In this document: in pieces, positions 1 to 64,000 of the stretch | Position numbering within the stretch: position 1 is the first letter of the stretch | Layout: the number at the start of each line of letters is the position of its first letter | Translations under genes and position numbers: made by a program | Assembly (NCBI GenBank): GCA_017941345.1 | Contig: JAGAWQ010000005.1 | Coordinates: 119,100 to 183,099 of the forward strand | DNA: 64,000 bases | Direction of reading: 5' to 3' | Origin: Prevotella sp. | GTDB taxonomy: Bacteria; Bacteroidota; Bacteroidia; Bacteroidales; Bacteroidaceae | Notes under the pieces: model-generated | Databases searched by the model: none | Seen by the model: the letters and a program-made list of their open reading frames with translations, nothing else | What the model was told of the DNA's origin: nothing

Positions 1-201
1 GGTGTTGAGTTCGTGGACTTACACAATATTACGGCTGACTTCCTGGACAAGAAGTGTGGCAAGAAAGAAAAGGCTATGAAATATTTTAACCATGACCACA
101 CACACACCTCACTTCTCGGAGCGAAGACTAATGCACAAAGTGTGGCCAAAGGACTGCGTGCGAACAAGAGCCCTTTGGCCAGCTATCTGAAAAAGAAGTG
201 A
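1..201 (+). CDS. Rhamnogalacturonan acetylesterase, C-terminal end (partial)
   Basis: This is the last 66 codons of a gene that begins before the window; frame 1 is open from base 1 to the TGA at 199-201. The tail carries DHTHTSLLGAK, which fits the conserved Asp-x-x-His block of SGNH-fold rhamnogalacturonan acetylesterases, where Asp and His complete the Ser-His-Asp triad. Such enzymes remove acetyl groups from rhamnogalacturonan-I, probably outside the cytoplasm; the N-terminus that would show a signal peptide is missing. The next genes, on the opposite strand, are a PL26-type lyase and a GH105 hydrolase, which supports a pectin role. Its stop lies only 3 bp from the convergent stop of the lyase, leaving no room for a terminator. 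Confidence 0.7.
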   Translation, partial: GVEFVDLHNITADFLDKKCGKKEKAMKYFNHDHTHTSLLGAKTNAQSVAKGLRANKSPLASYLKKK

Positions 202-204
202 TGG

Positions 205-3200
205 CTATTGAGGGATGACCTCTAACATGTAAATGGCATCGAGCGACCATAGTGCCGCATCGTTGGTAGAGAGGCCTTTGCGTGGAGCTAACAGTGAGTT
301 CCATACAAAGGCTTTTCTTTGTGCATCACGGTCGAGCCATGCCGCATAGGCATCGAGACGACGAACAGGAAAACGGTTTTTCCGTGTCTGCCAAGCCATT
401 TCACGATAGCGGCGGGCGTGGTCGAGCCAGCAGGTGTTGAAAGCATGGTCTGACATGAGAGGCAAGAGCTCGTTCATAACCTCAAATCCCCCCATAATAC
501 TGAGTAGATGGAGAGAGCTACGCAGTGAGTCGGGGCCATCGTAGCTGATACGGCCTGTAGCAGGGTCATAGCCTTTGGCCAGGTTGCCTGTGAAGATGCC
601 GTCGGGCAGGGCGGCAATCGACTGCATGCCAGTCAGGATTTTATCGCGGTAATAGGTGTTGCCCGTACGCTCCCATTCTGTCATCCAGTTACCGGCATAA
701 GCCACCCAATCGGGACCAACGCGTAGTCGTGCAGGTGCAGCACAAGGGAATTTCTCGCGAGGCTCAGCCAATCGCATGGGGTCCAGATGCCATAATAAGG
801 TGTCGGCATCTTTTTGCATGCGCATCAGATCTCCTGTACGTTCGTCTGCGGTCAAGTAATAATAGTAGCGTAGGAATGCTGCTTGCGAGATGCGGGCTTC
901 CTTGGCACCGCAGCCCCAATGGCTGACGTTATGGCGACTGCCCAATGGGGCGAACGGCCCAATATGATAGGTATCCACCTCGCTGTTATGACGTGTCATC
1001 GCTTCAGCCATCTGCCAGATGTCGCTACGTCCTGTGCGTAGGAACATGGCCCAGAGCCATACCGGTGAGGCCAGTTCGGTGTTGTCCCAAGCATAGCCCC
1101 CCACATCGTATCGCCACTCGTCACGCTCTGGATCGTAAGCATGCATGAAGTCGCCGTAGTTCCAGAAACCATACCATTTATGACGCTCTGTTTCTTTTTG
1201 GTAGATACGGATATACTCATCCAGCCGTTCTTCAACTTCTTGGTGTTTTGTCGGTAGCGACCAGACACCAAAGGCTTGTCGGCTGTGCAGGTATTCTGGG
1301 GTTGGTAACAGGCGGGTGTCGCTTGTCAGCATAGCCGTTTGACGGGCAATAGCCTCTTTGCCGGGGTATCCTCCTTGCGGTAGTAACCAGAGTTCACTGG
1401 TACGGGCTATTCCGTATGGTGTGCTCATTCCCTCCTGTACGTCTTCATAGCTTTCAAGAAGGCCGTGGGCTATGGTGTCATAATGACAGAGGTTCATGGG
1501 TTCTGCTTCTGGGCTCCATAAATACATGGTAAGGTGAGCTTCCCGACTGCGAGCATCAGATACCTCTATCGTTGATGGGTATGACTGCCAAAAGTCTTTT
1601 AGACGGACACCCATACCTCCCTCAACATCACCAACGAAAACATAGCCTGGTGCGCGTTTTCCAGTCAGCGTACCAATCCACGGTGAATGGCTGGTAGCTC
1701 GTTTACGAATAGAGAAGGCATTGTCGGTCAGTTGAGAGAGTCGAAAACCATCCCATTGAGCCCAGTGGTCGATGAGCGACTGCCCCAATGGGTCAAAGTG
1801 TTCACGTCCGGGAATGCGCTGTCCTTGCATCTGCTGAAGTTGGAGGTTCTGCTTTTGTGGGATGCCTCGTCCCTCTTCGGGGGGTGACTGACGCAACCGC
1901 AACTCTCGCCGTCCGTCCAAGGGCTGAACGGGTTCTGACCAAATCTCTTCAGGCGACATGGCAAAAGCGATATGTCGGTTATAGGTCTCTGTTCTCAAAG
2001 GAACGCCAAAGCGAATGCCTAATGAGGTAATGAAATCCTGCTGTTGTTCACCATCGTAGGTGAAAGTGTGTACCATCTTCACTTGTTCGCTGCCTAGCCA
2101 GAAATGTAGGCGGATCTCAAAAGGTAGCCAATGGCGCTTTCCGTCGCTGTGTGTGCCTTCAATCTTAATGACGGCATCGACTTTGCTTTGTCGCTCAATG
2201 CTGACTTTTTGTACAGACGAGGTGAAACTTCCCTTGGTTGTGGTAGCTACCAAGCTGGCTCCACTGCCAACGCTCACTCCATGGAGCGTCATACTGTCAA
2301 TCAGTTGCTTTCCGCCCTTTGCGATGTAAGTCGTCAGTTTTCCTGTGCTAACAATGAACTGATGGTCTAGCTCTTTAACTGAAATGGATGGCGTGTGGGG
2401 TGTTTTCTTAGAACGTTGAATAACGCGGAGGGAGTCTCCTTTAGCCACTGCTGACAAGGCGGCCCATTTGACAGAACCGTCGGGCCAATAGGCAGTCGCC
2501 CATGCGTCAGATGCTGATCCGTTCGAGAGCGCTAAGCGGGTAATGTCTTTCAACTCGCCGGGACGGAAAGGGATACCGAAAGTCACAGGACGCTCGAAGG
2601 ACTGTTGGACGGTCCAATGCAATGGAATGCCCGTTGTCAGGGAATAGTCATCAACCTTTCTGCTACGGAAGTTGGTAATAAAAGTGCGTGACAAGGTAGT
2701 ACGGAACCCGAACCATCCGCTTTGTAAGGGTTGCGGGTCCAGGTAGTCTACTATCAGTTCGTTATCCACATAAAAACGAGTACGCCCATTGATACTCTCA
2801 ATCTTGATGTGATACCAATGGCCTGACTTCAGCAGATGAGCTTTGTCCGTATATTCCTTGAGAATCGCAGGGCGGAATGCTACATCATCTACACCTCGTT
2901 CGTCGCCTGTATAACGGCGAAATCGGGTAGTTGTGTTGTGATTGCCACCATAGCCTAGATAATACATCTGCAGGGTATAGCATCGGGTGAAAATGCCACT
3001 ACGCCAGTCTGCACGTTTCCAAATGTCTTTCTGCTGAGGGTCGCTGGCCAACCAGAAGCAGTTGAGATCGCTCAGTCTGTCGTCGGCCACTTTGGCATCA
3101 TATTCCACAATACTGTTTGTGGTAAATGGTTGTCTGCGCCATAGTGTGAGTCCTTTTGGCGCTGTCAGTTCACAAGTGTCGCCATGGAACGTCACTTGAT

Positions 3201-3324
3201 AGTCGCTGGCTTCAGACTCAATGCGCCAGAATTTTTTGAATTCCTGTTGGTTGAGGCCTGACTGTGCAGCGGCAGGCAGGGCTACCAGTAATAAAAGAAG
3301 TTTAAAAACGAATCTGGCCATCAT
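205..3324 (-). CDS. Exo-rhamnogalacturonan lyase family protein (PL26-like, PcRGLX/YetA-type)
   Basis: A secreted or periplasmic protein of 1039 residues. The signal peptide is clear (MMARFVFKLLLLLVALPAAA, cut near AQS). Residues about 25-215 look like a concanavalin-type DUF6250 domain (FWRIESEASDYQ, then WYHIKIE and RFYVDNELIVDY). The rest, from about 230, follows the three-part PcRGLX/YetA layout: RIFT-barrel (LHWTVQQSFERPVTFGIPF), beta-sandwich, then an alpha/alpha toroid rich in Trp and Tyr (WNYGDFMHAYD). Characterised PL26 members release unsaturated disaccharides exolytically from rhamnogalacturonan-I. The start overlaps the end of the upstream GH105 gene by 23 bp, so the two are probably translated from one mRNA. 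GH105 would then cut the unsaturated product. The family call rests on overall layout and context; the exact substrate is inference. Confidence 0.75.
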   Translation of the reverse strand: MMARFVFKLLLLLVALPAAAQSGLNQQEFKKFWRIESEASDYQVTFHGDTCELTAPKGLTLWRRQPFTTNSIVEYDAKVADDRLSDLNCFWLASDPQQKDIWKRADWRSGIFTRCYTLQMYYLGYGGNHNTTTRFRRYTGDERGVDDVAFRPAILKEYTDKAHLLKSGHWYHIKIESINGRTRFYVDNELIVDYLDPQPLQSGWFGFRTTLSRTFITNFRSRKVDDYSLTTGIPLHWTVQQSFERPVTFGIPFRPGELKDITRLALSNGSASDAWATAYWPDGSVKWAALSAVAKGDSLRVIQRSKKTPHTPSISVKELDHQFIVSTGKLTTYIAKGGKQLIDSMTLHGVSVGSGASLVATTTKGSFTSSVQKVSIERQSKVDAVIKIEGTHSDGKRHWLPFEIRLHFWLGSEQVKMVHTFTYDGEQQQDFITSLGIRFGVPLRTETYNRHIAFAMSPEEIWSEPVQPLDGRRELRLRQSPPEEGRGIPQKQNLQLQQMQGQRIPGREHFDPLGQSLIDHWAQWDGFRLSQLTDNAFSIRKRATSHSPWIGTLTGKRAPGYVFVGDVEGGMGVRLKDFWQSYPSTIEVSDARSREAHLTMYLWSPEAEPMNLCHYDTIAHGLLESYEDVQEGMSTPYGIARTSELWLLPQGGYPGKEAIARQTAMLTSDTRLLPTPEYLHSRQAFGVWSLPTKHQEVEERLDEYIRIYQKETERHKWYGFWNYGDFMHAYDPERDEWRYDVGGYAWDNTELASPVWLWAMFLRTGRSDIWQMAEAMTRHNSEVDTYHIGPFAPLGSRHNVSHWGCGAKEARISQAAFLRYYYYLTADERTGDLMRMQKDADTLLWHLDPMRLAEPREKFPCAAPARLRVGPDWVAYAGNWMTEWERTGNTYYRDKILTGMQSIAALPDGIFTGNLAKGYDPATGRISYDGPDSLRSSLHLLSIMGGFEVMNELLPLMSDHAFNTCWLDHARRYREMAWQTRKNRFPVRRLDAYAAWLDRDAQRKAFVWNSLLAPRKGLSTNDAALWSLDAIYMLEVIPQ

Positions 3325-4642
3325 AGTTGAAGATAGGTTGGTTGGTAGGAACTTCTTCTGGGTAGAACTGTACGGCAGAGTCGTTCATCTTGGGGTGTTG
3401 ATTCTTCAGCAGGCGGATGATCTCTGCACCAGCCCAGATGGCCGGGCCATAGCCATGAGCCGCCATGACGTGAACGGGACGATAGGCGTAGAAAGCAGGA
3501 TCGAATCCCATTCCTGTGCCTACGCAGACGTTCTCAACTTGTCCTTTGTCGTTGATGGAGCGTTCTACCGCATGCCATCCCAGTTGGGCAACAGGGCCAT
3601 ATGCCAGTGCATCAATCCATCCTTGATTGATAGCGTGGGCGATGCAATAGGTAAAGATAGCGGTACATGACGCTTCCAGATAGGTGTCATTCCTGTCTAG
3701 CAACTGATGCCAGAAGCCGTCTTTTTGTTGTAGTGGTGCCAGCCCAGCAATATGGGCGCGTAGCAGTTCCAAGACCTTCGGACGGCCAGCATGATTTTCC
3801 GGCAGTACGTCCAACACCTCGCACAATGTGAGAATGGCCCACCCGTTGGCACGTCCCCAATGAAAGGCGGGGTGGGGATTCATGGCTTCTACCCATCCAT
3901 GGCGGAAGAGACCTTTCTCTTCAAGGAACATACGGCTACGGAACTGCTCTATCTGGCGTACGGCCTCGTCGTAGTAGCGTTGCTCTCCAGTCAACTTGCC
4001 CATATAGGCAACGGCGGGTATGCCCATAAACATATCGTCGAGCCATACAGTGTTCTTATGAGGACGCAAGCGTGCAAAAGTGCCATCGCTCAGTCTGTAC
4101 TCCTTATGCATGATATACTCGGCATAACGGTCAATGCAGCTGCGCAACTGGAGTCGATTGTCTTTCAGCGTAGCTTTAATCATAGCAGCGCAGATAGCAC
4201 CGGCATCATCAAGGGCATGTGGGTCGACGACTTTACGCATCAGCGGGCCTATCTTCTTTCCCTTGCGGTGCATCTCAGCATATCGTGGAGCCTCAGTAGC
4301 CAAAAGACTCATGCGTTTGATGGCGTAGTCTCGATAGGCTGCGTCGCCCGTCGATTCCCCTGCTGCAAGCATTGCGGAATAGGTTACTCCCCATTCATAG
4401 CTAGTCAGGCGGAAGTCACCCTTCCCCAGTTCTGCAGGAGATGCTACTTCCAAATAGCGTAGTACCCGATCCATATTCTGCTTCACTTGTTGTACCGTAG
4501 AAACTCCGTATGGGGTCTGGTATTGTGGCTGCATGAGGTGCAGCGGTGTGTTGGTGTCGTTCACTTGTTGGGCTTGTGTGCTAACACTTGCCGTTGCGAG
4601 TACTGCCATGCAGCCCCATTTCATTGCCGTTGATTGTTTCAT
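3302..4642 (-). CDS. Unsaturated rhamnogalacturonyl hydrolase, GH105 family
   Basis: A 446-residue glycoside hydrolase of the YteR/YesR type, which hydrates and cleaves the unsaturated uronic acid that lyases leave at the chain end, freeing rhamnose. The start is taken at MKQSTAMKWGC, which opens a signal peptide ending near TQA; longer upstream reading runs through the promoter. Family marks are HALDDAGAICAAM and WLDDMFMGIPA, where the conserved aspartates of GH105 lie, plus HWGRANGW and GLFRHGW in the alpha6/alpha6 barrel. A TATATTTG box lies 30 bp upstream. It is first in a two-gene operon with the PL26-like lyase and divergent from the rhamnose operon, so polymer cutting and sugar use may be co-regulated. 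Confidence 0.85.
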   Translation of the reverse strand: MKQSTAMKWGCMAVLATASVSTQAQQVNDTNTPLHLMQPQYQTPYGVSTVQQVKQNMDRVLRYLEVASPAELGKGDFRLTSYEWGVTYSAMLAAGESTGDAAYRDYAIKRMSLLATEAPRYAEMHRKGKKIGPLMRKVVDPHALDDAGAICAAMIKATLKDNRLQLRSCIDRYAEYIMHKEYRLSDGTFARLRPHKNTVWLDDMFMGIPAVAYMGKLTGEQRYYDEAVRQIEQFRSRMFLEEKGLFRHGWVEAMNPHPAFHWGRANGWAILTLCEVLDVLPENHAGRPKVLELLRAHIAGLAPLQQKDGFWHQLLDRNDTYLEASCTAIFTYCIAHAINQGWIDALAYGPVAQLGWHAVERSINDKGQVENVCVGTGMGFDPAFYAYRPVHVMAAHGYGPAIWAGAEIIRLLKNQHPKMNDSAVQFYPEEVPTNQPIFNYDGQIRF

Positions 4643-4672
4643 TGCTTGTTTTAATTTCTTTGTTTTCGGCTG

Positions 4673-4680
4673 CAAATATA
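4673..4680 (-). promoter_or_regulatory. -7 box of the GH105-PL26 operon
   Basis: Read on the minus strand this is TATATTTG, a full match to the Bacteroidetes -7 form TAnnTTTG, 30 bp before the chosen GH105 ATG. I see no TTG at the ideal 19-21 bp upstream. Confidence 0.55.
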
Positions 4681-4731
4681 AGAAAAAAAACTGGAATTGT
4701 ATGATTTTACAAAAAATTGGATGAGATTTTG

Positions 4732-4761
4732 TTTGTTTGTCCGACAATTTTTGTAATTTTG
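4732..4761 (+). promoter_or_regulatory. Promoter of the rhamnose operon (rhaB)
   Basis: TTTG at 4732-4735 is followed after 18 bp by TAATTTTG at 4754-4761, close to the Bacteroidetes consensus, 30 bp before the rhaB ATG. The 149-bp gap between the divergent GH105 and rhaB starts holds both promoters. I find no convincing inverted-repeat operator in it, and no regulator gene sits beside it. Confidence 0.6.
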
Positions 4762-4791
4762 CCATCACAAACTACATATTAAACATTCTTT

Positions 4792-6279
4792 ATGGACAAC
4801 AAGAAATATTACTTTGCTGTCGACCTGGGAGCTACCAGTGGGCGTACGATACTGGGTACGCTGGTCGACGGACGGCTGGAACAGGAAGAATTGACCCGAT
4901 TTCCGAACAATCTGATAGAGACGGGAGGCCATTTTTACTGGGACATCTATGCCCTGTATCTGGAGATGATTAAAGGTCTGCAGGTGGTAGGCAAGCGTGG
5001 ACTCGACATCACCTCTATCGGTATCGATACCTGGGGGGTCGATTTTGTCTTTATTGGGGATGACGATGCTATTCTTCGCAATCCCGTGGCCTATCGCGAC
5101 CCCCACACCTTTGCAGCCTTTGACGACTACCTGACGAATGTGATGGACCGCAAGGCGGTGTACGATATAACGGGTATCCAGTTCATGAACTTCAACTCGC
5201 TGTTCCAGCTGCATGCCATGCGAAAGGCGGGAAATACGGCGATGAAAAACTGTAAGAAGATACTCTTCGTGCCTGATGCTTTAAGCTGGATGCTGACAGG
5301 CGAGGCGGTATGCGAATATACCATTGCCTCGACCAGCCAGATGCTGGACCCACGAACGGGTGACCTCTCGGAAAAACTGATTGAGAGTGTGGGGCTGACG
5401 CGTGACCATTTTGGACGTATGGTGCAGCCAGGCACCAAGATTGGTGTGCTGACCGAGGAGGTGCAGAAGATGACGGGACTGGGCGCTGTACCTGTGATAG
5501 CTGTTGCAGGTCACGATACGGGCGCAGCTGTTGCTGCAGTTCCAGCTAAGAACGAGCAGTTTGCCTACTTGTCGAGTGGCACGTGGAGCCTGATTGGTAT
5601 AGAAACAAAAGAGGCCATTATCAACGAGCGTTCTTACGAGTTGAACTTTACTAACGAGGGTGGTATCGAAGGTACGACGCGTTTCCTGAAGAATATCTGT
5701 GGCATGTGGCTTTATGAGCGTTGCCGTAAGGAATGGCCTGAGGAGGTTCGTAAGCTGAGTCATCCTGAACTGCAAGGCTCTGCCATGCAGGTGGAGGCCT
5801 TCCGTTCTATTATCAATCCCGATGACAAGGCTTTCGCCAATCCGTCATCTATGATAGAGGCTATCCAACAGTATTGTTGTGAGACAGGTCAGGCGGTACC
5901 TGAGACACCCGCTGAGATATGCCGTTGCATTTTCGACTCGCTGGCACTCCGTTATCGCCAGGTGTTCGGGTGGCTGAAGGAATTTGCTTCCTTCGACTTG
6001 AACATGTTACACATCATCGGTGGCGGTTCGCTGAACAAATACCTGAACCAGTTTACGGCAGATGCCTGTGGCATAGAGGTGTTGGCAGGTCCTCAGGAGT
6101 GTACGGCTATTGGCAACATCATGTTGCAGGCCAAGGCGTCAGGCGACGTCAGTGATATCTGGGCGATGCGTGCCATTATTGCCAACAGCGTTGAAATGGT
6201 GCCTTATCATCCGACAGGCGACAAGGCTGCATGGGAACAGGCTTACGAGAAATATCTAAAAGTAACAAACCAAAAATAA
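4792..6279 (+). CDS. rhaB: Rhamnulokinase
   Basis: A 495-residue FGGY-family sugar kinase that phosphorylates L-rhamnulose to L-rhamnulose 1-phosphate in the cytoplasm. Phosphate loop 1 is FAVDLGATSGRT near the N-terminus; the second ATP-binding block is VAGHDTGAAVAAVP (about residues 233-246); the adenosine block is IIGGGSLNKYLNQFTAD. Length matches the usual 480-495. The rhaD-type aldolase downstream identifies the substrate as rhamnulose rather than xylulose or glycerol. First gene of an operon with the isomerase, MFS carrier and aldolase; the isomerase starts 9 bp after its stop. Confidence 0.93.
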   Translation: MDNKKYYFAVDLGATSGRTILGTLVDGRLEQEELTRFPNNLIETGGHFYWDIYALYLEMIKGLQVVGKRGLDITSIGIDTWGVDFVFIGDDDAILRNPVAYRDPHTFAAFDDYLTNVMDRKAVYDITGIQFMNFNSLFQLHAMRKAGNTAMKNCKKILFVPDALSWMLTGEAVCEYTIASTSQMLDPRTGDLSEKLIESVGLTRDHFGRMVQPGTKIGVLTEEVQKMTGLGAVPVIAVAGHDTGAAVAAVPAKNEQFAYLSSGTWSLIGIETKEAIINERSYELNFTNEGGIEGTTRFLKNICGMWLYERCRKEWPEEVRKLSHPELQGSAMQVEAFRSIINPDDKAFANPSSMIEAIQQYCCETGQAVPETPAEICRCIFDSLALRYRQVFGWLKEFASFDLNMLHIIGGGSLNKYLNQFTADACGIEVLAGPQECTAIGNIMLQAKASGDVSDIWAMRAIIANSVEMVPYHPTGDKAAWEQAYEKYLKVTNQK

Positions 6280-6288
6280 AAGATTATT

Positions 6289-7719
6289 ATGGCAAAACCA
6301 TTAGTTGAAACCAAAGCAAAGGTGGGCGTGTTCAGTATCGCCCTGCAGGCATACCTGCCGCAGTTCCCCCAACTCGTTCCTGAGTTTGAGGCCCAGTATG
6401 AAGCATTCAAGAAGACGCTGCCCGACACCATCGAGATTATCGACGGCGGCATGGTGACCACGAAGGAGCAGTCGATGGCTGCCGGCGACAAGTTCCGTGC
6501 TGCTGACGTCGACCTGGTCATCCTCCAGATGCTGACCTATTGCACCTCTTATAATATGTTGCCTGCTGTGCGTGACCTCGATGTTCCTGTTGTTATCGTG
6601 AACGTGCAGAAGAAGCTGGCTCCCGACTATGCAAAGACCGACATTCCCACATGGCTGGGCGAGCTCTATGCTTGTGGTGCCATCGGTGAGATGGTGGCCG
6701 ACCTGAACCGTGCGGGCAAGCGCTCAGCTGTTATCACGGGTGTCGTAGAGGGTGGCGACCCAGAGGTGCAGGCAGAGATTGAAGACTGGTGCCGTGCTGC
6801 TCAGGTGCGTCGTCGTTTCCGTGATACTAACATCGCTCAGATCGGTCGTCCGTATCCTGGTATGATGGACCTCTACATCGACGAGACCAACCTCTACCAT
6901 CGTATGTTCGTCTATACCAAGCAGTTCGACTGGGAGCAGATGTGGGCCATTGCTGACAATATCACCGACGAGGCTGCCATCAAGGCTAAGGCTCAGGATA
7001 TTCTGGACACCTTCGACATCGAGGGTGGGGGAACCATCGAGAAGGTATGGGACATGGCGAAATATGTCGTAGCCTTCGAACAGTGGGTGAAGGATGAGAA
7101 ACTGGGCATGATAGCCTCACACTATGCTGGTTTCGCACAGGGTGTGGCTGGCAAACTCGACTCGATGCTCATCCCTGCATTCTCGATGCTCATCAAACAG
7201 CACACCGCATGTGCTGTAGAGGGCGATATGAAGGTGGCTATGGCGATGTCGATCCTGAAGACTATCTCAGGCACAGGTACGTTGGCTGAGATGTATAGCA
7301 TCGATTTCCCGAAGGATATCTGTATCATCGGACACTCTGGCTCAGGTGACTTCGATATCTCGCAGGCTCACAAGCCTACGATGAAGATCGTTCCTGTGTT
7401 CCACGGCAAGACGGGTGGTGGTTATCTGACTCAGTTCTATCCTCCTACGGGCCCTGTTACCTATCTGGCTATCACTCAGGATAAGAATGGTGTGTTTAAG
7501 TTTGTGGTTGCAGAGGGCGTCAACGAGGAAGGCGAAATCTTTATGTTTGGCGACACCAACATGCGCACGAAGTTCTCGCTGCCATGCCGTGAGTTTGTGA
7601 ATAAATGGAGCGAGGCTGGTCCTACGCACCATATGGCTGCTGCTGTGGGTCATCATATTGACACCATCCTGAAGGTGGCTAAGATCTTTAACATTGAGTG
7701 TGACATCGTTTGCAGATGA
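6289..7719 (+). CDS. L-fucose/L-arabinose isomerase-family protein, probable functional L-rhamnose isomerase
   Basis: A 476-residue cytoplasmic protein of the AraA/FucI superfamily, not of the RhaA or RhaI families normally found in rhamnose operons. Seen in the sequence: an N-terminal Rossmann-like part with EIIDGGMVTT and VILQMLTYCTSYN, the likely metal-ligand block AVEGDMKVAM (compare AEGDWKTA of AraA), GHSGSGDFD, and a His-rich C-terminal block THHMAAAVGHHID, where AraA also places a metal-binding His. It lies between rhamnulokinase and the transporter/aldolase and no other isomerase is present, so the pathway needs this protein to convert L-rhamnose to L-rhamnulose. That substrate is inference from context; L-fucose or L-arabinose remain possible. 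Confidence 0.75.
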   Translation: MAKPLVETKAKVGVFSIALQAYLPQFPQLVPEFEAQYEAFKKTLPDTIEIIDGGMVTTKEQSMAAGDKFRAADVDLVILQMLTYCTSYNMLPAVRDLDVPVVIVNVQKKLAPDYAKTDIPTWLGELYACGAIGEMVADLNRAGKRSAVITGVVEGGDPEVQAEIEDWCRAAQVRRRFRDTNIAQIGRPYPGMMDLYIDETNLYHRMFVYTKQFDWEQMWAIADNITDEAAIKAKAQDILDTFDIEGGGTIEKVWDMAKYVVAFEQWVKDEKLGMIASHYAGFAQGVAGKLDSMLIPAFSMLIKQHTACAVEGDMKVAMAMSILKTISGTGTLAEMYSIDFPKDICIIGHSGSGDFDISQAHKPTMKIVPVFHGKTGGGYLTQFYPPTGPVTYLAITQDKNGVFKFVVAEGVNEEGEIFMFGDTNMRTKFSLPCREFVNKWSEAGPTHHMAAAVGHHIDTILKVAKIFNIECDIVCR

Positions 7720-7723
7720 AATT

Positions 7724-9058
7724 ATGGCAAATAATGGATCTTTGAAGAGCACGATAGCCGTGTCTCTAACCAATTATCTCGATGCAGGTGCCATCGTGGC
7801 AGGAGCATCAGGTCTGACACTTTGGAAGGAGTATCTCGGGCTGACCGAAATGCATTTGGGATGGCTCAATTTTATCAGTGCCAACTGTCTGGGTGCGGCT
7901 ATCGGTGCCATTATTGGCGGATTCCTGGCCGATAAGTACGGACGTAAATTTATCTTCACCTACAACCTGCTGGTCTACATGACGGGTGTGTTGCTGGTTA
8001 TGCTCAGTGTCAATTTCCCCATGTTGCTGGCAGGATTCTTGATTACGGGTATCTCAGTAGGTGTGGGTGTACCAGCCTCATGGACGTATATTTCTGAGTC
8101 ATCAGAGGTTAATAATCGTGGACGCAATATCTGTATCTCACAGATGTCATGGGGATTTGGACCAATGTGTATCCTGCTCTTTGGTATGCTCTTTGCTCCT
8201 GGTGGCTACCTGTTTGGATGGGTAGAGTCGGTGGCTCAACTGTTTGGTGGTGCTGATATGACTCAGGAGGCTGTCAACGCCTTCTCGTCGCGAATAGTGT
8301 TCTTCACCCTGTTCATCGTGGCTTTCATCGCCTGGAACCTGCAGCGTCAGTTGCAGGAGAGTGCCGAGTTTACCGCTCAGCAGGCCGAGGGTAAGAAGAA
8401 TGGGCTGATGGATAATATCAAGGTGCTGTTCTCCAACAAGATTGCCGTGCGCACGGTGATATTCCTTGCTACCATTTATCTCACGTGGAACCTCGTCGCA
8501 TCGGTGATGGGATTCTTCCAGCCGCATATCTATGAGACGGCAGGTGGCGTAAGTAACGAACAGGCCAATTGGATGAACTGTATCCAGTGGGCGATTATCG
8601 TGGGCGTAACATTTGTTGTGTCGAAGCTCATCGACAAATCATCTCACAGGATTATCTACACCTTCGGACTTCTCGTGGCTATCTCTGCCTGGCTGGTTAT
8701 TGTAACCATCGGTGTCAACGGCATGATAGGTCTCTGGCTCTTTGCTATCCTATGGGGTGTGCAGGGTGGTAGCTCACCACAGATATTCTATGCTCTATGG
8801 GGCTCGGAACTGTTCCCCGCCAAGTTCCGTGCAGGAGCGCAGGGTCTGATGTTCTTCATCGTGCGTGGCTTGTCAGCCGTCTGGGGTCTTATCTTCACCT
8901 ATATCTATGGTGAGAATGGCGAGGGATTCACCGTTGCCGCCTTCTGTATGATAGCCCTGTTGGCCATCTCGCTCGTTGTAGGCTTCATCGGTGTGCCCAA
9001 TACCCGTGGTCGTGCCCTTGAGGATATCACGAAGGAACGCTACGGAGAGAATTATTAA
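7724..9058 (+). CDS. MFS sugar transporter, probable L-rhamnose permease
   Basis: A 444-residue inner-membrane carrier with about 12 hydrophobic segments. The loop 2-3 signature GGFLADKYGRKF is typical of major facilitator sugar porters, and a central hydrophilic loop (QRQLQESAEFTAQQAEGKKNG region cut short here) separates the two halves. I start it at MANNGSL, 4 bp after the isomerase stop; a longer start at 7694 would overlap that gene. Bacteroides rhamnose loci usually carry a RhaT/RhaP-type DMT permease, so this would be a non-homologous replacement. Rhamnose as substrate is inferred from the operon only. Confidence 0.8.
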   Translation: MANNGSLKSTIAVSLTNYLDAGAIVAGASGLTLWKEYLGLTEMHLGWLNFISANCLGAAIGAIIGGFLADKYGRKFIFTYNLLVYMTGVLLVMLSVNFPMLLAGFLITGISVGVGVPASWTYISESSEVNNRGRNICISQMSWGFGPMCILLFGMLFAPGGYLFGWVESVAQLFGGADMTQEAVNAFSSRIVFFTLFIVAFIAWNLQRQLQESAEFTAQQAEGKKNGLMDNIKVLFSNKIAVRTVIFLATIYLTWNLVASVMGFFQPHIYETAGGVSNEQANWMNCIQWAIIVGVTFVVSKLIDKSSHRIIYTFGLLVAISAWLVIVTIGVNGMIGLWLFAILWGVQGGSSPQIFYALWGSELFPAKFRAGAQGLMFFIVRGLSAVWGLIFTYIYGENGEGFTVAAFCMIALLAISLVVGFIGVPNTRGRALEDITKERYGENY

Positions 9059-9063
9059 ATATT

Positions 9064-9098
9064 AATTAGTAATGAGAAATTACTAATTACTCATTAAA
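9064..9098. repeat. Heptad tandem repeat between the MFS gene and rhaD
   Basis: Four 7-bp units AATTAGT, AATGAGA, AATTACT, AATTACT (9064-9091) with a degenerate fifth. Because units differ in orientation, the stretch can also fold on itself. It belongs to the same class as the other AATTnnn heptad arrays in this window and lies inside an operon. Confidence 0.7.
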
Positions 9099-9110
9099 AA
9101 ACTGTAAAGT

Positions 9111-9932
9111 ATGAAAAGTATATTGGAAGGCCGCGAACAGCTGAAGGCCGTTGTTTATCAGATTGCCGAGGTTACAGGTTATCTTTGGCAGAAAGGTTGG
9201 GCAGAACGTAATGGTGGTAATATTACCGTAAACGTTACCGAGTATATGGACGATGAGTGCAAGGCTATGCCCGCTATCGCACCTGTCAAGCAGATTGGTA
9301 TGGTGTTGCCTCAGCTGAAGGGCAAGTATTTCTATTGCAAGGGAACGGGCAAGCGTATGCGTGACCTGGCAAAGGAGCCTATGCAGAACGGTTCAATTAT
9401 CCGCATCTGCGATGACTGTGCATCTTACGAGGTGATAGCTGACGAACCCGTTGTTCCAACATCTGAGTTGCCAACCCACCTGGCTTTGCAGAACTATCTG
9501 TTGGAGACGGGTTCGTGTTATAAGGCAACGCTCCATACCCATCCCATCGAACTGGTGGCTATGAGTCATATTCAGCGCTTCCTGAAGGGTGACGAGATGA
9601 CCCGTGTGCTGTGGTCGATGATTCCTGAGACGTTGGCCTTTGCACCTCTGGGCATAGGCATCGTACCTTATGCTCTTCCCTCAAGTGTTGAGCTTGCTGA
9701 GGCTACTCTGGAGCAGATTAAGCTTCACGACGTGGTGATGTGGGAGAAGCACGGCACCGTGGCCGTAGGACAGGACATCATGGATGCCTTCGACCAGACC
9801 GACGTGCTCTGCAAGGCTGCCAACATCTATATGTGTGCACGTGCTATGGGGTCAGAGCCCGATGGCATGACGGATGCCCAGATGAAGGAGGTGCAGGACG
9901 TCTTCAACCTGCCCAAGAAACGTCCGTGCTGA
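9111..9932 (+). CDS. rhaD: Rhamnulose-1-phosphate aldolase
   Basis: A 273-residue class II aldolase of the RhaD/FucA family, splitting L-rhamnulose 1-phosphate into dihydroxyacetone phosphate and L-lactaldehyde. The zinc-binding HTHP motif (about residues 141-144) and the distal His in WEKHGTVAVG are present, as is the N-terminal ERNGGNIT substrate-binding loop. Length equals E. coli RhaD (274). Last metabolic gene of the rhamnose operon; its TGA overlaps the ATG of queH by one base (TGATG), so queH is likely translated by coupling. Confidence 0.95.
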   Translation: MKSILEGREQLKAVVYQIAEVTGYLWQKGWAERNGGNITVNVTEYMDDECKAMPAIAPVKQIGMVLPQLKGKYFYCKGTGKRMRDLAKEPMQNGSIIRICDDCASYEVIADEPVVPTSELPTHLALQNYLLETGSCYKATLHTHPIELVAMSHIQRFLKGDEMTRVLWSMIPETLAFAPLGIGIVPYALPSSVELAEATLEQIKLHDVVMWEKHGTVAVGQDIMDAFDQTDVLCKAANIYMCARAMGSEPDGMTDAQMKEVQDVFNLPKKRPC

Positions 9933-10510
9933 TGAGTTCGAAGAAAAATAGTCAAATCATCGTACCCGCAGGCGTGCAGCAGGTTTTGCTGCACGCCTGC
10001 TGTGCCCCTTGCTCATCGGCTATCGTCGAGTGGATGGTGCAGCACGACGTACGGCCTACCATCTTTTATTTTAACCCTAATATCTGGCCCCGAGAGGAGT
10101 ATGATATCCGAAAGGAGGAGAGCAAGCGCCATGCAGAGAGTCTCGGAATCAGATGGATTGATGGTGACTATAATCATGAACGATGGCTGGAGGCAGTGCG
10201 GGGACTGGAAGGAGAACCGGAACGTGGCCGCCGCTGTCTGCAGTGTTTTACCTATCGTCTGAAGGCGGCCGCGCTGCAAGCCCATCAGTTGGGTATAACC
10301 CATTTTGCCACCACACTGGCTTCTTCTCGTTGGAAGAGCCTTGACCAGATAACGGAGGCAGGACTTCGTGCCCAAGAAGCAGTGCCGGGTACCATCTTCT
10401 GGGCTCAGAACTGGCGTAAAGGCGGTCTGCAAGAGCGTCGTAACGAGCTCTTGCGCGCGTACCTTTTTTATAATCAAGTGTATTGTGGCTGTGAGTTCAG
10501 CCAAAGATAG
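9932..10510 (+). CDS. queH: Epoxyqueuosine reductase QueH
   Basis: A 192-residue protein of the QueH (formerly DUF208) family, which carries out the last step of queuosine synthesis in tRNA, reducing epoxyqueuosine. All the Cys marks are present: HACCAPCSS near the N-terminus, RRCLQCF in the middle and YCGCEFS at the C-terminus, the set that holds the iron-sulfur and metal centre. NPNIWPREEY is also typical. Start is the ATG at 9932, overlapping the rhaD stop by one base. A tRNA-modification gene at the end of a rhamnose operon is odd; coupling may simply give it constitutive-plus-induced expression. Confidence 0.9.
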   Translation: MSSKKNSQIIVPAGVQQVLLHACCAPCSSAIVEWMVQHDVRPTIFYFNPNIWPREEYDIRKEESKRHAESLGIRWIDGDYNHERWLEAVRGLEGEPERGRRCLQCFTYRLKAAALQAHQLGITHFATTLASSRWKSLDQITEAGLRAQEAVPGTIFWAQNWRKGGLQERRNELLRAYLFYNQVYCGCEFSQR

Positions 10511-10589
10511 GAAGCTCTTGTCTGTTGGCTTAAGTATTAATCTATTTTAAAACGTATAATAAAAAGTAGGATATTACGAAGAAATTCAT

Positions 10590-10597
10590 TATCTTTG
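10590..10597 (+). promoter_or_regulatory. -7 box of kduI
   Basis: TATCTTTG, a match to TAnnTTTG, 36 bp before the kduI ATG at 10634. Its place rules out the longer in-frame start at 10595. Confidence 0.5.
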
Positions 10598-10633
10598 CAA
10601 TCCAAACATACTAAAACGAATCCATTCTTGAAA

Positions 10634-11476
10634 ATGAAGACGAACTACGAAATACGCTATGCAGCTCATCCTGAGGATGTGAAGCACTATGACACAGCTC
10701 GACTGCGACGCGATTTCTTGGTAGAACGCATTTTTGCCCAGGACGAGGTGAACATGGTCTACTCGATGTACGACCGCATCGTCGTGGGTGGTGCTATGCC
10801 CGTCAAAGAAGAACTGAAACTGGAGGCGATAGACCCGTTGAAGGCTACTTCCTTTACGTACCGGCGGGAGATTGGCATATATAATGTGGGTGGTGCCGGC
10901 AGTATCAAGGTTGGCGACGAGGTATTCGATCTGGACTACAAGGAGGCACTATACATCGGTAGCGGCGACCGTGAGGTGGTGTTCTGCTCGAAGGATGGTA
11001 AGCAGCCCGCCAAGTTCTACTTCAACTCAGCGACGGCTCATACCTCCTATCCTTGCAAGAAGGTGACGAAAGAGAATGCTGTGGTGACACACATGGGCAG
11101 TTTGGAGATGTCGAACGAGCGCAACATCAACAAGATGCTGGTAAATCAGGTGCTGCCTACCTGTCAGTTGCAGATGGGTATGACGGAGCTGATGACGGGT
11201 TCTGTATGGAACACGATGCCAGCCCACGTCCACTCACGTCGTATGGAAGTTTACTTCTATTTTGAGCTGCCTGAAGACCAGGCTGTATGCCATCTGATGG
11301 GTGAACCGCAGGAGACGCGACACATCTGGATGCGTGGTGAGCAGGCTATACTCTCGCCCGAATGGAGTATTCACTCAGCAGCAGCAACGCACAACTATAC
11401 CTTTATCTGGGGTATGGGAGGCGAAAACCTGGATTATGGTGACCAAGATTTTTTCCAAATTACTGATTTAAAATAA
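10634..11476 (+). CDS. kduI: 5-dehydro-4-deoxy-D-glucuronate isomerase
   Basis: A 280-residue cytoplasmic cupin isomerase that converts 5-keto-4-deoxyuronate, which forms from unsaturated galacturonate, into 2,5-diketo-3-deoxygluconate. Family marks: the opening YEIRYAAHPEDVKHYDT, AVCHLMGEPQETRHIW, and the zinc-binding HVHSRRMEVYFYF block (PAHVHSRR near residue 195). Length equals E. coli KduI (278). The start MKTNYEIRY is preferred over one 39 bp upstream because a -7 box lies at 10590-10597. It forms an operon with the downstream dehydrogenase (13-bp gap) and takes up the uronate half of the rhamnogalacturonan products. Confidence 0.95.
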   Translation: MKTNYEIRYAAHPEDVKHYDTARLRRDFLVERIFAQDEVNMVYSMYDRIVVGGAMPVKEELKLEAIDPLKATSFTYRREIGIYNVGGAGSIKVGDEVFDLDYKEALYIGSGDREVVFCSKDGKQPAKFYFNSATAHTSYPCKKVTKENAVVTHMGSLEMSNERNINKMLVNQVLPTCQLQMGMTELMTGSVWNTMPAHVHSRRMEVYFYFELPEDQAVCHLMGEPQETRHIWMRGEQAILSPEWSIHSAAATHNYTFIWGMGGENLDYGDQDFFQITDLK

Positions 11477-11489
11477 AAACAAAACTATT

Positions 11490-12290
11490 ATGGCAAATCC
11501 ATTTTCATTGGAAGGTAAGAACGCGTGGATTACTGGCGCATCTTACGGAATCGGTTTCAACATTGCAAAGGCTTTTGTTGGAGCAGGTATCAAGAACATC
11601 ATCTTCAACGACATCAATGAGGCAGCTCTTGAGCGTGGCTTGGCTAACTACAAGGAGGCTGGCATCACGAACGTTCACGGCTACGTTTGCGACGTGACGA
11701 AGGAAGACGACGTGAAGGCTCTTGTAGAGAAGATTCACGCTGAGGTAGGTCAGATTGATATTCTGGTGAACAACGCAGGTATCATCAAACGTATCCCCAT
11801 GCACGAGATGAAGCGTGCTGAGTTCCAGCAGGTCATCGACGTTGACCTTGTAGCTCCTTATATCGTAAGCTCAGCCGTTATCCCCGAGATGATGGAGCGT
11901 AAGGAGGGTAAGATTATCAACATCTGCTCGATGATGTCAGAGCTGGGCCGTGAGACGGTATCAGCTTATGCAGCTGCTAAGGGTGGTCTGAAGATGTTGA
12001 CTCGTAACATCTGCTCAGAGTATGGTGGGTACAACATCCAGTGTAACGGTATTGGCCCGGGCTACATTGCTACACCTCAGACTGCTCCACTTCGTGAGCG
12101 TCAGCCAGACGGTAGCCGTCATCCGTTCGACAGCTTTATCTGTGCCAAGACTCCTGCTGGACGCTGGTTGAATCCTGAGGAGTTGGGTGGACCCGCTGTC
12201 TTCTTGGCTTCACACGCTTCTGATGCTGTCAATGGCCACGTGCTGTATGTGGACGGTGGTATTCTGGCTTACATCGGCAAGCAGCCCTGA
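11490..12290 (+). CDS. kduD: KduD-like 2-dehydro-3-deoxygluconate/gluconate 5-dehydrogenase (SDR)
   Basis: A 266-residue classical short-chain dehydrogenase. The cofactor motif is TGASYGIG (residues about 16-23), followed by NNAG, the catalytic Ser in ICSMMSELG and YAAAKGG as Tyr-x-x-x-Lys. In the kdu pathway KduD reduces 2,5-diketo-3-deoxygluconate to 2-keto-3-deoxygluconate. Automatic annotation often calls close relatives gluconate 5-dehydrogenase; the neighbouring kduI favours the KduD role. A strong hairpin terminator lies 26 bp after the stop. No KDG kinase or aldolase is in the window, so the pathway finishes elsewhere. Confidence 0.85.
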   Translation: MANPFSLEGKNAWITGASYGIGFNIAKAFVGAGIKNIIFNDINEAALERGLANYKEAGITNVHGYVCDVTKEDDVKALVEKIHAEVGQIDILVNNAGIIKRIPMHEMKRAEFQQVIDVDLVAPYIVSSAVIPEMMERKEGKIINICSMMSELGRETVSAYAAAKGGLKMLTRNICSEYGGYNIQCNGIGPGYIATPQTAPLRERQPDGSRHPFDSFICAKTPAGRWLNPEELGGPAVFLASHASDAVNGHVLYVDGGILAYIGKQP

Positions 12291-12315
12291 TAAGCAGGCG
12301 AAAACCGCGAAAGAA

Positions 12316-12350
12316 AAGAGGCTCCCGAAAGGAAGCCTCTTAAATTTTTC
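12316..12350. terminator. Bidirectional terminator between kduD and HU gene
   Basis: AAGAGGCT at 12316-12323 pairs with AGCCTCTT at 12334-12341. A T-rich run follows on the plus strand (AAATTTTTC) and another on the minus strand, so it can end both convergent transcripts. Confidence 0.8.
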
Positions 12351-12363
12351 TTACAAAGTATAG

Positions 12364-12636
12364 TTATTTAACAGCCTCTGCAAGCTCAGCACCAGCCTTG
12401 AACTTAGCCACCTTCTTAGCAGCAATCTTAATCTTCTGCTTGGTAGCGGGGTTGATACCCTCACGAGCGGGCTTCTTTGTAACGGAGAAAGTACCGAAAC
12501 CTACGAGCTGAACCTTGTCACCCTTCTTCAGAGCACCCTTGATAGCATCTACTGTAGCATCGAGAGCCTTCTTTGCGTCAACCTTTGTCAGACCAGCACC
12601 AGCTGCAATCTTGTCAATTAATTCTGTCTTGTTCAT
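12364..12636 (-). CDS. HU-family DNA-binding protein
   Basis: A 90-residue histone-like protein that bends and coats DNA as a dimer. It opens MNKTELIDKIAAGAGLTK and contains VGFGTFSV, the usual core before the DNA-clasping beta arm. The arm is slightly unusual: EGINPATKQKIKIAAKK, where most HU proteins read GRNPQTGEEI. The length is standard. A textbook promoter precedes it at 12690-12720 and it is monocistronic, ending at a terminator shared with kduD. Confidence 0.93.
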   Translation of the reverse strand: MNKTELIDKIAAGAGLTKVDAKKALDATVDAIKGALKKGDKVQLVGFGTFSVTKKPAREGINPATKQKIKIAAKKVAKFKAGAELAEAVK

Positions 12637-12689
12637 AATTTTTTGGTTTTAAAAAGTGAATTATTAATAGATTTTGTGAAATTCTACCG

Positions 12690-12720
12690 CAAATATAGGA
12701 CAAAGTTGTCAAAAAACAAA
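12690..12720 (-). promoter_or_regulatory. Promoter of the HU gene
   Basis: On the minus strand TTTG (12717-12720), exactly 19 bp, then TATATTTG (12690-12697). It is one of the best fits to the Bacteroidetes sigma consensus in the window and leaves an AT-rich leader of about 50 bp. Confidence 0.75.
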
Positions 12721-12802
12721 CAAAAAAGGGAAAAAAATCACTTTTTAAGGCAAAAAAAGTTTGTATTGGCCTAAAAATGTGCCTTAAAACGGATATTTTT
12801 CG

Positions 12803-12810
12803 TAATTTTG
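12803..12810 (+). promoter_or_regulatory. -7 box upstream of the rhomboid gene
   Basis: TAATTTTG (TAnnTTTG) 58 bp before the rhomboid ATG; no clear -33 element at the expected distance. Confidence 0.45.
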
Positions 12811-12867
12811 CGGTCGTAAACAAGAAAACGAGTGATTTAGAAAAAGTTTATAGGAGATAGAGATGTT

Positions 12868-13785
12868 ATGAACAATATGCCTCCCATGACCAAGAACTTG
12901 CTCATCATTAACGTGCTGGCTTACATTGCCACGTTGGTGCTTGAGCGTAGTGGAATAGACCTGACTTCGATGCTGGGTCTGCATTTCTTCTTTGCCAGTG
13001 ATTTCCGTGTATATCAGTTTCTCACCTACATGTTCCTGCACGGGGGATTTACCCATATTCTGTTTAATATGTTCGCCCTGTGGATGTTTGGCTCGGTGAT
13101 AGAACGAGTTTGGGGACCAAAGAAATTCCTTTTTTATTACATTGTCTGTGGCGTAGGTGCTGGTATTATTCAGGAGGTCGTACAGTTTGCCGACTATTCG
13201 ATACAAGGCATTGCCACCTATCAGTATGTGAATGCTGGTGGAGTACAGATGACAACGGACACCTATATTAATCTATGGACAACGATAGGTGCTTCAGGTG
13301 CAGTCTATGGTATATTGTTGGCTTTTGGCATGATATTCCCCAATGAGCGGTTGTTCATCATCCCCTTCCCATTCCCTATCAAGGCAAAGTGGCTTATTGT
13401 GGGATATATTGCCATTGAATTATTCTCGGCGATGAGTGGTCCTGGCGACGGGGTGGCTCACATGGCTCACTTGGGTGGTATGCTCTTTGGATTCCTGTTG
13501 ATACGCTATTGGCAAAAGCATCCAGACTCAAGCCAGCGTTTTGGACGTAGCAAAGGACAGGAGTTCTTCGACAACATGAAACGTAAGTTCGACGAACGTC
13601 AGCAGAGTAGCCGTATGAAGGCTGAGCCTACGAATAACAATCGTGAGACGGACGAGGAGTATAATGCACGTAAACGTAAGAACCAAGAAGAGATAGACGC
13701 TATTTTGGATAAGATACGAAAGAGCGGCTATGACAGTCTGACGAAGGATGAGAAACAGAAATTGTTTGACCAGAGTCGTCAGTAG
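12868..13785 (+). CDS. Rhomboid-family intramembrane serine protease
   Basis: A 305-residue inner-membrane protein. The catalytic Ser is in GASGAVYG (Ser143) and the catalytic His in AHMAHLGG (His201); HGGFTHILFNM is the conserved loop-1/TM2 block with the oxyanion His/Asn. About six transmembrane helices fill residues 10-215, followed by a charged cytoplasmic tail of about 90 residues (FDNMKRKFDERQQ and RKRKNQEEIDAILDKI) like the C-terminal domain seen in many Bacteroidetes rhomboids. Substrate unknown. Its TAG shares one base with the GTG of the next gene, so the pair is coupled. Confidence 0.92.
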   Translation: MNNMPPMTKNLLIINVLAYIATLVLERSGIDLTSMLGLHFFFASDFRVYQFLTYMFLHGGFTHILFNMFALWMFGSVIERVWGPKKFLFYYIVCGVGAGIIQEVVQFADYSIQGIATYQYVNAGGVQMTTDTYINLWTTIGASGAVYGILLAFGMIFPNERLFIIPFPFPIKAKWLIVGYIAIELFSAMSGPGDGVAHMAHLGGMLFGFLLIRYWQKHPDSSQRFGRSKGQEFFDNMKRKFDERQQSSRMKAEPTNNNRETDEEYNARKRKNQEEIDAILDKIRKSGYDSLTKDEKQKLFDQSRQ

Positions 13786-14870
13786 TGATTAAGCAGTTGA
13801 AAAAATTTGTGGTGCAGATGCTGACGGGGGCAAACATCGCCACCATCATAGTCATGCTGCTGGTAGGGTATAGCGATAGGCTGAACCCTACGGATCATCC
13901 TATCCTGTCGACGGTGGGCATGACGTTCCCCTTCTTTCTGCTGGCAAATATGGCGTTCCTCGTGTTTTGGCTGGTGTTCAAGTGGAGTAGGGCATGGCTT
14001 CCAGTAGTAGGTTTTTTCCTCGCATACGTACCTATTAATATATATATTCCACTGCATACGTCGCAGGAAGTACCTGATGGAACCATTAAGTTGATATCGT
14101 ATAATGTCTGTTCATACGGAGGTAATTACAAGTATGAGAACGGGTTTGAGAAGGTGCTTGGTTATCTGAACGACCAACAGCCCGACATCGTCTGTATACA
14201 GGAGGATGCGGATACTTGGCGACGCTACGTGTTCAAAGAATACTCCAAGACTTTTGCCTATAATGACACCTTGGTGTTGGCTAATAATGAATTAACACTC
14301 AACGCCTTAGGGATTCATACACGCTTTCCGATAGTGAAACGCGAGCGCATAGCCTACTCGTCATTGTCTAATGGCAGTGCAGCCTGGTGGCTGAAGGTGG
14401 ACAACGACACCCTGATAGTCATTAACAATCACTTTGAGAGTTGTCATCTCTCAACACAGGATCGTAACCAGTATCGCCATATCATTAAGGGAGAGATACC
14501 TAGTGACTCGCTGCGTACGGAGTCACAGATGCTGCTGGTCAAACTGGCTGAGGCGAATGCTAAACGGGCAGGTCAGATTAGAACGGTCAGGAAGTATGTG
14601 GAAAGTCATCCAGGCTACCCCGTCGTGCTTTGTGGTGATTTCAACGACAATCCCATCTCCTATTCGCGTCATACCATGAGCACGGTGCTTACCGACTGCT
14701 TCGTAGCTACAGGAAGAGGTGTCGGTTTGTCTTACAATCAGAAAGCTTTTTCCTTCCGAATCGACCATGTTTTCTGTTCAGAGGATATTCAGCCGTTTAA
14801 CTGCCAAGTGGATAGCGAAATGGATGCAAGTGACCATTATCCGATACTTTGTTGGTTAAAAATAAGATGA
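13785..14870 (+). CDS. Membrane-anchored endonuclease/exonuclease/phosphatase-family protein
   Basis: A 361-residue protein with three hydrophobic segments in the first 95 residues, then an EEP fold. EEP marks: LISYNVCSYGGN, the metal Glu in VCIQEDAD, NNHFES, LCGDFNDNP (Asp/Asn) and the terminal SDHYPILCW (Asp-His). Such enzymes cut phosphodiester bonds in nucleic acids or lipids; the membrane anchor suggests action at or outside the membrane, but the substrate is unknown. The start is GTG overlapping the rhomboid stop; this gene order is common in Bacteroidetes. Confidence 0.85.
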   Translation: MIKQLKKFVVQMLTGANIATIIVMLLVGYSDRLNPTDHPILSTVGMTFPFFLLANMAFLVFWLVFKWSRAWLPVVGFFLAYVPINIYIPLHTSQEVPDGTIKLISYNVCSYGGNYKYENGFEKVLGYLNDQQPDIVCIQEDADTWRRYVFKEYSKTFAYNDTLVLANNELTLNALGIHTRFPIVKRERIAYSSLSNGSAAWWLKVDNDTLIVINNHFESCHLSTQDRNQYRHIIKGEIPSDSLRTESQMLLVKLAEANAKRAGQIRTVRKYVESHPGYPVVLCGDFNDNPISYSRHTMSTVLTDCFVATGRGVGLSYNQKAFSFRIDHVFCSEDIQPFNCQVDSEMDASDHYPILCWLKIR

Positions 14871-14928
14871 AAACCGCCAAAAAAAGATGAATTTCGCTAA
14901 TAAATTTCGGTATGTGAAGAAAAATACG

Positions 14929-14936
14929 TATATTTG
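14929..14936 (+). promoter_or_regulatory. -7 box of secDF
   Basis: TATATTTG, a full match to TAnnTTTG, 48 bp before the secDF ATG. Confidence 0.55.
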
Positions 14937-14983
14937 CAGGCTAAAAAAAAGAAATCATAAGATTAAATAACATAATTAACAAA

Positions 14984-17900
14984 ATGCAAAACAAAGGAAT
15001 TGTAAAGTTTGTCGCAATCGTTCTGGTGCTCGTTTGCTGCTTCTATCTTTCCTTTTCGTTCGTGACACGCTACCACGAAAACAAGGCAGCAGCAATGGGC
15101 GAAGAGGCAGGACAGGAGTATCTCGATTCTATCATGAACGAGAAAGTGTACTGCGGAATCTATTCGTTCAAGCAGTGCCGCGAGATGGAGATCGGCCTGG
15201 GTCTTGACCTGAAGGGCGGTATGAACGTGATTCTTGAGGTGTCAGTACCCGATGTAGTCGATGTGCTGGCAGACCACAAGACGGATGCTGCCTACAAGAA
15301 GTCAATGGAAGAGGCCAAGAAGGAAGAAGAGACAAGTCAGGATGACTTTATCTCTCTGTTCATCAAGTATTGGAAGAAGAACTCTAATGGTCGTCCTTTG
15401 GCTGCCGTGTTTGCTACCCAGCAGATGAAGGGTAAGGTAAGCACCCAGTCGAGCGACTCAGAGGTGGAGTCTGCCCTTCGTGCCGAAGTTCAGTCGGCTG
15501 TTGACAACTCGTTCAACGTAGTGCGTAACCGTATCGATAAGTTCGGTGTTGTTCAGCCTAACATCCAGAAACTGGAAGGCCAGTCTGGACGTATCATGGT
15601 TGAAATGCCTGGTATCAAGGAACCCGAGCGTGTTCGTAAGTTGTTGCAGGGCTCTGCCAATCTGGAGTTCTGGGAGACCTATAACTCACAGGAGATTTAT
15701 CCGCTGCTGGCTCAGTTGAATCAGAAGTACGCCATTACAGGAGGCGAGGCTGAAGAGGTTGCTGCCGATACTATAGCTGCTGATACTACAGCTGCTGCTA
15801 CTGCTGCTACCACCGATCTGGCTGCTAAGTTGGCTGCTGGAAAGAAGGATGCTAAGGTTGCTGACGCTAAGGCAAAGGCTGAGGCGTTGAAGCAGAACCC
15901 TCTGTTCGCTGTCTTCCAGCCCGTTCCTCAGGGACTGTCCATCGTTGGTTATGCCAATGCTCGTGATACTGCCGATGTCAACAAGGTCATTTACTCTGAC
16001 ATTGCCCGTCAGGTGCTGCCTGCAGAGTGCAAGCTGCGCTGGGGTGCTCAGCCTGAGGACTTTGGTGGCGAGAACACCAAGGGCGACATCTATGCACTTT
16101 ACGCACTGAAGGTGACTGAGCCTAACGGACGTGCTCCGCTGGAGGGTGACGTGATTACCAACGCAAAGGACGAGTTCGACCAGATGGGTCATCCATCTGT
16201 CTCGATGCAAATGAACTCTGACGGTGCTCGCCGCTGGTCACAGATTACCAAGCAGAATATCGGTCGCGGCGTAGCTATCGTGCTTGACGATGCTGTATAT
16301 AGCTCACCCCGTATCCTGACTCAGATTGACGGTGGTAACTCTCAGATTACTGGTAACTTCACCATCGAGACCACCAAGGACTTGGCTAACACGCTGAACT
16401 CTGGTAAGATGCCTGCTCCGACACGTATCGTGCAGGAAGAGGTGGTCGGTCCTTCGCTGGGTGCACAGTCCATCAAGCAGGGTGTCATCTCATTCATCGT
16501 AGCCTTCGTGCTGCTGATGGTTTATATGATTATGCTGTATGGCTTCATTCCTGGCATCTTGGCTGATATCGCCCTGCTGTTCAACCTGTTCTTCACGCTG
16601 GGTATTCTGACCTCGTTCCAGGCAGCGCTGACCATGCCGGGTATCGCCGGTATCGTGCTGACGCTGGGTACTGCCGTTGATGCCAACGTGCTGATTTATG
16701 AGCGTATCAAGGAGGAGCTGTGTCGCGGCTTGGGCATGAAGGAGGCGCTGCAGAAGGGTTATTCTAACGCTTTCTCGGCCATTTTCGACTCTAACGTAAC
16801 GTCATTGATTACGGGCTTCATCCTGTTGTTCTTTGGTACAGGTCCTGTCAAGGGCTTCGCTACCACTTGGATTATCGGTATTTTCTGCTCGTTCTTCACT
16901 GCTGTGTTCCTGACCCGTCTGGTTTATGAGAACCGTCTGAAGAAGGACAAGTGGCTCAACCTGACTTTCGTAACAGGTTACTCCAAGAACCTGATGCAGA
17001 ATGCCCATTATAATTTCATGGGTATGTACAAGAAGTCATTCCTCGTCTGGGGTGTTGCAGCAATCGTGTTCCTGGGCTCGTTCTTCGTTCGCGGTCTGAG
17101 CCAGAGCATCGACTTCACTGGTGGTCGCAACTACGTTGTAACGCTTGATAAGGAGTCGCACGTCGAGGATGTCCGTCAGGCTTTGACTGGTGTATTTGTC
17201 AACACTGTTGGTGAGAACACAGGCAAAGAGGCCAATACCAGTGTCATTGCTCTGGGTACCGATGGAAAGACCATCCGTGTCAGCACCAACTGGGATATCG
17301 AGTCGAACAATCCTGAAGTGGACGACAAGGCTGAGACCATTCTCTATAATGCGCTGAAGAAGGGCGGCTTCGTAAGTCAAGCAAAGGTTGAGGACTTCAA
17401 GAATCCTGATGTCCGCGAGGGTGGTTCCATCATCAGCTCGGCTAAGGTAGGCCCCGCTGTGGCTAAGGATATCACCTATGGTGCAATTGTTAGCGTTATC
17501 ATCGCACTGATTGCCATTTTCCTCTACATCTTGCTCCGTTTCCGCAACGTGGCTTACTCGACAGGTGCTACTATTGCGCTGGCTCTCGATGCATTGGTGG
17601 TTATCGGCTTCTACAGCGTGCTGTGGGGCTGGGTTCCGATGTCGCTCGAAATCGACCAGGTGTTCATCGGTGCTATCCTGACGGTAATCGGTTACTCTAT
17701 CAATGATAAGGTGGTGGTATTCGACCGTATCCGTGAGAACTTCCAGCTCTATGGCAAGCGCGACCGTCAGCAGCTGTTCAACGACTCGCTGAATCAGACG
17801 CTGGCTCGTACCATCAACACCTCTATCACGACGCTTATCGTGTTGCTGTGTATCTTCATCCTCGGTGGTGATTCTATCCGCAGCTTCTCGTTTGCTATGA

Positions 17901-18007
17901 TTCTGGGTGTGGTATTCGGTACCCTGTCGTCGCTGTTCATCGCTGCTCCTACGGCATTCCTCGTGATGGGTCGCACCATCCGTGAGGACGAGGCAGCCAA
18001 GGCTTAA
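14984..18007 (+). CDS. secDF: Protein translocase subunit SecDF (fused)
   Basis: A 1007-residue inner-membrane fusion of SecD and SecF, the proton-driven helper of the SecYEG channel, in the fused form usual for Bacteroidetes. SecD: TM1 at residues 8-28, LGLDLKGGMNV, FGVVQPNIQKLEG, the ALTMPGIAGIVLTLGTAVDANV block with the transport Asp, and KGYSNAFSAIFDSN. SecF starts near residue 680 with IDFTGGRNYVV and ends with TVIGYSINDKVVVFDRIREN and NTSITTL. A low-complexity Ala/Thr/Lys stretch (about residues 255-300) lies in the periplasmic part of SecD. It is monocistronic with its own -7 box and a strong terminator. Confidence 0.97.
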   Translation: MQNKGIVKFVAIVLVLVCCFYLSFSFVTRYHENKAAAMGEEAGQEYLDSIMNEKVYCGIYSFKQCREMEIGLGLDLKGGMNVILEVSVPDVVDVLADHKTDAAYKKSMEEAKKEEETSQDDFISLFIKYWKKNSNGRPLAAVFATQQMKGKVSTQSSDSEVESALRAEVQSAVDNSFNVVRNRIDKFGVVQPNIQKLEGQSGRIMVEMPGIKEPERVRKLLQGSANLEFWETYNSQEIYPLLAQLNQKYAITGGEAEEVAADTIAADTTAAATAATTDLAAKLAAGKKDAKVADAKAKAEALKQNPLFAVFQPVPQGLSIVGYANARDTADVNKVIYSDIARQVLPAECKLRWGAQPEDFGGENTKGDIYALYALKVTEPNGRAPLEGDVITNAKDEFDQMGHPSVSMQMNSDGARRWSQITKQNIGRGVAIVLDDAVYSSPRILTQIDGGNSQITGNFTIETTKDLANTLNSGKMPAPTRIVQEEVVGPSLGAQSIKQGVISFIVAFVLLMVYMIMLYGFIPGILADIALLFNLFFTLGILTSFQAALTMPGIAGIVLTLGTAVDANVLIYERIKEELCRGLGMKEALQKGYSNAFSAIFDSNVTSLITGFILLFFGTGPVKGFATTWIIGIFCSFFTAVFLTRLVYENRLKKDKWLNLTFVTGYSKNLMQNAHYNFMGMYKKSFLVWGVAAIVFLGSFFVRGLSQSIDFTGGRNYVVTLDKESHVEDVRQALTGVFVNTVGENTGKEANTSVIALGTDGKTIRVSTNWDIESNNPEVDDKAETILYNALKKGGFVSQAKVEDFKNPDVREGGSIISSAKVGPAVAKDITYGAIVSVIIALIAIFLYILLRFRNVAYSTGATIALALDALVVIGFYSVLWGWVPMSLEIDQVFIGAILTVIGYSINDKVVVFDRIRENFQLYGKRDRQQLFNDSLNQTLARTINTSITTLIVLLCIFILGGDSIRSFSFAMILGVVFGTLSSLFIAAPTAFLVMGRTIREDEAAKA

Positions 18008-18029
18008 GACAATAGAAACAACATAAAAA

Positions 18030-18066
18030 CAGCCCGCTTCATTCTGTTGAGGCGGGCTGCTTTTTT
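18030..18066 (+). terminator. Rho-independent terminator of secDF
   Basis: CAGCCCGC (18030-18037) pairs with GCGGGCTG (18052-18059), 14-base loop, then a run of six T. The stem may also serve the convergent MaoC gene. Confidence 0.85.
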
Positions 18067-18078
18067 ATACTTAGTCGA

Positions 18079-18543
18079 TTATTTAAAATAATAGAGGAAG
18101 GAGGCGATGCCCTCAAGAGCAGGCTTGCGCTGGCCTTCAATCTCAATCACAAACTTGATTTCTGCCTTACAGATACCACGAAGGTTCTGGATGCTGTGCA
18201 GCTTGGTGACCAGACGTACACGGCTGCCTGTAATGACGGGCTGGCCGAAGCGCATGTCGTTCATGCCGTAGTTCACCAGCATCTTGATGTTGTTAACTTC
18301 GATAATCTGATCCCACATGTAAGGCAACAGCGAGAGTGTCAGATAGCCGTGGGCGATGGTCGACTTATAGGGACTCTCCTCCTTGGCACGTGCAACGTCA
18401 ACGTGAATCCACTGGTGGTCGAGCGTAGCGTCGGCAAACAGATTGATACGGTCCTGATCTACCTGCAACCATTCTGAGGCTCCCAGGTCTTCACCCAGAT
18501 GGGCGGCAAACTCGTCGTACGAGTTAATGACTAATTTTCCCAT
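18079..18543 (-). CDS. MaoC-family dehydratase (hotdog hydratase)
   Basis: A 154-residue single hotdog-fold protein. The hydratase-2 motif is clear: FADATLDHQWIHVD with the catalytic Asp/His pair and, after it, TIAHGYLTLSLLP. Such enzymes hydrate short trans-2-enoyl-CoA thioesters to (R)-3-hydroxyacyl-CoA; the actual substrate is unknown and no fatty-acid gene adjoins it. It has its own -7 box at 18575-18582 and faces away from the tRNA-Arg gene. Confidence 0.88.
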   Translation of the reverse strand: MGKLVINSYDEFAAHLGEDLGASEWLQVDQDRINLFADATLDHQWIHVDVARAKEESPYKSTIAHGYLTLSLLPYMWDQIIEVNNIKMLVNYGMNDMRFGQPVITGSRVRLVTKLHSIQNLRGICKAEIKFVIEIEGQRKPALEGIASFLYYFK

Positions 18544-18574
18544 GTTTTTTCTTGTTTTGATAATAATTATGGTG

Positions 18575-18582
18575 CAAAGGTA
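18575..18582 (-). promoter_or_regulatory. -7 box of the MaoC gene
   Basis: Reads TACCTTTG on the minus strand, 32 bp before the ATG. An identical box at 18605-18612 faces the other way, towards the tRNA. Confidence 0.55.
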
Positions 18583-18604
18583 ATCATTTTTCGCGGAAAA
18601 TGCT

Positions 18605-18612
18605 TACCTTTG
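18605..18612 (+). promoter_or_regulatory. -7 box of tRNA-Arg
   Basis: TACCTTTG, 16 bp before the mature 5' end of the tRNA. Confidence 0.5.
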
Positions 18613-18627
18613 CACTCGAAATCCGTT

Positions 18628-18699
18628 GCCCTGATAGTTAAATGGATATAACAAGGTCCTCCTAAGACTTAGTTCCGCGTTCGATTCGCGGTCGGGGTA
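18628..18699 (+). tRNA. tRNA-Arg (anticodon CCT)
   Basis: The cloverleaf folds by eye: acceptor GCCCTGA with TCGGGGT (one G-T pair inside and one at the end), D stem GTTA/TAAC, anticodon stem AGGTC/GACTT around loop CTCCTAA giving anticodon CCT, a 4-base variable loop, and T stem CCGCG/CGCGG around TTCGATT. Discriminator A; the 3' CCA is not encoded. It reads the AGG codon. comF begins in the opposite direction 12 bp downstream. Confidence 0.93.
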
Positions 18700-18711
18700 C
18701 TTCCCTCATTT

Positions 18712-19410
18712 TCAGCTTTTTGTAAACCCGAAGGTCAGCACGCTGATGCTTATTCCTTCCACATGCTTGATGGCGTCGATGCAGGCTATCAGTGTGGCTC
18801 CTGTGGTGCAGATGTCATCAATCAACAGCACATGTTTGTTTTTAAGTTCCGCATCATCCTTCAGTAGAAAGATGTCTTTCACATTCTCTTGGCGTTCTTG
18901 TCGCCTAAGTTTTGTTTGACTTTGTCTGAAGTCGCGTCTGGCTATGGCTTTTGTGACAATGGGAATGCCTGTTTTTTGCTGTATGCCACGAGCCAGTTCT
19001 TCACTTTGATTATAGCCTCGCTGGTGGAGTCTGTTCTTGGCCAGTGGTACTGGAACAAGTGCGTCGATGTTATCGAAATAACGGGCGTATGACATTTCAA
19101 CACCCATCAGTCGTCCCATGTCTTCGCCAATATCGGGGCGTCCGCCATATTTTAGTTTATATACGATTTGGGCCATCTCAGAGTGGGGCTCATAATATAT
19201 AAAGGCGGCTGCCTGTTTTACTGGTGTAATGTGCCAGAAGTGTTGGGCCATGAGATTATCTTCAGGGGTAAACTGAAAAACGGTACGTGGTAAGTGTAGT
19301 AAACATACGGAACAAAGGCTACGCTCTGTGGGAGCTAGCCGTTCGCCACATACTACACATTGACGTGGCGAAATAAAGTCGAGAATCCTAGTCCACCAGC
19401 TCGTCCTCAT
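18712..19410 (-). CDS. ComF-family phosphoribosyltransferase-like protein
   Basis: A 232-residue ComF homologue. The N-terminal zinc ribbon has two CxxC pairs (CVVCGERL and CSVC), and the C-terminal phosphoribosyltransferase fold has the PRPP loop LLIDDICTTGAT. ComF helps single-stranded DNA handling in natural competence of Bacillus and Haemophilus; its role in Bacteroidetes is not established. It overlaps the end of recX by 23 bp and is the last gene of prmC-recX-comF. Confidence 0.9.
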   Translation of the reverse strand: MRTSWWTRILDFISPRQCVVCGERLAPTERSLCSVCLLHLPRTVFQFTPEDNLMAQHFWHITPVKQAAAFIYYEPHSEMAQIVYKLKYGGRPDIGEDMGRLMGVEMSYARYFDNIDALVPVPLAKNRLHQRGYNQSEELARGIQQKTGIPIVTKAIARRDFRQSQTKLRRQERQENVKDIFLLKDDAELKNKHVLLIDDICTTGATLIACIDAIKHVEGISISVLTFGFTKS

Positions 19411-19867
19411 CTTCTACGTCCAGACACTGTCTGATGATATCGAATGTAAAGCCGCGACTCAGCGCAAACCTCACTAACTTGCGGGTCGTCTCGTATTCGT
19501 CGGCAGCCTTCGTAGACTTACGTTTCTGTTTCAGCAGCGGTCTTAGCACATTCAGATATTCCTCGTCATCAATCTCGCTCAACACACGCTGACGTATGTC
19601 TTCGTCGATGTGTTTCTGCCACAGCGCCTGTTCCACTTTCCGGCACCCCCACTTGTTGTAGCGTATCTTGTCTTTGACAAAAGCTCGCGCATAACGCTCG
19701 TCGTCCACGTAACGCTCCTTGACCAGACGCTCCATCACCTGCGCCTGTGCTTCCTCCGACAGCTCCCAGCGTCGCATCTTCTCCAGCATTTCATATTGGC
19801 AGTGCTCTGCTTGTGCGCAGAGACTGGCCAGCGTCAGATAGGCTTCCTGTTCTGTTTTCTGCTTCAT
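19388..19867 (-). CDS. recX: Regulatory protein RecX
   Basis: A 159-residue all-helical protein of the RecX family, which binds RecA filaments and limits their growth. Typical repeats are visible: EKMRRWELSEEAQAQVMERL, VDDERYARAFVKDKIRYNKWG (cited in part) and the third repeat ending FTFDIIRQCL. No recA lies nearby. The ATG overlaps the prmC stop by 4 bp (ATGA), so the two are coupled. Confidence 0.88.
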   Translation of the reverse strand: MKQKTEQEAYLTLASLCAQAEHCQYEMLEKMRRWELSEEAQAQVMERLVKERYVDDERYARAFVKDKIRYNKWGCRKVEQALWQKHIDEDIRQRVLSEIDDEEYLNVLRPLLKQKRKSTKAADEYETTRKLVRFALSRGFTFDIIRQCLDVEDEDELVD

Positions 19868-20697
19868 TGTCTTGCTCTTATCATTCGTTGTTTGCCGTAT
19901 TGGTCGATTTTGATTTCGATGTCGTGATACGACATCATACTTAACATATCTGCCAGTTCTTGAGCGTAGAGGGAATTCATTTCAAAGTAAAGCAGACCTC
20001 CCGTTTTCAGTGCTGTCAGCCCATATTGAGCAATGGCGCTGTAGAAGAGCAGGGGAGAGTCGTCGGGTATGAAGAGTGCGGTATGGGGTTCGTGTTCCAG
20101 CACGTTAGCTTCCATACGCGCGCGTTCCTTATTACATATATAAGGTGGATTGCTCACTATCACGTCCCATTGCTCATGGTCTTGTGGCGCGTTTAGCGCA
20201 TCTGTCTGTTCAAAAGTCACGTTGGAATGGAGTCGTTTGGCATTTTCCCGTGCCACCTGTAGTGCCGCTTCAGAGATGTCCCAGGCCGTCACCTCGGCTT
20301 TAGGCAGTTCTGCTGCCAGCGTGATGGCGATACACCCGCTGCCAGTACCTATGTCAAGAACCGTACAGGTTGACAGCGCTTTCATGTCATCAACTATCCA
20401 CCGGCACAGCTCTTCTGTCTCTGGCCGGGGTATCAGCACGCTTGGGTTCACTAGGAATGTCCGTCCGCAGAAATCGGCCTGCCCCAGTACATACTGCACA
20501 GGTTCCTGTAGTTCCAATCGTCGTGTGATTTCTGCCAGTTCTGCTTGGTCGTTTGCTGATAATTGCGTATCTTTGCCGATGAAAAGGTCTGATAGCGTCA
20601 GGTGGAAGCGCACGTCATAGACTAATCGGGCAATGGCTTTGGCCTCGCCCTCGTCATAAACCTGCGCCAAGCGACGCCACAGTTTCTGGTAGTTCAT
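19864..20697 (-). CDS. prmC: Peptide chain release factor N5-glutamine methyltransferase
   Basis: A 277-residue SAM-dependent enzyme that methylates the Gln of the GGQ motif of release factors. The SAM loop is VLDIGTGSGCIAITLA and the active-site motif is NPPYI (VSNPPYICNKE), specific for N5-glutamine methyltransferases. PRPETEEL is also conserved. The start MNYQKLWRRLAQ is chosen because the -7 box lies at 20706-20713; in-frame codons upstream run into ribD. It leads a three-gene operon with recX and comF and diverges from ribD. Confidence 0.93.
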   Translation of the reverse strand: MNYQKLWRRLAQVYDEGEAKAIARLVYDVRFHLTLSDLFIGKDTQLSANDQAELAEITRRLELQEPVQYVLGQADFCGRTFLVNPSVLIPRPETEELCRWIVDDMKALSTCTVLDIGTGSGCIAITLAAELPKAEVTAWDISEAALQVARENAKRLHSNVTFEQTDALNAPQDHEQWDVIVSNPPYICNKERARMEANVLEHEPHTALFIPDDSPLLFYSAIAQYGLTALKTGGLLYFEMNSLYAQELADMLSMMSYHDIEIKIDQYGKQRMIRARQ

Positions 20698-20705
20698 AGC
20701 AAATG

Positions 20706-20713
20706 CAAAAGTA
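20706..20713 (-). promoter_or_regulatory. -7 box of the prmC operon
   Basis: TACTTTTG on the minus strand, only 8 bp before the prmC ATG, so the leader would be very short. It lies in the 24-bp gap to the divergent ribD. Confidence 0.4.
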
Positions 20714-20721
20714 CGAAAATT

Positions 20722-21690
20722 ATGGAGAATCTCCAAATCTCTACAGATGAAAAATTCATGCATCGTTGCCTGCAATTGGCAGCCAATGGCATACGAGGTG
20801 CGCGACCGAACCCAATGGTCGGCGCTGTCATCGTTGCTGACGGGCGTATTATCGGTGAAGGCTATCATGTTCGTTGCGGCGAGGGTCATGCCGAGGTGAA
20901 TGCCTTTGCATCAGTACGTTCTGAGGACGAGCCGTTGCTGAGGGATGCTACTATCTATGTGTCTTTGGAGCCTTGTGCCCATTTTGGTAAGACACCGCCT
21001 TGTGCCGACCTTATTGTCAGCAAGGGGTTAAAAAGAGTTGTCGTGGGTTGCATCGACCCTTTTGCTGAAGTGCAGGGTAGGGGTATCGCAAAGATTCGCC
21101 AGGCAGGCATTGAGGTGACTGTGGGTGTTTTGGAACAGGAGTGCAAGTGGCTGAACCGTCGTTTCTTCACCTTTCATTCCAAGCATCGCCCTTACATCAT
21201 CCTGAAGTGGGCGCAAACTTCCAATGGTTTCATCGACAATCAAGGTCAAGCCCTCCAGATCAGCAATGAGCAGACGCAGATGCTCTCCCATAAGCTTCGT
21301 GCAGAGGAGGATGCCATACTGGTAGGACATACTACCGATGTCCGCGAACATCCCCAACTGACTGTCCGTCATTGGGTTGGCCCTAACCCCAAGCGCATCG
21401 TCTTGACGCGCCAAAGGCCTTTGCCACAGCTCATGGACGACCTCTATCAGCACGGCATCCAGTCTCTTATTGTCGAGGGTGGTCGGCAGACCCACGAGTC
21501 GTTTATCCAAGCTGGTTTGTGGGATGAAATCCGTGTGGAAACGGCTCCTATCGTCGTCAGCGATGGCACACGTGCTCCCCAACTACCATCCGATGTGGTG
21601 CTGATAAGTAGTGGTGAATATGTTGGGAATCTTCTTACTTCCTACCGAAGTCAGCAGGCACTTCACCCCACTTCTGCGTCTCCCATTTGA
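20722..21690 (+). CDS. ribD: Bifunctional riboflavin deaminase/reductase RibD
   Basis: A 322-residue two-domain enzyme for the second and third steps of riboflavin synthesis. The N-terminal deaminase has the zinc motif GHAEVNAF and the PCAHFGKTPPCADL block. The reductase (about 150-322) has ILKWAQTSNGFI and IVEGGRQTHESF, both typical. It is about 40 residues shorter than E. coli RibD, the missing part being in the reductase. The last 14 codons run on into the convergent RNase H gene (56-bp overlap), which suggests loss of an earlier stop. Only 24 bp separate it from prmC, so its promoter must lie within prmC. Confidence 0.93.
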   Translation: MENLQISTDEKFMHRCLQLAANGIRGARPNPMVGAVIVADGRIIGEGYHVRCGEGHAEVNAFASVRSEDEPLLRDATIYVSLEPCAHFGKTPPCADLIVSKGLKRVVVGCIDPFAEVQGRGIAKIRQAGIEVTVGVLEQECKWLNRRFFTFHSKHRPYIILKWAQTSNGFIDNQGQALQISNEQTQMLSHKLRAEEDAILVGHTTDVREHPQLTVRHWVGPNPKRIVLTRQRPLPQLMDDLYQHGIQSLIVEGGRQTHESFIQAGLWDEIRVETAPIVVSDGTRAPQLPSDVVLISSGEYVGNLLTSYRSQQALHPTSASPI

Positions 21691-22105
21691 TGATAGGGTT
21701 GCGCCAGGTGTGTGTGTTTAGCCAACGCTCGGCACGAAGTATAATCTGATAGAGCGGCTCCGTTTCAGGCGTACGCTCTAACTTCGTCTTACATTTCCGC
21801 TTGTTGACCCATAAAATGGCGTTATACGAGTCGCTGTATATCGCCTTGTCGTGTAACCCTTGTTGCTGCATCAGAGCCAGCGCATGTACAATAGCCAGAA
21901 ACTCGCCGATATTATTCGTGCCCTTCATGGGACCGAAGTGGAACACACGGGCTCCCGTCTGCAAATCTATGGCCTGATACTCCATAGGCCCAGGATTGCC
22001 TGAGCAGGCGGCGTCTACAGCCCACGCGTCTGCCCTAACCTCCATAGGCAGGGGCAGTACGGTGTCGTGGCGATAATCCGGCGGATTTAAATTGTCAATT
22101 ATCAA
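21635..22105 (-). CDS. Ribonuclease H-like protein, viroplasmin domain absent
   Basis: An RNase HI fold of up to 156 residues that would degrade RNA in RNA-DNA hybrids. Seen: the first acidic strand WAVDAACSGNPGPMEYQA, then GTNNIGEFLAIVHAL with the catalytic Glu, and AIYSDSYNAILWVNK with Asp. Many Bacteroidetes relatives carry an N-terminal viroplasmin domain that is not here. The open frame begins at a TTG (22105) inside a heptad repeat array; the first ATG (22045) would cut off LPLP, which looks conserved, so the true start is uncertain. The 3' end overlaps ribD by 56 bp. Confidence 0.8.
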   Translation of the reverse strand: MIIDNLNPPDYRHDTVLPLPMEVRADAWAVDAACSGNPGPMEYQAIDLQTGARVFHFGPMKGTNNIGEFLAIVHALALMQQQGLHDKAIYSDSYNAILWVNKRKCKTKLERTPETEPLYQIILRAERWLNTHTWRNPIIKWETQKWGEVPADFGRK

Positions 22106-22138
22106 TTATCAATTTTCAATTTTCAATTATCAATTAAT
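22090..22138. repeat. Heptad tandem repeat between RNase H gene and argS
   Basis: Six 7-bp units of the form AATTNTC: GTC, ATC, ATC, TTC, TTC, ATC endings after AATT, then AATTAAT. It fills the gap after argS and supplies the first codons of the RNase H frame. Confidence 0.85.
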
Positions 22139-23943
22139 TACATGCGCTCAGGAACCTCAATACCCAGCAGGGCCATACCGTTCTTTATAATCTTGGCAAC
22201 GTTCTTGGCCAGCATCAAGCGAACAGCTTTCTTCTGCTCATCAGGCTCGTTCAGAATGCTATAGTCGTGGTAGAACTGATTGAATACCTTCGTCAGCTCG
22301 TAGCAGTAGTTGGCGATGCCGCTGGGTGAGTAGTCTTTGCCAGCCTGCTCTACGGCAGCACCATATTCGCTCATCTTCTGAATCAGCTCAATCTCTTTGG
22401 GGGCAAGAGAAATGTCTGAGCTTGAAGTGTTCTCTTGCTCCTTGCTCCTTGCTCCTTGCTCCTCTTCGCTCTTGCGCAGAATAGAGCGGATGCGGGCGTA
22501 TGTGTATTGGATGAAGGGACCTGTGTTCCCGTTGAAATCGATACTTTCCTCAGGATTGAACAGCATGTTCTTGCGGGCATCGACTTTCAGAATGAAATAT
22601 TTCAGCGCACCCATGCCAACGATACGGGCAATCTCGTTGCGCTCTGCCTCGCTCATGTCGTCGAATTTCCCCAACTCCATGGAAGTCTTCAGGGCGTCAT
22701 CCACCATCAGCTGCATCAAGTCGTCGGCATCAACGACAGTTCCCTCACGACTCTTCATCTTACCGTTAGGCAGTTCGACCATACCATAAGAGAAGTGCGT
22801 CAGTTCCTTACCCCACTTGAAACCTAAGCGGTCGAGCAGGATAGAGAGTACCTGGAAATGGTAATTTTGCTCGTTTCCAACGACATAAATCATCTTGTCG
22901 ATGGGGTAGTCTTGGAAGCGCATTTCAGCAGTACCGATGTCCTGTGTCATATAGACCGAAGTGCCATCGCTGCGGAGCAGTAGTTTCTGGTCGAGACCCT
23001 CGTTGGTCAGGTCTGCCCAGACGCTGTTGTCCTCATGGCGTTCGAACAAGCCTTTGGCGAGGCCTTCTTCCACCTTGGCTTTTCCCTTCAGGTAGGTCTG
23101 GCTCTCATAATAGATTTTATCGAACGATACACCCATCTTCTTGTAGGTCTCGTCGAAGCCGGCATATACCCAGTTGTTCATTTTCTCCCATAGGGCACGT
23201 ACCTCAGGGTCGTTCTGTTCCCATTTCACCAGCATCTCGTGAGCCTCTTTGATAAGTGGAGCCTCTTGTTTGGCCTGTTCCTCGTCCATACCTTGAGCGA
23301 CGAGTTCCTTGATTTCCTCGCGATAATGCTTGTCGAAGGCTACGTAGTAGTCGCCAATCAGATGGTCGCCTTTCTTGCCTGATGACTCAGGAGTCTCACC
23401 ATTGCCCCATTTCAGCCAAGCCAGCATCGACTTGCAGATATGGATGCCGCGGTCGTTCACGATGTTCGTCTTCACCACCTTGTTGCCGTTGGCCTGCATA
23501 ATCTGTGCCAGCGACCAACCCAGCAGGTTGTTGCGCACATGCCCCAAGTGCAGCGGCTTGTTGGTATTGGGCGACGAATACTCAATCATCACGAGAGGAG
23601 AATCCTCGTTGGCTTGTTTTTCGCCAAAGTGTTCGTCTTTGTCTATATCTGCTAACAGGTTCAGCCACGCCTCGTCGCTGATGCTGAGGTTCAGGAAACC
23701 CTTCACCACATTGTATTTGCTGACTGCCTCGCAGTTCTGTACCAAGTATTCGCCAATCTCCTGTCCCGCCTGTTCAGGACTCTTGCGAGCCATCTTCACA
23801 AAGGGGAACACCACGAGGGTCAGACTACCCTCAAACTCGCTGCGTGTCTTCTGCAGCTGCACCATCTTTTCAGGCACTTCCTGTCCGTACAATGCCTTCA
23901 CAGCAGCCTGTGCTGCTGCCATTATCTGTTGTTCAATCTTCAT
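22138..23943 (-). CDS. argS: Arginine--tRNA ligase
   Basis: A 601-residue class I aminoacyl-tRNA synthetase. The HIGH-type motif is in SSPNTNKPLHLGHVRNN; the second catalytic loop is MKSREGTVVDADD, where ArgRS lacks a classical KMSKS. The C-terminal DALR domain ends LLGIEVPERM. The start MKIEQQIM follows a good promoter. Residues about 495-503, between the catalytic core and the DALR domain, are encoded by four copies of a 7-bp repeat (reads EQGARSKEQ), which looks like a recent in-frame insertion in a surface loop. Two promoters precede it. Confidence 0.96.
   Translation of the reverse strand: MKIEQQIMAAAQAAVKALYGQEVPEKMVQLQKTRSEFEGSLTLVVFPFVKMARKSPEQAGQEIGEYLVQNCEAVSKYNVVKGFLNLSISDEAWLNLLADIDKDEHFGEKQANEDSPLVMIEYSSPNTNKPLHLGHVRNNLLGWSLAQIMQANGNKVVKTNIVNDRGIHICKSMLAWLKWGNGETPESSGKKGDHLIGDYYVAFDKHYREEIKELVAQGMDEEQAKQEAPLIKEAHEMLVKWEQNDPEVRALWEKMNNWVYAGFDETYKKMGVSFDKIYYESQTYLKGKAKVEEGLAKGLFERHEDNSVWADLTNEGLDQKLLLRSDGTSVYMTQDIGTAEMRFQDYPIDKMIYVVGNEQNYHFQVLSILLDRLGFKWGKELTHFSYGMVELPNGKMKSREGTVVDADDLMQLMVDDALKTSMELGKFDDMSEAERNEIARIVGMGALKYFILKVDARKNMLFNPEESIDFNGNTGPFIQYTYARIRSILRKSEEEQGARSKEQENTSSSDISLAPKEIELIQKMSEYGAAVEQAGKDYSPSGIANYCYELTKVFNQFYHDYSILNEPDEQKKAVRLMLAKNVAKIIKNGMALLGIEVPERM
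22434..22461. repeat. Four perfect 7-bp repeats inside argS
   Basis: CTTGCTC four times without mismatch on the plus strand (GAGCAAG on the coding strand), followed by imperfect CTCTTCG and CTCTTGC. It is read in frame and keeps argS open. Confidence 0.95.
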
Positions 23944-23962
23944 TGCTTTCAAATTTTGGGTG

Positions 23963-23993
23963 CAAAGGTACGAAAAGTCGAGAGCAGAACAAA
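23963..23993 (-). promoter_or_regulatory. Proximal promoter of argS
   Basis: Minus-strand TTTG (23990-23993), 19 bp, TACCTTTG (23963-23970), 19 bp before the ATG. Confidence 0.7.
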
Positions 23994-24046
23994 ATAAATT
24001 CATTTATTTTTTATGCCGAGACGTAGTATCTTCGCCAATTTATTGG

Positions 24047-24078
24047 CAAAGGTACGAAAAGTCGAGCGAAATGCCAAA
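24047..24078 (-). promoter_or_regulatory. Distal promoter of argS
   Basis: A second TACCTTTG (24047-24054) with TTTG 20 bp upstream (24075-24078). The bases around both boxes (GCAAAGGTACGAAAAGTCGA) are identical, so the promoter region was duplicated with a spacing of 84 bp. Confidence 0.55.
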
Positions 24079-24108
24079 TAAATTTGGGCATTGTTTGCAA
24101 CGTGTTTC

Positions 24109-24471
24109 TTATTCGACCTTTCTCTGCGAGACGATGCTGATGAGTTCGTACCTGATGTTTGAAGAATCCTGCGGAGGGTTAGCGAGGGTAGTCTTCTTCA
24201 CCAGCAGTTCGTACTCGTTGCCTTTTTTGTAGGTAAAGCCCGTAATGGTTGCGAAGTGGACGCAACTCCAACGAGCACTTCCCTTTTCTTGAATCTGCAT
24301 TCCCTCGACTGGTTCGTCGGAGAACAGCGGTGTGTAGGTTCCCGTTTCGGCAGACACATACACGGTCACCTGTTCCACTTTGTCTACGTTGTCATCGTCG
24401 CTGCTGCAAGAGGCAAGGGAGAAGGCAACAAGCATCATAAACATGATTCTCCAAATCTTCATTGTTTTCAT
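24109..24471 (-). CDS. DUF4377-type lipoprotein
   Basis: A small exported lipoprotein of about 120 residues. The signal peptide ends in the lipobox SLASCSSDDD, so Cys is acylated and the protein is held at the periplasmic or outer-membrane face. The mature part has one compact domain with MQIQEKGSARWSC, ITGFTYKKGNEYELLVKK and a C-terminal YELISIVSQ, which fits DUF4377. Function unknown. ATGs at 24483, 24471 and 24462 are all possible; I take the middle one. Confidence 0.7.
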   Translation of the reverse strand: MKTMKIWRIMFMMLVAFSLASCSSDDDNVDKVEQVTVYVSAETGTYTPLFSDEPVEGMQIQEKGSARWSCVHFATITGFTYKKGNEYELLVKKTTLANPPQDSSNIRYELISIVSQRKVE

Positions 24472-24483
24472 TTTCGTTATCAT

Positions 24484-24810
24484 TTTGATGTTAATGTTTC
24501 TATCTGATTAAACACCGAAAGTCGGAAATCTTGCACCGTCGGACGTTAAACTTTCCTAATCGCAGGGCATAAAATCGGCGCGAGTCTGATTCCGCATCCG
24601 ATTCAGAGGCATCGCCAAACGCCGTTCTCGTAGATACAAGTCTCAGCCCGCGCCTGTTGCGCGAGCATCGACTCTTTTCTTCTCACGAGATATTTTGGCG
24701 AAATTTCTGAATCAAGAATCAAAAAGTCAACGCTTCCTTATGTCGTTCTATGTCCGTCGGTCTATCCGCTCATTGTTCGTCTTGTTGTTTTCGTTTCACA
24801 TTATTATCTC
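24484..24810. other. 327-bp stretch with no gene found
   Basis: No reading frame here looks real. I see short imperfect inverted repeats (for example around 24588-24610 and a GCGC-ctgtt-GCGC hairpin near 24650-24665), but no terminator, tRNA or riboswitch fold that I can support. It may be remnant DNA between the DUF4377 gene and the Rpn gene. Confidence 0.4.
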
Positions 24811-25662
24811 TTACAGTCCCTCGATTTCCTCCGCCGTCAGGCCTGTAGCCTCGGCAATTTGCTCGATGGTCATTACGTTCATGGCTTTCAGCTTGCGGGC
24901 GGTGTCTCGTTTGTTTTCTTCAGCCCCTTCTTTCAGTCCAGCCTTGTAGCGGCGCTCAGCCTCGGTGGCCTTTTCCCTGTCAACCCGTACCGCATCCCAG
25001 AAAAGGTCATAGCCCATCAACTGCTCGCGTGTGTAGGCCGACTCTTGCACAAGTTCAATGGCCTCTCGAATATCGTCGTTTTCCAACAATTCCTGCGGCA
25101 CCTCCTCCGTGTTCTTGTTAATCTCGGTGAGGAAACGGAGCCACAGCACGGCCATCTTGCGCTCGGCAATGCTCTGGGGCTGGAACTTCTTCAGTTCGAC
25201 GAAGACAAGATGGAAACCGTCAATGATTTTCTCCGTGTATTTCTCGTGAACCATCCTGTAGTAATGGATGAACTCTGGCACGTCCTTCTCAAAGTTTTCG
25301 TTGACGAGATTAAGCGAATAGACGGGGCGCAAGTCTGTGAAATCCTCAGCATGTTCCAACTGGTCAACATATACCTTGGCCGAATTGAACAACACGCGGT
25401 CTTTGAAGTTCGTCGACCAGTACATCTGCATTTCGACGATGAACTGGCGACCGTCCTTCGTCTTGCAGAACACATCGACGATGCTGTTCTTGCCGATGGA
25501 TGTGCGGGGTACGCGCTCTGGCGACATGTATTCGATGTCCTTAATCTCCTGTCCCTTGGGAAGCGGCAACAGGGCGTTGAGCAGGCTCATCACCAAATGG
25601 GGATGCTCGCCGAATATCTTCTTGAAAGTCAGGTCGGCTTTCGGGTCTAAGTACTTTGCCAT
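24811..25662 (-). CDS. Rpn-family recombination-promoting nuclease/putative transposase
   Basis: A 283-residue PD-(D/E)XK protein (PDDEXK_2 type) related to E. coli RpnA, which promotes RecA-independent recombination. The opening DPKADLTFKKIFGEHP is diagnostic. The nuclease core is NSIVDVFCKTKDGRQFIVEMQ, giving the Asp and the Glu-x-Gln. The middle is helical (ENDDIREAIEL), and the C-terminal tail (GLTAEEIEGL) is the usual short helix-turn repeat. These genes are often multicopy and mobile-like, but no inverted repeats or insertion sequence ends are obvious here. It has its own -7 box. Confidence 0.9.
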   Translation of the reverse strand: MAKYLDPKADLTFKKIFGEHPHLVMSLLNALLPLPKGQEIKDIEYMSPERVPRTSIGKNSIVDVFCKTKDGRQFIVEMQMYWSTNFKDRVLFNSAKVYVDQLEHAEDFTDLRPVYSLNLVNENFEKDVPEFIHYYRMVHEKYTEKIIDGFHLVFVELKKFQPQSIAERKMAVLWLRFLTEINKNTEEVPQELLENDDIREAIELVQESAYTREQLMGYDLFWDAVRVDREKATEAERRYKAGLKEGAEENKRDTARKLKAMNVMTIEQIAEATGLTAEEIEGL

Positions 25663-25690
25663 AATCGTGATGTTTTAAGGAAATCTGCTG

Positions 25691-25698
25691 CAAAAATA
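25691..25698 (-). promoter_or_regulatory. -7 box of the Rpn gene
   Basis: TATTTTTG on the minus strand, 28 bp before the ATG; no clear -33. Confidence 0.4.
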
Positions 25699-25784
25699 CA
25701 AAATGTTTTGGAATAATCGTGCCGTTATGGCGTTAAATCTTACGAAAGCGGGCAAAGATGTATCATTTTGTCATCTTCGCCCGC

Positions 25785-26122
25785 TTAAAACGTGATTTCT
25801 TTGCGAATCTTGCTGATGGTCTTGGGGGTGACGTTCTTTGCAGGGCAAAGCGACCAGAGGTCGAGCGCAGAAACGAGGCGATGTCCTGCAAGTCGAGCAG
25901 CCCAACAATGCCCGGGCAGCGCTGCATCAGCAGGTCGTAGCGCTCGCGGGCCGTGGTGCAGTGGAGGTCGAGATAGCGCGAACGGAACTGGCAGAGGAGG
26001 TGCTCGGCAATGACGGCACGCAGTTCCGTCGTCTCCTTGCTCTGGTCGAAGTACTGCTTCATCTAAGCCAGCCACCGCGCCGGGTCGCCCTCGCGCTCCA
26101 GTTGGTCGCCCCTGCGGTACAT
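25785..26122 (-). pseudogene. Broken Crp/Fnr-family regulator
   Basis: Pieces of one Crp/Fnr-type regulator remain in order. At 26066-26122 MYRRGDQLEREGDPARWLA resembles the N-terminal effector part but ends in TAG. From 26062 MKQYFDQSKE leads into the C-terminal part, ERYDLLMQRCPGIVGLLDLQDIASFL, which is the helix-turn-helix lead-in. The recognition helix VTPKTISKIRKEITF is in another frame, ending at 25785, because about 30 bp (25841-25866 and flanks) are inserted after FLR. Thus it has an internal deletion, an in-frame stop and a frameshifting insertion. The inserted bases resemble part of the pyrG insertion at 48661-48692. Confidence 0.7.
25837..25866 (+). repeat. Dispersed repeat module inserted in the Crp/Fnr pseudogene
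   Basis: AGGGCAAAGCGACCAGAGG followed by TCG matches, at 16 of the last 18 bases, the minus strand of 48661-48692 inside pyrG (CGAAGCGACCAAAGGTCG). It contains the inverted repeat CGACC/GGTCG. Confidence 0.55.
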
Positions 26123-26234
26123 GAGTTTCTCCGAAAGTATCTTCAATTAGTCCGAATAGAAATAAAATTTCTCCGAAAGTAATTTTTGTTACTCTCGGAG
26201 TTAGAGAACTGAATGATAAGCTACAGCAGGCTTT

Positions 26235-26322
26235 TTATTCCCGCACTGGGAACAAATTATTCCCGCACTGGGAACAAATTATTCCCACGCTGGGAACGAA
26301 ATATTCCCAGCCTGGGAATAAT
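26235..26322. repeat. Four tandem 22-bp palindrome-centred repeats
   Basis: Units start at 26235, 26257, 26279 and 26301. Each has the core TTCCC-N5-GGGAA with an AT-rich arm (ACAAATTA). Units 1 and 2 are identical; 3 and 4 change the loop (CACGC, CAGCC) while keeping both stem arms. They lie in the non-coding gap 26123-26418, downstream of gpsA. A reading frame passes through but only because the unit lacks stops. Confidence 0.9.
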
Positions 26323-26418
26323 AAGGCTGCATGTAGTCTGGTGGCTTTCCCTAAACTTCAGTAGGAAAAGCCTCCTTGGATTGGGAAGTGTCTTGTCTTA
26401 CGTTTCGCTTGGTTAGGC

Positions 26419-27414
26419 TTAGCGGAACGAGTCGGTAAGCAGCTTGATTTCGATTTGGGGGCTGATGCGCTCGTAGAGGATGTTGTAGACGGCATCGAGG
26501 ATGGGCATGTTGACGTGGCAATGGCGGTTGATTTCCTTCATGCACTTGGTGCCGAAATAGCCCTCAGCTATCATCTCCATCTCTATCTGGGCGGACTTGA
26601 CGCTATAGCCTTTGCCAATCATGGTACCGAAGGTGCGATTGCGCGAGAAGTTCGAGTAGCCCGTGACGAGCAGGTCGCCCATATAAACGGAGTCGGCGAT
26701 GTTGCGCTCAATGGGGTTGATGACCTTTAGGAAGCGTGCCATTTCCTGTACGGCATTGGCCATGAGTACTGCCTGGAAGTTGTCACCAAACTTCAGACCA
26801 TTACAGATGCCGGCAGCGATGGCGTAGACATTCTTCAGGACGGAAGAATACTCGATGCCTATGACATCTGTAGAGGTCTTGGTCTTGATAAAGTCGCTGG
26901 TGAGTATTTCGGCAAAGGCTTGTGCTTTATCGCGGTCGGCACAGCCAATGGTGAGGTAGGAGAGACGTTCGAGAGCCACCTCCTCAGCATGCGAGGGACC
27001 GCCGATGCAGGCCAGATTCTCGTAGGGTACATCGTATACCTGATGGAAATACTCCGAGCAGACGAGGTTCTCGTCGGGCACGATACCCTTGATGGCAGTT
27101 ACGATATACTTGTCGCGCAGACGCGTCTTGAGTTTTTTCAGATGGCTCTTCAGATAGGGCGAAGGGGTGACGAACACCAGGGTGTCGTACTGTTGCACAA
27201 TCTTGTTGAGGTCGGAGGAGAAGAATATCTCGTCGATATTGAAACGCACGCTCATCAGGTAAGCGGGGTTGTGGCCCAGCCGGCGGAAGTCGTCGATGCG
27301 GTCGTCGCGGCGCATATACCATCCGATGTGGTGGGTGTGTCCCACTACAATTTTGGCAATGGCCGTAGCCCACGAACCTCCGCCAATGATGGCTATTCTA
27401 CCGCAGTCGTACAT
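26419..27414 (-). CDS. gpsA: Glycerol-3-phosphate dehydrogenase [NAD(P)+]
   Basis: A 331-residue cytoplasmic enzyme that makes sn-glycerol 3-phosphate from dihydroxyacetone phosphate for phospholipid synthesis. The Rossmann loop is IIGGGSWATAIAKIV. The catalytic region includes IVTAIKGIVPDENLV, CIGGPSHAEEVA and EYSSVLKNVYAIAAGI with the conserved Lys. Start is MYDCGRIAI; a start 36 bp upstream would merely translate the heptad repeat. It follows lysS by 36 bp and shares its promoter. Confidence 0.95.
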   Translation of the reverse strand: MYDCGRIAIIGGGSWATAIAKIVVGHTHHIGWYMRRDDRIDDFRRLGHNPAYLMSVRFNIDEIFFSSDLNKIVQQYDTLVFVTPSPYLKSHLKKLKTRLRDKYIVTAIKGIVPDENLVCSEYFHQVYDVPYENLACIGGPSHAEEVALERLSYLTIGCADRDKAQAFAEILTSDFIKTKTSTDVIGIEYSSVLKNVYAIAAGICNGLKFGDNFQAVLMANAVQEMARFLKVINPIERNIADSVYMGDLLVTGYSNFSRNRTFGTMIGKGYSVKSAQIEMEMIAEGYFGTKCMKEINRHCHVNMPILDAVYNILYERISPQIEIKLLTDSFR

Positions 27415-27426
27415 CTTTTTAACTAA

Positions 27427-27454
27427 TAATTGACAATTGATAATTGACAATTAG
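27427..27454. repeat. Heptad tandem repeat between lysS and gpsA
   Basis: TAATTGA, CAATTGA, TAATTGA, CAATTAG: four 7-bp units. The last unit contains the lysS stop codon. Confidence 0.9.
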
Positions 27455-29181
27455 GCTTGCGCCTGTTCTATCCACTTCTGTATCTCGTCGACTGATGGCT
27501 TCTGCATATCGAGCTTGTATTTCTTCACGATGTCGCCAATCTTCTGCTGGAGGCCCTGAGGCTTCTCAGAGGCGATATTTTGCACGAGGTTGAAACCAGC
27601 CTTGCGCAGAACCGGTACCCAGTCCTCGCTGACACCAATCTCGGCCCACTCGGCAGGTGTTGACTGAGGAACTTTCTTCTCGGGCTTCATCTGTGGGAAC
27701 AGCATCACCTCGCCAATGGCGAACTTGCCGGTGAGCAGCATCACCAGACGGTCGATGCCGATACCGATACCAAACGTTGGAGGCATACCGTATTGCAGGG
27801 CACGAAGGAAGTCCTGGTCGATAATCATCGCCTCGTCGTCGCCCTTGTCAGCCAACTTCATCTGCTCGATGAAACGCTCCTCCTGGTCTATTGGGTCGTT
27901 GAGCTCAGAGTAAGCGTTAGCCAGCTCCTTGCCATTGACCATCAGTTCGAAACGCTCGGTGAGTCCGGGCTTCGAGCGGTGCATCTTCGTGAGCGGCGAC
28001 ATCTCAACGGGATAGTCGGTGATGAAGGTAGGCTGGATGAAGGTACCTTCGCAGAACTCGCCAAAGAGCTCGTCGATGAGCTTACCCTTACCCATCGTCT
28101 CGTCGACATCCATACCCTTTGACAGGCAGAACTGGCGAATCTCGTCTTCGCTCTTGCCATCGCAGTCGAAACCTGTCTTTTCCTTGATGGCATCGAGGAT
28201 AGGCAGACGGCGGAAAGGCGCACGGAACGAGATGATGTTACCATCAATCTCCACCTCGGGCTTGCCGTTAACGGCAGTACAAATCTGTTCCAGCATGTTC
28301 TCGGTGAAGGTCATACCCCAAAGCAGGTCCTTATAGCTGACGTAGAGCTCCATGCAGGTGAATTCAGGGTTGTGGGTCTTGTCCATACCCTCGTTACGGA
28401 AGTTCTTACCCATTTCGTAGACACCCTCGAAGCCGCCCACGATGAGGCGCTTCAGGTAGAGCTCTGTGGCGATACGCATGTACATATCTTGATTGAGCGC
28501 ATTGAAATGGGTGATGAACGGGCGGGCAGAGGCTCCGCCTGCGATATTTTGAAGGATGGGCGTGTCAACCTCAGTATAGCCTGCACCGTCGAGAATGTTG
28601 CGAAGCGTGCGGATAATGGTGGCACGCTTCAAGAAGGTATCTTTCACGCCCTCGTTAACCACCAGGTCGACATAGCGCTGGCGATAACGGAGCTCAGGGT
28701 CGTCGAACTTGTCGTAAGCCACACCGTCCTTATACTTCACGATGGGCAGGGGCTTCAGCGCCTTCGAGAGCAGCGTCAGTTCCTGACAATGTACGCTGAT
28801 TTCGCCCGTCTGGGTGCGGAATACGAAACCCTTGATGCCAATGAAGTCGCCGATATCGAGCAACTTCTTGAATACCGTATTATATAATTCCTTGTCGTCA
28901 CCAGGACAAAGGTCATCACGCGTAATGTAAACCTGAATACGGCCTTTTGAGTCCTGTAGTTCTACAAAAGAAGCCTTACCCATTACGCGACGGCTCATCA
29001 TACGGCCTGCGATACTCACCTGGCGAGGCTCTGCGTCATCCTGGAAGCTTTCTACAATCTCCGTAGAAAATGCATTGGTTGGAAATTCTGCTGCGGGGTA
29101 GGGGTTGATGCCCATCTGGCGCAGTTGTTGCAGACTTTCGCGTCTGCCGATTTCTTGTTCGCTTAATTCTAAAACGTTCAT
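27451..29181 (-). CDS. lysS: Lysine--tRNA ligase (class II)
   Basis: A 576-residue class II synthetase. An N-terminal OB-fold anticodon domain (SIAGRMMSRRVMGKASFVEL, cited in part) precedes motif 2, FRNEGMDKTHNPEFTCMELY, and motif 3, GIGIGIDRLVMLLTG. About 70 residues of C-terminal extension (GVSEDWVPVLRKAGF to the end) follow motif 3, a helical tail usual in Bacteroidetes LysRS. It heads an operon with gpsA. Confidence 0.97.
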   Translation of the reverse strand: MNVLELSEQEIGRRESLQQLRQMGINPYPAAEFPTNAFSTEIVESFQDDAEPRQVSIAGRMMSRRVMGKASFVELQDSKGRIQVYITRDDLCPGDDKELYNTVFKKLLDIGDFIGIKGFVFRTQTGEISVHCQELTLLSKALKPLPIVKYKDGVAYDKFDDPELRYRQRYVDLVVNEGVKDTFLKRATIIRTLRNILDGAGYTEVDTPILQNIAGGASARPFITHFNALNQDMYMRIATELYLKRLIVGGFEGVYEMGKNFRNEGMDKTHNPEFTCMELYVSYKDLLWGMTFTENMLEQICTAVNGKPEVEIDGNIISFRAPFRRLPILDAIKEKTGFDCDGKSEDEIRQFCLSKGMDVDETMGKGKLIDELFGEFCEGTFIQPTFITDYPVEMSPLTKMHRSKPGLTERFELMVNGKELANAYSELNDPIDQEERFIEQMKLADKGDDEAMIIDQDFLRALQYGMPPTFGIGIGIDRLVMLLTGKFAIGEVMLFPQMKPEKKVPQSTPAEWAEIGVSEDWVPVLRKAGFNLVQNIASEKPQGLQQKIGDIVKKYKLDMQKPSVDEIQKWIEQAQA

Positions 29182-29210
29182 TTCTTCTTCCTTAACTATG
29201 TTTTATGCCG

Positions 29211-29218
29211 CAAAGGTA
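29211..29218 (-). promoter_or_regulatory. -7 box of lysS
   Basis: TACCTTTG on the minus strand, 29 bp before the ATG. Confidence 0.5.
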
Positions 29219-29259
29219 CGAAAATATTTTGGAATAAAATGCAAAAAACAGAGATAAAG

Positions 29260-29291
29260 TTTGGCAGATTGCAGAATATTGTCTACTTTTG
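29260..29291 (+). promoter_or_regulatory. Promoter of the ROK gene pair
   Basis: TTTG (29260-29263), 20 bp, TACTTTTG (29284-29291), 22 bp before the first ROK ATG. Confidence 0.65.
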
Positions 29292-29313
29292 TGGCAAACT
29301 ATAAGATGTTGCT

Positions 29314-30297
29314 ATGATTATTGACAATATCAAGACACAGGTGGTGGGCGTTAACATAAATGTTGACAAGACCTCGTGTGCTATCGTGGATGTACGTGGA
29401 AACATCAAGGCGATGAACTCGTTTGCGACATCAGAATATCCTGATGTCAATAACTTCGTAACTGTGTTGTGTAATCACATCACGACGTTGGTGGAAGAGA
29501 ATGGTGGACTGGAGTCTGTCCGCTCGGTTGGTATCAGTACGGTCAGTGGAAATTTCCAGACAGGGTGTATTGAAAACTCGCCTAATCTGCCCTGGAAGGG
29601 CGTCGTCCCCTTGTCGGCTATGTTACGCGACCGTATGGGTATGGCTGTTGCTCTGGGTAACAACGCCCACATGATGGCTCTCGCAGAGTATGCTTTCGGT
29701 GGTGCTCATGGCATGCGCGACTTCATTGTGGTGTCGCTTGGCAGTGGTATGGGTAGCTGTTTCTTCAGCAATGGTGCCGTCTACAGAGGTGTCGACGGAT
29801 TTGCCGGTGAGATAGGCCATACCTGTCTGGTACACGGCGGTCGTCAGTGTGGCTGTGGCAAGTTGGGTTGTATGGAGACCTATACGGCTGCCAAGGGTAT
29901 TCTGCGTACGGCGGCTGAAGTCATGGAGGAATCGGACAAGCCTTCGAAGATGCGTCAGGTAGAGAAACTGACACCCCAGCTTATAGCCCAGTTCTGCGAA
30001 CAGGGCGACGAGTTGTCTGTCGAGGTCTATCACCGTACGGGCTATATGTTAGGTCTGGGACTGGCCAACTACTGCTCCATCCTGAATCCTGAGGCCGTCA
30101 TCTTTGCCGGCTCGATATCTCATGCGGGTGGCAAGTGGTTGTTGGAACCTGCCTATGAGTCGTTCGAGCAGCATGTGTTCCGTAATGTTCAGGGAAAGAT
30201 AGATTTCATCCTGTCCGATATCGACGATGACGTGCGTAACGTGCTGGGAGCCAGTGTGCTGGCTTGGAGTGTCAAGGAATACTCATTGTTTAAATGA
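29314..30297 (+). CDS. ROK-family protein, probably catalytically inactive
   Basis: A 327-residue ROK (repressor/ORF/kinase) fold with no N-terminal helix-turn-helix, so not a NagC-type repressor. The zinc site is intact: GHTCLVHGGRQCGCGKLGCME. However, the catalytic Asp of the NDAN motif is Asn (ALGNNAHMMALAE), and the phosphate-loop Asp is also replaced (GVNINVDKT where kinases have DxGxT). The next gene is a close paralogue that keeps the catalytic Asp. I infer a non-catalytic partner or sensor, perhaps in a heterodimer. No sugar can be assigned. Confidence 0.8.
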   Translation: MIIDNIKTQVVGVNINVDKTSCAIVDVRGNIKAMNSFATSEYPDVNNFVTVLCNHITTLVEENGGLESVRSVGISTVSGNFQTGCIENSPNLPWKGVVPLSAMLRDRMGMAVALGNNAHMMALAEYAFGGAHGMRDFIVVSLGSGMGSCFFSNGAVYRGVDGFAGEIGHTCLVHGGRQCGCGKLGCMETYTAAKGILRTAAEVMEESDKPSKMRQVEKLTPQLIAQFCEQGDELSVEVYHRTGYMLGLGLANYCSILNPEAVIFAGSISHAGGKWLLEPAYESFEQHVFRNVQGKIDFILSDIDDDVRNVLGASVLAWSVKEYSLFK

Positions 30298-30320
30298 ATG
30301 AAATGAAAGGAATGTAAGAA

Positions 30321-31301
30321 ATGGGTACAACAATCAAGACAAGAGTAATAGGTATTGACATCGGTGTGAAAAAGACGACGATAGCCGTTGTCGACATACG
30401 AGGCACCATTATTGCCAAGGAATTCCTCAATACAAAAGACTATCCGGTGCTGAACAACTTCATCGAGGTGTTGAGTGAGCGTATCGTCATGATAGCTGAA
30501 GAGAATGGTGGTTACGAGATGGTTCGCTCGGTAGGTATCAGCGCACCCAGTGCCAATTTCCTGACGGGAAGCATAGAGAATGCGATGAACATTCCCTGGA
30601 AGGGTGTGATACCACTGGCAGCCATGTTGCGCGACCGTATCGGACTGGCTGTGGCGGTGGGTAACGATGCCCATATCACGGCGCTGGGCGAGAAGGCCTA
30701 CGGGTCGGCCCACTGCATGGAGAGCTTCATCGTTGTCTCGTTAGGTCATGGCGGTGTGGGCAGTTGCATTTTCTGCAATGGCCAGCCTCATCTGGGAACG
30801 GGTGGCTATGCCGGCGAGTTGGGCCATTGCTGTATCGTCGATGGCGGTCGCCCTTGTAACTGTGGCCGACAGGGTTGCCTGGAGGAATATGTCTCTGACC
30901 GTGGTATCGTGAAGACGGCACGTGAACTGATGGCAGCATCCGACGAACCAAGTCTGATGCGTGATTTGGAGACGCTGACACCGATGACCATTGGCGAGTG
31001 CTGCGACAAGGGTGATGCTATGGCTCAGAAGGTCTATCAGCAGACCGGTTTTTATCTGGGCATCGGACTGGCTAACTATGCTACGCTGATGAATCCGGAC
31101 GCCATCATACTGACGGGTGAGCTGAAAGATGCCAGCAGGTGGTTTATGGAACCCACAGAGGAGTCGTTCAACGAACATGTGTTCGGCAATATCCGTGGTA
31201 AGGTCAAGTTGCTGGTGTCTATCCTGGACAACCACGAACGTGATGTGTTAGGTGCCAGCGTTCTGGCATGGACTGTAAAAGAATATTCACTATTTAAGTG
31301 A
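30321..31301 (+). CDS. ROK-family sugar kinase
   Basis: A 326-residue paralogue of the gene before it. It keeps the catalytic Asp (AVGNDAHITALGE) and the phosphate loop Asp (GIDIGVKKTTIAVVD), plus the zinc motif GHCCIVDGGRPCNCGRQGCLEEY. ROK kinases phosphorylate hexoses such as glucose, mannose or N-acetylated sugars; the substrate here is not evident. The stop codon lies in a heptad repeat and the menaquinone gene menI starts 20 bp on, so the ROK pair may share a transcript with menI-menF-menD. Confidence 0.85.
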   Translation: MGTTIKTRVIGIDIGVKKTTIAVVDIRGTIIAKEFLNTKDYPVLNNFIEVLSERIVMIAEENGGYEMVRSVGISAPSANFLTGSIENAMNIPWKGVIPLAAMLRDRIGLAVAVGNDAHITALGEKAYGSAHCMESFIVVSLGHGGVGSCIFCNGQPHLGTGGYAGELGHCCIVDGGRPCNCGRQGCLEEYVSDRGIVKTARELMAASDEPSLMRDLETLTPMTIGECCDKGDAMAQKVYQQTGFYLGIGLANYATLMNPDAIILTGELKDASRWFMEPTEESFNEHVFGNIRGKVKLLVSILDNHERDVLGASVLAWTVKEYSLFK

Positions 31302-31323
31302 AAAATGAAAAGTGAAAAGTTGT
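31296..31323. repeat. Heptad tandem repeat between the ROK kinase and menI
   Basis: AAGTGAA, AAATGAA, AAGTGAA, AAGTTGT: four 7-bp units covering both the ROK stop and the GTG start of menI. Confidence 0.8.
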
Positions 31324-31735
31324 GGATGTAGAGCGTATAAAGGATATTATCAATGCCAAGCCTAATCTGAGTACCGCCCTCGGGATGGAGTTCCTCTCCA
31401 CACCCGAGGACGATACCTGTATGGCTCGTATGAAGGTGGACGAGCGTAACCGTCAGCCCTTTGGATTTCTTAGTGGTGGTGCCTCGCTGGCGCTGGCTGA
31501 GAATGTGGCGGGCGTAGGCTCCTCAGCCCTCTGTCCAGGCTGTGCCTGTGTGGGCATTGAGGTTAGTGGCAGTCATGTGAAGGCCGTTTCTGAGGGCGAT
31601 ACCGTGACGGCCTTTGCTCATCTGCTGCACAAGGGCAGTTCGCTGCATGTGTGGCAGGTGGATATCAAGAATATGGCGGGCGAGCTGATATCGAATGTGC
31701 GGGTGACCAACTACATCATCAAGACGAAGACATGA
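31322..31735 (+). CDS. menI: Hotdog thioesterase, probable 1,4-dihydroxy-2-naphthoyl-CoA hydrolase
   Basis: A 137-residue PaaI-like hotdog thioesterase with the family block GFLSGGASLALAENVAG, which contains the catalytic Glu. Placed directly before menF (ATGA overlap), it most likely removes CoA from 1,4-dihydroxy-2-naphthoyl-CoA in menaquinone synthesis. The start is GTG; the only nearby ATG frame is closed. Assignment to MenI depends on context as the family is broad. Confidence 0.8.
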   Translation: MDVERIKDIINAKPNLSTALGMEFLSTPEDDTCMARMKVDERNRQPFGFLSGGASLALAENVAGVGSSALCPGCACVGIEVSGSHVKAVSEGDTVTAFAHLLHKGSSLHVWQVDIKNMAGELISNVRVTNYIIKTKT

Positions 31736-32760
31736 GCAGTTTTGCGATATACAGACTTCCCTATGCTCAGGAGTGTACCGTGATTGTACAGACCTCAGGT
31801 CAGCCTGAGGAGTTTCATTCCTGTGCCGAACTGACAGGTAGACAGGGTTTCGTCATGGCTCCGTTTGCCCCTTCTGAAGTCGAGCCCATCCTGTTGATAC
31901 GGCCTGACACGATAGAACGCGGGCTGGACGTCACCTTCCTCAGAAAGTTTCCCTCTGGGATCCTACCAGGACGAATCAAGCAACCACCTCATCAGGACTA
32001 CCACATCGACTTTGCCAATTTCCATGCGCATCTGCTGAATGGCGAGTTCCAGAAGCTGGTGCTCTCGCGGAGTGTAGACATCGAGTTGGAAGAGAGCTTC
32101 AACTACTTGAAACAGTTTCACTTGGCGTGCGTCAACTATCCACGCATGATGGTCTGTCTGGTGTATACGCCCAAGAGTGGATTGTGGCTCACAGCTACGC
32201 CAGAAATCCTGCTCTCCGGACAGGGCTGCAAGTGGCAGACCATAGCGCTGGCAGGTACCATGCCTTATGAAGACGACCTGCGATGGAACGACAAGAACAT
32301 TCAGGAACAACGCTACGTGGCCACCTATATCACCCAGCAACTGGAACAGTTTACCACCGATATTACTGAAGAAGGTCCACGTACGGCACGCGCAGGCCAT
32401 CTGGCTCATCTGCGCAGCGATTTCCATTTCACATTACCTGACGATGCACCTATTGGCGACCTGCTTCATGCGCTGCATCCCACTCCTGCCGTCTGTGGCC
32501 TGCCTAAGGAGAAGGCTCAGCAGTTCATCTTGCAGAACGAGCATCACCAGCGTTCCTACTATAGTGGCTTTATGGGACCGCTGGCCATCAATCGGGAGAC
32601 CAACCTCTTTGTCACCCTGCGCTGCATGCGGATATTCATCGATGGCTGCCGACTCTATGCCGGTGGCGGACTGCTGAAAGACAGCGAGGAAGAACAGGAG
32701 TGGCAGGAGACGGAAACGAAACTCGACACCATGCGTCATATTATATATAAAGATGTATAG
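31732..32760 (+). CDS. menF: Isochorismate synthase MenF
   Basis: A 342-residue chorismate-binding enzyme that turns chorismate into isochorismate, the first step of menaquinone synthesis. Seen: KLVLSRSVDIE, LTATPEILLSG, ALAGTMPY, the HPTPAVCGLPKEKA block, RSYYSGFMGP and YAGGGLLKDSEEEQEW with metal-binding glutamates. It is shorter than E. coli MenF (431), lacking much of the N-terminus, as is common in this phylum. Start ATG overlaps the menI stop; its own stop overlaps the menD start by 8 bp. Confidence 0.93.
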   Translation: MSSFAIYRLPYAQECTVIVQTSGQPEEFHSCAELTGRQGFVMAPFAPSEVEPILLIRPDTIERGLDVTFLRKFPSGILPGRIKQPPHQDYHIDFANFHAHLLNGEFQKLVLSRSVDIELEESFNYLKQFHLACVNYPRMMVCLVYTPKSGLWLTATPEILLSGQGCKWQTIALAGTMPYEDDLRWNDKNIQEQRYVATYITQQLEQFTTDITEEGPRTARAGHLAHLRSDFHFTLPDDAPIGDLLHALHPTPAVCGLPKEKAQQFILQNEHHQRSYYSGFMGPLAINRETNLFVTLRCMRIFIDGCRLYAGGGLLKDSEEEQEWQETETKLDTMRHIIYKDV

Positions 32761-34324
32761 CAATAAAGAAAATGTCAACATACTGACCGCTCTGCTGGTG
32801 GCTCATGGCATCCGTCATGCTGTGGTTTGTCCGGGTAGCCGTAATGCCCCTATCGTGCATAACCTTAACGAGTGTCCCGACATTCGGTGCTATCCTGTTA
32901 CCGACGAGCGGAGTGCAGGCTTCTATGCCTTGGGCATGTCGCAGGCTTTACACGCTCCCGTCGTGGTGTGTGTCACTAGTGGTACGGCTCTGCTCAATCT
33001 CGCTCCTGCGGTGGCGGAGGCTTACTATCAGCATATCCCCTTGGTTGTTGTCTCTGCCGACCGTCCCCGGCAATGGATAGACCAGTTGGACGGACAGACG
33101 CTGCCTCAGCCTGATGCCCTCGGACGCTTTGTCCGTAAGGCAGTCGCTCTACCTGAGCCGCACGATGACGAGTCGCGTTGGTATTGCAACCGCTTGGTCA
33201 ACGAAGCCTTGATGGTGCGCCATGCCCCCGTGCATATCAATATCCCCATCACCGAACCCCTCTTCCACTTCACTGTGGCAGCGTTACCTCAGGAGCGTAA
33301 GATAGAATGTCTGCCTGCAGACATCCAGCCCACAACACTGGCTCATCTGGGACGCATGTTCATGCAGTCCAAGCGTCCGATGCTCATCACAGGCCAGCCC
33401 TTGAATCCCCATCTCGACGAGGCCGTTCTGCTGGTGCAGGACGATGAGCGTTATGTACCTGATTTCGTGCTTTACATAGGCGGCTCTATAGTCAGCAAAC
33501 GCCTGAAGCACTTCCTGCGCAAGGCCAAAGAGACGTGGGTTGTCAACGAGACGGGCGAGGTGAACGATACCTTTATGAACCTGACTCATGTGGTGCAGGG
33601 CGACGGCGAGGTGGTGGCCGACCACGTCCGTTTTCTGTTGGAGGACCAGCCCCATCCCTTTGTCCAGCTATGGGACCAACTCATCCGTCGTATCCATGTG
33701 CAGGCAGCAGCCTACGAGCCCGTCTATTCGCAGATGGCAGCCGTCCGTTGTTTCGAATCCCACCTCTCAGTTCTCAGTTCTCAGTTCTCAGTTCACTACG
33801 CAAATAGCAGTGCCATTCGTCTGGCTAATATCTACGCCCAGCACACTGTGTTCTGCAATCGTGGCGTCAATGGCATCGAGGGCTCTCTTAGCACGGCAGC
33901 CGGTTTCTCCTGTGTGACGGACGACAGGGTATACTGTGTCGTTGGCGACCTCAGTTTCTTCTACGACCAGAACGCCCTGTGGAACCAGAACCTGCGTGGC
34001 AACTTGCGCATCCTCCTGCTGAACAACGGCAAGGGTGGCATCTTCAACATGCTGCCTGGATTAGAGCAGAGTCCTGCCCGCGACAAGTTTGTTGCTGCCG
34101 AGCACCACACCTCTGCCGAGGGCATCTGCCAGCAGAACCATGTGGCCTATCTCAAAGCAACGAATATGGAGGAGATGCAACAGGGCATCGCCGCCTTGTT
34201 CCATCAAGAGAGCGACCGCCCTGTGTTGCTCGAAGTCTTTACCAGTCCTGCTGACGACCAGACGGCCTTGCAGACTTATTACCAGTTTGCTTACGGCTGC
34301 AAAGATACATGCCTGAAAGGATGA
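32753..34324 (+). CDS. menD: 2-succinyl-5-enolpyruvyl-6-hydroxy-3-cyclohexene-1-carboxylate synthase MenD
   Basis: A 523-residue thiamine-diphosphate enzyme joining isochorismate and 2-oxoglutarate. The PYR domain begins GIRHAVVCPGSRNAPI, and the PP domain has CVVGDLSFFYDQNALWN, the Mg/ThDP motif. Residues about 338-347 (SVLSSQFSVH) are encoded by four perfect 7-bp repeats, in the loop before HYANSSAIRL. The C-terminal 28 codons overlap the convergent EamA gene by 86 bp. Confidence 0.95.
   Translation: MYSNKENVNILTALLVAHGIRHAVVCPGSRNAPIVHNLNECPDIRCYPVTDERSAGFYALGMSQALHAPVVVCVTSGTALLNLAPAVAEAYYQHIPLVVVSADRPRQWIDQLDGQTLPQPDALGRFVRKAVALPEPHDDESRWYCNRLVNEALMVRHAPVHINIPITEPLFHFTVAALPQERKIECLPADIQPTTLAHLGRMFMQSKRPMLITGQPLNPHLDEAVLLVQDDERYVPDFVLYIGGSIVSKRLKHFLRKAKETWVVNETGEVNDTFMNLTHVVQGDGEVVADHVRFLLEDQPHPFVQLWDQLIRRIHVQAAAYEPVYSQMAAVRCFESHLSVLSSQFSVHYANSSAIRLANIYAQHTVFCNRGVNGIEGSLSTAAGFSCVTDDRVYCVVGDLSFFYDQNALWNQNLRGNLRILLLNNGKGGIFNMLPGLEQSPARDKFVAAEHHTSAEGICQQNHVAYLKATNMEEMQQGIAALFHQESDRPVLLEVFTSPADDQTALQTYYQFAYGCKDTCLKG
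33766..33793. repeat. Four perfect 7-bp repeats inside menD
   Basis: CTCAGTT four times without mismatch, read in frame at the linker between the central and PP domains of MenD. Confidence 0.95.
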
Positions 34325-35174
34325 GAACGGTGCCGAGGAGGAACCAAGGAGTGATTTGTTCGTTGAGTAGCCACCAGGCACAGATGATGGTGGTGACGGG
34401 GTTGAAATAAACCCAGTTGGTGGCAACGACAGCGCCGAGCTTGCGGATAATCCAGTTCCACAGCAGGAAACAGAGCATAGAGGCTATGACGCCCAGGAAT
34501 AGGATGTTCCAAATAATTTGATGACTGAAAATGACCTCGAAGGAGGGAAAGCCCGGTACAAGCCAATAGTAGGGTAAGATGGTCAGCAGTCCGTAGAAGA
34601 ACACCTTACGCGTAATAAATAAGGTGCCATAATGCATGGAGGCTTGTTTCATCAGCAAGGAGTAAACGGCCCAGCACAAGCAGGCGGAAAAGGCCAGCAG
34701 GTCGCCCAAAGGTGAGAGGTGGAGTACAAAATGTCCGTTCATCACAACGACAGCCATTCCGCTACAGGCCATCAGCGAGCCTGTCACCTGCATCTTCGTG
34801 AAATGCTCTGTCTGCCGATAGGCCAGTCCTATCAGTAGCATGGCGAAAAGTGGGCATGTACAAACGATGAGCGAGGTGTTGGTGGCTGTGGTATAGAGCA
34901 TCGCCGCATTTTCTGTCAGGAAATACAGCGAGCCTCCCGTCAGGCCTAACAGCACCATCACAAGCTCGTCTTTCCATGTGTTGCAGAAAAGCCTGAACTT
35001 GGTGCGCTTGACCATCAGCTCGTAGAAAATTAGCAGGATGTAGGCAATGATAAAGCGCAGGGTGAAAATCTGCGCTGGAGAGAGCCCGCTGAGCAACAGC
35101 ATTTTCGTAAAGACGAAGGTGCTGCCCCAGAGGGCTACAACCACAAAGGCTACTGCGTGATAAAACTGCTTCAT
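34239..35174 (-). CDS. EamA-family (DMT) transporter
   Basis: A 311-residue inner-membrane protein with ten hydrophobic segments in two EamA repeats; the first begins VVALWGSTFVFTKMLL and the second LLAFSACLCWAVYSLLMKQ. The WGS-F motif in TM1 and a Pro in WVYFNPVTTI of TM9 are typical. Substrate unknown; members export amino acids or other metabolites. The gene ends inside menD (86-bp convergent overlap), and its last 20 residues (SRKQTGNKSARPSGRQQDW) look like a non-conserved extension. It directly follows the nucleoside kinase with no gap. Confidence 0.88.
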   Translation of the reverse strand: MKQFYHAVAFVVVALWGSTFVFTKMLLLSGLSPAQIFTLRFIIAYILLIFYELMVKRTKFRLFCNTWKDELVMVLLGLTGGSLYFLTENAAMLYTTATNTSLIVCTCPLFAMLLIGLAYRQTEHFTKMQVTGSLMACSGMAVVVMNGHFVLHLSPLGDLLAFSACLCWAVYSLLMKQASMHYGTLFITRKVFFYGLLTILPYYWLVPGFPSFEVIFSHQIIWNILFLGVIASMLCFLLWNWIIRKLGAVVATNWVYFNPVTTIICAWWLLNEQITPWFLLGTVLILSGMYLCSRKQTGNKSARPSGRQQDW

Positions 35175-36854
35175 TTAGTACTTAAAACTTGAGCCACCCA
35201 CGAACTCACGCATGATGCTGGTGGGGGGTATCTCCTTGTCGCTGATGGGCAGGAAGTAATGGATGAACTTCAGCAGACGGTGTGCCTCGGCATACTCCGG
35301 ACAGTTCTTGGGCACGCTGGTCAGGATAATCTCCGCGTGGGTACGCAGCACGGCGAACTCAATGTTCAATGCTGAGTTAAACATCACATCAGCCGTCTCT
35401 TGGAACGGGAATATCCATTGATCCTCGGCTTTGCACACATTCTTCCATTGCGCGATGGTCTGCTGAGCCGTGAAGGCTCCCTTGTTGTAGTCGCGGATGA
35501 TGCGACGCAGCAAACGGTTGTCGCGTACGGGAATCCAGTTGTGGTCGTCGAGTGAGATGCTGGTCAGTGCCGAGATGTATATCTTGTATTTCATTGCATC
35601 GTTGATCTTCTTCGTCAGCAACGGGTTGAGGGCATGGATGCCTTCGATGATGAGCACGGTATCGCTGCCCAGCTTCAGCCGCTTGCCGTTCCACTCACGT
35701 TTGCCCGTCACGAAGTTATACTCAGGAATTTCCACACGCTCGCCCTGCATCAGGCGGAGCAGGTGGTCTTCCAATAACGCGTATTCTACCGTCTCGATGT
35801 TGTCGAAGTCATAGTCTCCGTTAGGCAATTTGGGCGTGTCTACACGATTGACGAAATAGTCGTCGGTAGAGAAGGAGAGCGGGCGCAGACCACAGGCTAG
35901 CAGCTGGATGCTGAGTCGTTTGCAGAAAGTGGTCTTTCCAGAGCTGGAAGGGCCTGTGATTAATACCAGGCGGAGAGGATTCTTCTTGCGGTGGAAACGG
36001 CGGTCTATCTCTTCGGCTATCTGCACAATCTTCTTCTCTTGTAAGGCCTCGCTGACCTGTATGAGTTCAGAGGCATATCCGCGCTGGATGGCTTTGTTGA
36101 CATCGCCTGCATTCGACAGGCGCATGATGATGTCCCAGCGGGTCTTCTCGGCAAACATCCCAAAGGTCTTGGGCTGGTCTACCTTTTCTGCCAATTGGGA
36201 GGGATTGTCCCAGTCGGGTACGCGCAAAAGCAACCCTTCCTCATAGCGCTCCAACCCCCATACTTTCAGATATCCTGCTGAAGGAACCAACGGTCCGTAG
36301 TAATAGTCGACGGTATCGCCCAGTGTGTAGTAGTCGCTATAGATCTGACCACTGGTCTCGAGCAGTTTCACCTTGTCGGAGAATCCGCGCTCGGTAAACA
36401 CACGGATGGCCTCCTCGTTGGTCGCCTCAGTACGGCGGAAAGGCATGTCCTGGTCGACGATTTCCTGCATCCGCTGCCGGATGTTGGTCACATCCTCGTC
36501 GGTCAGCACCTCGTTGCCTTTCTTCTTGAAGTTACAATAGTAGCCACGGCATAGCGAGTGCTCGATGAACAGCTTCGAACCGGGGAACAGGTCTTGAGTG
36601 GCCTTGTACAGCACGAAACTGAGGCTTCTGACGTAGACACGGTGACCACTGCCCTCGCGGGCATCCAGAAACTCCACGTCGCGATTCTGGTAAACGCGGA
36701 ATTTCAGCCCCTGCGATACATTGTTCACTTTGGCTGATACGACGGGGTATGGCAGCTGGATGTCGTCCTGAAACTCCTGATAGATATCCCATAGCGAGGT
36801 TCCCTCAGGGAAACTCTTCGTCACGTTGTTGTTCTTGCAGCGTATCTGTAACAT
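35175..36854 (-). CDS. Nucleoside (uridine) kinase with TGS/ThrRS-like N-terminal domains
   Basis: A 559-residue protein. The N-terminal part has a TGS-like domain (MLQIRCKNNNVTKSFPEGTS) and a segment like the second additional domain of threonyl-tRNA synthetase (LFIEHSLCRGYYCNFKKKG). The C-terminal half is a uridine kinase/PRK P-loop domain with ITGPSSSGKTTFCKRL as Walker A and FSTDDYFVNR. Such fusions are usual in Bacteroidetes; the true nucleoside substrate is unproven. Start chosen at ATG 36854, 18 bp from a good promoter; upstream in-frame ATGs lie beyond it, in the divergent menB. It is probably co-transcribed with the EamA gene. Confidence 0.88.
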   Translation of the reverse strand: MLQIRCKNNNVTKSFPEGTSLWDIYQEFQDDIQLPYPVVSAKVNNVSQGLKFRVYQNRDVEFLDAREGSGHRVYVRSLSFVLYKATQDLFPGSKLFIEHSLCRGYYCNFKKKGNEVLTDEDVTNIRQRMQEIVDQDMPFRRTEATNEEAIRVFTERGFSDKVKLLETSGQIYSDYYTLGDTVDYYYGPLVPSAGYLKVWGLERYEEGLLLRVPDWDNPSQLAEKVDQPKTFGMFAEKTRWDIIMRLSNAGDVNKAIQRGYASELIQVSEALQEKKIVQIAEEIDRRFHRKKNPLRLVLITGPSSSGKTTFCKRLSIQLLACGLRPLSFSTDDYFVNRVDTPKLPNGDYDFDNIETVEYALLEDHLLRLMQGERVEIPEYNFVTGKREWNGKRLKLGSDTVLIIEGIHALNPLLTKKINDAMKYKIYISALTSISLDDHNWIPVRDNRLLRRIIRDYNKGAFTAQQTIAQWKNVCKAEDQWIFPFQETADVMFNSALNIEFAVLRTHAEIILTSVPKNCPEYAEAHRLLKFIHYFLPISDKEIPPTSIMREFVGGSSFKY

Positions 36855-36871
36855 AGTCGTAATTTTGTTTG

Positions 36872-36901
36872 CAAAGATACAAATTAATTGATAATTGACA
36901 A
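36872..36901 (-). promoter_or_regulatory. Promoter of the nucleoside kinase-EamA operon
   Basis: Minus-strand TTG (36899-36901), exactly 19 bp, TATCTTTG (36872-36879). The TTG lies in the heptad array. Confidence 0.7.
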
Positions 36902-36913
36902 TTGATAATTGAT
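36886..36913. repeat. Heptad tandem repeat in the menB/nucleoside kinase divergent promoter
   Basis: AATTGAT, AATTGAC, AATTGAT, AATTGAT: four 7-bp units between two divergent -7 boxes. Confidence 0.92.
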
Positions 36914-36931
36914 AATAATTTTCTATCTTTG
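36902..36931 (+). promoter_or_regulatory. Promoter of menBCE
   Basis: TTG (36902-36904) within the heptad array, exactly 19 bp, then TATCTTTG (36924-36931). A start of transcription near 36937 makes ATG 36952 the better menB start. Confidence 0.7.
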
Positions 36932-36951
36932 CAGCAAAAATGAAAGAAGAT

Positions 36952-37773
36952 ATGGCAAAAAGAGAATGGAAAGAGATTCGTAAGTTCGAAGAGATAGTCT
37001 TCGAGGAGTACAATGGGATAGCTAAGATTACCATCAACCGTCCCCGTTATCGCAATGCGTTTACCCCACGGACGACGCTGGAACTGAGCCGGGCGTTTGC
37101 CCTTTGTCGCGAGATGCAGAACATCCGTGTGGTACTGCTGACAGGCGCTGGTGACAAGGCCTTCTGTTCGGGTGGCGACATGCATGTGAAAGGTCGTGGC
37201 GGCTATGTTGACGAGGAAGGTGTGCCACGTCTGTCGGTGCTCGATGTGCAGATGCAGATACGCCGGTTGCCTAAGCCCGTCATAGCGATGGTGAACGGCT
37301 ATGCCATCGGTGGGGGGCATGTGCTACACTTGGTATGCGACCTGACCATAGCCTCTGAGAATGCGATTTTCGGGCAGACAGGCCCGAAGGTGGGCTCGTT
37401 TGATGCAGGCTTTGGCTCGTCCTACCTGGCACGTATCGTGGGCCAGAAGAAAGCCCGCGAGATATGGTTCCTCTGCCGTCAGTATTCGGCCAAGGAGGCT
37501 GAGGCGATGGGTATGGTTAATAAGGTGGTGCCCTTCGACCAGCTGGAGGACGAGTGCGTAGCGTGGGCGGAGGAGATGATGGAACGCTCGCCCATCGCTC
37601 TCCGTATGATTAAGGCTGGCTTGAATGCAGAGCTAGACGGGCAGGCTGGCATCCAGCAGTTGGCGGGTGATGCCACTATGCTCTACTATTTTCTGGATGA
37701 GGCTCAGGAGGGTGGCAAGGCCTTCCTCGAGAAACGTAAACCCGATTTTGAGAAATACCCTAAGATACCATGA
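36952..37773 (+). CDS. menB: 1,4-dihydroxy-2-naphthoyl-CoA synthase MenB
   Basis: A 273-residue crotonase-fold enzyme closing the second ring of the naphthoquinone. MenB marks: [43 protein letters not shown] and the diagnostic [18 protein letters not shown] choose ATG 36952 rather than 36940 because the promoter leaves almost no leader for the latter. First gene of menB-menC-menE, each overlapping the next by a few bases. Confidence 0.96.
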
Positions 37774-38759
37774 AGATTGAGATAAAGGAGCGTGTGCTCC
37801 ATTTCAAACAGCCCGCAGGAACCTCACGAGGCGTGTATACAGAGCGTAAGATATGGTTGGTATATACTGACGAGGGTGGAGTAGGTGAGTGTGCCCCGCT
37901 GCCGAACCTCTCGTGCGACGATATTGCGAACTATGGCGAGGTGTTGCGACGCTTCTGCGATGAGGTGGAACGCACGGGCGAGATACCATACGAGGACTTG
38001 CGCGACTATCCCTCGATGCTCTTTGGCTTGGAGACGGCAATGACGCGTTTTGACAATGCGTTCAGTCGTGGCGAGGTGGGCATTCCCATTAATGGACTGG
38101 TGTGGATGGGTTCCTTCGACGAGATGCAACAGCGAATAGAACAGAAACTGCTACAGGGCTACCGCTGTATCAAGCTGAAGATAGGGGCTATCGACTTCGA
38201 TGCCGAGATAGAGCTGTTAAGGATGATTCGTAAGCGCTTTGGTCCTCGTGAGGTCGAGCTGCGTGTGGATGCCAATGGCGCTTTCCCGTTTGAAGAGGCG
38301 CTATATAAACTGGAGCTGCTGTCGCAGTATGCCCTGCACTCCATCGAACAACCCATCAAGGCTGGGCAATGGGGCAATATGGCAGAGCTTTGTCGTGATG
38401 CTCCACTGCGCATCGCCTTGGACGAAGAGTTGATAGGCATCAACGACCCCGACCAGAAACGCCAGATGCTCAATATTATCCGACCATCCTATATCATCTT
38501 GAAGCCCTCACTACACGGGGGAATGACGGGTGTTCGTGAGTGGGTGGAGATAGCTCGTGACATGGACATCGGAACATGGATTACTTCCGCCTTGGAAAGT
38601 AACGTCGGACTGAATGCCATTGCCCAGCTGTGCTGTGATGTCTATGGCGACCACATTACCTTCCCGCAAGGGTTAGGCACGGGTCAGCTCTTTACGGATA
38701 ATATCCCCATGCCACTTGAGATACGTGACAATAGCCTATGGACCTCGAAGCGTTCTTAG
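37770..38759 (+). CDS. menC: o-Succinylbenzoate synthase MenC
   Basis: A 329-residue enolase-superfamily enzyme that dehydrates SHCHC to o-succinylbenzoate. Active-site marks in order: CIKLKIG (Lys pair), LRVDANGAF (Asp), SIEQPI (Glu), ALDEEL (Asp) and [10 protein letters not shown] (Lys). The start ATG overlaps the menB stop (ATGA). Confidence 0.95.
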
Positions 38760-39703
38760 CCGAATGGCATAACGACAGTCCGACTGTGCTAGTGCATACC
38801 AGTGGGTCGACGGGTAAGCCCAAGCCGCTGCTGGCAGAGAAGAGCAGGATGGAGGCTTCGGCACGTATTACTTGTCATTTCCTGGGATTGCAGGCAGGCG
38901 ATAAGGCCTTGCTATGTATGCCGTTAGACTATATAGCAGGTAAGATGATGGTGGTCAGGGCACTGACCTGCAGACTGCAACTGATAGCCGTGAAGCCCAG
39001 TGGTACACCCTATTGGGATGAACCCATCGACTTTGCTGCTATGGTGCCCCTCCAGGTTTGGAATTTACTGCACGATGCAGCAGGATGCCAGCGACTGATG
39101 CAGATTCGTCATCTGATTATCGGTGGCGGGGCTATCGATGAAGAGCTACAGGAGGCGCTCCACGACTTCCCCCATGCCGTTTGGAGCACCTATGGCATGA
39201 CAGAAACCCTGTCGCATATTGCGCTCAGAAGGTTGAATGGCCCTACAGCGTCAGCATGGTACACACCGTTTGAAGGTGTCAGCGTCTCGCTTGCCGACGA
39301 TGGTTGTTTGGTCATTGAAGCGCCAGTTGTTCATGCCACGCCACTGAAAACCAATGACGTGGCTGAAGTACGTCCAGACTCCACATTCCGCATATTAGGC
39401 CGTAAGGACAATGTCATCTGCTCAGGAGGCATCAAGATTCAGATGGAGGAGGTGGAGCGACTGTTGCGCCCGCATCTTCCCATACCTTTTATGATTACGC
39501 GTGCGAAAGACGTACGGCTGGGACAGATAGTCGTCTTGCTGACTGAGCGGTGGGACTCCTCTGATATTCAGGCTATTTGTCAGCAAGTACTTCCCAAATA
39601 TTGGCAGCCTCGGCGTATTATCACCGTTGACCACCTGCCGCTGACTGAGACGGGTAAGCCCGCACGCGCTGAGGCCGAGCTGTTGGCCCGGCAAAAAGTA
39701 TAA
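38738..39703 (+). CDS. menE: o-Succinylbenzoate--CoA ligase MenE (short form)
   Basis: A 321-residue AMP-binding enzyme. The phosphate loop is LVHTSGSTGKPKPL, the adenylate motif STYGMTETLSH, the hinge ILGRKDN and the catalytic Lys in TETGKPARAE. It is about 130 residues shorter than Bacillus MenE, lacking the N-terminal subdomain before the P-loop, a form common in Bacteroidetes. It overlaps menC by 22 bp. With menI, F, D, B and C the window covers most of the pathway; MenH, MenA and UbiE/MenG are not present. Confidence 0.93.
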   Translation: MDLEAFLAEWHNDSPTVLVHTSGSTGKPKPLLAEKSRMEASARITCHFLGLQAGDKALLCMPLDYIAGKMMVVRALTCRLQLIAVKPSGTPYWDEPIDFAAMVPLQVWNLLHDAAGCQRLMQIRHLIIGGGAIDEELQEALHDFPHAVWSTYGMTETLSHIALRRLNGPTASAWYTPFEGVSVSLADDGCLVIEAPVVHATPLKTNDVAEVRPDSTFRILGRKDNVICSGGIKIQMEEVERLLRPHLPIPFMITRAKDVRLGQIVVLLTERWDSSDIQAICQQVLPKYWQPRRIITVDHLPLTETGKPARAEAELLARQKV

Positions 39704-39734
39704 GTGGGGCTTATCCTCACGGATAGGCCCCACT
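39703..39734. terminator. Terminator hairpin between menE and aroB
   Basis: AGTGGGGCTTATCC pairs with GGATAGGCCCCACT around a TCAC loop, a 14-bp stem with one G-T pair. On the minus strand it is followed by a T-rich stretch, so it fits aroB best; it may act both ways. Its 5' arm begins on the last base of the menE stop codon. Confidence 0.7.
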
Positions 39735-39771
39735 CTGGGTTATTAGTAATTTAAATAGGTAGTAGTTTTCC

Positions 39772-40821
39772 CTAGTATTCTCTGTAGAAGTCTAATGCTT
39801 CCTTAATCTCTTCTTCTGTGGCCGTCTGGTTGATACGGATGTCTCCGATATGCCCCAGCAGCGTGAAATTGATGTCGTTGCCCACATTCTTCTTGTCGTG
39901 GTGCATCAGCTCGATGAGCCTTGGGTAGTCGTCGCACGTGATGGCCATTTTACCATAGTGCTCTTTGATGAAGTTGACGGTCTGGCGCATCTTGTCTTGT
40001 GGGAAACCTGTCTTGGCGCAACTGAGGTAGAGCTCGACCACTAGTCCGTAGGCTACAGCATAGCCATGCAGGATAGGCTTGTGCTCCAAAGCCAGTGACT
40101 CGAAGGCATGGCCTGCCGTATGTCCGAGGTTCAGTGCCTTGCGGATGCCATGCTCCGTAGGGTCTTCCGTGACGATGCGCTGCTTCACCTCCACACTCTT
40201 TTCCAGTGCGGTAGCAAAACGTTCACTCTTCACTCTTAACTCTTCACTTAAGAGTTCTGCCCACATCTTCTCGTTGCTGATCAGTCCGTGTTTTAACATC
40301 TCAGCATAACCTGACAGGATATTCTCCTGGTCCATGGTCTGCAGGAATATGGTGTCCAGAATAACACAACGGGCATTATTGAATACGCCAATCTCGTTCT
40401 TCAGGCCTCCGAAGTTGATGCCGGTCTTGCCGCCTACTGAGGCATCGACCATTGATAATAGGGTAGTTGGAATGTTGATGTAAGCGATTCCTCGCTTGAA
40501 CGTTGAGGCTGCAAAGCCTCCCAAGTCAGTCACCATTCCTCCGCCAAGGTTGACCATCAGCGAGTGGCGCGTGGCACCTCCTTGCTGCAGTTGCTGCCAG
40601 ACGTGGCTCAGCGAGTCGAGCGTCTTGTTGCTGTCAGTTGCTCCGATGACGATGCGCTGTGCGGCCTCCATACAGGCAAATCCCGCAACAACGGGGAGAC
40701 ACACCTGTTCGGTGGTCTCATCGACCAGTACGAACAGCTTGTCGTGTGGACATGCTGAGATGGCGTCTGTAAGCGCTTGCTGCAGGTCGGTTGATATGAC
40801 TACTTTCTGTTGTTCTTTCAT
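39772..40821 (-). CDS. aroB: 3-dehydroquinate synthase
   Basis: A 349-residue NAD- and zinc-dependent enzyme of the shikimate pathway, which supplies chorismate also used by menF. Seen: NLGGGMVTDLGGFAAST, IPTTLLSMVDASVGGKTGIN, the metal ligand Glu in EDPTEHGIRKALNLGHTAGHAFE with its His residues. Start MKEQQKVV is chosen because the upstream ATG lies in the -7 box. Residues about 191-200 (SEELRVKSER) are encoded by four 7-bp repeats, at a variable helix; the local length is close to that of relatives, so the repeat may have replaced rather than extended sequence. Confidence 0.95.
   Translation of the reverse strand: MKEQQKVVISTDLQQALTDAISACPHDKLFVLVDETTEQVCLPVVAGFACMEAAQRIVIGATDSNKTLDSLSHVWQQLQQGGATRHSLMVNLGGGMVTDLGGFAASTFKRGIAYINIPTTLLSMVDASVGGKTGINFGGLKNEIGVFNNARCVILDTIFLQTMDQENILSGYAEMLKHGLISNEKMWAELLSEELRVKSERFATALEKSVEVKQRIVTEDPTEHGIRKALNLGHTAGHAFESLALEHKPILHGYAVAYGLVVELYLSCAKTGFPQDKMRQTVNFIKEHYGKMAITCDDYPRLIELMHHDKKNVGNDINFTLLGHIGDIRINQTATEEEIKEALDFYREY
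40222..40249. repeat. Four 7-bp repeats inside aroB
   Basis: TTCACTC, TTCACTC, TTAACTC, TTCACTT on the plus strand, read in frame on the minus strand. Confidence 0.85.
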
Positions 40822-40830
40822 TTTCGTGTG

Positions 40831-40838
40831 CAAAATTA
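40831..40838 (-). promoter_or_regulatory. -7 box of aroB
   Basis: TAATTTTG on the minus strand, 9 bp before the chosen ATG; it covers the alternative ATG at 40833. Confidence 0.45.
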
Positions 40839-40923
40839 ATATAATTTTATGAATTTAGCATCTTTTTATTAAACTTTTTTGGTTTTTGTTCGTCTAATAG
40901 AAGTTAAACAAGAGAAAAAACAG

Positions 40924-43908
40924 ATGAGACGGTTAATACTATTTCCCCTTTTTCTAGTCATGGCAGTGGCTGCTATGGCTCAGCGTCAGGTCACAGGTAC
41001 GGTAATGGAAAGTGAATCGCAGGAGCCATTGGCTCAGGCCAGTGTGCGACTGCTGAAGACTGATAGCACATTTGTGGCAGGCGGACTGACTGACCTTCAG
41101 GGACGTTTCCGTGTGAAGGCACCCTCTGCAGGCAAATATATCGTCCAGATTACTAGTGTGGGCTACAAGACCATAGGCAAACGCGTCACCGTAGGTGCTG
41201 ATAAAGACCTTTCTTTGGGTAAGCTGACGATGAAGCCTGATGCCATCATGCTAAAGGGTGCTACTGTTACAGGGCAGGCAGCCAAGGTGACACTGAAGGC
41301 TGACACCTTTGTGTATAATGCCTCAGCTTATCGTACTCCTGAAGGTTCTGTCGTCGAAGAATTGGTAAAGCGTCTGCCTGGTGCTCAGGTAGATGACGAC
41401 GGAAAGATTACCATCAACGGTAAGGAGGTGAAGAAGATTATGGTGGATGGTAAGGAGTTCATGACGGGCGATACCAAGACGGCCATGAAGAACCTGCCTA
41501 CCTCCATCATCGAACGTGTGAAGGCCTACGACCAGAAGAGCGACCTGGCACGCGTCAGCGGTATCGACGATGGTGAAGAGGAAACCGTGCTCGATTTTGG
41601 TATCAAGCGTGGCATGAACAAGGGCGTGATGGTCAATGCCGACTTGGCCGCAGGCACAGAGAAACGCTATAGCGGTCGCATCTTTGGTGGTTGGATGAAG
41701 GACGATTTGAAAGTCTTCCTGATGACCAGTGCCAACAACGTTAACGATATGGGTTTCTCCGCAGGTGGCGGTGGCCGTTGGGGCGGTGGCCGTCAGGGTC
41801 TGACAGCCACTAAGATGACAGGTGTCAACCTGAACTACGAGAAGAAAGACCGTCTGAAGTTAGATGGCAGCATCCGATGGAACCACACTGATGGTGATGC
41901 GGCAGTCCGCACTTCTACGGAGAGTTTTATGAGCAGCTCGGCATCTTCGTTTGGAAATAGCAATAGTCGTAAATTCACCCGAACCAACAGCTGGGATGCC
42001 CGGATGCGACTGGAGTGGATGCCCGACTCGATGTGGAACATCATGTTCCGTCCTCAGTTCCGTTATAATTCCAACGACGGTCTGACCAGTGCTGTCAGTG
42101 CAACGTTCCGCAGCGACCCTTATGCCATTGCAGGCATCACCGACCCGCTATCACAAATCAATAGTCTCATCTATACCGACTCCATCGTGAAGAACAGCAA
42201 TACAGACAACAGTCTGACCTATAGCGACTCGAAGACCGTTGGCGGTACGCTGCAGATTAATCGCCGGCTGAATAAAAATGGTCGTAATATAACGCTTCGT
42301 CTCAGAGGTAACTACAGCGAAGGCCTGAGTAAGTCGATGTCGAACAACTACGTGCAGTACTTCATCGTCGACAGCACGCTGACGCCCAGAGCGTATAAGG
42401 ACTCCACCTATCAGGCTAACCGTTATGCTGTTACACCCACCAAGAACTGGGACTACAGCGTACGTGCAACTTATAGTGAACCCATTTTCCCTAAGACCTA
42501 TCTGCAGTTCAGTTATCAGTTCCAGTATAAGTATACCAAGAGCGACCGTGCTACCTACGACTTTAGCAAACTGGGAATACCATTCTTTAATGTCACTCCT
42601 GACTATCGTCGGTGGGATGACTATCTGAACCTGCTCGACACGACTGTTCCGCCTACGTCTTTGGAGAGCACGAGGAGCGATAACCTGAGCCGTTTCTCAG
42701 AATACAAAAACTATATCCATACCGCTGGGGTCATGTTGCGCATTGTCCGTAAAGCCTATAACTTCAATGTAGGTGTGCAGTTCGTGCCTCAAAGCTCTAA
42801 TCTAACCTACCGTTATCAGGAGACAGATACCGTGACCAATCGACATGTGATGAACTGGTCACCTACTGCCGAATTCCGTTGGAAGATTTCGGAGGTAAGC
42901 CAGCTTCGCTTCAACTACCGTGCTACCACCAGCCAGCCCTCCATGACCGACCTGTTGGATATTACCGACGATGCCAATCCGCTGAACGTCCGGCAGGGTA
43001 ATGCCGGGTTGAAGCCATCGTTCACGCAGAATGTCCGACTGTTCTACAACAACTATATCCAGAACTATCAACGTAGCATCATGGCTCATCTGAACTTCTC
43101 GACCACCAGCAATGCCGTGTCGAACATGGTGACCTATAACGAGCAGACAGGAGCGCGTACCACCCGGCCAGAGAATATTGATGGCAACTGGAATGCCTTT
43201 GGCATGTTCATGTTCAATACTGCACTCGACTCTGCCGCTTTCTTCAATGTAAACACCTTCACTACGCTGCGTTATGCTAATAGTGTGGGATATGTCAGCA
43301 TAGGCAATAACGTCAATTCGCAAAAGTCTACAACACGCTCTACCACTATTGGTGAACGTCTGGCTGCCAGCTATCGCAACCAGTGGCTCGAGTTCGAGCT
43401 GAACGGCTCTCTGGAATACCTGCATGCCCGCAGTGAACTCCAGACCAATAACGACCTCGACACGTGGACTTTCTCCTATGGTGGCAGCCTGATGGTCTCA
43501 GCCCCTTGGGGTACTCAGGTGTCTACCGGCATGAATATGAACAGTCGTCGTGGTTATAACGACGAGTCGATGAATACCAACGAACTCATCTGGAATGCAC
43601 AGTTGTCGCAGTCGTTCCTTCGCGGCAATGCACTGACGCTGACTTTCCAGATGTACGACATCCTACGCCAGCAGTCCACCTTCAGTCGTGCAGTGACCGC
43701 CATGCAGCGCAGCGATACCGAGTATAACGCCATCACCAGCTATGCGATGGTTCATGTCATCTATCGCCTCAACCTCTTCGGAGGAAAGGCTGGTCGTGAA
43801 GGTATGCCTGGTCTTGGCGGACGTGGCGACCGTGGTGGCTTCGGTGGTCCTGGCGGACGTGGTGGTCGCGGAGGCGGATTTGGTGGCCCTGGTGGTCGTC
43901 GTTTCTAA
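40924..43908 (+). CDS. TonB-dependent-receptor-like outer-membrane beta-barrel protein
   Basis: A 994-residue exported protein. Signal peptide MRRLILFPLFLVMAVAAMAQ. Residues about 22-105 are a carboxypeptidase-regulatory-like beta-sandwich (VTGTVMESESQEPLAQASV); a plug-like region follows (EELVKRLPGAQVDDDGKIT, VDGKEFMTGD). The rest is a long series of alternating aromatic strands ending in a barrel of the OMP_b-brl_3 type. The C-terminus is an unusual Gly/Arg-rich tail of about 40 residues (GGRGDRGGFGGPGGRGGRG) after the barrel. No SusD-like partner is adjacent, so it is not a standard polysaccharide-uptake pair. The substrate is unknown. Start at MRRLILF; upstream in-frame codons are unlikely coding. 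Confidence 0.85.
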   Translation: MRRLILFPLFLVMAVAAMAQRQVTGTVMESESQEPLAQASVRLLKTDSTFVAGGLTDLQGRFRVKAPSAGKYIVQITSVGYKTIGKRVTVGADKDLSLGKLTMKPDAIMLKGATVTGQAAKVTLKADTFVYNASAYRTPEGSVVEELVKRLPGAQVDDDGKITINGKEVKKIMVDGKEFMTGDTKTAMKNLPTSIIERVKAYDQKSDLARVSGIDDGEEETVLDFGIKRGMNKGVMVNADLAAGTEKRYSGRIFGGWMKDDLKVFLMTSANNVNDMGFSAGGGGRWGGGRQGLTATKMTGVNLNYEKKDRLKLDGSIRWNHTDGDAAVRTSTESFMSSSASSFGNSNSRKFTRTNSWDARMRLEWMPDSMWNIMFRPQFRYNSNDGLTSAVSATFRSDPYAIAGITDPLSQINSLIYTDSIVKNSNTDNSLTYSDSKTVGGTLQINRRLNKNGRNITLRLRGNYSEGLSKSMSNNYVQYFIVDSTLTPRAYKDSTYQANRYAVTPTKNWDYSVRATYSEPIFPKTYLQFSYQFQYKYTKSDRATYDFSKLGIPFFNVTPDYRRWDDYLNLLDTTVPPTSLESTRSDNLSRFSEYKNYIHTAGVMLRIVRKAYNFNVGVQFVPQSSNLTYRYQETDTVTNRHVMNWSPTAEFRWKISEVSQLRFNYRATTSQPSMTDLLDITDDANPLNVRQGNAGLKPSFTQNVRLFYNNYIQNYQRSIMAHLNFSTTSNAVSNMVTYNEQTGARTTRPENIDGNWNAFGMFMFNTALDSAAFFNVNTFTTLRYANSVGYVSIGNNVNSQKSTTRSTTIGERLAASYRNQWLEFELNGSLEYLHARSELQTNNDLDTWTFSYGGSLMVSAPWGTQVSTGMNMNSRRGYNDESMNTNELIWNAQLSQSFLRGNALTLTFQMYDILRQQSTFSRAVTAMQRSDTEYNAITSYAMVHVIYRLNLFGGKAGREGMPGLGGRGDRGGFGGPGGRGGRGGGFGGPGGRRF

Positions 43909-43909
43909 C

Positions 43910-43990
43910 AATAGTAGCAATTGCTAGCATTAATAGTAGCAATTGCTAGCATTAATAGTAGCGATTGCGGGAATTAATAGTAGCGAGACC
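43910..43990. repeat. Tandem 22-bp palindrome-centred repeats between the barrel gene and asnB
   Basis: Units start at 43910, 43932 and 43954, with a partial fourth from 43976. Each begins AATAGTAGC; units 1 and 2 are identical and hold the perfect 12-bp palindrome TAGCAATTGCTA, while unit 3 has diverged in its right half. It fills the gap between two convergent stops (43908 and 43996), where no ordinary terminator is present. Confidence 0.92.
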
Positions 43991-43995
43991 GGCTG

Positions 43996-45660
43996 TCAGT
44001 ATGCACTTTCGTGCACACCTTTGACAGCACGGCCACTAGGGTCATTCAGACCTCGGAAGGCAGCATCCCACTCGAGGGCGATGGCAGTACTGCAGGCAAC
44101 GGAGGCTTCCGACGGGACGCTACGGGCGGCAGAGTCGCTGGGGAAATGCTCAGCGAAGATGCTGCGGTAGTAGTACTCCTCTTTGTTCTTTGGCGGGTTG
44201 ATGGGGAAACGCTCGGCAGCATGCGCCATCTGCTCGTCGCTGACAGCCTTTGAGGTGATGTCCTTTAAGGTGTCAATCCATGAATAGCCTACACCATCAC
44301 TGAACTGCTCCTTCTGTCGCCAGGCAACTTCAGCCGGTAGCATATCGGCAAAGGCCTCGCGGATGATGCGCTTCTCCATCGTCTGGCCTGGACACATCTT
44401 CGCCTCGGGATTGGTGCGCATGGCGACATCGAGGAATTCCTTGTCGAGGAAGGGCACGCGTCCTTCTACGCCCCAGGCAGACAGGCTCTTGTTGGCTCGT
44501 AGACAGTCGTAGAGATAGAGCTTGCCCAGCTTGCGGACGGTTTCTTCGTGGAAGTCTTTTGCCGTAGGTGCTTTATGGAAATAGAGGTAACCACCGAAAA
44601 TCTCGTCGGCACCCTCCCCGCTGAGCACCATCTTGATGCCCATCGACTTGATGACACGTGCCAACAGATACATCGGTGTAGAGGCGCGGACTGTCGTGAC
44701 ATCGTAGGTCTCGATGAAATAGATGACGTCGCGGATGGCATCCAGTCCCTCCTGAATGGTGTAGTTTATCTCATGGTGTACGGTACCGATATGGTCAGCC
44801 ACCATCTTAGCCTTAGCCAAATCGGGGGCTCCCTTCAGTCCTACGGCGAAGGAATGCAGACGAGGCCAGTAAGCTTTTGTCTTGCTGTCGTCCTCGATGC
44901 GATGCTCAGAGAATCTCTCTGCGATGGCAGAGATGACAGAGGAATCCAGTCCGCCCGAGAGCAGCACACCGTAGGGTACATCAGACATCAGCTGGCGCTT
45001 GACGGCAGCAGTGAGTCCGTCGCGGATGGCATCGACCGAGGCGGGATTATCTTTCACGGCGTCGTACTGCATCCAGTCGCGACGGTAGTACCATTTCATA
45101 CCCGGCGACACGCTCCAATAGTAGTGACCGGGGAGGAAAGGCTCATAGCGTTCGCATTGTCCTTCGAGAGCCTTCAGCTCGGAGGCGACATAGACCGTTC
45201 CGTCGCTATCATAGCCGATATAAAGAGGTATCACACCGATGGGGTCGCGGGCAATAAGGAATTCGTCACGCTCCTCGTCGTAGAGGACAAAGGCAAAGAT
45301 GCCATTGAGGTCCTCAAGGAAATCGATGCCCTTCTCGCGATAGAGCGCAAGAATAACCTCGCAGTCGCTGCCTGTCTGGAACTCGTATTTTCCGGCATAA
45401 CGACGACGAATTTCCTGATGGTTATAAATCTCGCCGTTGACAGCCAGCACCTGCTTGCGGTCTGGCGAGTACAACGGTTGTCCCCCACTTTCTGGGTCGA
45501 CGATGCTTAGTCGCTCGTGAGCGAGGATGGCGCTGCCGCCACAGTATATGCCACTCCAGTCAGGTCCGCGATGGCGGATTTTCTGACTCATCTTCAACGC
45601 TTTCTGTCGCAGTTCCTGTGTCTGCTCTTTTACATTTAGTATAGCTACAATTCCACACAT
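43996..45660 (-). CDS. asnB: Asparagine synthase B (glutamine-hydrolysing)
   Basis: A 554-residue two-domain enzyme. Cys2 of MCGIVAI is the glutaminase nucleophile; the domain shows HRGPDWSG, AHERLSIVDP and VNGEIYNH. The synthetase domain has the PP-loop VLLSGGLDSSVISA and the conserved LSGEGADEIFGGYLYF. Length equals E. coli AsnB (554). It lies 4 bp after the purF-like gene and is probably in the same transcript (pyrG, purF-like, asnB): three glutamine-dependent amidotransferases in a row. Confidence 0.97.
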   Translation of the reverse strand: MCGIVAILNVKEQTQELRQKALKMSQKIRHRGPDWSGIYCGGSAILAHERLSIVDPESGGQPLYSPDRKQVLAVNGEIYNHQEIRRRYAGKYEFQTGSDCEVILALYREKGIDFLEDLNGIFAFVLYDEERDEFLIARDPIGVIPLYIGYDSDGTVYVASELKALEGQCERYEPFLPGHYYWSVSPGMKWYYRRDWMQYDAVKDNPASVDAIRDGLTAAVKRQLMSDVPYGVLLSGGLDSSVISAIAERFSEHRIEDDSKTKAYWPRLHSFAVGLKGAPDLAKAKMVADHIGTVHHEINYTIQEGLDAIRDVIYFIETYDVTTVRASTPMYLLARVIKSMGIKMVLSGEGADEIFGGYLYFHKAPTAKDFHEETVRKLGKLYLYDCLRANKSLSAWGVEGRVPFLDKEFLDVAMRTNPEAKMCPGQTMEKRIIREAFADMLPAEVAWRQKEQFSDGVGYSWIDTLKDITSKAVSDEQMAHAAERFPINPPKNKEEYYYRSIFAEHFPSDSAARSVPSEASVACSTAIALEWDAAFRGLNDPSGRAVKGVHESAY

Positions 45661-45664
45661 AATC

Positions 45665-47395
45665 TTAATATTTTCGGTTTTCTACATAGTTAATGAATGC
45701 CTGGTTGACAAGCCGTGTACCGCCAGGGGTGGGGTAGTGGCCGGAGAAATACCAGTCGCCAGGATGGTTCGGACATGCCTTATGCAGTCCCTCGATACTC
45801 TGGAAAACGAGTTCGATAGGAGCCTGCATGTCCTTTGGGCGCAGCATCTCGACAATTTTCTCGTTGATTTCCTCAACGGTAAACGGCTCGTAGATGTGCC
45901 TTACATGATTCTCTGAATGCGGATTGTGCTTGCAGGCTAAGTAGACATCATTAATCAACTGCCACATGCCCCGCTCCTCGATGAGCGCCATCGTGGCACG
46001 GAAGGCGCAGAACTCTTCCAGACGGGGCATATCGATGCCGTAGTAGTCAGGGTAGCGAATCTGGGGCGAGCTGCTTACCATCACAATCTTCTTGGGATGC
46101 AGACGGTCGAGAATCTTGAAGATGCTCTCTCTTAAAGTGGTGCCGCGCACTATAGAATCGTCGATAATGACAAGGTTGTCCTCGTAGGTACGCAGCGAGC
46201 CGTAGCTGATGTCATAGACGTGAGCGGCAAGGTCGTTGCGCTCTGTGTTGTCAGCAATGAACGTGCGCATCTTGATGTCCTTCCACACCACTTTCTCCGT
46301 CCGTACATTGTAACCCTGCTGACGGAATCCGTCGGTCATGCCGTAGTAGGCCACCTCAGCGGTGTTGGGGATATACGAAAAGACCGTGTTCTCCACGTCG
46401 CCTTCGATGGCTTTCAGGATGGCGGGTGTCAACTGTTCACCCAGCCGTTTGCGCTCCTGGTAGATATCACGGTCGGACCCTCGACTGAAGTAGATGCGCT
46501 CGAAGCTGCATGCTGACAGCTTTTGTGTGGGCATAATCTGCTCCAACTTAAAGTCGCCGTTGGGACGAACGATGAGGGCCTCGCCTGGTTGCAGTTCGTG
46601 AATCTCCTCGTATTGCAGGTCAAAGGTGGTCTGCAGTACTGGGCGTTCGCTGGCCAGGGCGATAATTTCGTCATCGCGATAGTAGAACGCCGGACGGATG
46701 CCCCAAGGGTCGCGCACAGAAAACATTTCGCCGCTGCCGGTCAGTCCGCACATCACGTAGCCGCCATCGTAGTGCTGCATCGTCGTCCGCAGCACGTTGG
46801 CCATCTCCACGTGGTCGTCGATGTATCGCGTGATGTCGAGTCCTTCAAGACCCTTCGCCTTGGCTTCCTCAAATCGCCGCTCCACTTCACGGTCCAGCCG
46901 GTGTCCCATCAGTTCGAGCGTGATGTACGAGTCGCCATAGATACGCGGCGACTGCCCCTGCGCCGTGAGGAAACGGAAGACCTCGTCGATGTTGGTCATA
47001 TTGAAGTTGCCACACAGGCAGAGGTTCTTGGCACGCCAGTTGTTACGGCGCAGGAAGGGATGCACAAACGTCAGACCGCTCTTGCCGGTCGTCGAATAGC
47101 GCAGATGACCCATCAGCAGTTCACCGGCCATCTCTTCTGTTACCCGAGAAAAAATCTCTGTGATAGCATCCTTGCCCTCGGCCTTCTCGCGAAACATATA
47201 CTCCGTGCCGGGTTCCGTGTTCAGACTCACCGATGCGATACCAGCACCCTCCTGTCCGCGGTTGTGCTGCTTCTCCATCATTAGGTAGAGCTTGTTGAAT
47301 CCGTAAGCCCATGTGCCGTACTTCTTTTCGTAGTAGTCCAGCGGCTTCAGCAGGCGAATCATCGCCACACCACATTCATGTTTTAACTGTTCCAT
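45665..47395 (-). CDS. PurF-like amidophosphoribosyltransferase (long form)
   Basis: A 576-residue protein with an N-terminal Ntn glutaminase domain and a C-terminal phosphoribosyltransferase domain. The likely nucleophile Cys8 follows a short leader (MEQLKHECGVAM); HNRGQEGAGIAS and GHLRYSTTG are glutaminase marks; the PRPP loop is LVIIDDSIVRGTT. It is about 70 to 100 residues longer than typical PurF, with an extra segment in the glutaminase part and a C-terminal extension (PNHPGDWYFSGHYPTPGGTR). Bacteroidetes often have this long form beside a standard PurF, so its reaction, though probably the first step of purine synthesis, is not certain. Confidence 0.85.
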   Translation of the reverse strand: MEQLKHECGVAMIRLLKPLDYYEKKYGTWAYGFNKLYLMMEKQHNRGQEGAGIASVSLNTEPGTEYMFREKAEGKDAITEIFSRVTEEMAGELLMGHLRYSTTGKSGLTFVHPFLRRNNWRAKNLCLCGNFNMTNIDEVFRFLTAQGQSPRIYGDSYITLELMGHRLDREVERRFEEAKAKGLEGLDITRYIDDHVEMANVLRTTMQHYDGGYVMCGLTGSGEMFSVRDPWGIRPAFYYRDDEIIALASERPVLQTTFDLQYEEIHELQPGEALIVRPNGDFKLEQIMPTQKLSACSFERIYFSRGSDRDIYQERKRLGEQLTPAILKAIEGDVENTVFSYIPNTAEVAYYGMTDGFRQQGYNVRTEKVVWKDIKMRTFIADNTERNDLAAHVYDISYGSLRTYEDNLVIIDDSIVRGTTLRESIFKILDRLHPKKIVMVSSSPQIRYPDYYGIDMPRLEEFCAFRATMALIEERGMWQLINDVYLACKHNPHSENHVRHIYEPFTVEEINEKIVEMLRPKDMQAPIELVFQSIEGLHKACPNHPGDWYFSGHYPTPGGTRLVNQAFINYVENRKY

Positions 47396-47396
47396 T

Positions 47397-47424
47397 AATT
47401 ATCAATTGTCAATTATCAATTGTC
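47397..47424. repeat. Heptad tandem repeat between pyrG and the purF-like gene
   Basis: AATTATC, AATTGTC, AATTATC, AATTGTC: four 7-bp units filling almost the entire 31-bp gap. Confidence 0.92.
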
Positions 47425-47426
47425 AA

Positions 47427-49127
<1,701 letters not shown>

Positions 49128-49142
49128 CTATTTTATGGACTG

Positions 49143-49150
49143 CAAAGGTA
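49143..49150 (-). promoter_or_regulatory. -7 box of pyrG
   Basis: TACCTTTG on the minus strand, 24 bp before the pyrG ATG. The rest of the gap to 49325 shows no gene. Confidence 0.5.
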
Positions 49151-49325
49151 TTACAAATAGTTATTAAAACAGTTGTGCCAATGACATTTTTAATTGTTAA
49201 AAACACATTTAAGTAACAAAGTGTAAGCAAATCGGCTGCTTAATGCGCCGTATTGTAATCTATTTGCTTGGAAATGACATCATTTTGTTACAAAGTGACA
49301 CTATGTACACGAATGTTGGGCGATG

Positions 49326-49586
49326 CTAAATCTTGATGTGTGAGAAGGGCTTGCGGCTGTAGGCCACGCCCACACCCATGGCGAACATGAAGACCGGAGC
49401 CGCCAGCACACCGCCGTAGATATTGTTCAGACGATACTGGAAACCCTGCTCCAGTCCGTCTTCGTCCCATATATAAATAAAGGTGTGTACCAACACCATG
49501 CCTACGATGGCAATGAACTTGGCAAAGTCGAACGACCACTGACGGCCGGTGTTGACCTCTTCTGCGACGAATAATCCTTTTAGCAT
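49326..49586 (-). pseudogene. Truncated membrane acyltransferase-like fragment
   Basis: Eighty-six codons that look like the N-terminal end of a multi-pass membrane acyltransferase (acyltransferase-3 or HGSNAT/DUF1624 type): RQWSFDFAKFIAIVGMVLVH forms TM1 and APVFMFAMGVGVAYSRKPF forms TM2. Full members have 350 residues or more; here a stop follows at HIKI and no continuation is seen downstream in any frame. It sits 41 bp beyond the hsdR stop on the same strand, at the edge of the defence operon, so it may mark the target gene that was cut when the island inserted. Confidence 0.55.
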
Positions 49587-49627
49587 AATCTTATAAAACT
49601 TTTACTGTGAAGCCAAAGACGAAATTT

Positions 49628-52600
49628 TCATCCAGCCGTCTTAAATTTAAACACATCTTCTTCCTCCAAATCTGGGCGTTCAGTGACGTTTCTCACATAG
49701 TCACCTATCAGATGAATCCAGTCTTTGTGCTTCATACTGAAATACTTCTCTTGGAAGCGCTTCTGACATTCCACAGCTATATGTTCAATGGTAGTACCAT
49801 CTTCCAGTTCCATCATATTGTGTATCAGACGACGCTCGTCTGTATCTGGCAGGATTTCCGTCAGCATAGAGCCTTCTGGAATCAAGCGAGCCTCATCAGT
49901 TTTCTGCTTCTTGGCCTCACCCAGTGCACTATTCCGATAGTTCAAGTACATCGCCTTCGCCATCTCGCCCATCACTCGCTTATAGAACTGCTCATCCTCA
50001 AACAACTTGGAGAAAGCATCCATCTGTTCCATATAGCACGACTGTGCCACCTTATCAAACTCCTTGGGGAAGATACTGGTTTCAAACATTTGGGCATCAT
50101 TGTTCTTGGCTTGCTTCTTCAGCGTCTTATTGGTCTTCACCATCTTGTCGTAGATGGTTTCCACAATCACCCTGTCTGCCTCAGTGAACTTCCCTGCATA
50201 CATGATATTGATTTTCTCAATAATGTTGGTCAGCAGGTCAGTCTTCACCTCAGGTTTCTTGCCCTTTGTGCCCTTCTCAGGATTTACTTTCTTGTCCTTC
50301 TCCGTTGGTGCCAGTTCGATGGCTCCAGAGAATGTTTCCGTCAGTTTGTTGTTGATGAGTGCCAGTTTGTTGTTCAAGTCCACCTTCTGATGAGGCTTCT
50401 TCGGAATGATACGATAGAAGAATTCTGCAAAGATATACGTCTTGTACAGTTCGCGGTCGAACGTACGAACCACCTGAGCCATGTAGGCATAGAACCGGAT
50501 GAAGTTCTTCAATAGTGAGCGCACCTTGAACTGCTCATCCTCCACCAATGTCTCGTAGGCATTCAGGGCGGGTTTCAGTGCTGATGCCAACTTACCCATA
50601 TCCTTGTCACCCTGCTTCCGCTTGGCATAAAATTGATAGACTTTTTCCTCATCCTCTTCGTTCCACAGGTGATATTTCTTCAGTTCCGTATCGTATTCAT
50701 ACACCACATTTACGTCAACCACATCACTCAGCAGTGTTTCCTCAAAGAATGGCTGGAACGAGCTCTTGATATCCTCAGCCGTATTGATAAAATCCAGGAT
50801 ATAGGTGTCCGTCTTTCCCTTGTGACTGCGATTCAGTCGTGACAACGTCTGCACGGCCTTCACGCCACGCAGCTTTTTGTCGACAAACATCGTGTGCAAG
50901 AGCGGTTCGTCAAATCCTGTCTGGTATTTGTCTGCCACAATCAGCACGTTATACATATCACTGTTGAAGAACAGCGGCAACTGCTTTTCTGAAATCTTCT
51001 GCTCCTCAGAACTGTTCAGTTTACTCTCCGTATATTCCTCGCCCTGGTACTTCACCGTGCCAGAGAATGCCACCAGAGCATGCACGTCGTCATAACCCTT
51101 TTTCTTGCAGTATTCTCTTAACAGGAACAGATACCTGACGGCATGAGCCCTCGATGGTGAAACAATCATCGCCTTTGCCTGTCCGTCAATCTTAGAGAGG
51201 GTTACCTCGCGCAGTTTCTCCACCATCACTTCCACTTTCTGTTGCAGCACGAAGCCATGTTCGTCGTGATAGCGCTTGATAGCCATCGTCGCTGGTATCT
51301 CCTCAAACTCGGGATTGTCAGATACCGCTTTGGCAATCTCGTAACTCGTCTCTATCGTGGTATAGTATTTCAGCACGTCGAGAATAAAGCCTTCGTCAAT
51401 GGCTTGACGCATCGAATAGTGGTGGAAGGCATCATAAGTGCCATCGGCTTTCAACACGCCAAAGGTTTGTAGCGTCTTTGGCTTCGGGGTGGCCGTGAAG
51501 GCATAGAAGTACAGGTTTTTGTGCTTGCCCTGCGCCAACAGCGTTTCCGTCATCACGTCCATACTGTCCTTCAGCTCCTCTTCTGTCTTCTCTTCCCATG
51601 CAGCCATTTCACGCAGTGCCTCATCCGTATCAGCCAGCGCCTCTTTCAGTTTCTCGGCACTCTTGCCCGATTGTGAACTGTGCGCCTCGTCTATCACGAT
51701 GGCAAAGTTCTTCTGTGCGTGTCCGTCCAGTTCCTTGTAAATCAGTGGGAAGCGATGGATGGTCGTGATGATGATGCGCTTCTTGTCGTTGATGGCATCC
51801 TTCAGTTTCGTTGAGTTGTCGCTGTCCGTAATCGTCTCTATCTGTCCTACCTTATGGTCAAAGCCCAAGATGGTGTCCTGCAACTGATTGTTTAGAATGC
51901 GACGGTCTGTTACCACAAACACCGACTGGAACATCTCTTTGTCTTCCTTATTATGCAGTGAGGACAGCCTGTAGGTCAGCCAGGCAATTGAGTTCGACTT
52001 ACCGCTGCCTGCGCTATGCTGCAACAGATAGCTTTTGCCCTCCTTGCTTGCCTGAGTGTCCGCAATCAGTTTCTCCACCACATCCAGCTGATGATAGCGT
52101 GGGAAGATGATTGTCTCAGATGTCGTGCTCACCTTCTTTCCGTTCACCAACTTGACTTTCGTTTCCACTTGCAGGCTGATATATCGCTGCAACAAGGACA
52201 GCAGCATCTCTCGTCTCAGCACCTTCTCCCACAGATAGGCTGTAGGGTAACCGTCAGGATTTTCAGGATTACCGCCATCACCGATGTTGCCTGCCCCATT
52301 GCTGCCTTGGTTGAAGGGCAGGAAGAACGTCTGTTCTCCCTTCAATTGAGTTGTCATCACCACCTCTTCCAAGTCCACACCGAAGTAAGCCAGTATGCGA
52401 TTGTTGAACTGGAACAGCGGTTCCTTGGGGTCGCGGTCATACATATACTGGTGCTTCGAGTTCTCCACCGTCTGCCCAGTAAACTGGTTCTTCAGTTCCA
52501 GTGCAACTACAGGGATGCCGTTCACAGAAAGTACCATATCAATACTGTTCTTATTCTCTGTGGAATAGAAGAACTGGCGCGTCTCAGTCAGAATATTGGC

Positions 52601-52948
52601 CCGATATTTCTCCACCAGTTCCTCGTTCAGTCCTGATGCCGGCTCGAAATAGACAAACTTCAGCCCGATGCCTCTGTCCTTGATGCCGTTGCGCAGCACG
52701 TGAATCAGCCCGCTCTGTGCCACATTGCTTTGGAACATCTTGTAGAGTTGGTTCGAGGCTTGTTCGCCGTAAATGTTCTTGTACTTTTCCCACTGCTTCG
52801 GCTGTGTCTTCTCAATAAACTCAATGAGCACAGGCATGTCAATGGCCCGCCGCTTGTCGTAGGTCCACATATTGCCCTTCACGTAGCCGCCCTCACTCAG
52901 CAGATACGACTCAATATCTTGTTCCAGGTTTTTCTCTTTCGTTTCCAT
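49628..52948 (-). CDS. hsdR: Type I restriction endonuclease subunit R
   Basis: A 1106-residue motor and nuclease subunit. The N-terminal PD-(D/E)XK nuclease shows MVLSVNGIPVVALELKNQFTG (Asp and ELK). The translocase has Walker A QHSAGSGKSNSIAW, motif Ia FVVTDRRILNNQL, the DEAH box VIDEAHSSQSGK, FTATPKPKTL, and later ADKYQTGFDEP and SRLNRSHKGK. A C-terminal helical domain (PEKGTKGKKPEVKTDLLTNI) contacts the methylase. Start METKEKNLEQ, 5 bp after the Fic stop. It is the last gene of the operon. Confidence 0.96.
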   Translation of the reverse strand: METKEKNLEQDIESYLLSEGGYVKGNMWTYDKRRAIDMPVLIEFIEKTQPKQWEKYKNIYGEQASNQLYKMFQSNVAQSGLIHVLRNGIKDRGIGLKFVYFEPASGLNEELVEKYRANILTETRQFFYSTENKNSIDMVLSVNGIPVVALELKNQFTGQTVENSKHQYMYDRDPKEPLFQFNNRILAYFGVDLEEVVMTTQLKGEQTFFLPFNQGSNGAGNIGDGGNPENPDGYPTAYLWEKVLRREMLLSLLQRYISLQVETKVKLVNGKKVSTTSETIIFPRYHQLDVVEKLIADTQASKEGKSYLLQHSAGSGKSNSIAWLTYRLSSLHNKEDKEMFQSVFVVTDRRILNNQLQDTILGFDHKVGQIETITDSDNSTKLKDAINDKKRIIITTIHRFPLIYKELDGHAQKNFAIVIDEAHSSQSGKSAEKLKEALADTDEALREMAAWEEKTEEELKDSMDVMTETLLAQGKHKNLYFYAFTATPKPKTLQTFGVLKADGTYDAFHHYSMRQAIDEGFILDVLKYYTTIETSYEIAKAVSDNPEFEEIPATMAIKRYHDEHGFVLQQKVEVMVEKLREVTLSKIDGQAKAMIVSPSRAHAVRYLFLLREYCKKKGYDDVHALVAFSGTVKYQGEEYTESKLNSSEEQKISEKQLPLFFNSDMYNVLIVADKYQTGFDEPLLHTMFVDKKLRGVKAVQTLSRLNRSHKGKTDTYILDFINTAEDIKSSFQPFFEETLLSDVVDVNVVYEYDTELKKYHLWNEEDEEKVYQFYAKRKQGDKDMGKLASALKPALNAYETLVEDEQFKVRSLLKNFIRFYAYMAQVVRTFDRELYKTYIFAEFFYRIIPKKPHQKVDLNNKLALINNKLTETFSGAIELAPTEKDKKVNPEKGTKGKKPEVKTDLLTNIIEKINIMYAGKFTEADRVIVETIYDKMVKTNKTLKKQAKNNDAQMFETSIFPKEFDKVAQSCYMEQMDAFSKLFEDEQFYKRVMGEMAKAMYLNYRNSALGEAKKQKTDEARLIPEGSMLTEILPDTDERRLIHNMMELEDGTTIEHIAVECQKRFQEKYFSMKHKDWIHLIGDYVRNVTERPDLEEEDVFKFKTAG

Positions 52949-52953
52949 ATCGT

Positions 52954-54072
52954 TTACTCTACAAATTCCCAATAACCATTACGTTTACCATTCACTCGCT
53001 TCAGAATCTGTTTGTCTTGCAAAGCAACCGTGATTGTTTTCACAGTACGTTCCGACTTCCCTATTTCCGATGCAATTTCTTTCTGGGTAGCGTAGCGATT
53101 CTTTTGCACTATACGGAGTACGGCAACTTCTTCTAAAGTGCAATTTTTGCACTTTGGAGGCAGCTCTTCGCCTATTTTTGCACTTTTAACGTCACTATTT
53201 GCACTTTGGGGGTTATTTTCATCATCATTCTTTCCCCAATCCACATGCATGATTCTATTTCTAAGATCGTATTCTTCACCAAGCAGCATACTGCGGAAAA
53301 AACGCTCTAAGTAGATGGTGGTATCCGTAATGCCTGCAGTCAGATCATTGTAGTTTGCCCTCACAAGAGCATTGCGGAAATACCAAGAGTTTTCAGCAAA
53401 CACATCGTTTATCACATTAAATCCCAGCGTACGCAGATACTTAATCATAAACACAGCTGTTGTGCGGGTGTTTCCCTCACAGAAAGCATGTATCTGCCAG
53501 AGATTGGCACAGAAACGGGTCAGATGTTTAATGGCCTCATCAATGTTCAAGGTAGAATAATCAAACTGGCGTTCCTGTCCCAAATCATAATCAAGTGTAT
53601 CGCTGATAGTGTCATAACTGGCATAATAAACGGTCTTACCACCAAGCACCCATTCATTCTTAGTGATATTATAGTCTCGTATTCTTCCTGCCAATTTATA
53701 GATGCCGTCAAACAGTCTGCGATGAATAGAAATCAACTGCGCAGGTGTGAACGAAAAGGTCTTTTCTTCTATCAGTTCTGTGATGCGTGCAGCCACCTTG
53801 TCGGCTTCTTCTGTTCGGTCATGTTCTATTTCTTTCCGTCCTGAAGCCGATTTATAGTAGGAATCGATAAGGGCTTGTGCCTCGCCAATAGTGATGTCGC
53901 CTTCGATATGTCGTTTGGCTGTATCAAGCAGATAGTCTGATGTCTGGAGCCTATCTACCTGCTGTAAGCCAATAGCCACTTTCCACGCTTCACTACGTTC
54001 GCGCTGTTGTGGTTCACCTTGACGGATATATTCATCCAGCCCTTGAATTTTATATTTCTGTTCGTCGCTCAT
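52954..54072 (-). CDS. Fic-family protein in the restriction operon
   Basis: A 372-residue Fic protein, predicted to transfer AMP or another group to a target. The Fic loop is HAFCEGNTRTTAV (residues 195-207): catalytic His195, Phe, Glu199, Gly-Asn and Arg203 are present, but the usual Gly before Arg is Thr and the final Arg is Ala. An N-terminal EGDITIGEA segment (57-65) resembles the antitoxin strand of VbhA-like proteins. The C-terminus (305-372) is a winged helix (EIASEIGKSERTVKTITVAL), so it may bind DNA and regulate the operon. It lies 7 bp after the ApeA-like gene and 5 bp before hsdR. Fic genes are known as restriction-linked genes; their task there is unknown. Confidence 0.88.
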   Translation of the reverse strand: MSDEQKYKIQGLDEYIRQGEPQQRERSEAWKVAIGLQQVDRLQTSDYLLDTAKRHIEGDITIGEAQALIDSYYKSASGRKEIEHDRTEEADKVAARITELIEEKTFSFTPAQLISIHRRLFDGIYKLAGRIRDYNITKNEWVLGGKTVYYASYDTISDTLDYDLGQERQFDYSTLNIDEAIKHLTRFCANLWQIHAFCEGNTRTTAVFMIKYLRTLGFNVINDVFAENSWYFRNALVRANYNDLTAGITDTTIYLERFFRSMLLGEEYDLRNRIMHVDWGKNDDENNPQSANSDVKSAKIGEELPPKCKNCTLEEVAVLRIVQKNRYATQKEIASEIGKSERTVKTITVALQDKQILKRVNGKRNGYWEFVE

Positions 54073-54079
54073 GATTATA

Positions 54080-55375
54080 TTATTCTATTTCAAGTGGTAA
54101 AGAATCTATAATTTGTGATATGGGTGACAGATTACAACAAAGATTAATCTCCTTGTTCGTCAGTCCCAACATATTTAATATACAGCAAGTTAGCAGAACT
54201 TTGCATTTCTCTGTCAGCCAGTAAAGGTCATCACCCTCAACCGCCAACGATTTCTCGTCATCAGGATACAGATGGGAATACTTGTGGCGAGTATCTTTAA
54301 GGATTTCCGCATTGATTTTACACTTTTTGATAACCTCTACACCCTTAAATTGATTCAGCAAGATATCTATTTGTTCTTCATACTTTCGAACATCTCTTCC
54401 GTCCTTTTTGTTGATAAACCGTTTGTGATAGCCATCTAATGCTTGAGCAATAATCAAAAAGTCAGGCACATCAAATCGATTCTTCTTATCGAGAGAGTCT
54501 ATTAAATAACTACTTATTGGAGAAATCTTATCGTAGTTCTTATGCCATACGTTCAGCATAGGAGATAGTTTGTCCTTCAAAAGTCCAAACTTTATTAGTG
54601 AAGATTTTTCAGGATTTACCGATGCATTTTTCTTGAATAACAAAACACTCTTCCTTCCATCCTTGTAATTCTTCATTACAATCTTTGTAGGATTTTGCTC
54701 ACAATAAAGTGCAATCGACAAGAATTGTGCAAACTCCTCAACTTGTTTTGTATATGACCAGATAGATAATGGTTTAGATGTCTTGATTTCAAATTCTGTT
54801 GTCTGCGTAATAGTCAAGTCGTACATACCTCTATCTATCATCTGGTTCTGCCAAAGTCTCCAACAACACCCATCCTCATGCAAAATTTCTAATAGTTTAG
54901 TGCTTTCTAATGGCATCTTAAAATAGGTCAATGCACCAGCATTACTGTCAGTGATATTGTTATGAAAAGCCCAATTTCTCAGATATGGGAATTGAACAAT
55001 ACATTTACCGAATCGTGTATCTTCTGAACTTAAAACATGCTCCCCAACAAGTATCAATCCAACATCAAACACAGTATTGGTCATATCCCCTAAAGGCCTA
55101 TCTTGTATCACTACATTAAAAAGTGTAAAGATATGTCCATTGGCATCTCTACCCCACATTACATCATTATATTTATAATGGTGTGAATGGAAATTGCTGA
55201 GTACATGATATATCTCCAATATACTATCCTGATTCTCGTAATAAGTTAATGTACCAGTATATTTGGTTTCACTCCCCATCATTTGTTCAGGATTGAAAGC
55301 AATCATGCGAGTGTCGCGGTCAGCCACAGCTGGCACCCACCATTCACCATGAAATGTTAGAGGATGATTGTTCAT
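54080..55375 (-). CDS. ApeA-like HEPN defence protein
   Basis: A 431-residue protein. The N-terminal part, opening LTFHGEWWVPAVADRDTRM and followed by beta-rich sequence (YTGTLTYYENQD, MWGRDANGHIFTLFNVV), fits the ApeA N-terminal domain 1. The C-terminal part is helical and carries RHKYSH (Arg363-x4-His368), the RNase motif of HEPN domains. ApeA was found as a single-gene anti-phage system in screens of defence islands. Here the ATG overlaps the hsdS stop (ATGA), so it is translated with the specificity subunit. The gene is visibly more AT-rich than the housekeeping genes, a sign of transfer. RNA cleavage upon phage attack is inference. Confidence 0.75.
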   Translation of the reverse strand: MNNHPLTFHGEWWVPAVADRDTRMIAFNPEQMMGSETKYTGTLTYYENQDSILEIYHVLSNFHSHHYKYNDVMWGRDANGHIFTLFNVVIQDRPLGDMTNTVFDVGLILVGEHVLSSEDTRFGKCIVQFPYLRNWAFHNNITDSNAGALTYFKMPLESTKLLEILHEDGCCWRLWQNQMIDRGMYDLTITQTTEFEIKTSKPLSIWSYTKQVEEFAQFLSIALYCEQNPTKIVMKNYKDGRKSVLLFKKNASVNPEKSSLIKFGLLKDKLSPMLNVWHKNYDKISPISSYLIDSLDKKNRFDVPDFLIIAQALDGYHKRFINKKDGRDVRKYEEQIDILLNQFKGVEVIKKCKINAEILKDTRHKYSHLYPDDEKSLAVEGDDLYWLTEKCKVLLTCCILNMLGLTNKEINLCCNLSPISQIIDSLPLEIE

Positions 55376-56640
55376 ATCACTTCCTTTTTACCAGTTACAT
55401 ATTCGTAGATGACACTCTTCTTATATTCCTTCAATTCCGCAATCTTCTGCTGCTTAATGGCTATCAGTGAGTCGATTTCAGAACATTTTGTGTCGAGGAA
55501 GGAGGCGATGGCTTGCTGCTCATCTTTTGATGGTAACAACATCTTGAAGTTACATAATGCTGCAGCACTAAGCCCTTCTCTGTTTCCTCCTGTTTGAAGT
55601 AAAGAAACTTGATGTTGTCCTAAAGATGACTGCAAACTGTATTTCAAATACTTCGTGTCAATATCTTTAGGACGTATTATAGAAACATGCTGATTGACAT
55701 TTGCCTTTCCAAGAGTTTCATCCACATAATAACATCGTCCAATAGAGCCTCCTGTAATATTTAATAGAACATCACCAGGAAGAACTCTAGTTCCTTTCAT
55801 TTCTTTGTCAATCTTATCCGTAATATGTGCTACATCAGATAAATCCAATCCTTCGAAATAAACATTCTGACTTCTTAGGAATTTTACGCCTTCGCTAACA
55901 TAAACATTTGCACCTCCAATAGGAGTAGAACCACTTCCAATTTTGGATGTTAGAAGAGACAGTTTAACAACTTTCCACCCTTCTGGAATCTCGCCAATCC
56001 AATCAATGCCACTGTTCTTCATTGGTACGTTGGGATTTAAGCCTTTGGTGACGGCCTCGGTGATGATAGATTGCTTATAGACTTTCAGTTCCTCTATCAT
56101 CTTCTCTTGCAGGGCTATCATCTCATCGGCTTCACCACATACCTTATCCAAATAATCTGCTATCTTTTCTTGCTCAGAGAGAGGAGGGATTATGCATATG
56201 TATTCATCAATGTATTTTGAATTCATGTGAGGTATCGTTGTTCCATTCACCTTGCTTTTGAAAAAAGGCTCAGCATTTTTTAGTAGATAATACAAATATT
56301 GATTATTAAACCTACTATCATTACAAGAATATTTTACAGTGGTAGAAGAAACAACACCATCACAGCCATTTGCTACAATTCCTGCATTAGCACCATCCCA
56401 AAGAATTAGTATATCTATTGGAGAACAAATAGGAACATTTAAATCTAAGGTATATGTCCTATATTCTTTACCTAACATTTCTGATGCTCCAATTATGGGC
56501 AATCCTTTATTCTCATTATTTTGATCTTTTGGAAGTTTTCCTTTTACAAAAGTACCTATATATTTATATTTACCGAATTCCCACTCCTTCGGAATCAGCC
56601 CAATCCACTCGATGCCGCTATCTTTATATTCTCTTGCCAT
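55372..56640 (-). CDS. hsdS: Type I restriction specificity subunit S
   Basis: A 422-residue subunit with two target-recognition halves. The first opens YKDSGIEWIGLIPKEW and ends in the helix EKMIEELKVYKQSIITEAVT; the second opens MKNSGIDWIGEIPEGWKVVK and ends QQKIAELKEYKKSVIYEYVT. The paired opening and helix show the internal duplication typical of HsdS, so a bipartite target is expected. Its sequence cannot be predicted here. It is AT-rich compared with hsdM and hsdR. No second hsdS or recombinase is nearby, so no sign of shuffling. Confidence 0.95.
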   Translation of the reverse strand: MAREYKDSGIEWIGLIPKEWEFGKYKYIGTFVKGKLPKDQNNENKGLPIIGASEMLGKEYRTYTLDLNVPICSPIDILILWDGANAGIVANGCDGVVSSTTVKYSCNDSRFNNQYLYYLLKNAEPFFKSKVNGTTIPHMNSKYIDEYICIIPPLSEQEKIADYLDKVCGEADEMIALQEKMIEELKVYKQSIITEAVTKGLNPNVPMKNSGIDWIGEIPEGWKVVKLSLLTSKIGSGSTPIGGANVYVSEGVKFLRSQNVYFEGLDLSDVAHITDKIDKEMKGTRVLPGDVLLNITGGSIGRCYYVDETLGKANVNQHVSIIRPKDIDTKYLKYSLQSSLGQHQVSLLQTGGNREGLSAAALCNFKMLLPSKDEQQAIASFLDTKCSEIDSLIAIKQQKIAELKEYKKSVIYEYVTGKKEVI

Positions 56641-56644
56641 CGTC

Positions 56645-57397
56645 TCAGTCCTCCTTGTTTTTCAGTCGTTCTATCTCCTGTTGTTGCTGCTGGTAGGCAT
56701 TGAGGGCACGTTGCTTCAGCTCCTCGTACTTGGCTTTCCACTCTGCCGCCTCGACTTGCGCCTGCGCCAGTTGCTGCTGCAAGGCCGGGACGGACTGTTC
56801 CAGTGCTGCGAGGCGGGCATCCTGCTGAGTGCGATAGCCGGTGCGGGCAGCGTGCATACGCTCCTTAATGCCCCCTTCGGTGACGAAGGTGTGCTCCAAC
56901 TTATCCAGGTATTTGTTCATCATCGTGTCTATCTGGAAGCACATCGTCAAGCCGACGTTTGCTATCTCCTCTGCAGACCACTTATAGAAAAACGGCTCAT
57001 AATCAGCCAGACGGTTGTGCGCCTTCGTGAAGTCTTGCATAGGTTGGTAGCGCTCGTCACCAACTTTCCACTGGCGCAGCCGTCTGGACTTCAGGTAGTC
57101 CTCATAGTCCTGCCGCAGTTCTCCGATACTAGACCGCGCCACATTGAGCAGGTCTATCTCCATCTGCGTAGAGGTCTTGCCGTCCTCACTCCCCTCGACG
57201 ATGTTCTGCTTGCCCGAACGGGCCGCCTGAACCATTTGATCCACCGTCCGGTCGCCATACTGTGGCAAGAACCGCTCGCAGAAGACGTAGGTCATCTGAT
57301 AGAGTGTCTCCGACTTCTGATAGAACCAGAGGTCCTGCCATTTCGCTACCTTGCGGAAGATGCTCTTGAAGGGCTTGTGGTCGTCATTGCTTGCCAT
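56645..57397 (-). CDS. Four-helix-bundle protein with suffix domain and coiled coil
   Basis: A 250-residue protein between hsdM and hsdS. Residues about 20-120 look like an S23/Avd-type four-helix bundle (VDQMVQAARSGKQNIVEGSE is the diagnostic turn between helices, then LNVARSSIGELRQDYEDYL). Residues 120-190 form a suffix (KWSAEEIANVGLTMCFQID), and 190-250 a Gln-rich coiled coil (ALEQSVPALQQQLAQAQ, YQQQQQEIERL). Relatives include the Avd accessory factor of diversity-generating retroelements, but no reverse transcriptase or variable repeat is seen here. The gene starts 78 bp after hsdM and ends 4 bp before hsdS, so it is an integral part of the operon. Function unknown; perhaps it binds nucleic acid or the S subunit. 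Confidence 0.75.
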   Translation of the reverse strand: MASNDDHKPFKSIFRKVAKWQDLWFYQKSETLYQMTYVFCERFLPQYGDRTVDQMVQAARSGKQNIVEGSEDGKTSTQMEIDLLNVARSSIGELRQDYEDYLKSRRLRQWKVGDERYQPMQDFTKAHNRLADYEPFFYKWSAEEIANVGLTMCFQIDTMMNKYLDKLEHTFVTEGGIKERMHAARTGYRTQQDARLAALEQSVPALQQQLAQAQVEAAEWKAKYEELKQRALNAYQQQQQEIERLKNKED

Positions 57398-57438
57398 TGT
57401 TTCTCGTTTCTTTTGTTCTATTTTGTTCGTAATAGTTG

Positions 57439-57475
57439 CTATAGATGCTATAGATTTCTATAGATTCTATAGATT
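57439..57475. repeat. 9-bp tandem repeat between hsdM and the four-helix-bundle gene
   Basis: CTATAGATG, CTATAGATT, (T) CTATAGATT, CTATAGATT: four units with the palindrome CTATAG, ending at the hsdM stop. Confidence 0.85.
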
Positions 57476-59272
57476 CTATCCTTTCTGCCTCCCCATGATT
57501 TTAGCCATTAGTGCACTCTCTTGATGCTCTAACTCTTGCAAGTGGGCGAAGATTTCCTCGCTCTTGCGGGGTGCAACGTATTTATAGAACTCACGGGTGA
57601 AGGGTATCTCGTAGCCAGTCTTGTTGTTCTTTTCGTCAATCCATGCATCGGGGGCATAGGGATAGACGTTGGCCTGCATATAGGCTTCGATGTCCTGCTT
57701 GAAGGGGATGTTCTCCGTATCCTTCAGGCTCTTGTCGGGCTGAGGCTTGCCTTTTTTCAGAATGGGGTTGCCCTGCTCGTCGCGCAGTGGGCGCTCAACG
57801 GTGACCTTGGTATATTTGAAGTCGTCGCAGTCCTTTACCTTGCTTTCCACTACCAGTTCGCCATCCTCATAGACACCATCCTTAAAGGCCATATAGGCAC
57901 GGCTGATCAGACTGATGCAACGGTCGGTAAACTCGTTGCGCTTGTTGCCCAATGACTTACGGCGTTTCTCGCAGCACTTGCTGGCATCAATCAACTGCAC
58001 CTTGCCTGTGCGCTCAGCAGCCTTGTCCTTGGTGACTATCCAGATGTAGGTGGCAATACCCGTGTTGTAGAACATATCATTGGGAATCTGCACGATAGCC
58101 TCCAGCCAGTCGTTATCCAACAGATAGCCACGAATGTTGCTCTCGCCACTGCCCGCATCGCCCTTGAACAGCGGCGAACCGTTCTGGATAATCGCCATAC
58201 GGCCGCCCGATTGGTGCTCACCATCGGGCTCTTTCAGTTTGGCAATGCCGTTGAGCATGAAGAGCTGCTGACTGTCGCCAATAGCGGGCAAGCCTGGGGC
58301 AAAGCGTCCCATGTCGCCACGCTTGTGCTCATCCTCAACGGCTTTCTTCTCGTTCTTCCACTCTATGCCAAAGGGTGGGTTGGAGATGATATAGTCGAAG
58401 GTGTAGCCTTCAAACTTGTCATCGCTCAGGGTGTTGCCGTGACGCATATTCTCGGCATCGCCACCCTTGATGAGCACGTTGGCTTTAGCAATAGCGAAGG
58501 TCTGTTCGTTCAGTTCCTGTCCGAACTCGGTGATTTGTGCCTCAGGGTCTATCTCCAGCAGCTTCTCACTCAGGCAGTCGAGCATCTGACTCGTACCCAT
58601 CGCCATATCATAGACGGTAGCCGTCACGCCCTCTTCCTCCAACTGCTCACGCTGTGGAGCCACCAGCAGTTCGGTCATCATATAGATGATGTCGCGAGCT
58701 GTAAAGTGGGCTCCTGCCTGTTCGTCATAACTCTCAGAGAATTTGCGCACGAGTTCTTCGAAGATGTAACCCATATCTACAGCACTGATTTCGTCGGCTC
58801 CCATATAGGCTTTCTTCGAGCAGAACTCCTGAATGACGTTATAGAGAATTCCGTTATGGTCGAGTTTGGTTATCTCCTTATCGAAGTCGAACTTCTCAAT
58901 AATATCGACTACATTCTCAGAGAAATGATTGAGGTAACTGCGGAAGTTGTCGGCTATGTTATCGGCATCGCTCAGCAGTCCCTCAAACGTAAAGGGCGAG
59001 ACGTTGTAGAAATCATAGCCAGAGGCTGTTGTCAGGAATCCTTTACGCACAGCCAAACCACGCTGTTCACAAAGAGCATTGGCATCCAGCACCTTCTGCT
59101 TGGTAGGTGCAAGGGTGTCGGAGAAGCGCTTGATGACACACATGGGCAGGATGACGTTGCCATACTCATGGGGCTTATACGTTCCCACCAGTTTATCGGC
59201 AATCGCCCAAATCAGGTTTGCCTTCTCTTGTATATTGACGGTAGTCCGTTTTTGCAATTCTTCAGTTGACAT
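57476..59272 (-). CDS. hsdM: Type I restriction methylase subunit M
   Basis: A 598-residue N6-adenine methylase. The N-terminal helical domain contains LIWAIADKLVGTYKPHEYG; motif IV is ISNPPFGIEW (Asn-Pro-Pro-Phe); motif I is VYDMAMGTSQML, a variant of the usual DPxxGSG. HFTARDIIYMMTELL precedes motif I as in all HsdM. It methylates the site defined by hsdS and protects the host. First gene of the operon, behind a clear promoter. Confidence 0.96.
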   Translation of the reverse strand: MSTEELQKRTTVNIQEKANLIWAIADKLVGTYKPHEYGNVILPMCVIKRFSDTLAPTKQKVLDANALCEQRGLAVRKGFLTTASGYDFYNVSPFTFEGLLSDADNIADNFRSYLNHFSENVVDIIEKFDFDKEITKLDHNGILYNVIQEFCSKKAYMGADEISAVDMGYIFEELVRKFSESYDEQAGAHFTARDIIYMMTELLVAPQREQLEEEGVTATVYDMAMGTSQMLDCLSEKLLEIDPEAQITEFGQELNEQTFAIAKANVLIKGGDAENMRHGNTLSDDKFEGYTFDYIISNPPFGIEWKNEKKAVEDEHKRGDMGRFAPGLPAIGDSQQLFMLNGIAKLKEPDGEHQSGGRMAIIQNGSPLFKGDAGSGESNIRGYLLDNDWLEAIVQIPNDMFYNTGIATYIWIVTKDKAAERTGKVQLIDASKCCEKRRKSLGNKRNEFTDRCISLISRAYMAFKDGVYEDGELVVESKVKDCDDFKYTKVTVERPLRDEQGNPILKKGKPQPDKSLKDTENIPFKQDIEAYMQANVYPYAPDAWIDEKNNKTGYEIPFTREFYKYVAPRKSEEIFAHLQELEHQESALMAKIMGRQKG

Positions 59273-59311
59273 ATATCTTCATTCATTGGATAAATATATT
59301 GATGTATGACG

Positions 59312-59342
59312 CAAAGTTATGAAATAAATGACTGTAATCCAA
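59312..59342 (-). promoter_or_regulatory. Promoter of the restriction-defence operon
   Basis: Minus-strand TTG (59340-59342), 20 bp, TAACTTTG (59312-59319), 39 bp before the hsdM ATG. The remaining gap to 59476 is AT-rich and holds nothing else I recognise. Confidence 0.65.
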
Positions 59343-59476
59343 GTATTTGATAGATAAATAGATTTTATTTATTGTTTTTTATGAAAATTCAAAGTGTTTA
59401 GGAACTATTCAAGTTTAAAGAGTTTTTTGCGACAGCATGCTGTTCATTTTTGATTTGACAAACCGGTAGTTGTATT

Positions 59477-60202
59477 TTAAAATCTCGGATCGGTCAGACC
59501 GCCATAGCTGTCGGCTGCGGTCTCCAAGGCATCCTCCGTGGTGTACTGCTTGTACAGCGTACAACGGGTGACGATGGTCTGTGGCGAACAGCGTTCACCC
59601 TTCACCAGCACCAGCGCCCAGCCCTTCATGTCGTCGGCAAACTCCTCGTCCTTCAGCACATAGTGGCCGTCCACCAGCGTCACCTCTTCCCAGGGCACCT
59701 CGCGCTTGCTGAACCGCACCAAAGCGTCACGGTCACTACCCGTCTGGACGGCCGTATAGAGCCACAGCTTCGTCCAAGGCTCCCAGTCGTGTGCCTTGAG
59801 GTCGGTAATCAGGGCCGGCACTCCGTCTACTTCGCCCAGCAGCTGTTTGACTTCCGGCAGTGTGCCGTCGCTCACGGGTATGCCTGGCATCAGGAATGAC
59901 GTCCGTTCCATCAATACCTTTTCAACATACACCACGGGCAACTGGTTGGCCAGCGACAGGAAGTTGTTGTAAGCCGTTGACCCTTTGGTAAACATCGGCT
60001 TGCAATACTTCAGCATCCTCCACAACGCCACGGAATGGCGCATCTTCTGACGCTGGATAAACTGGGGCAGCGTATTGCTGCGCCGCTCCATCGAGTTGGC
60101 CGACCGGATAATCAGCCGCCCCTGCTTCATGTAGGTCGTAATGCCGTCCTTACGCATACTGCCTACCACCATCAGTCCCTTGCCTGTTCCTTTTCTTTTC
60201 AT
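59477..60202 (-). CDS. Conserved-looking protein of unknown function
   Basis: A 241-residue protein that I do not recognise. It has no signal peptide or membrane segment and begins very basic (MKRKGTGKGLMVVGSMRKDG), with SNTLPQFIQRQKMRHSV following. The layout (a Gly/Lys-rich strand pair, then QRQKMRHSVALWRML) recalls Bacteroidetes DUF6266 proteins, but I cannot confirm this. The C-terminal half (VKQLLGEVDGVPALITDL, VPWEEVTLVDGHYVLK) looks globular. Two arrays of 11-bp repeats lie upstream of its ATG, the nearer one within 30 bp. Confidence 0.55.
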   Translation of the reverse strand: MKRKGTGKGLMVVGSMRKDGITTYMKQGRLIIRSANSMERRSNTLPQFIQRQKMRHSVALWRMLKYCKPMFTKGSTAYNNFLSLANQLPVVYVEKVLMERTSFLMPGIPVSDGTLPEVKQLLGEVDGVPALITDLKAHDWEPWTKLWLYTAVQTGSDRDALVRFSKREVPWEEVTLVDGHYVLKDEEFADDMKGWALVLVKGERCSPQTIVTRCTLYKQYTTEDALETAADSYGGLTDPRF

Positions 60203-60228
60203 CGTTCATTTGTCTTTAATTATACACT

Positions 60229-60283
60229 AATCGTTCCCTAATTGTTCTCCAATCGTTCCCTAATTGTTCTCCAATTCAGTTCC
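60229..60283. repeat. 11-bp tandem array A
   Basis: AATCGTTCCCT and AATTGTTCTCC alternate twice, followed by AATTCAGTTCC: about five 11-bp units, starting 27 bp upstream of the unknown gene at 59477-60202. Confidence 0.9.
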
Positions 60284-60327
60284 ACTTTATCTCCACTCCA
60301 CCCAAGCCTTTCCTTCGCTCTTCCTTC

Positions 60328-60371
60328 CATTGTTGTCCGATTGTTGTCCGATTGTTGTCCGATTGTTGTTC
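60328..60371. repeat. 11-bp tandem array B
   Basis: CATTGTTGTCC, GATTGTTGTCC, GATTGTTGTCC, GATTGTTGTTC: four 11-bp units, then GATTAAC. The unit resembles that of array A (shared ATTGTT-TCC), so both probably derive from one unit. Within the 543-bp gap 60203-60745, which holds no gene, the rest is AT-rich and unexplained. Confidence 0.9.
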
Positions 60372-60710
60372 GATTAACAAACGGACAACAGACGTACATC
60401 AAACGCACTTCAATCGCACAAGAGTAGGCGCAGAACCTTGGGTGAATCGAAGGTCGAGTGGGCCTAAACTGGAGTTCGACAGGACAAAGTTATGACTTTT
60501 TTCGGAGATATACAAGAGATTAATCGGAAATCCTCCTTTTTTGCTTGTTCATTAGAGTTGTATTCGAGTTGCGTGGGGCAATGGGGATTAGTTTCTAGCC
60601 CCTTTTGCATGATTGATTGCAATCGGCTGAAAAACAGCATGTTTCGTTTTTGAGATATGATTTTACAGTTTTGAGATATGCCCTTTGATAGTATAATGTG
60701 AAATTCTCTT

Positions 60711-60718
60711 TATCTTTG
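60711..60718 (+). promoter_or_regulatory. -7 box of the first paralogous lipoprotein
   Basis: TATCTTTG, 28 bp before the ATG at 60746. Confidence 0.5.
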
Positions 60719-60745
60719 CTAAAAACTTAAAACAATTTGAAGAAA

Positions 60746-62179
60746 ATGAAAGCAAAACATTTATTTCATGTGCTGTTAACATCAGTGATGCTGGCAGCAA
60801 CAGCAGGACTAACAACGGCTTGCACAAGTAACGACGACAACCCCACACCCAGCGGTCCGTCGGAGTCGGTTATCAAGGAGAAAATCGTGGGCAAGTGGAA
60901 AGCCGTTACGCAAGACGGGACAGAACGGGTTACCGACAAATTGTATGTCATGACCTTCAATGCCGATGGTACTATGACATACTCTTCTTCAACCTTCTTC
61001 CAAAATTTGAGCAAATATACTTGGCGAAACAAAGCTCCATTCACTTACTCTATTAGCGGTAATGTTCTGACGCGTGAAGGACAGGAAGACGGTGAATTAA
61101 GAAAAGCTTTTTATGAAGTAACTGATATCAATGACCAGGAAATGCAGATGGTTTTTACCAGTTACATTTTGGATGGCCAAACCTTCTCCCGAGATATGAA
61201 GATTGGCTATGAGCGCGTTACTGCCGACTACTCCGAGGACATCATCGGCATGTGGGAAGTGACGGAAATGACTGGCGAGGAGACCTATAACGACGATAAT
61301 GCCCGTCTGGCGTTTCTGGCTGATGGCACCTATAGATATTACCGGAAGGATGACACTGGCGACTGGCAACTGGTGAGCACCCGTGATGTTGAGGAATATT
61401 TTGTTGACGGCGACTGGGTGGCTACCCGCTGGCAGGAGACGGGTGGTGAGATGAACTACGAATGGTGGGACATCGACGAGATTAAGGACGGTCAGATGAA
61501 GTGGTCGGCCCTGCGCGAGCGTGAGGACGGCACTCGCTTCAAGACTACCTTCACTTGGCGGAAGGTTGAAGCTCCTGCAGGCGTAGAGGCCATTGACCTG
61601 GGTCTGCCCAGCGGCACGAAATGGGCGAATATGAACATCGGAGCTGAAAAGCCGGAGGACTACGGCCTGTACTTCGTCTGGGGCGAGACGGTGGGCTACG
61701 GCTCGGACACTAACGACGGCCACTCATTCAACTGGGCGAGCTACAAGTGGTGCAACGGCTCGTACGATACAATGACCAAGTACTGCACCAACAGCAGCTA
61801 CGGCACGGTTGACAACAAGACGGTGCTCGACTTAGAGGACGATGCCGCCTACGTGAACTGGAGCAACTCTTGGCGAATGCCCACCATCACAGAGATTGAT
61901 GAGCTGCTGAACAACACGACCTCTGAGTGGACGACCGTCAACGGCGTCAATGGCCGTAAGTTCACGAGCACGATGAACGGCAACTCTATTTTCCTGCCTG
62001 CCGCAGGCTACCGCTACGGCTCGTACCTCGACTACCAGACCTCGGGCGGCTACTACTGGTCGTCGTCGCTCTCCGAGTCGAACCCGAGCGACGCACGTAG
62101 CCTCGACTTCGGTTCGGGGAGCGCGTACACGGGTAGCGACTACCGCTTCCTCGGGTTTACCGTTCGCCCCGTGCAGTAA
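60746..62179 (+). CDS. Lipoprotein with lipocalin-like repeats and a FISUMP/DUF1566-like domain
   Basis: A 477-residue surface or periplasmic lipoprotein. The signal peptide MKAKHLFHVLLTSVMLAATA ends in the lipobox TTACTSNDD. Two lipocalin-like beta domains follow: IVGKWKAVTQDG (about 50-150) and IIGMWEVTEMTGEE (165-275), each with the GxW opening. From about 282 comes a C-terminal domain of the Fib_succ_major/DUF1566 kind: AIDLGLPSGTKWANMNIGAE, WGETVGYG, SWRMPTITEIDELLNN and GFTVRPVQ at the end. Such domains are common in Prevotella cell-surface proteins; the ligand is unknown. Start is ATG 60746; a TTG three codons earlier is less likely. A close paralogue follows at 62731. Confidence 0.8.
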   Translation: MKAKHLFHVLLTSVMLAATAGLTTACTSNDDNPTPSGPSESVIKEKIVGKWKAVTQDGTERVTDKLYVMTFNADGTMTYSSSTFFQNLSKYTWRNKAPFTYSISGNVLTREGQEDGELRKAFYEVTDINDQEMQMVFTSYILDGQTFSRDMKIGYERVTADYSEDIIGMWEVTEMTGEETYNDDNARLAFLADGTYRYYRKDDTGDWQLVSTRDVEEYFVDGDWVATRWQETGGEMNYEWWDIDEIKDGQMKWSALREREDGTRFKTTFTWRKVEAPAGVEAIDLGLPSGTKWANMNIGAEKPEDYGLYFVWGETVGYGSDTNDGHSFNWASYKWCNGSYDTMTKYCTNSSYGTVDNKTVLDLEDDAAYVNWSNSWRMPTITEIDELLNNTTSEWTTVNGVNGRKFTSTMNGNSIFLPAAGYRYGSYLDYQTSGGYYWSSSLSESNPSDARSLDFGSGSAYTGSDYRFLGFTVRPVQ

Positions 62180-62301
62180 CCTCATAAACAGATTAGATTC
62201 CGACCATCCGCATGAACGCAACGAAAGCATCCCTGCAAACGCAACCATCCCCCGCTCTCAGCCAAGAGCGAGGGATGGCGGTGTGGAGTGACGGGAGAGG
62301 A

Positions 62302-62400
62302 CTATTTTTCATCATAATGACCGTAGGCAGAAAGCACGTCAACATAAACCTCGGTCTCGAATATTTCGTAAATCAGCCGGTGCTTCTTGGTAATGGTCAG
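62302..62400 (-). pseudogene. Truncated YoeB/Txe-type toxin (C-terminal remnant)
   Basis: Thirty-two codons reading LTITKKHRLIYEIFETEV then LSAYGHYDEK and TAG. This is the C-terminal end of YoeB-family mRNA interferases (the KKHRLVY strand and the final GHY with the catalytic His-Tyr). The N-terminal 50 or so residues are gone and no start codon remains; the fragment begins where the antitoxin stops (3-bp overlap in another frame). Read by eye on the minus strand. Confidence 0.75.
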
Positions 62401-62642
62401 AGAGAGTTAAGCCAAGCATTCATTTCCTCTGGGTTGGAAAACCGTTTTCCCTTCCCCTGCCTGATTTCCTCACGAGCTTCATCTACGCGGGCAAAGAACT
62501 CTTCTTTTGTCATCAGCGTGGGGTCTTCCTTCTTGGCTGCGAGTTTCTTTACATACTTTAGAGCCTTCTCCATGAGGTTCACATCATCGGCTATTTGGCC
62601 CAATGCACGGTACATCTCCGCATTCAACTGCAATGCTGTCAT
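62397..62642 (-). CDS. Orphan antitoxin of a YoeB-type pair
   Basis: An 81-residue acidic-then-basic helical protein, MTALQLNAEMYRALGQIADD, followed by LMTKEEFFARVDEAREEIRQG and ending MNAWLNSL. The C-terminal EEF-ARVDEA block is typical of Bacteroidetes antitoxins paired with RelE/YoeB toxins. The toxin downstream is deleted but for its C-terminus. The antitoxin keeps a promoter, so it may still be made and could neutralise a related toxin elsewhere. Confidence 0.7.
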   Translation of the reverse strand: MTALQLNAEMYRALGQIADDVNLMEKALKYVKKLAAKKEDPTLMTKEEFFARVDEAREEIRQGKGKRFSNPEEMNAWLNSL

Positions 62643-62670
62643 AATCCTAACATGTTTGGTTATCTGGGCG

Positions 62671-62701
62671 CAAATTTACGAATGATAATTGATTAAAACA
62701 A
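62671..62701 (-). promoter_or_regulatory. Promoter of the orphan antitoxin
   Basis: Minus-strand TTG (62699-62701), 20 bp, TAAATTTG (62671-62678), 28 bp before the antitoxin ATG. Confidence 0.55.
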
Positions 62702-62730
62702 GAGCTTTAAGTATAAAAAATATATTCGAT

Positions 62731-64000
62731 ATGAAAAAGAACTTTTTCCATGCGCTCCTGGCATTGGTGATGCTGGCAGCAACAGCAGGACTCATGACGT
62801 CCTGCACGTCAAATGACGACGACCCCACACCCAGTGGGCTGTCTGAGGCGGTTGTCAAGGAAAAGATTGTAGGCAAGTGGGAACTGTCTGAGGTTAACAA
62901 TCGGGATCAAGTAACAAACGGGAGAATGATTTTGACCTACAATGAAAATGCAACGCTTGCGGTGTCTATCTCTTATTTCAATAAGGAAACGAATTCCTAT
63001 ATCTGGCGCAACAAGCAGCCTGGTATCTATAGTATTGATGGGAATGTGATTAAGAATTACTTGAATCAGTCAGGATTATATGATGCCACCCCTCACTACA
63101 TAGAAGCTATCAGCGATGAAGCAATGACGATGTCAAGCACTAGTGGCGGTCAGACTATTTATACACGTGTTGCCGCTGACTACACATCTGACATCATCGG
63201 CATGTGGGAAGTGACGGAAATGACTGGCGAGGAGACCTATAACGACGATAATGCCCGTCTGGCGTTTCTGGCTGATGGCACCTATAGATATTACCGGAAG
63301 GATGACACTGGCGACTGGCAATTGGTGAGCACCCGTGATGTTGAGGAATATTTTGTTGACGGCGACTGGCTGGCTACCCGTTGGCAGGAGACAGGCGGCG
63401 AGATGAACTACGAATGGTGGGACATCGACGAGATCAAGGACGGCCAGATGAAATGGTCGGCTCTGCGCGAACGTGAGGACGGCACCCGCTTCACTACCAC
63501 TTTCACATGGCGCAAGGTTGAGGCCCCTGCTGGTGTGGAGGCCGTTGACCTGGGGTTGCCCAGCGGCATCAAGTGGGCCAACATGAACCTTGGGGCTGAG
63601 GCGCCCGAAGACCACGGACTGTATTTTGCATGGGGAGAGACCGTGGGAATCGACATCGAATCAGAAGAAGAACGAGTATTCGACTGGGACAGTTACAAGT
63701 GGAGCAACGGCTCTTCCACTACTATGACCAAGTATTGCACCGAAGGCATACATTATAGCTATGATGGCCACGAATATTTTGGCACGGTGGACAACAAGAC
63801 CGAGCTCGATCCAGAGGACGATGCTGCCTACGTGAACTGGGGAACCGAGTGGCGTATGCCCAAGGTTGAGGATATCATGGAACTTCTCAATAACACAACA
63901 TCAGAGTGGACAATGCAAAACGGCGTAGACGGACGAAGGTTTACAGGTGCTAACGGCAACTCCATCTTCCTGCCAGTCACGGGCTACATTGATGGTGTGT
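62731..64000 (+). CDS. Second paralogous lipoprotein (lipocalin-like plus FISUMP/DUF1566-like), partial
   Basis: The open frame runs from ATG 62731 to the window end (423 codons seen). Signal peptide MKKNFFHALLALVMLAATAG with lipobox TSCTSNDDD; first beta domain IVGKWELSEVNN; second IIGMWEVTEMTGEE; then AVDLGLPSGIKWANMNLGAE, WRMPKVEDIMELLNN and SIFLPVTGY. The domain order is the same as in 60746-62179. The first domain has diverged strongly, while the second is nearly identical in DNA (61238-61428 against 63190-63380), which points to gene conversion or a very recent partial copy. The C-terminal domain has an acidic insert (DIESEEERVFDWD). Confidence 0.8.
   Translation, partial: MKKNFFHALLALVMLAATAGLMTSCTSNDDDPTPSGLSEAVVKEKIVGKWELSEVNNRDQVTNGRMILTYNENATLAVSISYFNKETNSYIWRNKQPGIYSIDGNVIKNYLNQSGLYDATPHYIEAISDEAMTMSSTSGGQTIYTRVAADYTSDIIGMWEVTEMTGEETYNDDNARLAFLADGTYRYYRKDDTGDWQLVSTRDVEEYFVDGDWLATRWQETGGEMNYEWWDIDEIKDGQMKWSALREREDGTRFTTTFTWRKVEAPAGVEAVDLGLPSGIKWANMNLGAEAPEDHGLYFAWGETVGIDIESEEERVFDWDSYKWSNGSSTTMTKYCTEGIHYSYDGHEYFGTVDNKTELDPEDDAAYVNWGTEWRMPKVEDIMELLNNTTSEWTMQNGVDGRRFTGANGNSIFLPVTGYIDGV

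Follow-up and report, generated by a model that had tools for sequence, protein, structure and literature searches.

An ApeA-family HEPN protein in the hsdS-hsdR slot of Bacteroidales type I restriction operons

Introduction

Genes for RNases can be embedded in restriction operons. The textbook case of an RNase guarding a restriction enzyme is PrrC, an anticodon nuclease that cleaves the anticodon loop of tRNA-Lys. A comparable arrangement is found in a Prevotella sp. contig (JAGAWQ010000005.1), of which a stretch of 64,000 nucleotides, here called the window, was analysed. In it, a gene for an ApeA-like HEPN protein lies inside a type I restriction-modification (R-M) operon. The original prediction proposed that this protein is a guard of the PrrC kind. 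The question is whether the protein depends on the restriction complex, acts beside it with a trigger of its own, or is only a passenger.

Restriction-linked ApeA and the idea of PrrC-like gating are already published: the HEPN survey of Anantharaman et al. (2013) records ApeA genes inside epsilonproteobacterial R-M operons and proposes such gating for R-M-linked HEPN proteins (PMC3710099). A commentary (PMC7699616) also counts ApeA among the antiviral systems described by Gao et al. (2020). What is new here is that the relatives found by similarity all come after hsdS, and before hsdR wherever the contig continues, in type I systems of two diverged restriction families.

Operon layout

The six genes of the predicted type I restriction operon are confirmed, all on the minus strand and in their predicted places, with positions read from the sequence. 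The first, hsdM (57476..59272), encodes a modification subunit of 598 aa with Pfam HsdM_N and N6_Mtase domains and a PADLOC MTase_I match at 3.7e-227. After 78 bp follows the gene for a four-helix-bundle protein of 250 aa with a '4helix suffix' domain (56645..57397), which is over the cut-off for NCBIfam TIGR02436 and TIGR04258 and scores just below it for Pfam 23S_rRNA_IVP. From this gene on the packing is as tight as had been described. A gap of 4 bp leads to hsdS (55372..56640; specificity subunit, 422 aa, Pfam Methylase_S), which shares a 4-bp ATGA overlap with the apeA-like gene (54080..55375; 431 aa). Another 7 bp separate apeA from fic (52954..54072), which encodes a Fic-domain protein of 372 aa with a winged helix, recognised by Pfam and matching PADLOC candidate PDC-S72 over nearly its full length. 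Finally, 5 bp lie between fic and the ATG of hsdR (49628..52948), the gene for the restriction/translocase subunit (Pfam HSDR_N, SWI2_SNF2 and T1R_D3-like domains). This subunit can start at that ATG, at 52948 (1106 aa), or at an upstream TTG at 52972 (1114 aa). Its only relatives in the PDB at E<=0.001 are five, all of them type I HsdR and one named EcoR124II. With hsdM, hsdS and hsdR bearing their family domains in one locus, the operon belongs to a type I R-M system. The arrangement is not due to chance, because it is repeated in relatives from other species.

A single promoter had also been predicted. A putative promoter, TTG-N20-TAACTTTG, which we take to be the Bacteroidetes-type consensus, lies upstream of hsdM at 59312..59342 on the minus strand, 39 bp away from the gene; nothing else on the operon's minus strand matches the pattern. 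The pattern has 14 matches over both strands of the window, and by chance about one would occur in every 10 kb of a strand, so that a single promoter for the operon is no more than plausible.

Domains and catalytic motif of the ApeA protein

Judged by its sequence, the window protein is a true two-domain ApeA. In Pfam, ApeA_NTD1 covers residues about 9-277 (89.1 bits against a cut-off of 25.5, 4.5e-25) and HEPN_Apea residues about 307-408 (52.2 bits against a curated cut-off of 24.4, 1.1e-13). These are its only Pfam domains, and no NTPase domain is among them. PADLOC matches are to PDC-S58 and Cas13-ApeA.

Catalytic HEPN RNases are recognised by an R-x4-H motif (PMC3710099). In the window protein it reads RHKYSH and occupies residues 363-368. 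R363 and H368 are invariant in the alignment of the full-length clade members (11/11); the second position of the motif can be H, D or N. The pair is also invariant in 7/7 of a wider ApeA set.

Where ApeA relatives occur

Relatives were sought over genome contigs by protein similarity alone, without reference to R-M genes, and nine were found. The hsdS gene of a type I system lies upstream in 9/9, and hsdR lies downstream in all eight whose contig continues; in the ninth (L058) the contig stops short of hsdR, and this locus was counted for hsdS only. The slot-borne clade is spread over two diverged type I families, R-M types A and B, whose HsdR proteins are about 35% identical. No member was found outside the slot in genome contigs, viral contigs, plasmids or phages, the contig scans detecting a member only through a handful of short peptide motifs. 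Within the searches made, the Bacteroidales ApeA clade is found in the hsdS-hsdR slot only. (Three loci bear two labels for the same contig: L055 = L029, L050 = L089 and L057 = L090.)

More distant ApeAs are placed differently. The hsdS-hsdR gap holds only 1 of 22 distant Bacteroidota ApeA_NTD1 loci, so the condition that would have refuted the original prediction, ApeA genes mostly alone and beside hsdS only here, gives a split answer: the family is mostly elsewhere (21/22 outside type I gaps), and this clade was found in the gap only. Some R-M gene is near at least 7 of the 22, and in four of them (L030, L031, L038 and L039) Pfam identifies a type IIG-like enzyme or DNA methylase directly beside ApeA; the family as a whole is therefore partly tied to R-M. 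The figure of seven is a lower bound because Pfam covered 21 of 108 listed neighbour ORFs. Five of the 22 loci are on stretches under 10 kb, and in L035, L037, L047 and L049 ApeA is near one end of the stretch, so that hsd genes may be missed. The HsdM/S/R models made for the survey miss diverged systems; counts are therefore given as "in the hsdS-hsdR gap".

Within the clade, the ATGA overlap with hsdS is seen in 5/12 members. The apeA gene directly adjoins hsdS in 6/12, one of these without overlap, and another gene intervenes in the remaining 6/12. Translation coupling to hsdS as a device for a fixed ratio, as first proposed, is thus not supported. In all 11 members with a complete locus hsdM, hsdS and hsdR are normal-length ORFs, and the GC content of hsdS and apeA is low (ApeA 31-40%, HsdM 42-55%).

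The slot and its other guests

A survey anchored on HsdR yielded 57 loci, in 54 of which hsdS is also present; in the other three it is not within reach. The slot is occupied, meaning that it holds one or more same-strand ORFs of at least 100 aa, in 29/54 loci (30 by script, minus L161, a fragment of hsdR). ApeA and Fic of the window kind are guests in 5/54 loci each. Others are RhuM, AbiH, GmrSD-like, KilA-N, PIN, AAA_15 and YhcG/PDDEXK proteins, plus unknowns. The site between the conserved hsdS and hsdR can therefore be described as holding variable cargo from many unrelated families.

Half of the window-type R-M systems (4/8) carry apeA and the other half do not. The counts leave out a 403-aa fragment (G891), two loci at contig ends (G366 and G209) and G236, which is already included as the ApeA-positive L055. 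The dependence is one-sided: systems without ApeA exist, whereas all finds of the clade's ApeA are accompanied by R-M.

The Fic protein offers a contrast. The canonical motif of Fic AMP-transferases is HxFx[DE]GNGRxxR. The window protein has HAFCEGNTR, and HxFxEGNTR is found in 5/5 aligned slot Fic proteins, which depart from the canonical motif; the window protein does have the Pfam Fic domain. Only 4/13 close relatives of the window Fic lie in the hsdS-hsdR gap; two of the 13 (L191 and L198) are near a contig end. Not counted were four weaker matches (35-37%) and one at 42% (L199), near which the survey's HsdM/S/R models find no hsd gene. Outside the gap, one relative (L194) adjoins an N6_Mtase/Methylase_S pair and another (L196) is about 0.6 kb from a helicase/PLD and Eco57I-methylase cluster (both by Pfam). 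Fic is a separate passenger, less faithful to the slot than ApeA, and the suggestion that it is a second guard toxin is not borne out.

Divergence and exchange of ApeA on restriction cores

On R-M type A, mean identity is 50% for the ApeA N-terminal domain (NTD, residues 1-300), 76% for the HEPN part, 93% for HsdM and 86% for HsdR. With ApeA split at 260, NG86 dN/dS ranges over 0.18-0.26 in the NTD (computable for 3 of four pairs) and 0.09-0.19 in the HEPN part (2 pairs); HsdM gives 0.02-0.04 (4 pairs) and HsdR 0.06-0.10 (3 pairs). In the closest pair, L052/L053, pN is higher in the HEPN part (0.053) than in the NTD (0.022).

Loci L055 and L056 have similar cores (HsdM dS 0.27, HsdR dS 0.22), and in their ApeAs synonymous sites are close to saturation or beyond it (pS 0.78-0.85). 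ApeA alleles have been exchanged on a nearly identical HsdM/HsdR core. R-M type changes twice along the ApeA tree, compared with 4.0 times with shuffled labels; 2/462 labelings are as extreme as that observed. ApeA lineages largely keep to one R-M type.

Possible functions

The RNase activity of ApeA, its role in phage defence and its trigger are predicted from sequence. The reading that we favour, with something close to an even chance of being right, is that ApeA is a slot-dedicated HEPN endoribonuclease serving as back-up phage defence, and that it is slightly more likely self-sensing than held by R-M. It would be silent in healthy cells. When a phage gets past restriction, ApeA would cut RNA and the infected cell would be halted (abortive infection), with the fast-changing N-terminal domain sensing the infection through a phage protein or through some state that the phage brings about. 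An own sensor is suggested because the NTD is so variable on type A cores that are themselves conserved, and because L055 and L056 bear different ApeAs on similar HsdM and HsdR.

Several observations run against an own sensor. Occurrence in the slot only is the pattern of an R-M-dependent protein, and Fic shows that the slot alone does not confine its guests. Distant ApeAs are also found near R-M, and lineages are largely faithful to one R-M type. In L052/L053 it is the HEPN part that changes more. In addition, the embedded system TgvAB alone protects against several phages 10- to 100-fold less than its whole cluster (PMC11411939).

The strongest rival, which we consider possible though less probable, is a guard RNase: the restriction complex would hold ApeA inactive until a phage anti-restriction protein releases it to cut RNA, as in PrrC but without the NTPase. 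PrrC provides the precedent. This would account for the clade being slot-only in two R-M families (9/9 in a search blind to R-M, versus 4/13 for Fic and 1/22 for distant ApeAs), for the R-M genes of some type close to at least 7/22 distant ApeAs, and for the fidelity of lineages to a single R-M type. One-sided dependence is expected of a guard, and the hsd ORFs beside ApeA are of normal length. However, the NTD, the obvious docking part, is the least conserved part on conserved cores, alleles have been swapped on one core, no NTPase domain is present, and coupling of apeA to hsdS is not kept across members. Homologous exchange via the conserved hsdM and hsdR flanks could also confine the gene to the slot without any functional need. 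The PrrC-like lock on HsdM/HsdR stays a proposal, and self-sensing is somewhat more likely. A stricter version, in which R-M-gated guarding has become obligate for the clade, is a little less likely still. It would make these ApeAs an independent counterpart of PrrC without an NTPase, serving two type I families that are only distantly related, with the NTD reading the state of the complex.

Alternately, ApeA may be a pure hitchhiker, brought by flank recombination to a recombination hot spot and linked to restriction by shared transcription only. The varied contents of the slot (Fic, RhuM, AbiH and others) and the low GC of hsdS and apeA in all 11 loci are consistent with this, and the corresponding site in other bacteria has been termed a potential defence or recombination hotspot (PMC12255303). 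Yet Fic, an equally frequent slot guest, is mostly outside the slot, and free movement would therefore not yield 9/9 for ApeA. Nor can a jump from type A to type B use homologous flanks, given how far the HsdR proteins have diverged, and still no member came up outside the slot in the contigs, plasmids and phages searched. Pure hitchhiking is accordingly improbable. Least credible by far is the idea that ApeA assists restriction itself, as its regulator or as a subunit that binds RNA, and is no RNase effector. This would be in keeping with the tight operon packing and with apeA adjoining hsdS in half of the members, but is at odds with the invariant R-x4-H pair and with the window-type systems that lack ApeA.

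Relation to known systems

Back-up defence genes in type I operons are already known, and the ApeA slot adds an example rather than a new principle. The clade is a good test object for its slot-only finds, its two diverged R-M families and Fic as a built-in contrast; L055 and L056 are a natural pair with different ApeAs on nearly the same HsdM and HsdR.

The window protein resembles the ApeA family (PF18862 ApeA_NTD1 and PF18739 HEPN_Apea) in domain order and in R-x4-H. Its clade differs in having been found in the slot only, whereas nearly all other Bacteroidota ApeA_NTD1 loci are elsewhere, some beside type IIG-like enzymes. With PrrC/EcoprrI it shares a gene for a HEPN-family RNase (predicted, in this case) inside a type I operon, here between hsdS and hsdR. 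PrrC has an ABC-type NTPase, in place of which ApeA has ApeA_NTD1 as the partner domain.

DarTG2 of the EPEC RRDM island is likewise defence cargo between hsdS and hsdR; unlike ApeA, it is a DNA ADP-ribosylating toxin-antitoxin pair, and the island has a dedicated repressor gene (PMC12255303). TgvAB of V. cholerae, a pair of defence genes, is also embedded in a type I operon (PMC11411939). Finally, R-M, HEPN and Fic/Doc genes occur together, as in the window, in the RloC-like neighbourhoods proposed as three-level defence (PMC3710099). In those neighbourhoods the HEPN domain is fused to an ABC domain, while the window has an ApeA, with Fic only loosely associated.

The operon

All six genes of the operon lie on the minus strand and are confirmed by family: hsdM (57476-59272; HsdM_N and N6_Mtase), a four-helix-bundle gene (56645-57397; TIGR02436 with a TIGR04258 suffix), hsdS (55372-56640; Methylase_S), an ApeA-like gene (54080-55375; ApeA_NTD1 and HEPN_Apea; PADLOC PDC-S58, Cas13-ApeA), fic (52954-54072; Fic and winged helix; PADLOC PDC-S72, with an almost full-length match) and hsdR (49628-52948, or from a TTG start at 52972; HSDR_N, SWI2_SNF2 and T1R_D3-like). 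The gene order and tight spacing of the original prediction hold: the four-helix gene and hsdS are 4 bp apart, hsdS and apeA share an ATGA overlap, and gaps of 7 bp and 5 bp separate apeA from fic and fic from hsdR. A candidate Bacteroidetes-type promoter match is found 39 bp upstream of hsdM. The source assembly is 2.05 Mb and 60% complete.

PMC12988326 presents PDCs as putative candidate systems, identified through 'guilt by embedding'; in one S. thermophilus strain PDC-S58 is among the systems predicted (PMC11514479).

Four of the window's 16 CTATAG palindromes lie at 57444-57472 (minus strand), spaced 9-10 bp, in the 78 bp that separate hsdM from the four-helix gene. They may serve as a regulator site or represent a variable repeat. 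The position of the four-helix gene varies: in the window and in fetched locus L149 (4982-5677) it separates hsdM from hsdS, and in L150 (3448-4137) it separates hsdS from hsdR. A same-strand ORF of 241 aa (59477-60202), located upstream of the operon, lacks a Pfam match.

An ApeA clade found between hsdS and hsdR

Relatives were sought with a two-sequence ApeA alignment in one genome per species (84,980 species), blind to restriction-modification (R-M) genes. Nine were found, with 54-77% identity and titles of Bacteroidales, Bacteroidia or Prevotella; L058 is a 24-residue end only. All nine have hsdS upstream, and hsdR lies downstream in 8/8 whose contig continues. A survey of HsdR relatives added L091 (67%) and L114 (54%), for a total of 12 members including the window.

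In six members (the window, L051, L052, L056, L058 and L114) apeA directly follows hsdS, with a 6-bp gap in L114 and the ATGA overlap in the other five. One gene intervenes in the other six: AbiH in L054 and its 71% relative in L091, a PIN-like gene in L053 and L055, and unknowns in L050 and L057. The R-M systems belong to two diverged families, type A (the window, L050, L051, L054, L057, L058 and L091) and type B (L052, L053, L055, L056 and L114), which share about 41% identity in HsdM and 35% in HsdR. In type B loci L052 (11320-15021) and L056 (11317-15018), a 1233-aa protein follows ApeA; the L052 copy has no Pfam match.

This position is particular to the clade when compared with 22 other Bacteroidota ApeA_NTD1 loci (7 from an order-level sample of 393 genomes and 15 from a phylum-level one of 395). 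The hsdS-hsdR interval holds ApeA in just one of them (L027, 8705-10093), on the opposite strand; elsewhere hsdM lies at 3.2 kb (L033) and an hsdMS pair at 3.6 kb (L043). In a Pfam scan of selected neighbours, four distant ApeAs adjoin an R-M gene on their own strand: an Eco57I/TaqI_C-type (type IIG-like) enzyme in L030 (1070-5704), L031 (5674-10263) and L038 (9177-13899), and an N6/N4 DNA methylase in L039 (9353-11932). Thus, the ApeA family is tied to R-M also outside type I systems.

The Eco57I-type ORF of L031 (5674-9474) has a further match, within its methylase region, to an IS200-like transposase domain (Y1_Tnp). AAA_15/AAA_21 ATPases beside or near ApeA recur across unrelated R-M contexts (L055, 11372-13243, with counterparts in L052, L053 and L056; L027, 11019-12715; L031, 10950-12837; L043, 5780-7603), and several loci add a partner of about 200 aa. 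L114 lacks such an ATPase.

Slot contents and dependence

The HsdR survey covered 301 family, 398 genus and 393 order genomes, in partly overlapping samples. Among 57 loci, hsdS and hsdR were both seen in 54, and the gap between them (the slot) holds cargo in 29 of these, after an hsdR piece was struck from the 30 that the script flagged. ApeA occurs in five and a Fic of the window's kind in five; the window's own locus carries both. Among the remaining cargo are other Fic proteins, RhuM, KilA-N, GmrSD-like, YhcG/PDDEXK, NO VEIN C-terminal, AAA/DUF4143 and unknowns.

Eight genomes, the window's included, have an HsdR at least 87% identical to the window's. apeA is present in four (the window's own and genome entries G922, G886 and G892) and absent from four (G1189, G1267, G1134 and G1169), which have other cargo or none. 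ApeA is therefore optional for the R-M system; every clade ApeA found has an R-M system alongside.

A search of 54 R-M-bearing genomes yielded 13 relatives of the window Fic (48-57% identity), with four inside the slot (G960, G924, G975 and G1387). Of the remaining nine, L194 adjoins an N6_Mtase/Methylase_S pair and L196 lies near a cluster of a helicase and an Eco57I-methylase; at the other seven fetched loci, flanks included, our own HsdM/S/R models detected no hsd genes. Because Fic relatives are mostly elsewhere, the slot by itself does not retain its guests and the ApeA clade is unusually faithful, although the two counts are non-independent trials, as clade members are akin and the search methods differ. 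The window Fic and the slot Fics of L099, L110, L115 and L155 (5/5) carry HxFxEGNTR where the canonical Fic motif has GNGR.

Evolution of ApeA

Across type A, mean identity is 58% for ApeA, 93% for HsdM and 86% for HsdR. L055 and L056 have a common core (dS 0.27 in HsdM, 0.22 in HsdR), with synonymous sites of ApeA near or past saturation. In L052 and L053, ApeA is 93% identical and HsdS just 38%. Where NG86 dN/dS was computable (four pairs), it is 0.18-0.26 in the ApeA N-terminal domain (NTD), 0.09-0.19 in HEPN, 0.06-0.10 in HsdR and 0.02-0.04 in HsdM; L052/L053 is an exception, with pN higher in the HEPN part than in the NTD.

GC content is 36-37% in hsdS and apeA of the window (54080-56640) versus 48-56% in hsdM, the four-helix gene and hsdR. 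Across loci it is 32-41% in HsdS and 31-40% in ApeA versus 42-55% in HsdM and 42-54% in HsdR.

The ApeA tree has two changes of R-M type (one is not rejected) versus 4.0 in shuffles, and among 462 labelings two, counting the observed one, reach the excess of within- over between-type ApeA identity. ApeA has therefore been exchanged within R-M type, with crossings between the two types rare.

Proposed mechanism

The operon, domains, motif, slot fidelity and allele exchange are established for the ApeA locus. From the motif (R363/H368 in the window), ApeA would be a metal-independent endoRNase (PMC3710099). It would stay silent until infection, which it would then abort.

We tentatively favour, at close to even chances, detection of infection by the ApeA NTD itself, because this domain varies on near-constant HsdM and HsdR, because ApeA alleles are swapped on one core, and because the architecture also exists outside type I gaps. 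Precedents are TgvAB, described as not requiring HsdR restriction activity and as weaker alone than the whole cluster (PMC11411939), and Tha, reportedly triggered by tail proteins, directly or indirectly (PMC11087260).

Alternatively, with perhaps one chance in three, the R-M complex holds ApeA inactive. Slot fidelity, the one-sided dependence of ApeA on R-M, the family's wider R-M tie and the rarity of crossings between R-M types all speak for this. Confinement to the slot could also come about by homologous exchange through conserved flanks.

Comparison with known systems

ApeA embedded in R-M operons was reported in epsilonproteobacteria by Anantharaman et al. 2013 (PMC3710099), who link at least 16 HEPN clades to R-M systems, interpret R-M/RloC-like/Doc neighbourhoods as three-level defence and already propose PrrC-like gating. 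EcoprrI is treated in PMC3874165 and PMC12707154, and a further review, PMC12409362, covers TgvAB, which is embedded in a V. cholerae type I operon. An EPEC type I operon carries DarTG2 between hsdS and hsdR, a site called a potential recombination hotspot (PMC12255303). No paper on the Bacteroidales arrangement of ApeA in the slot was found in the searches made of the open-licence PMC literature. The kind of system is thus already known; added here are a slot-faithful ApeA clade, its controls and the exchange of its alleles.
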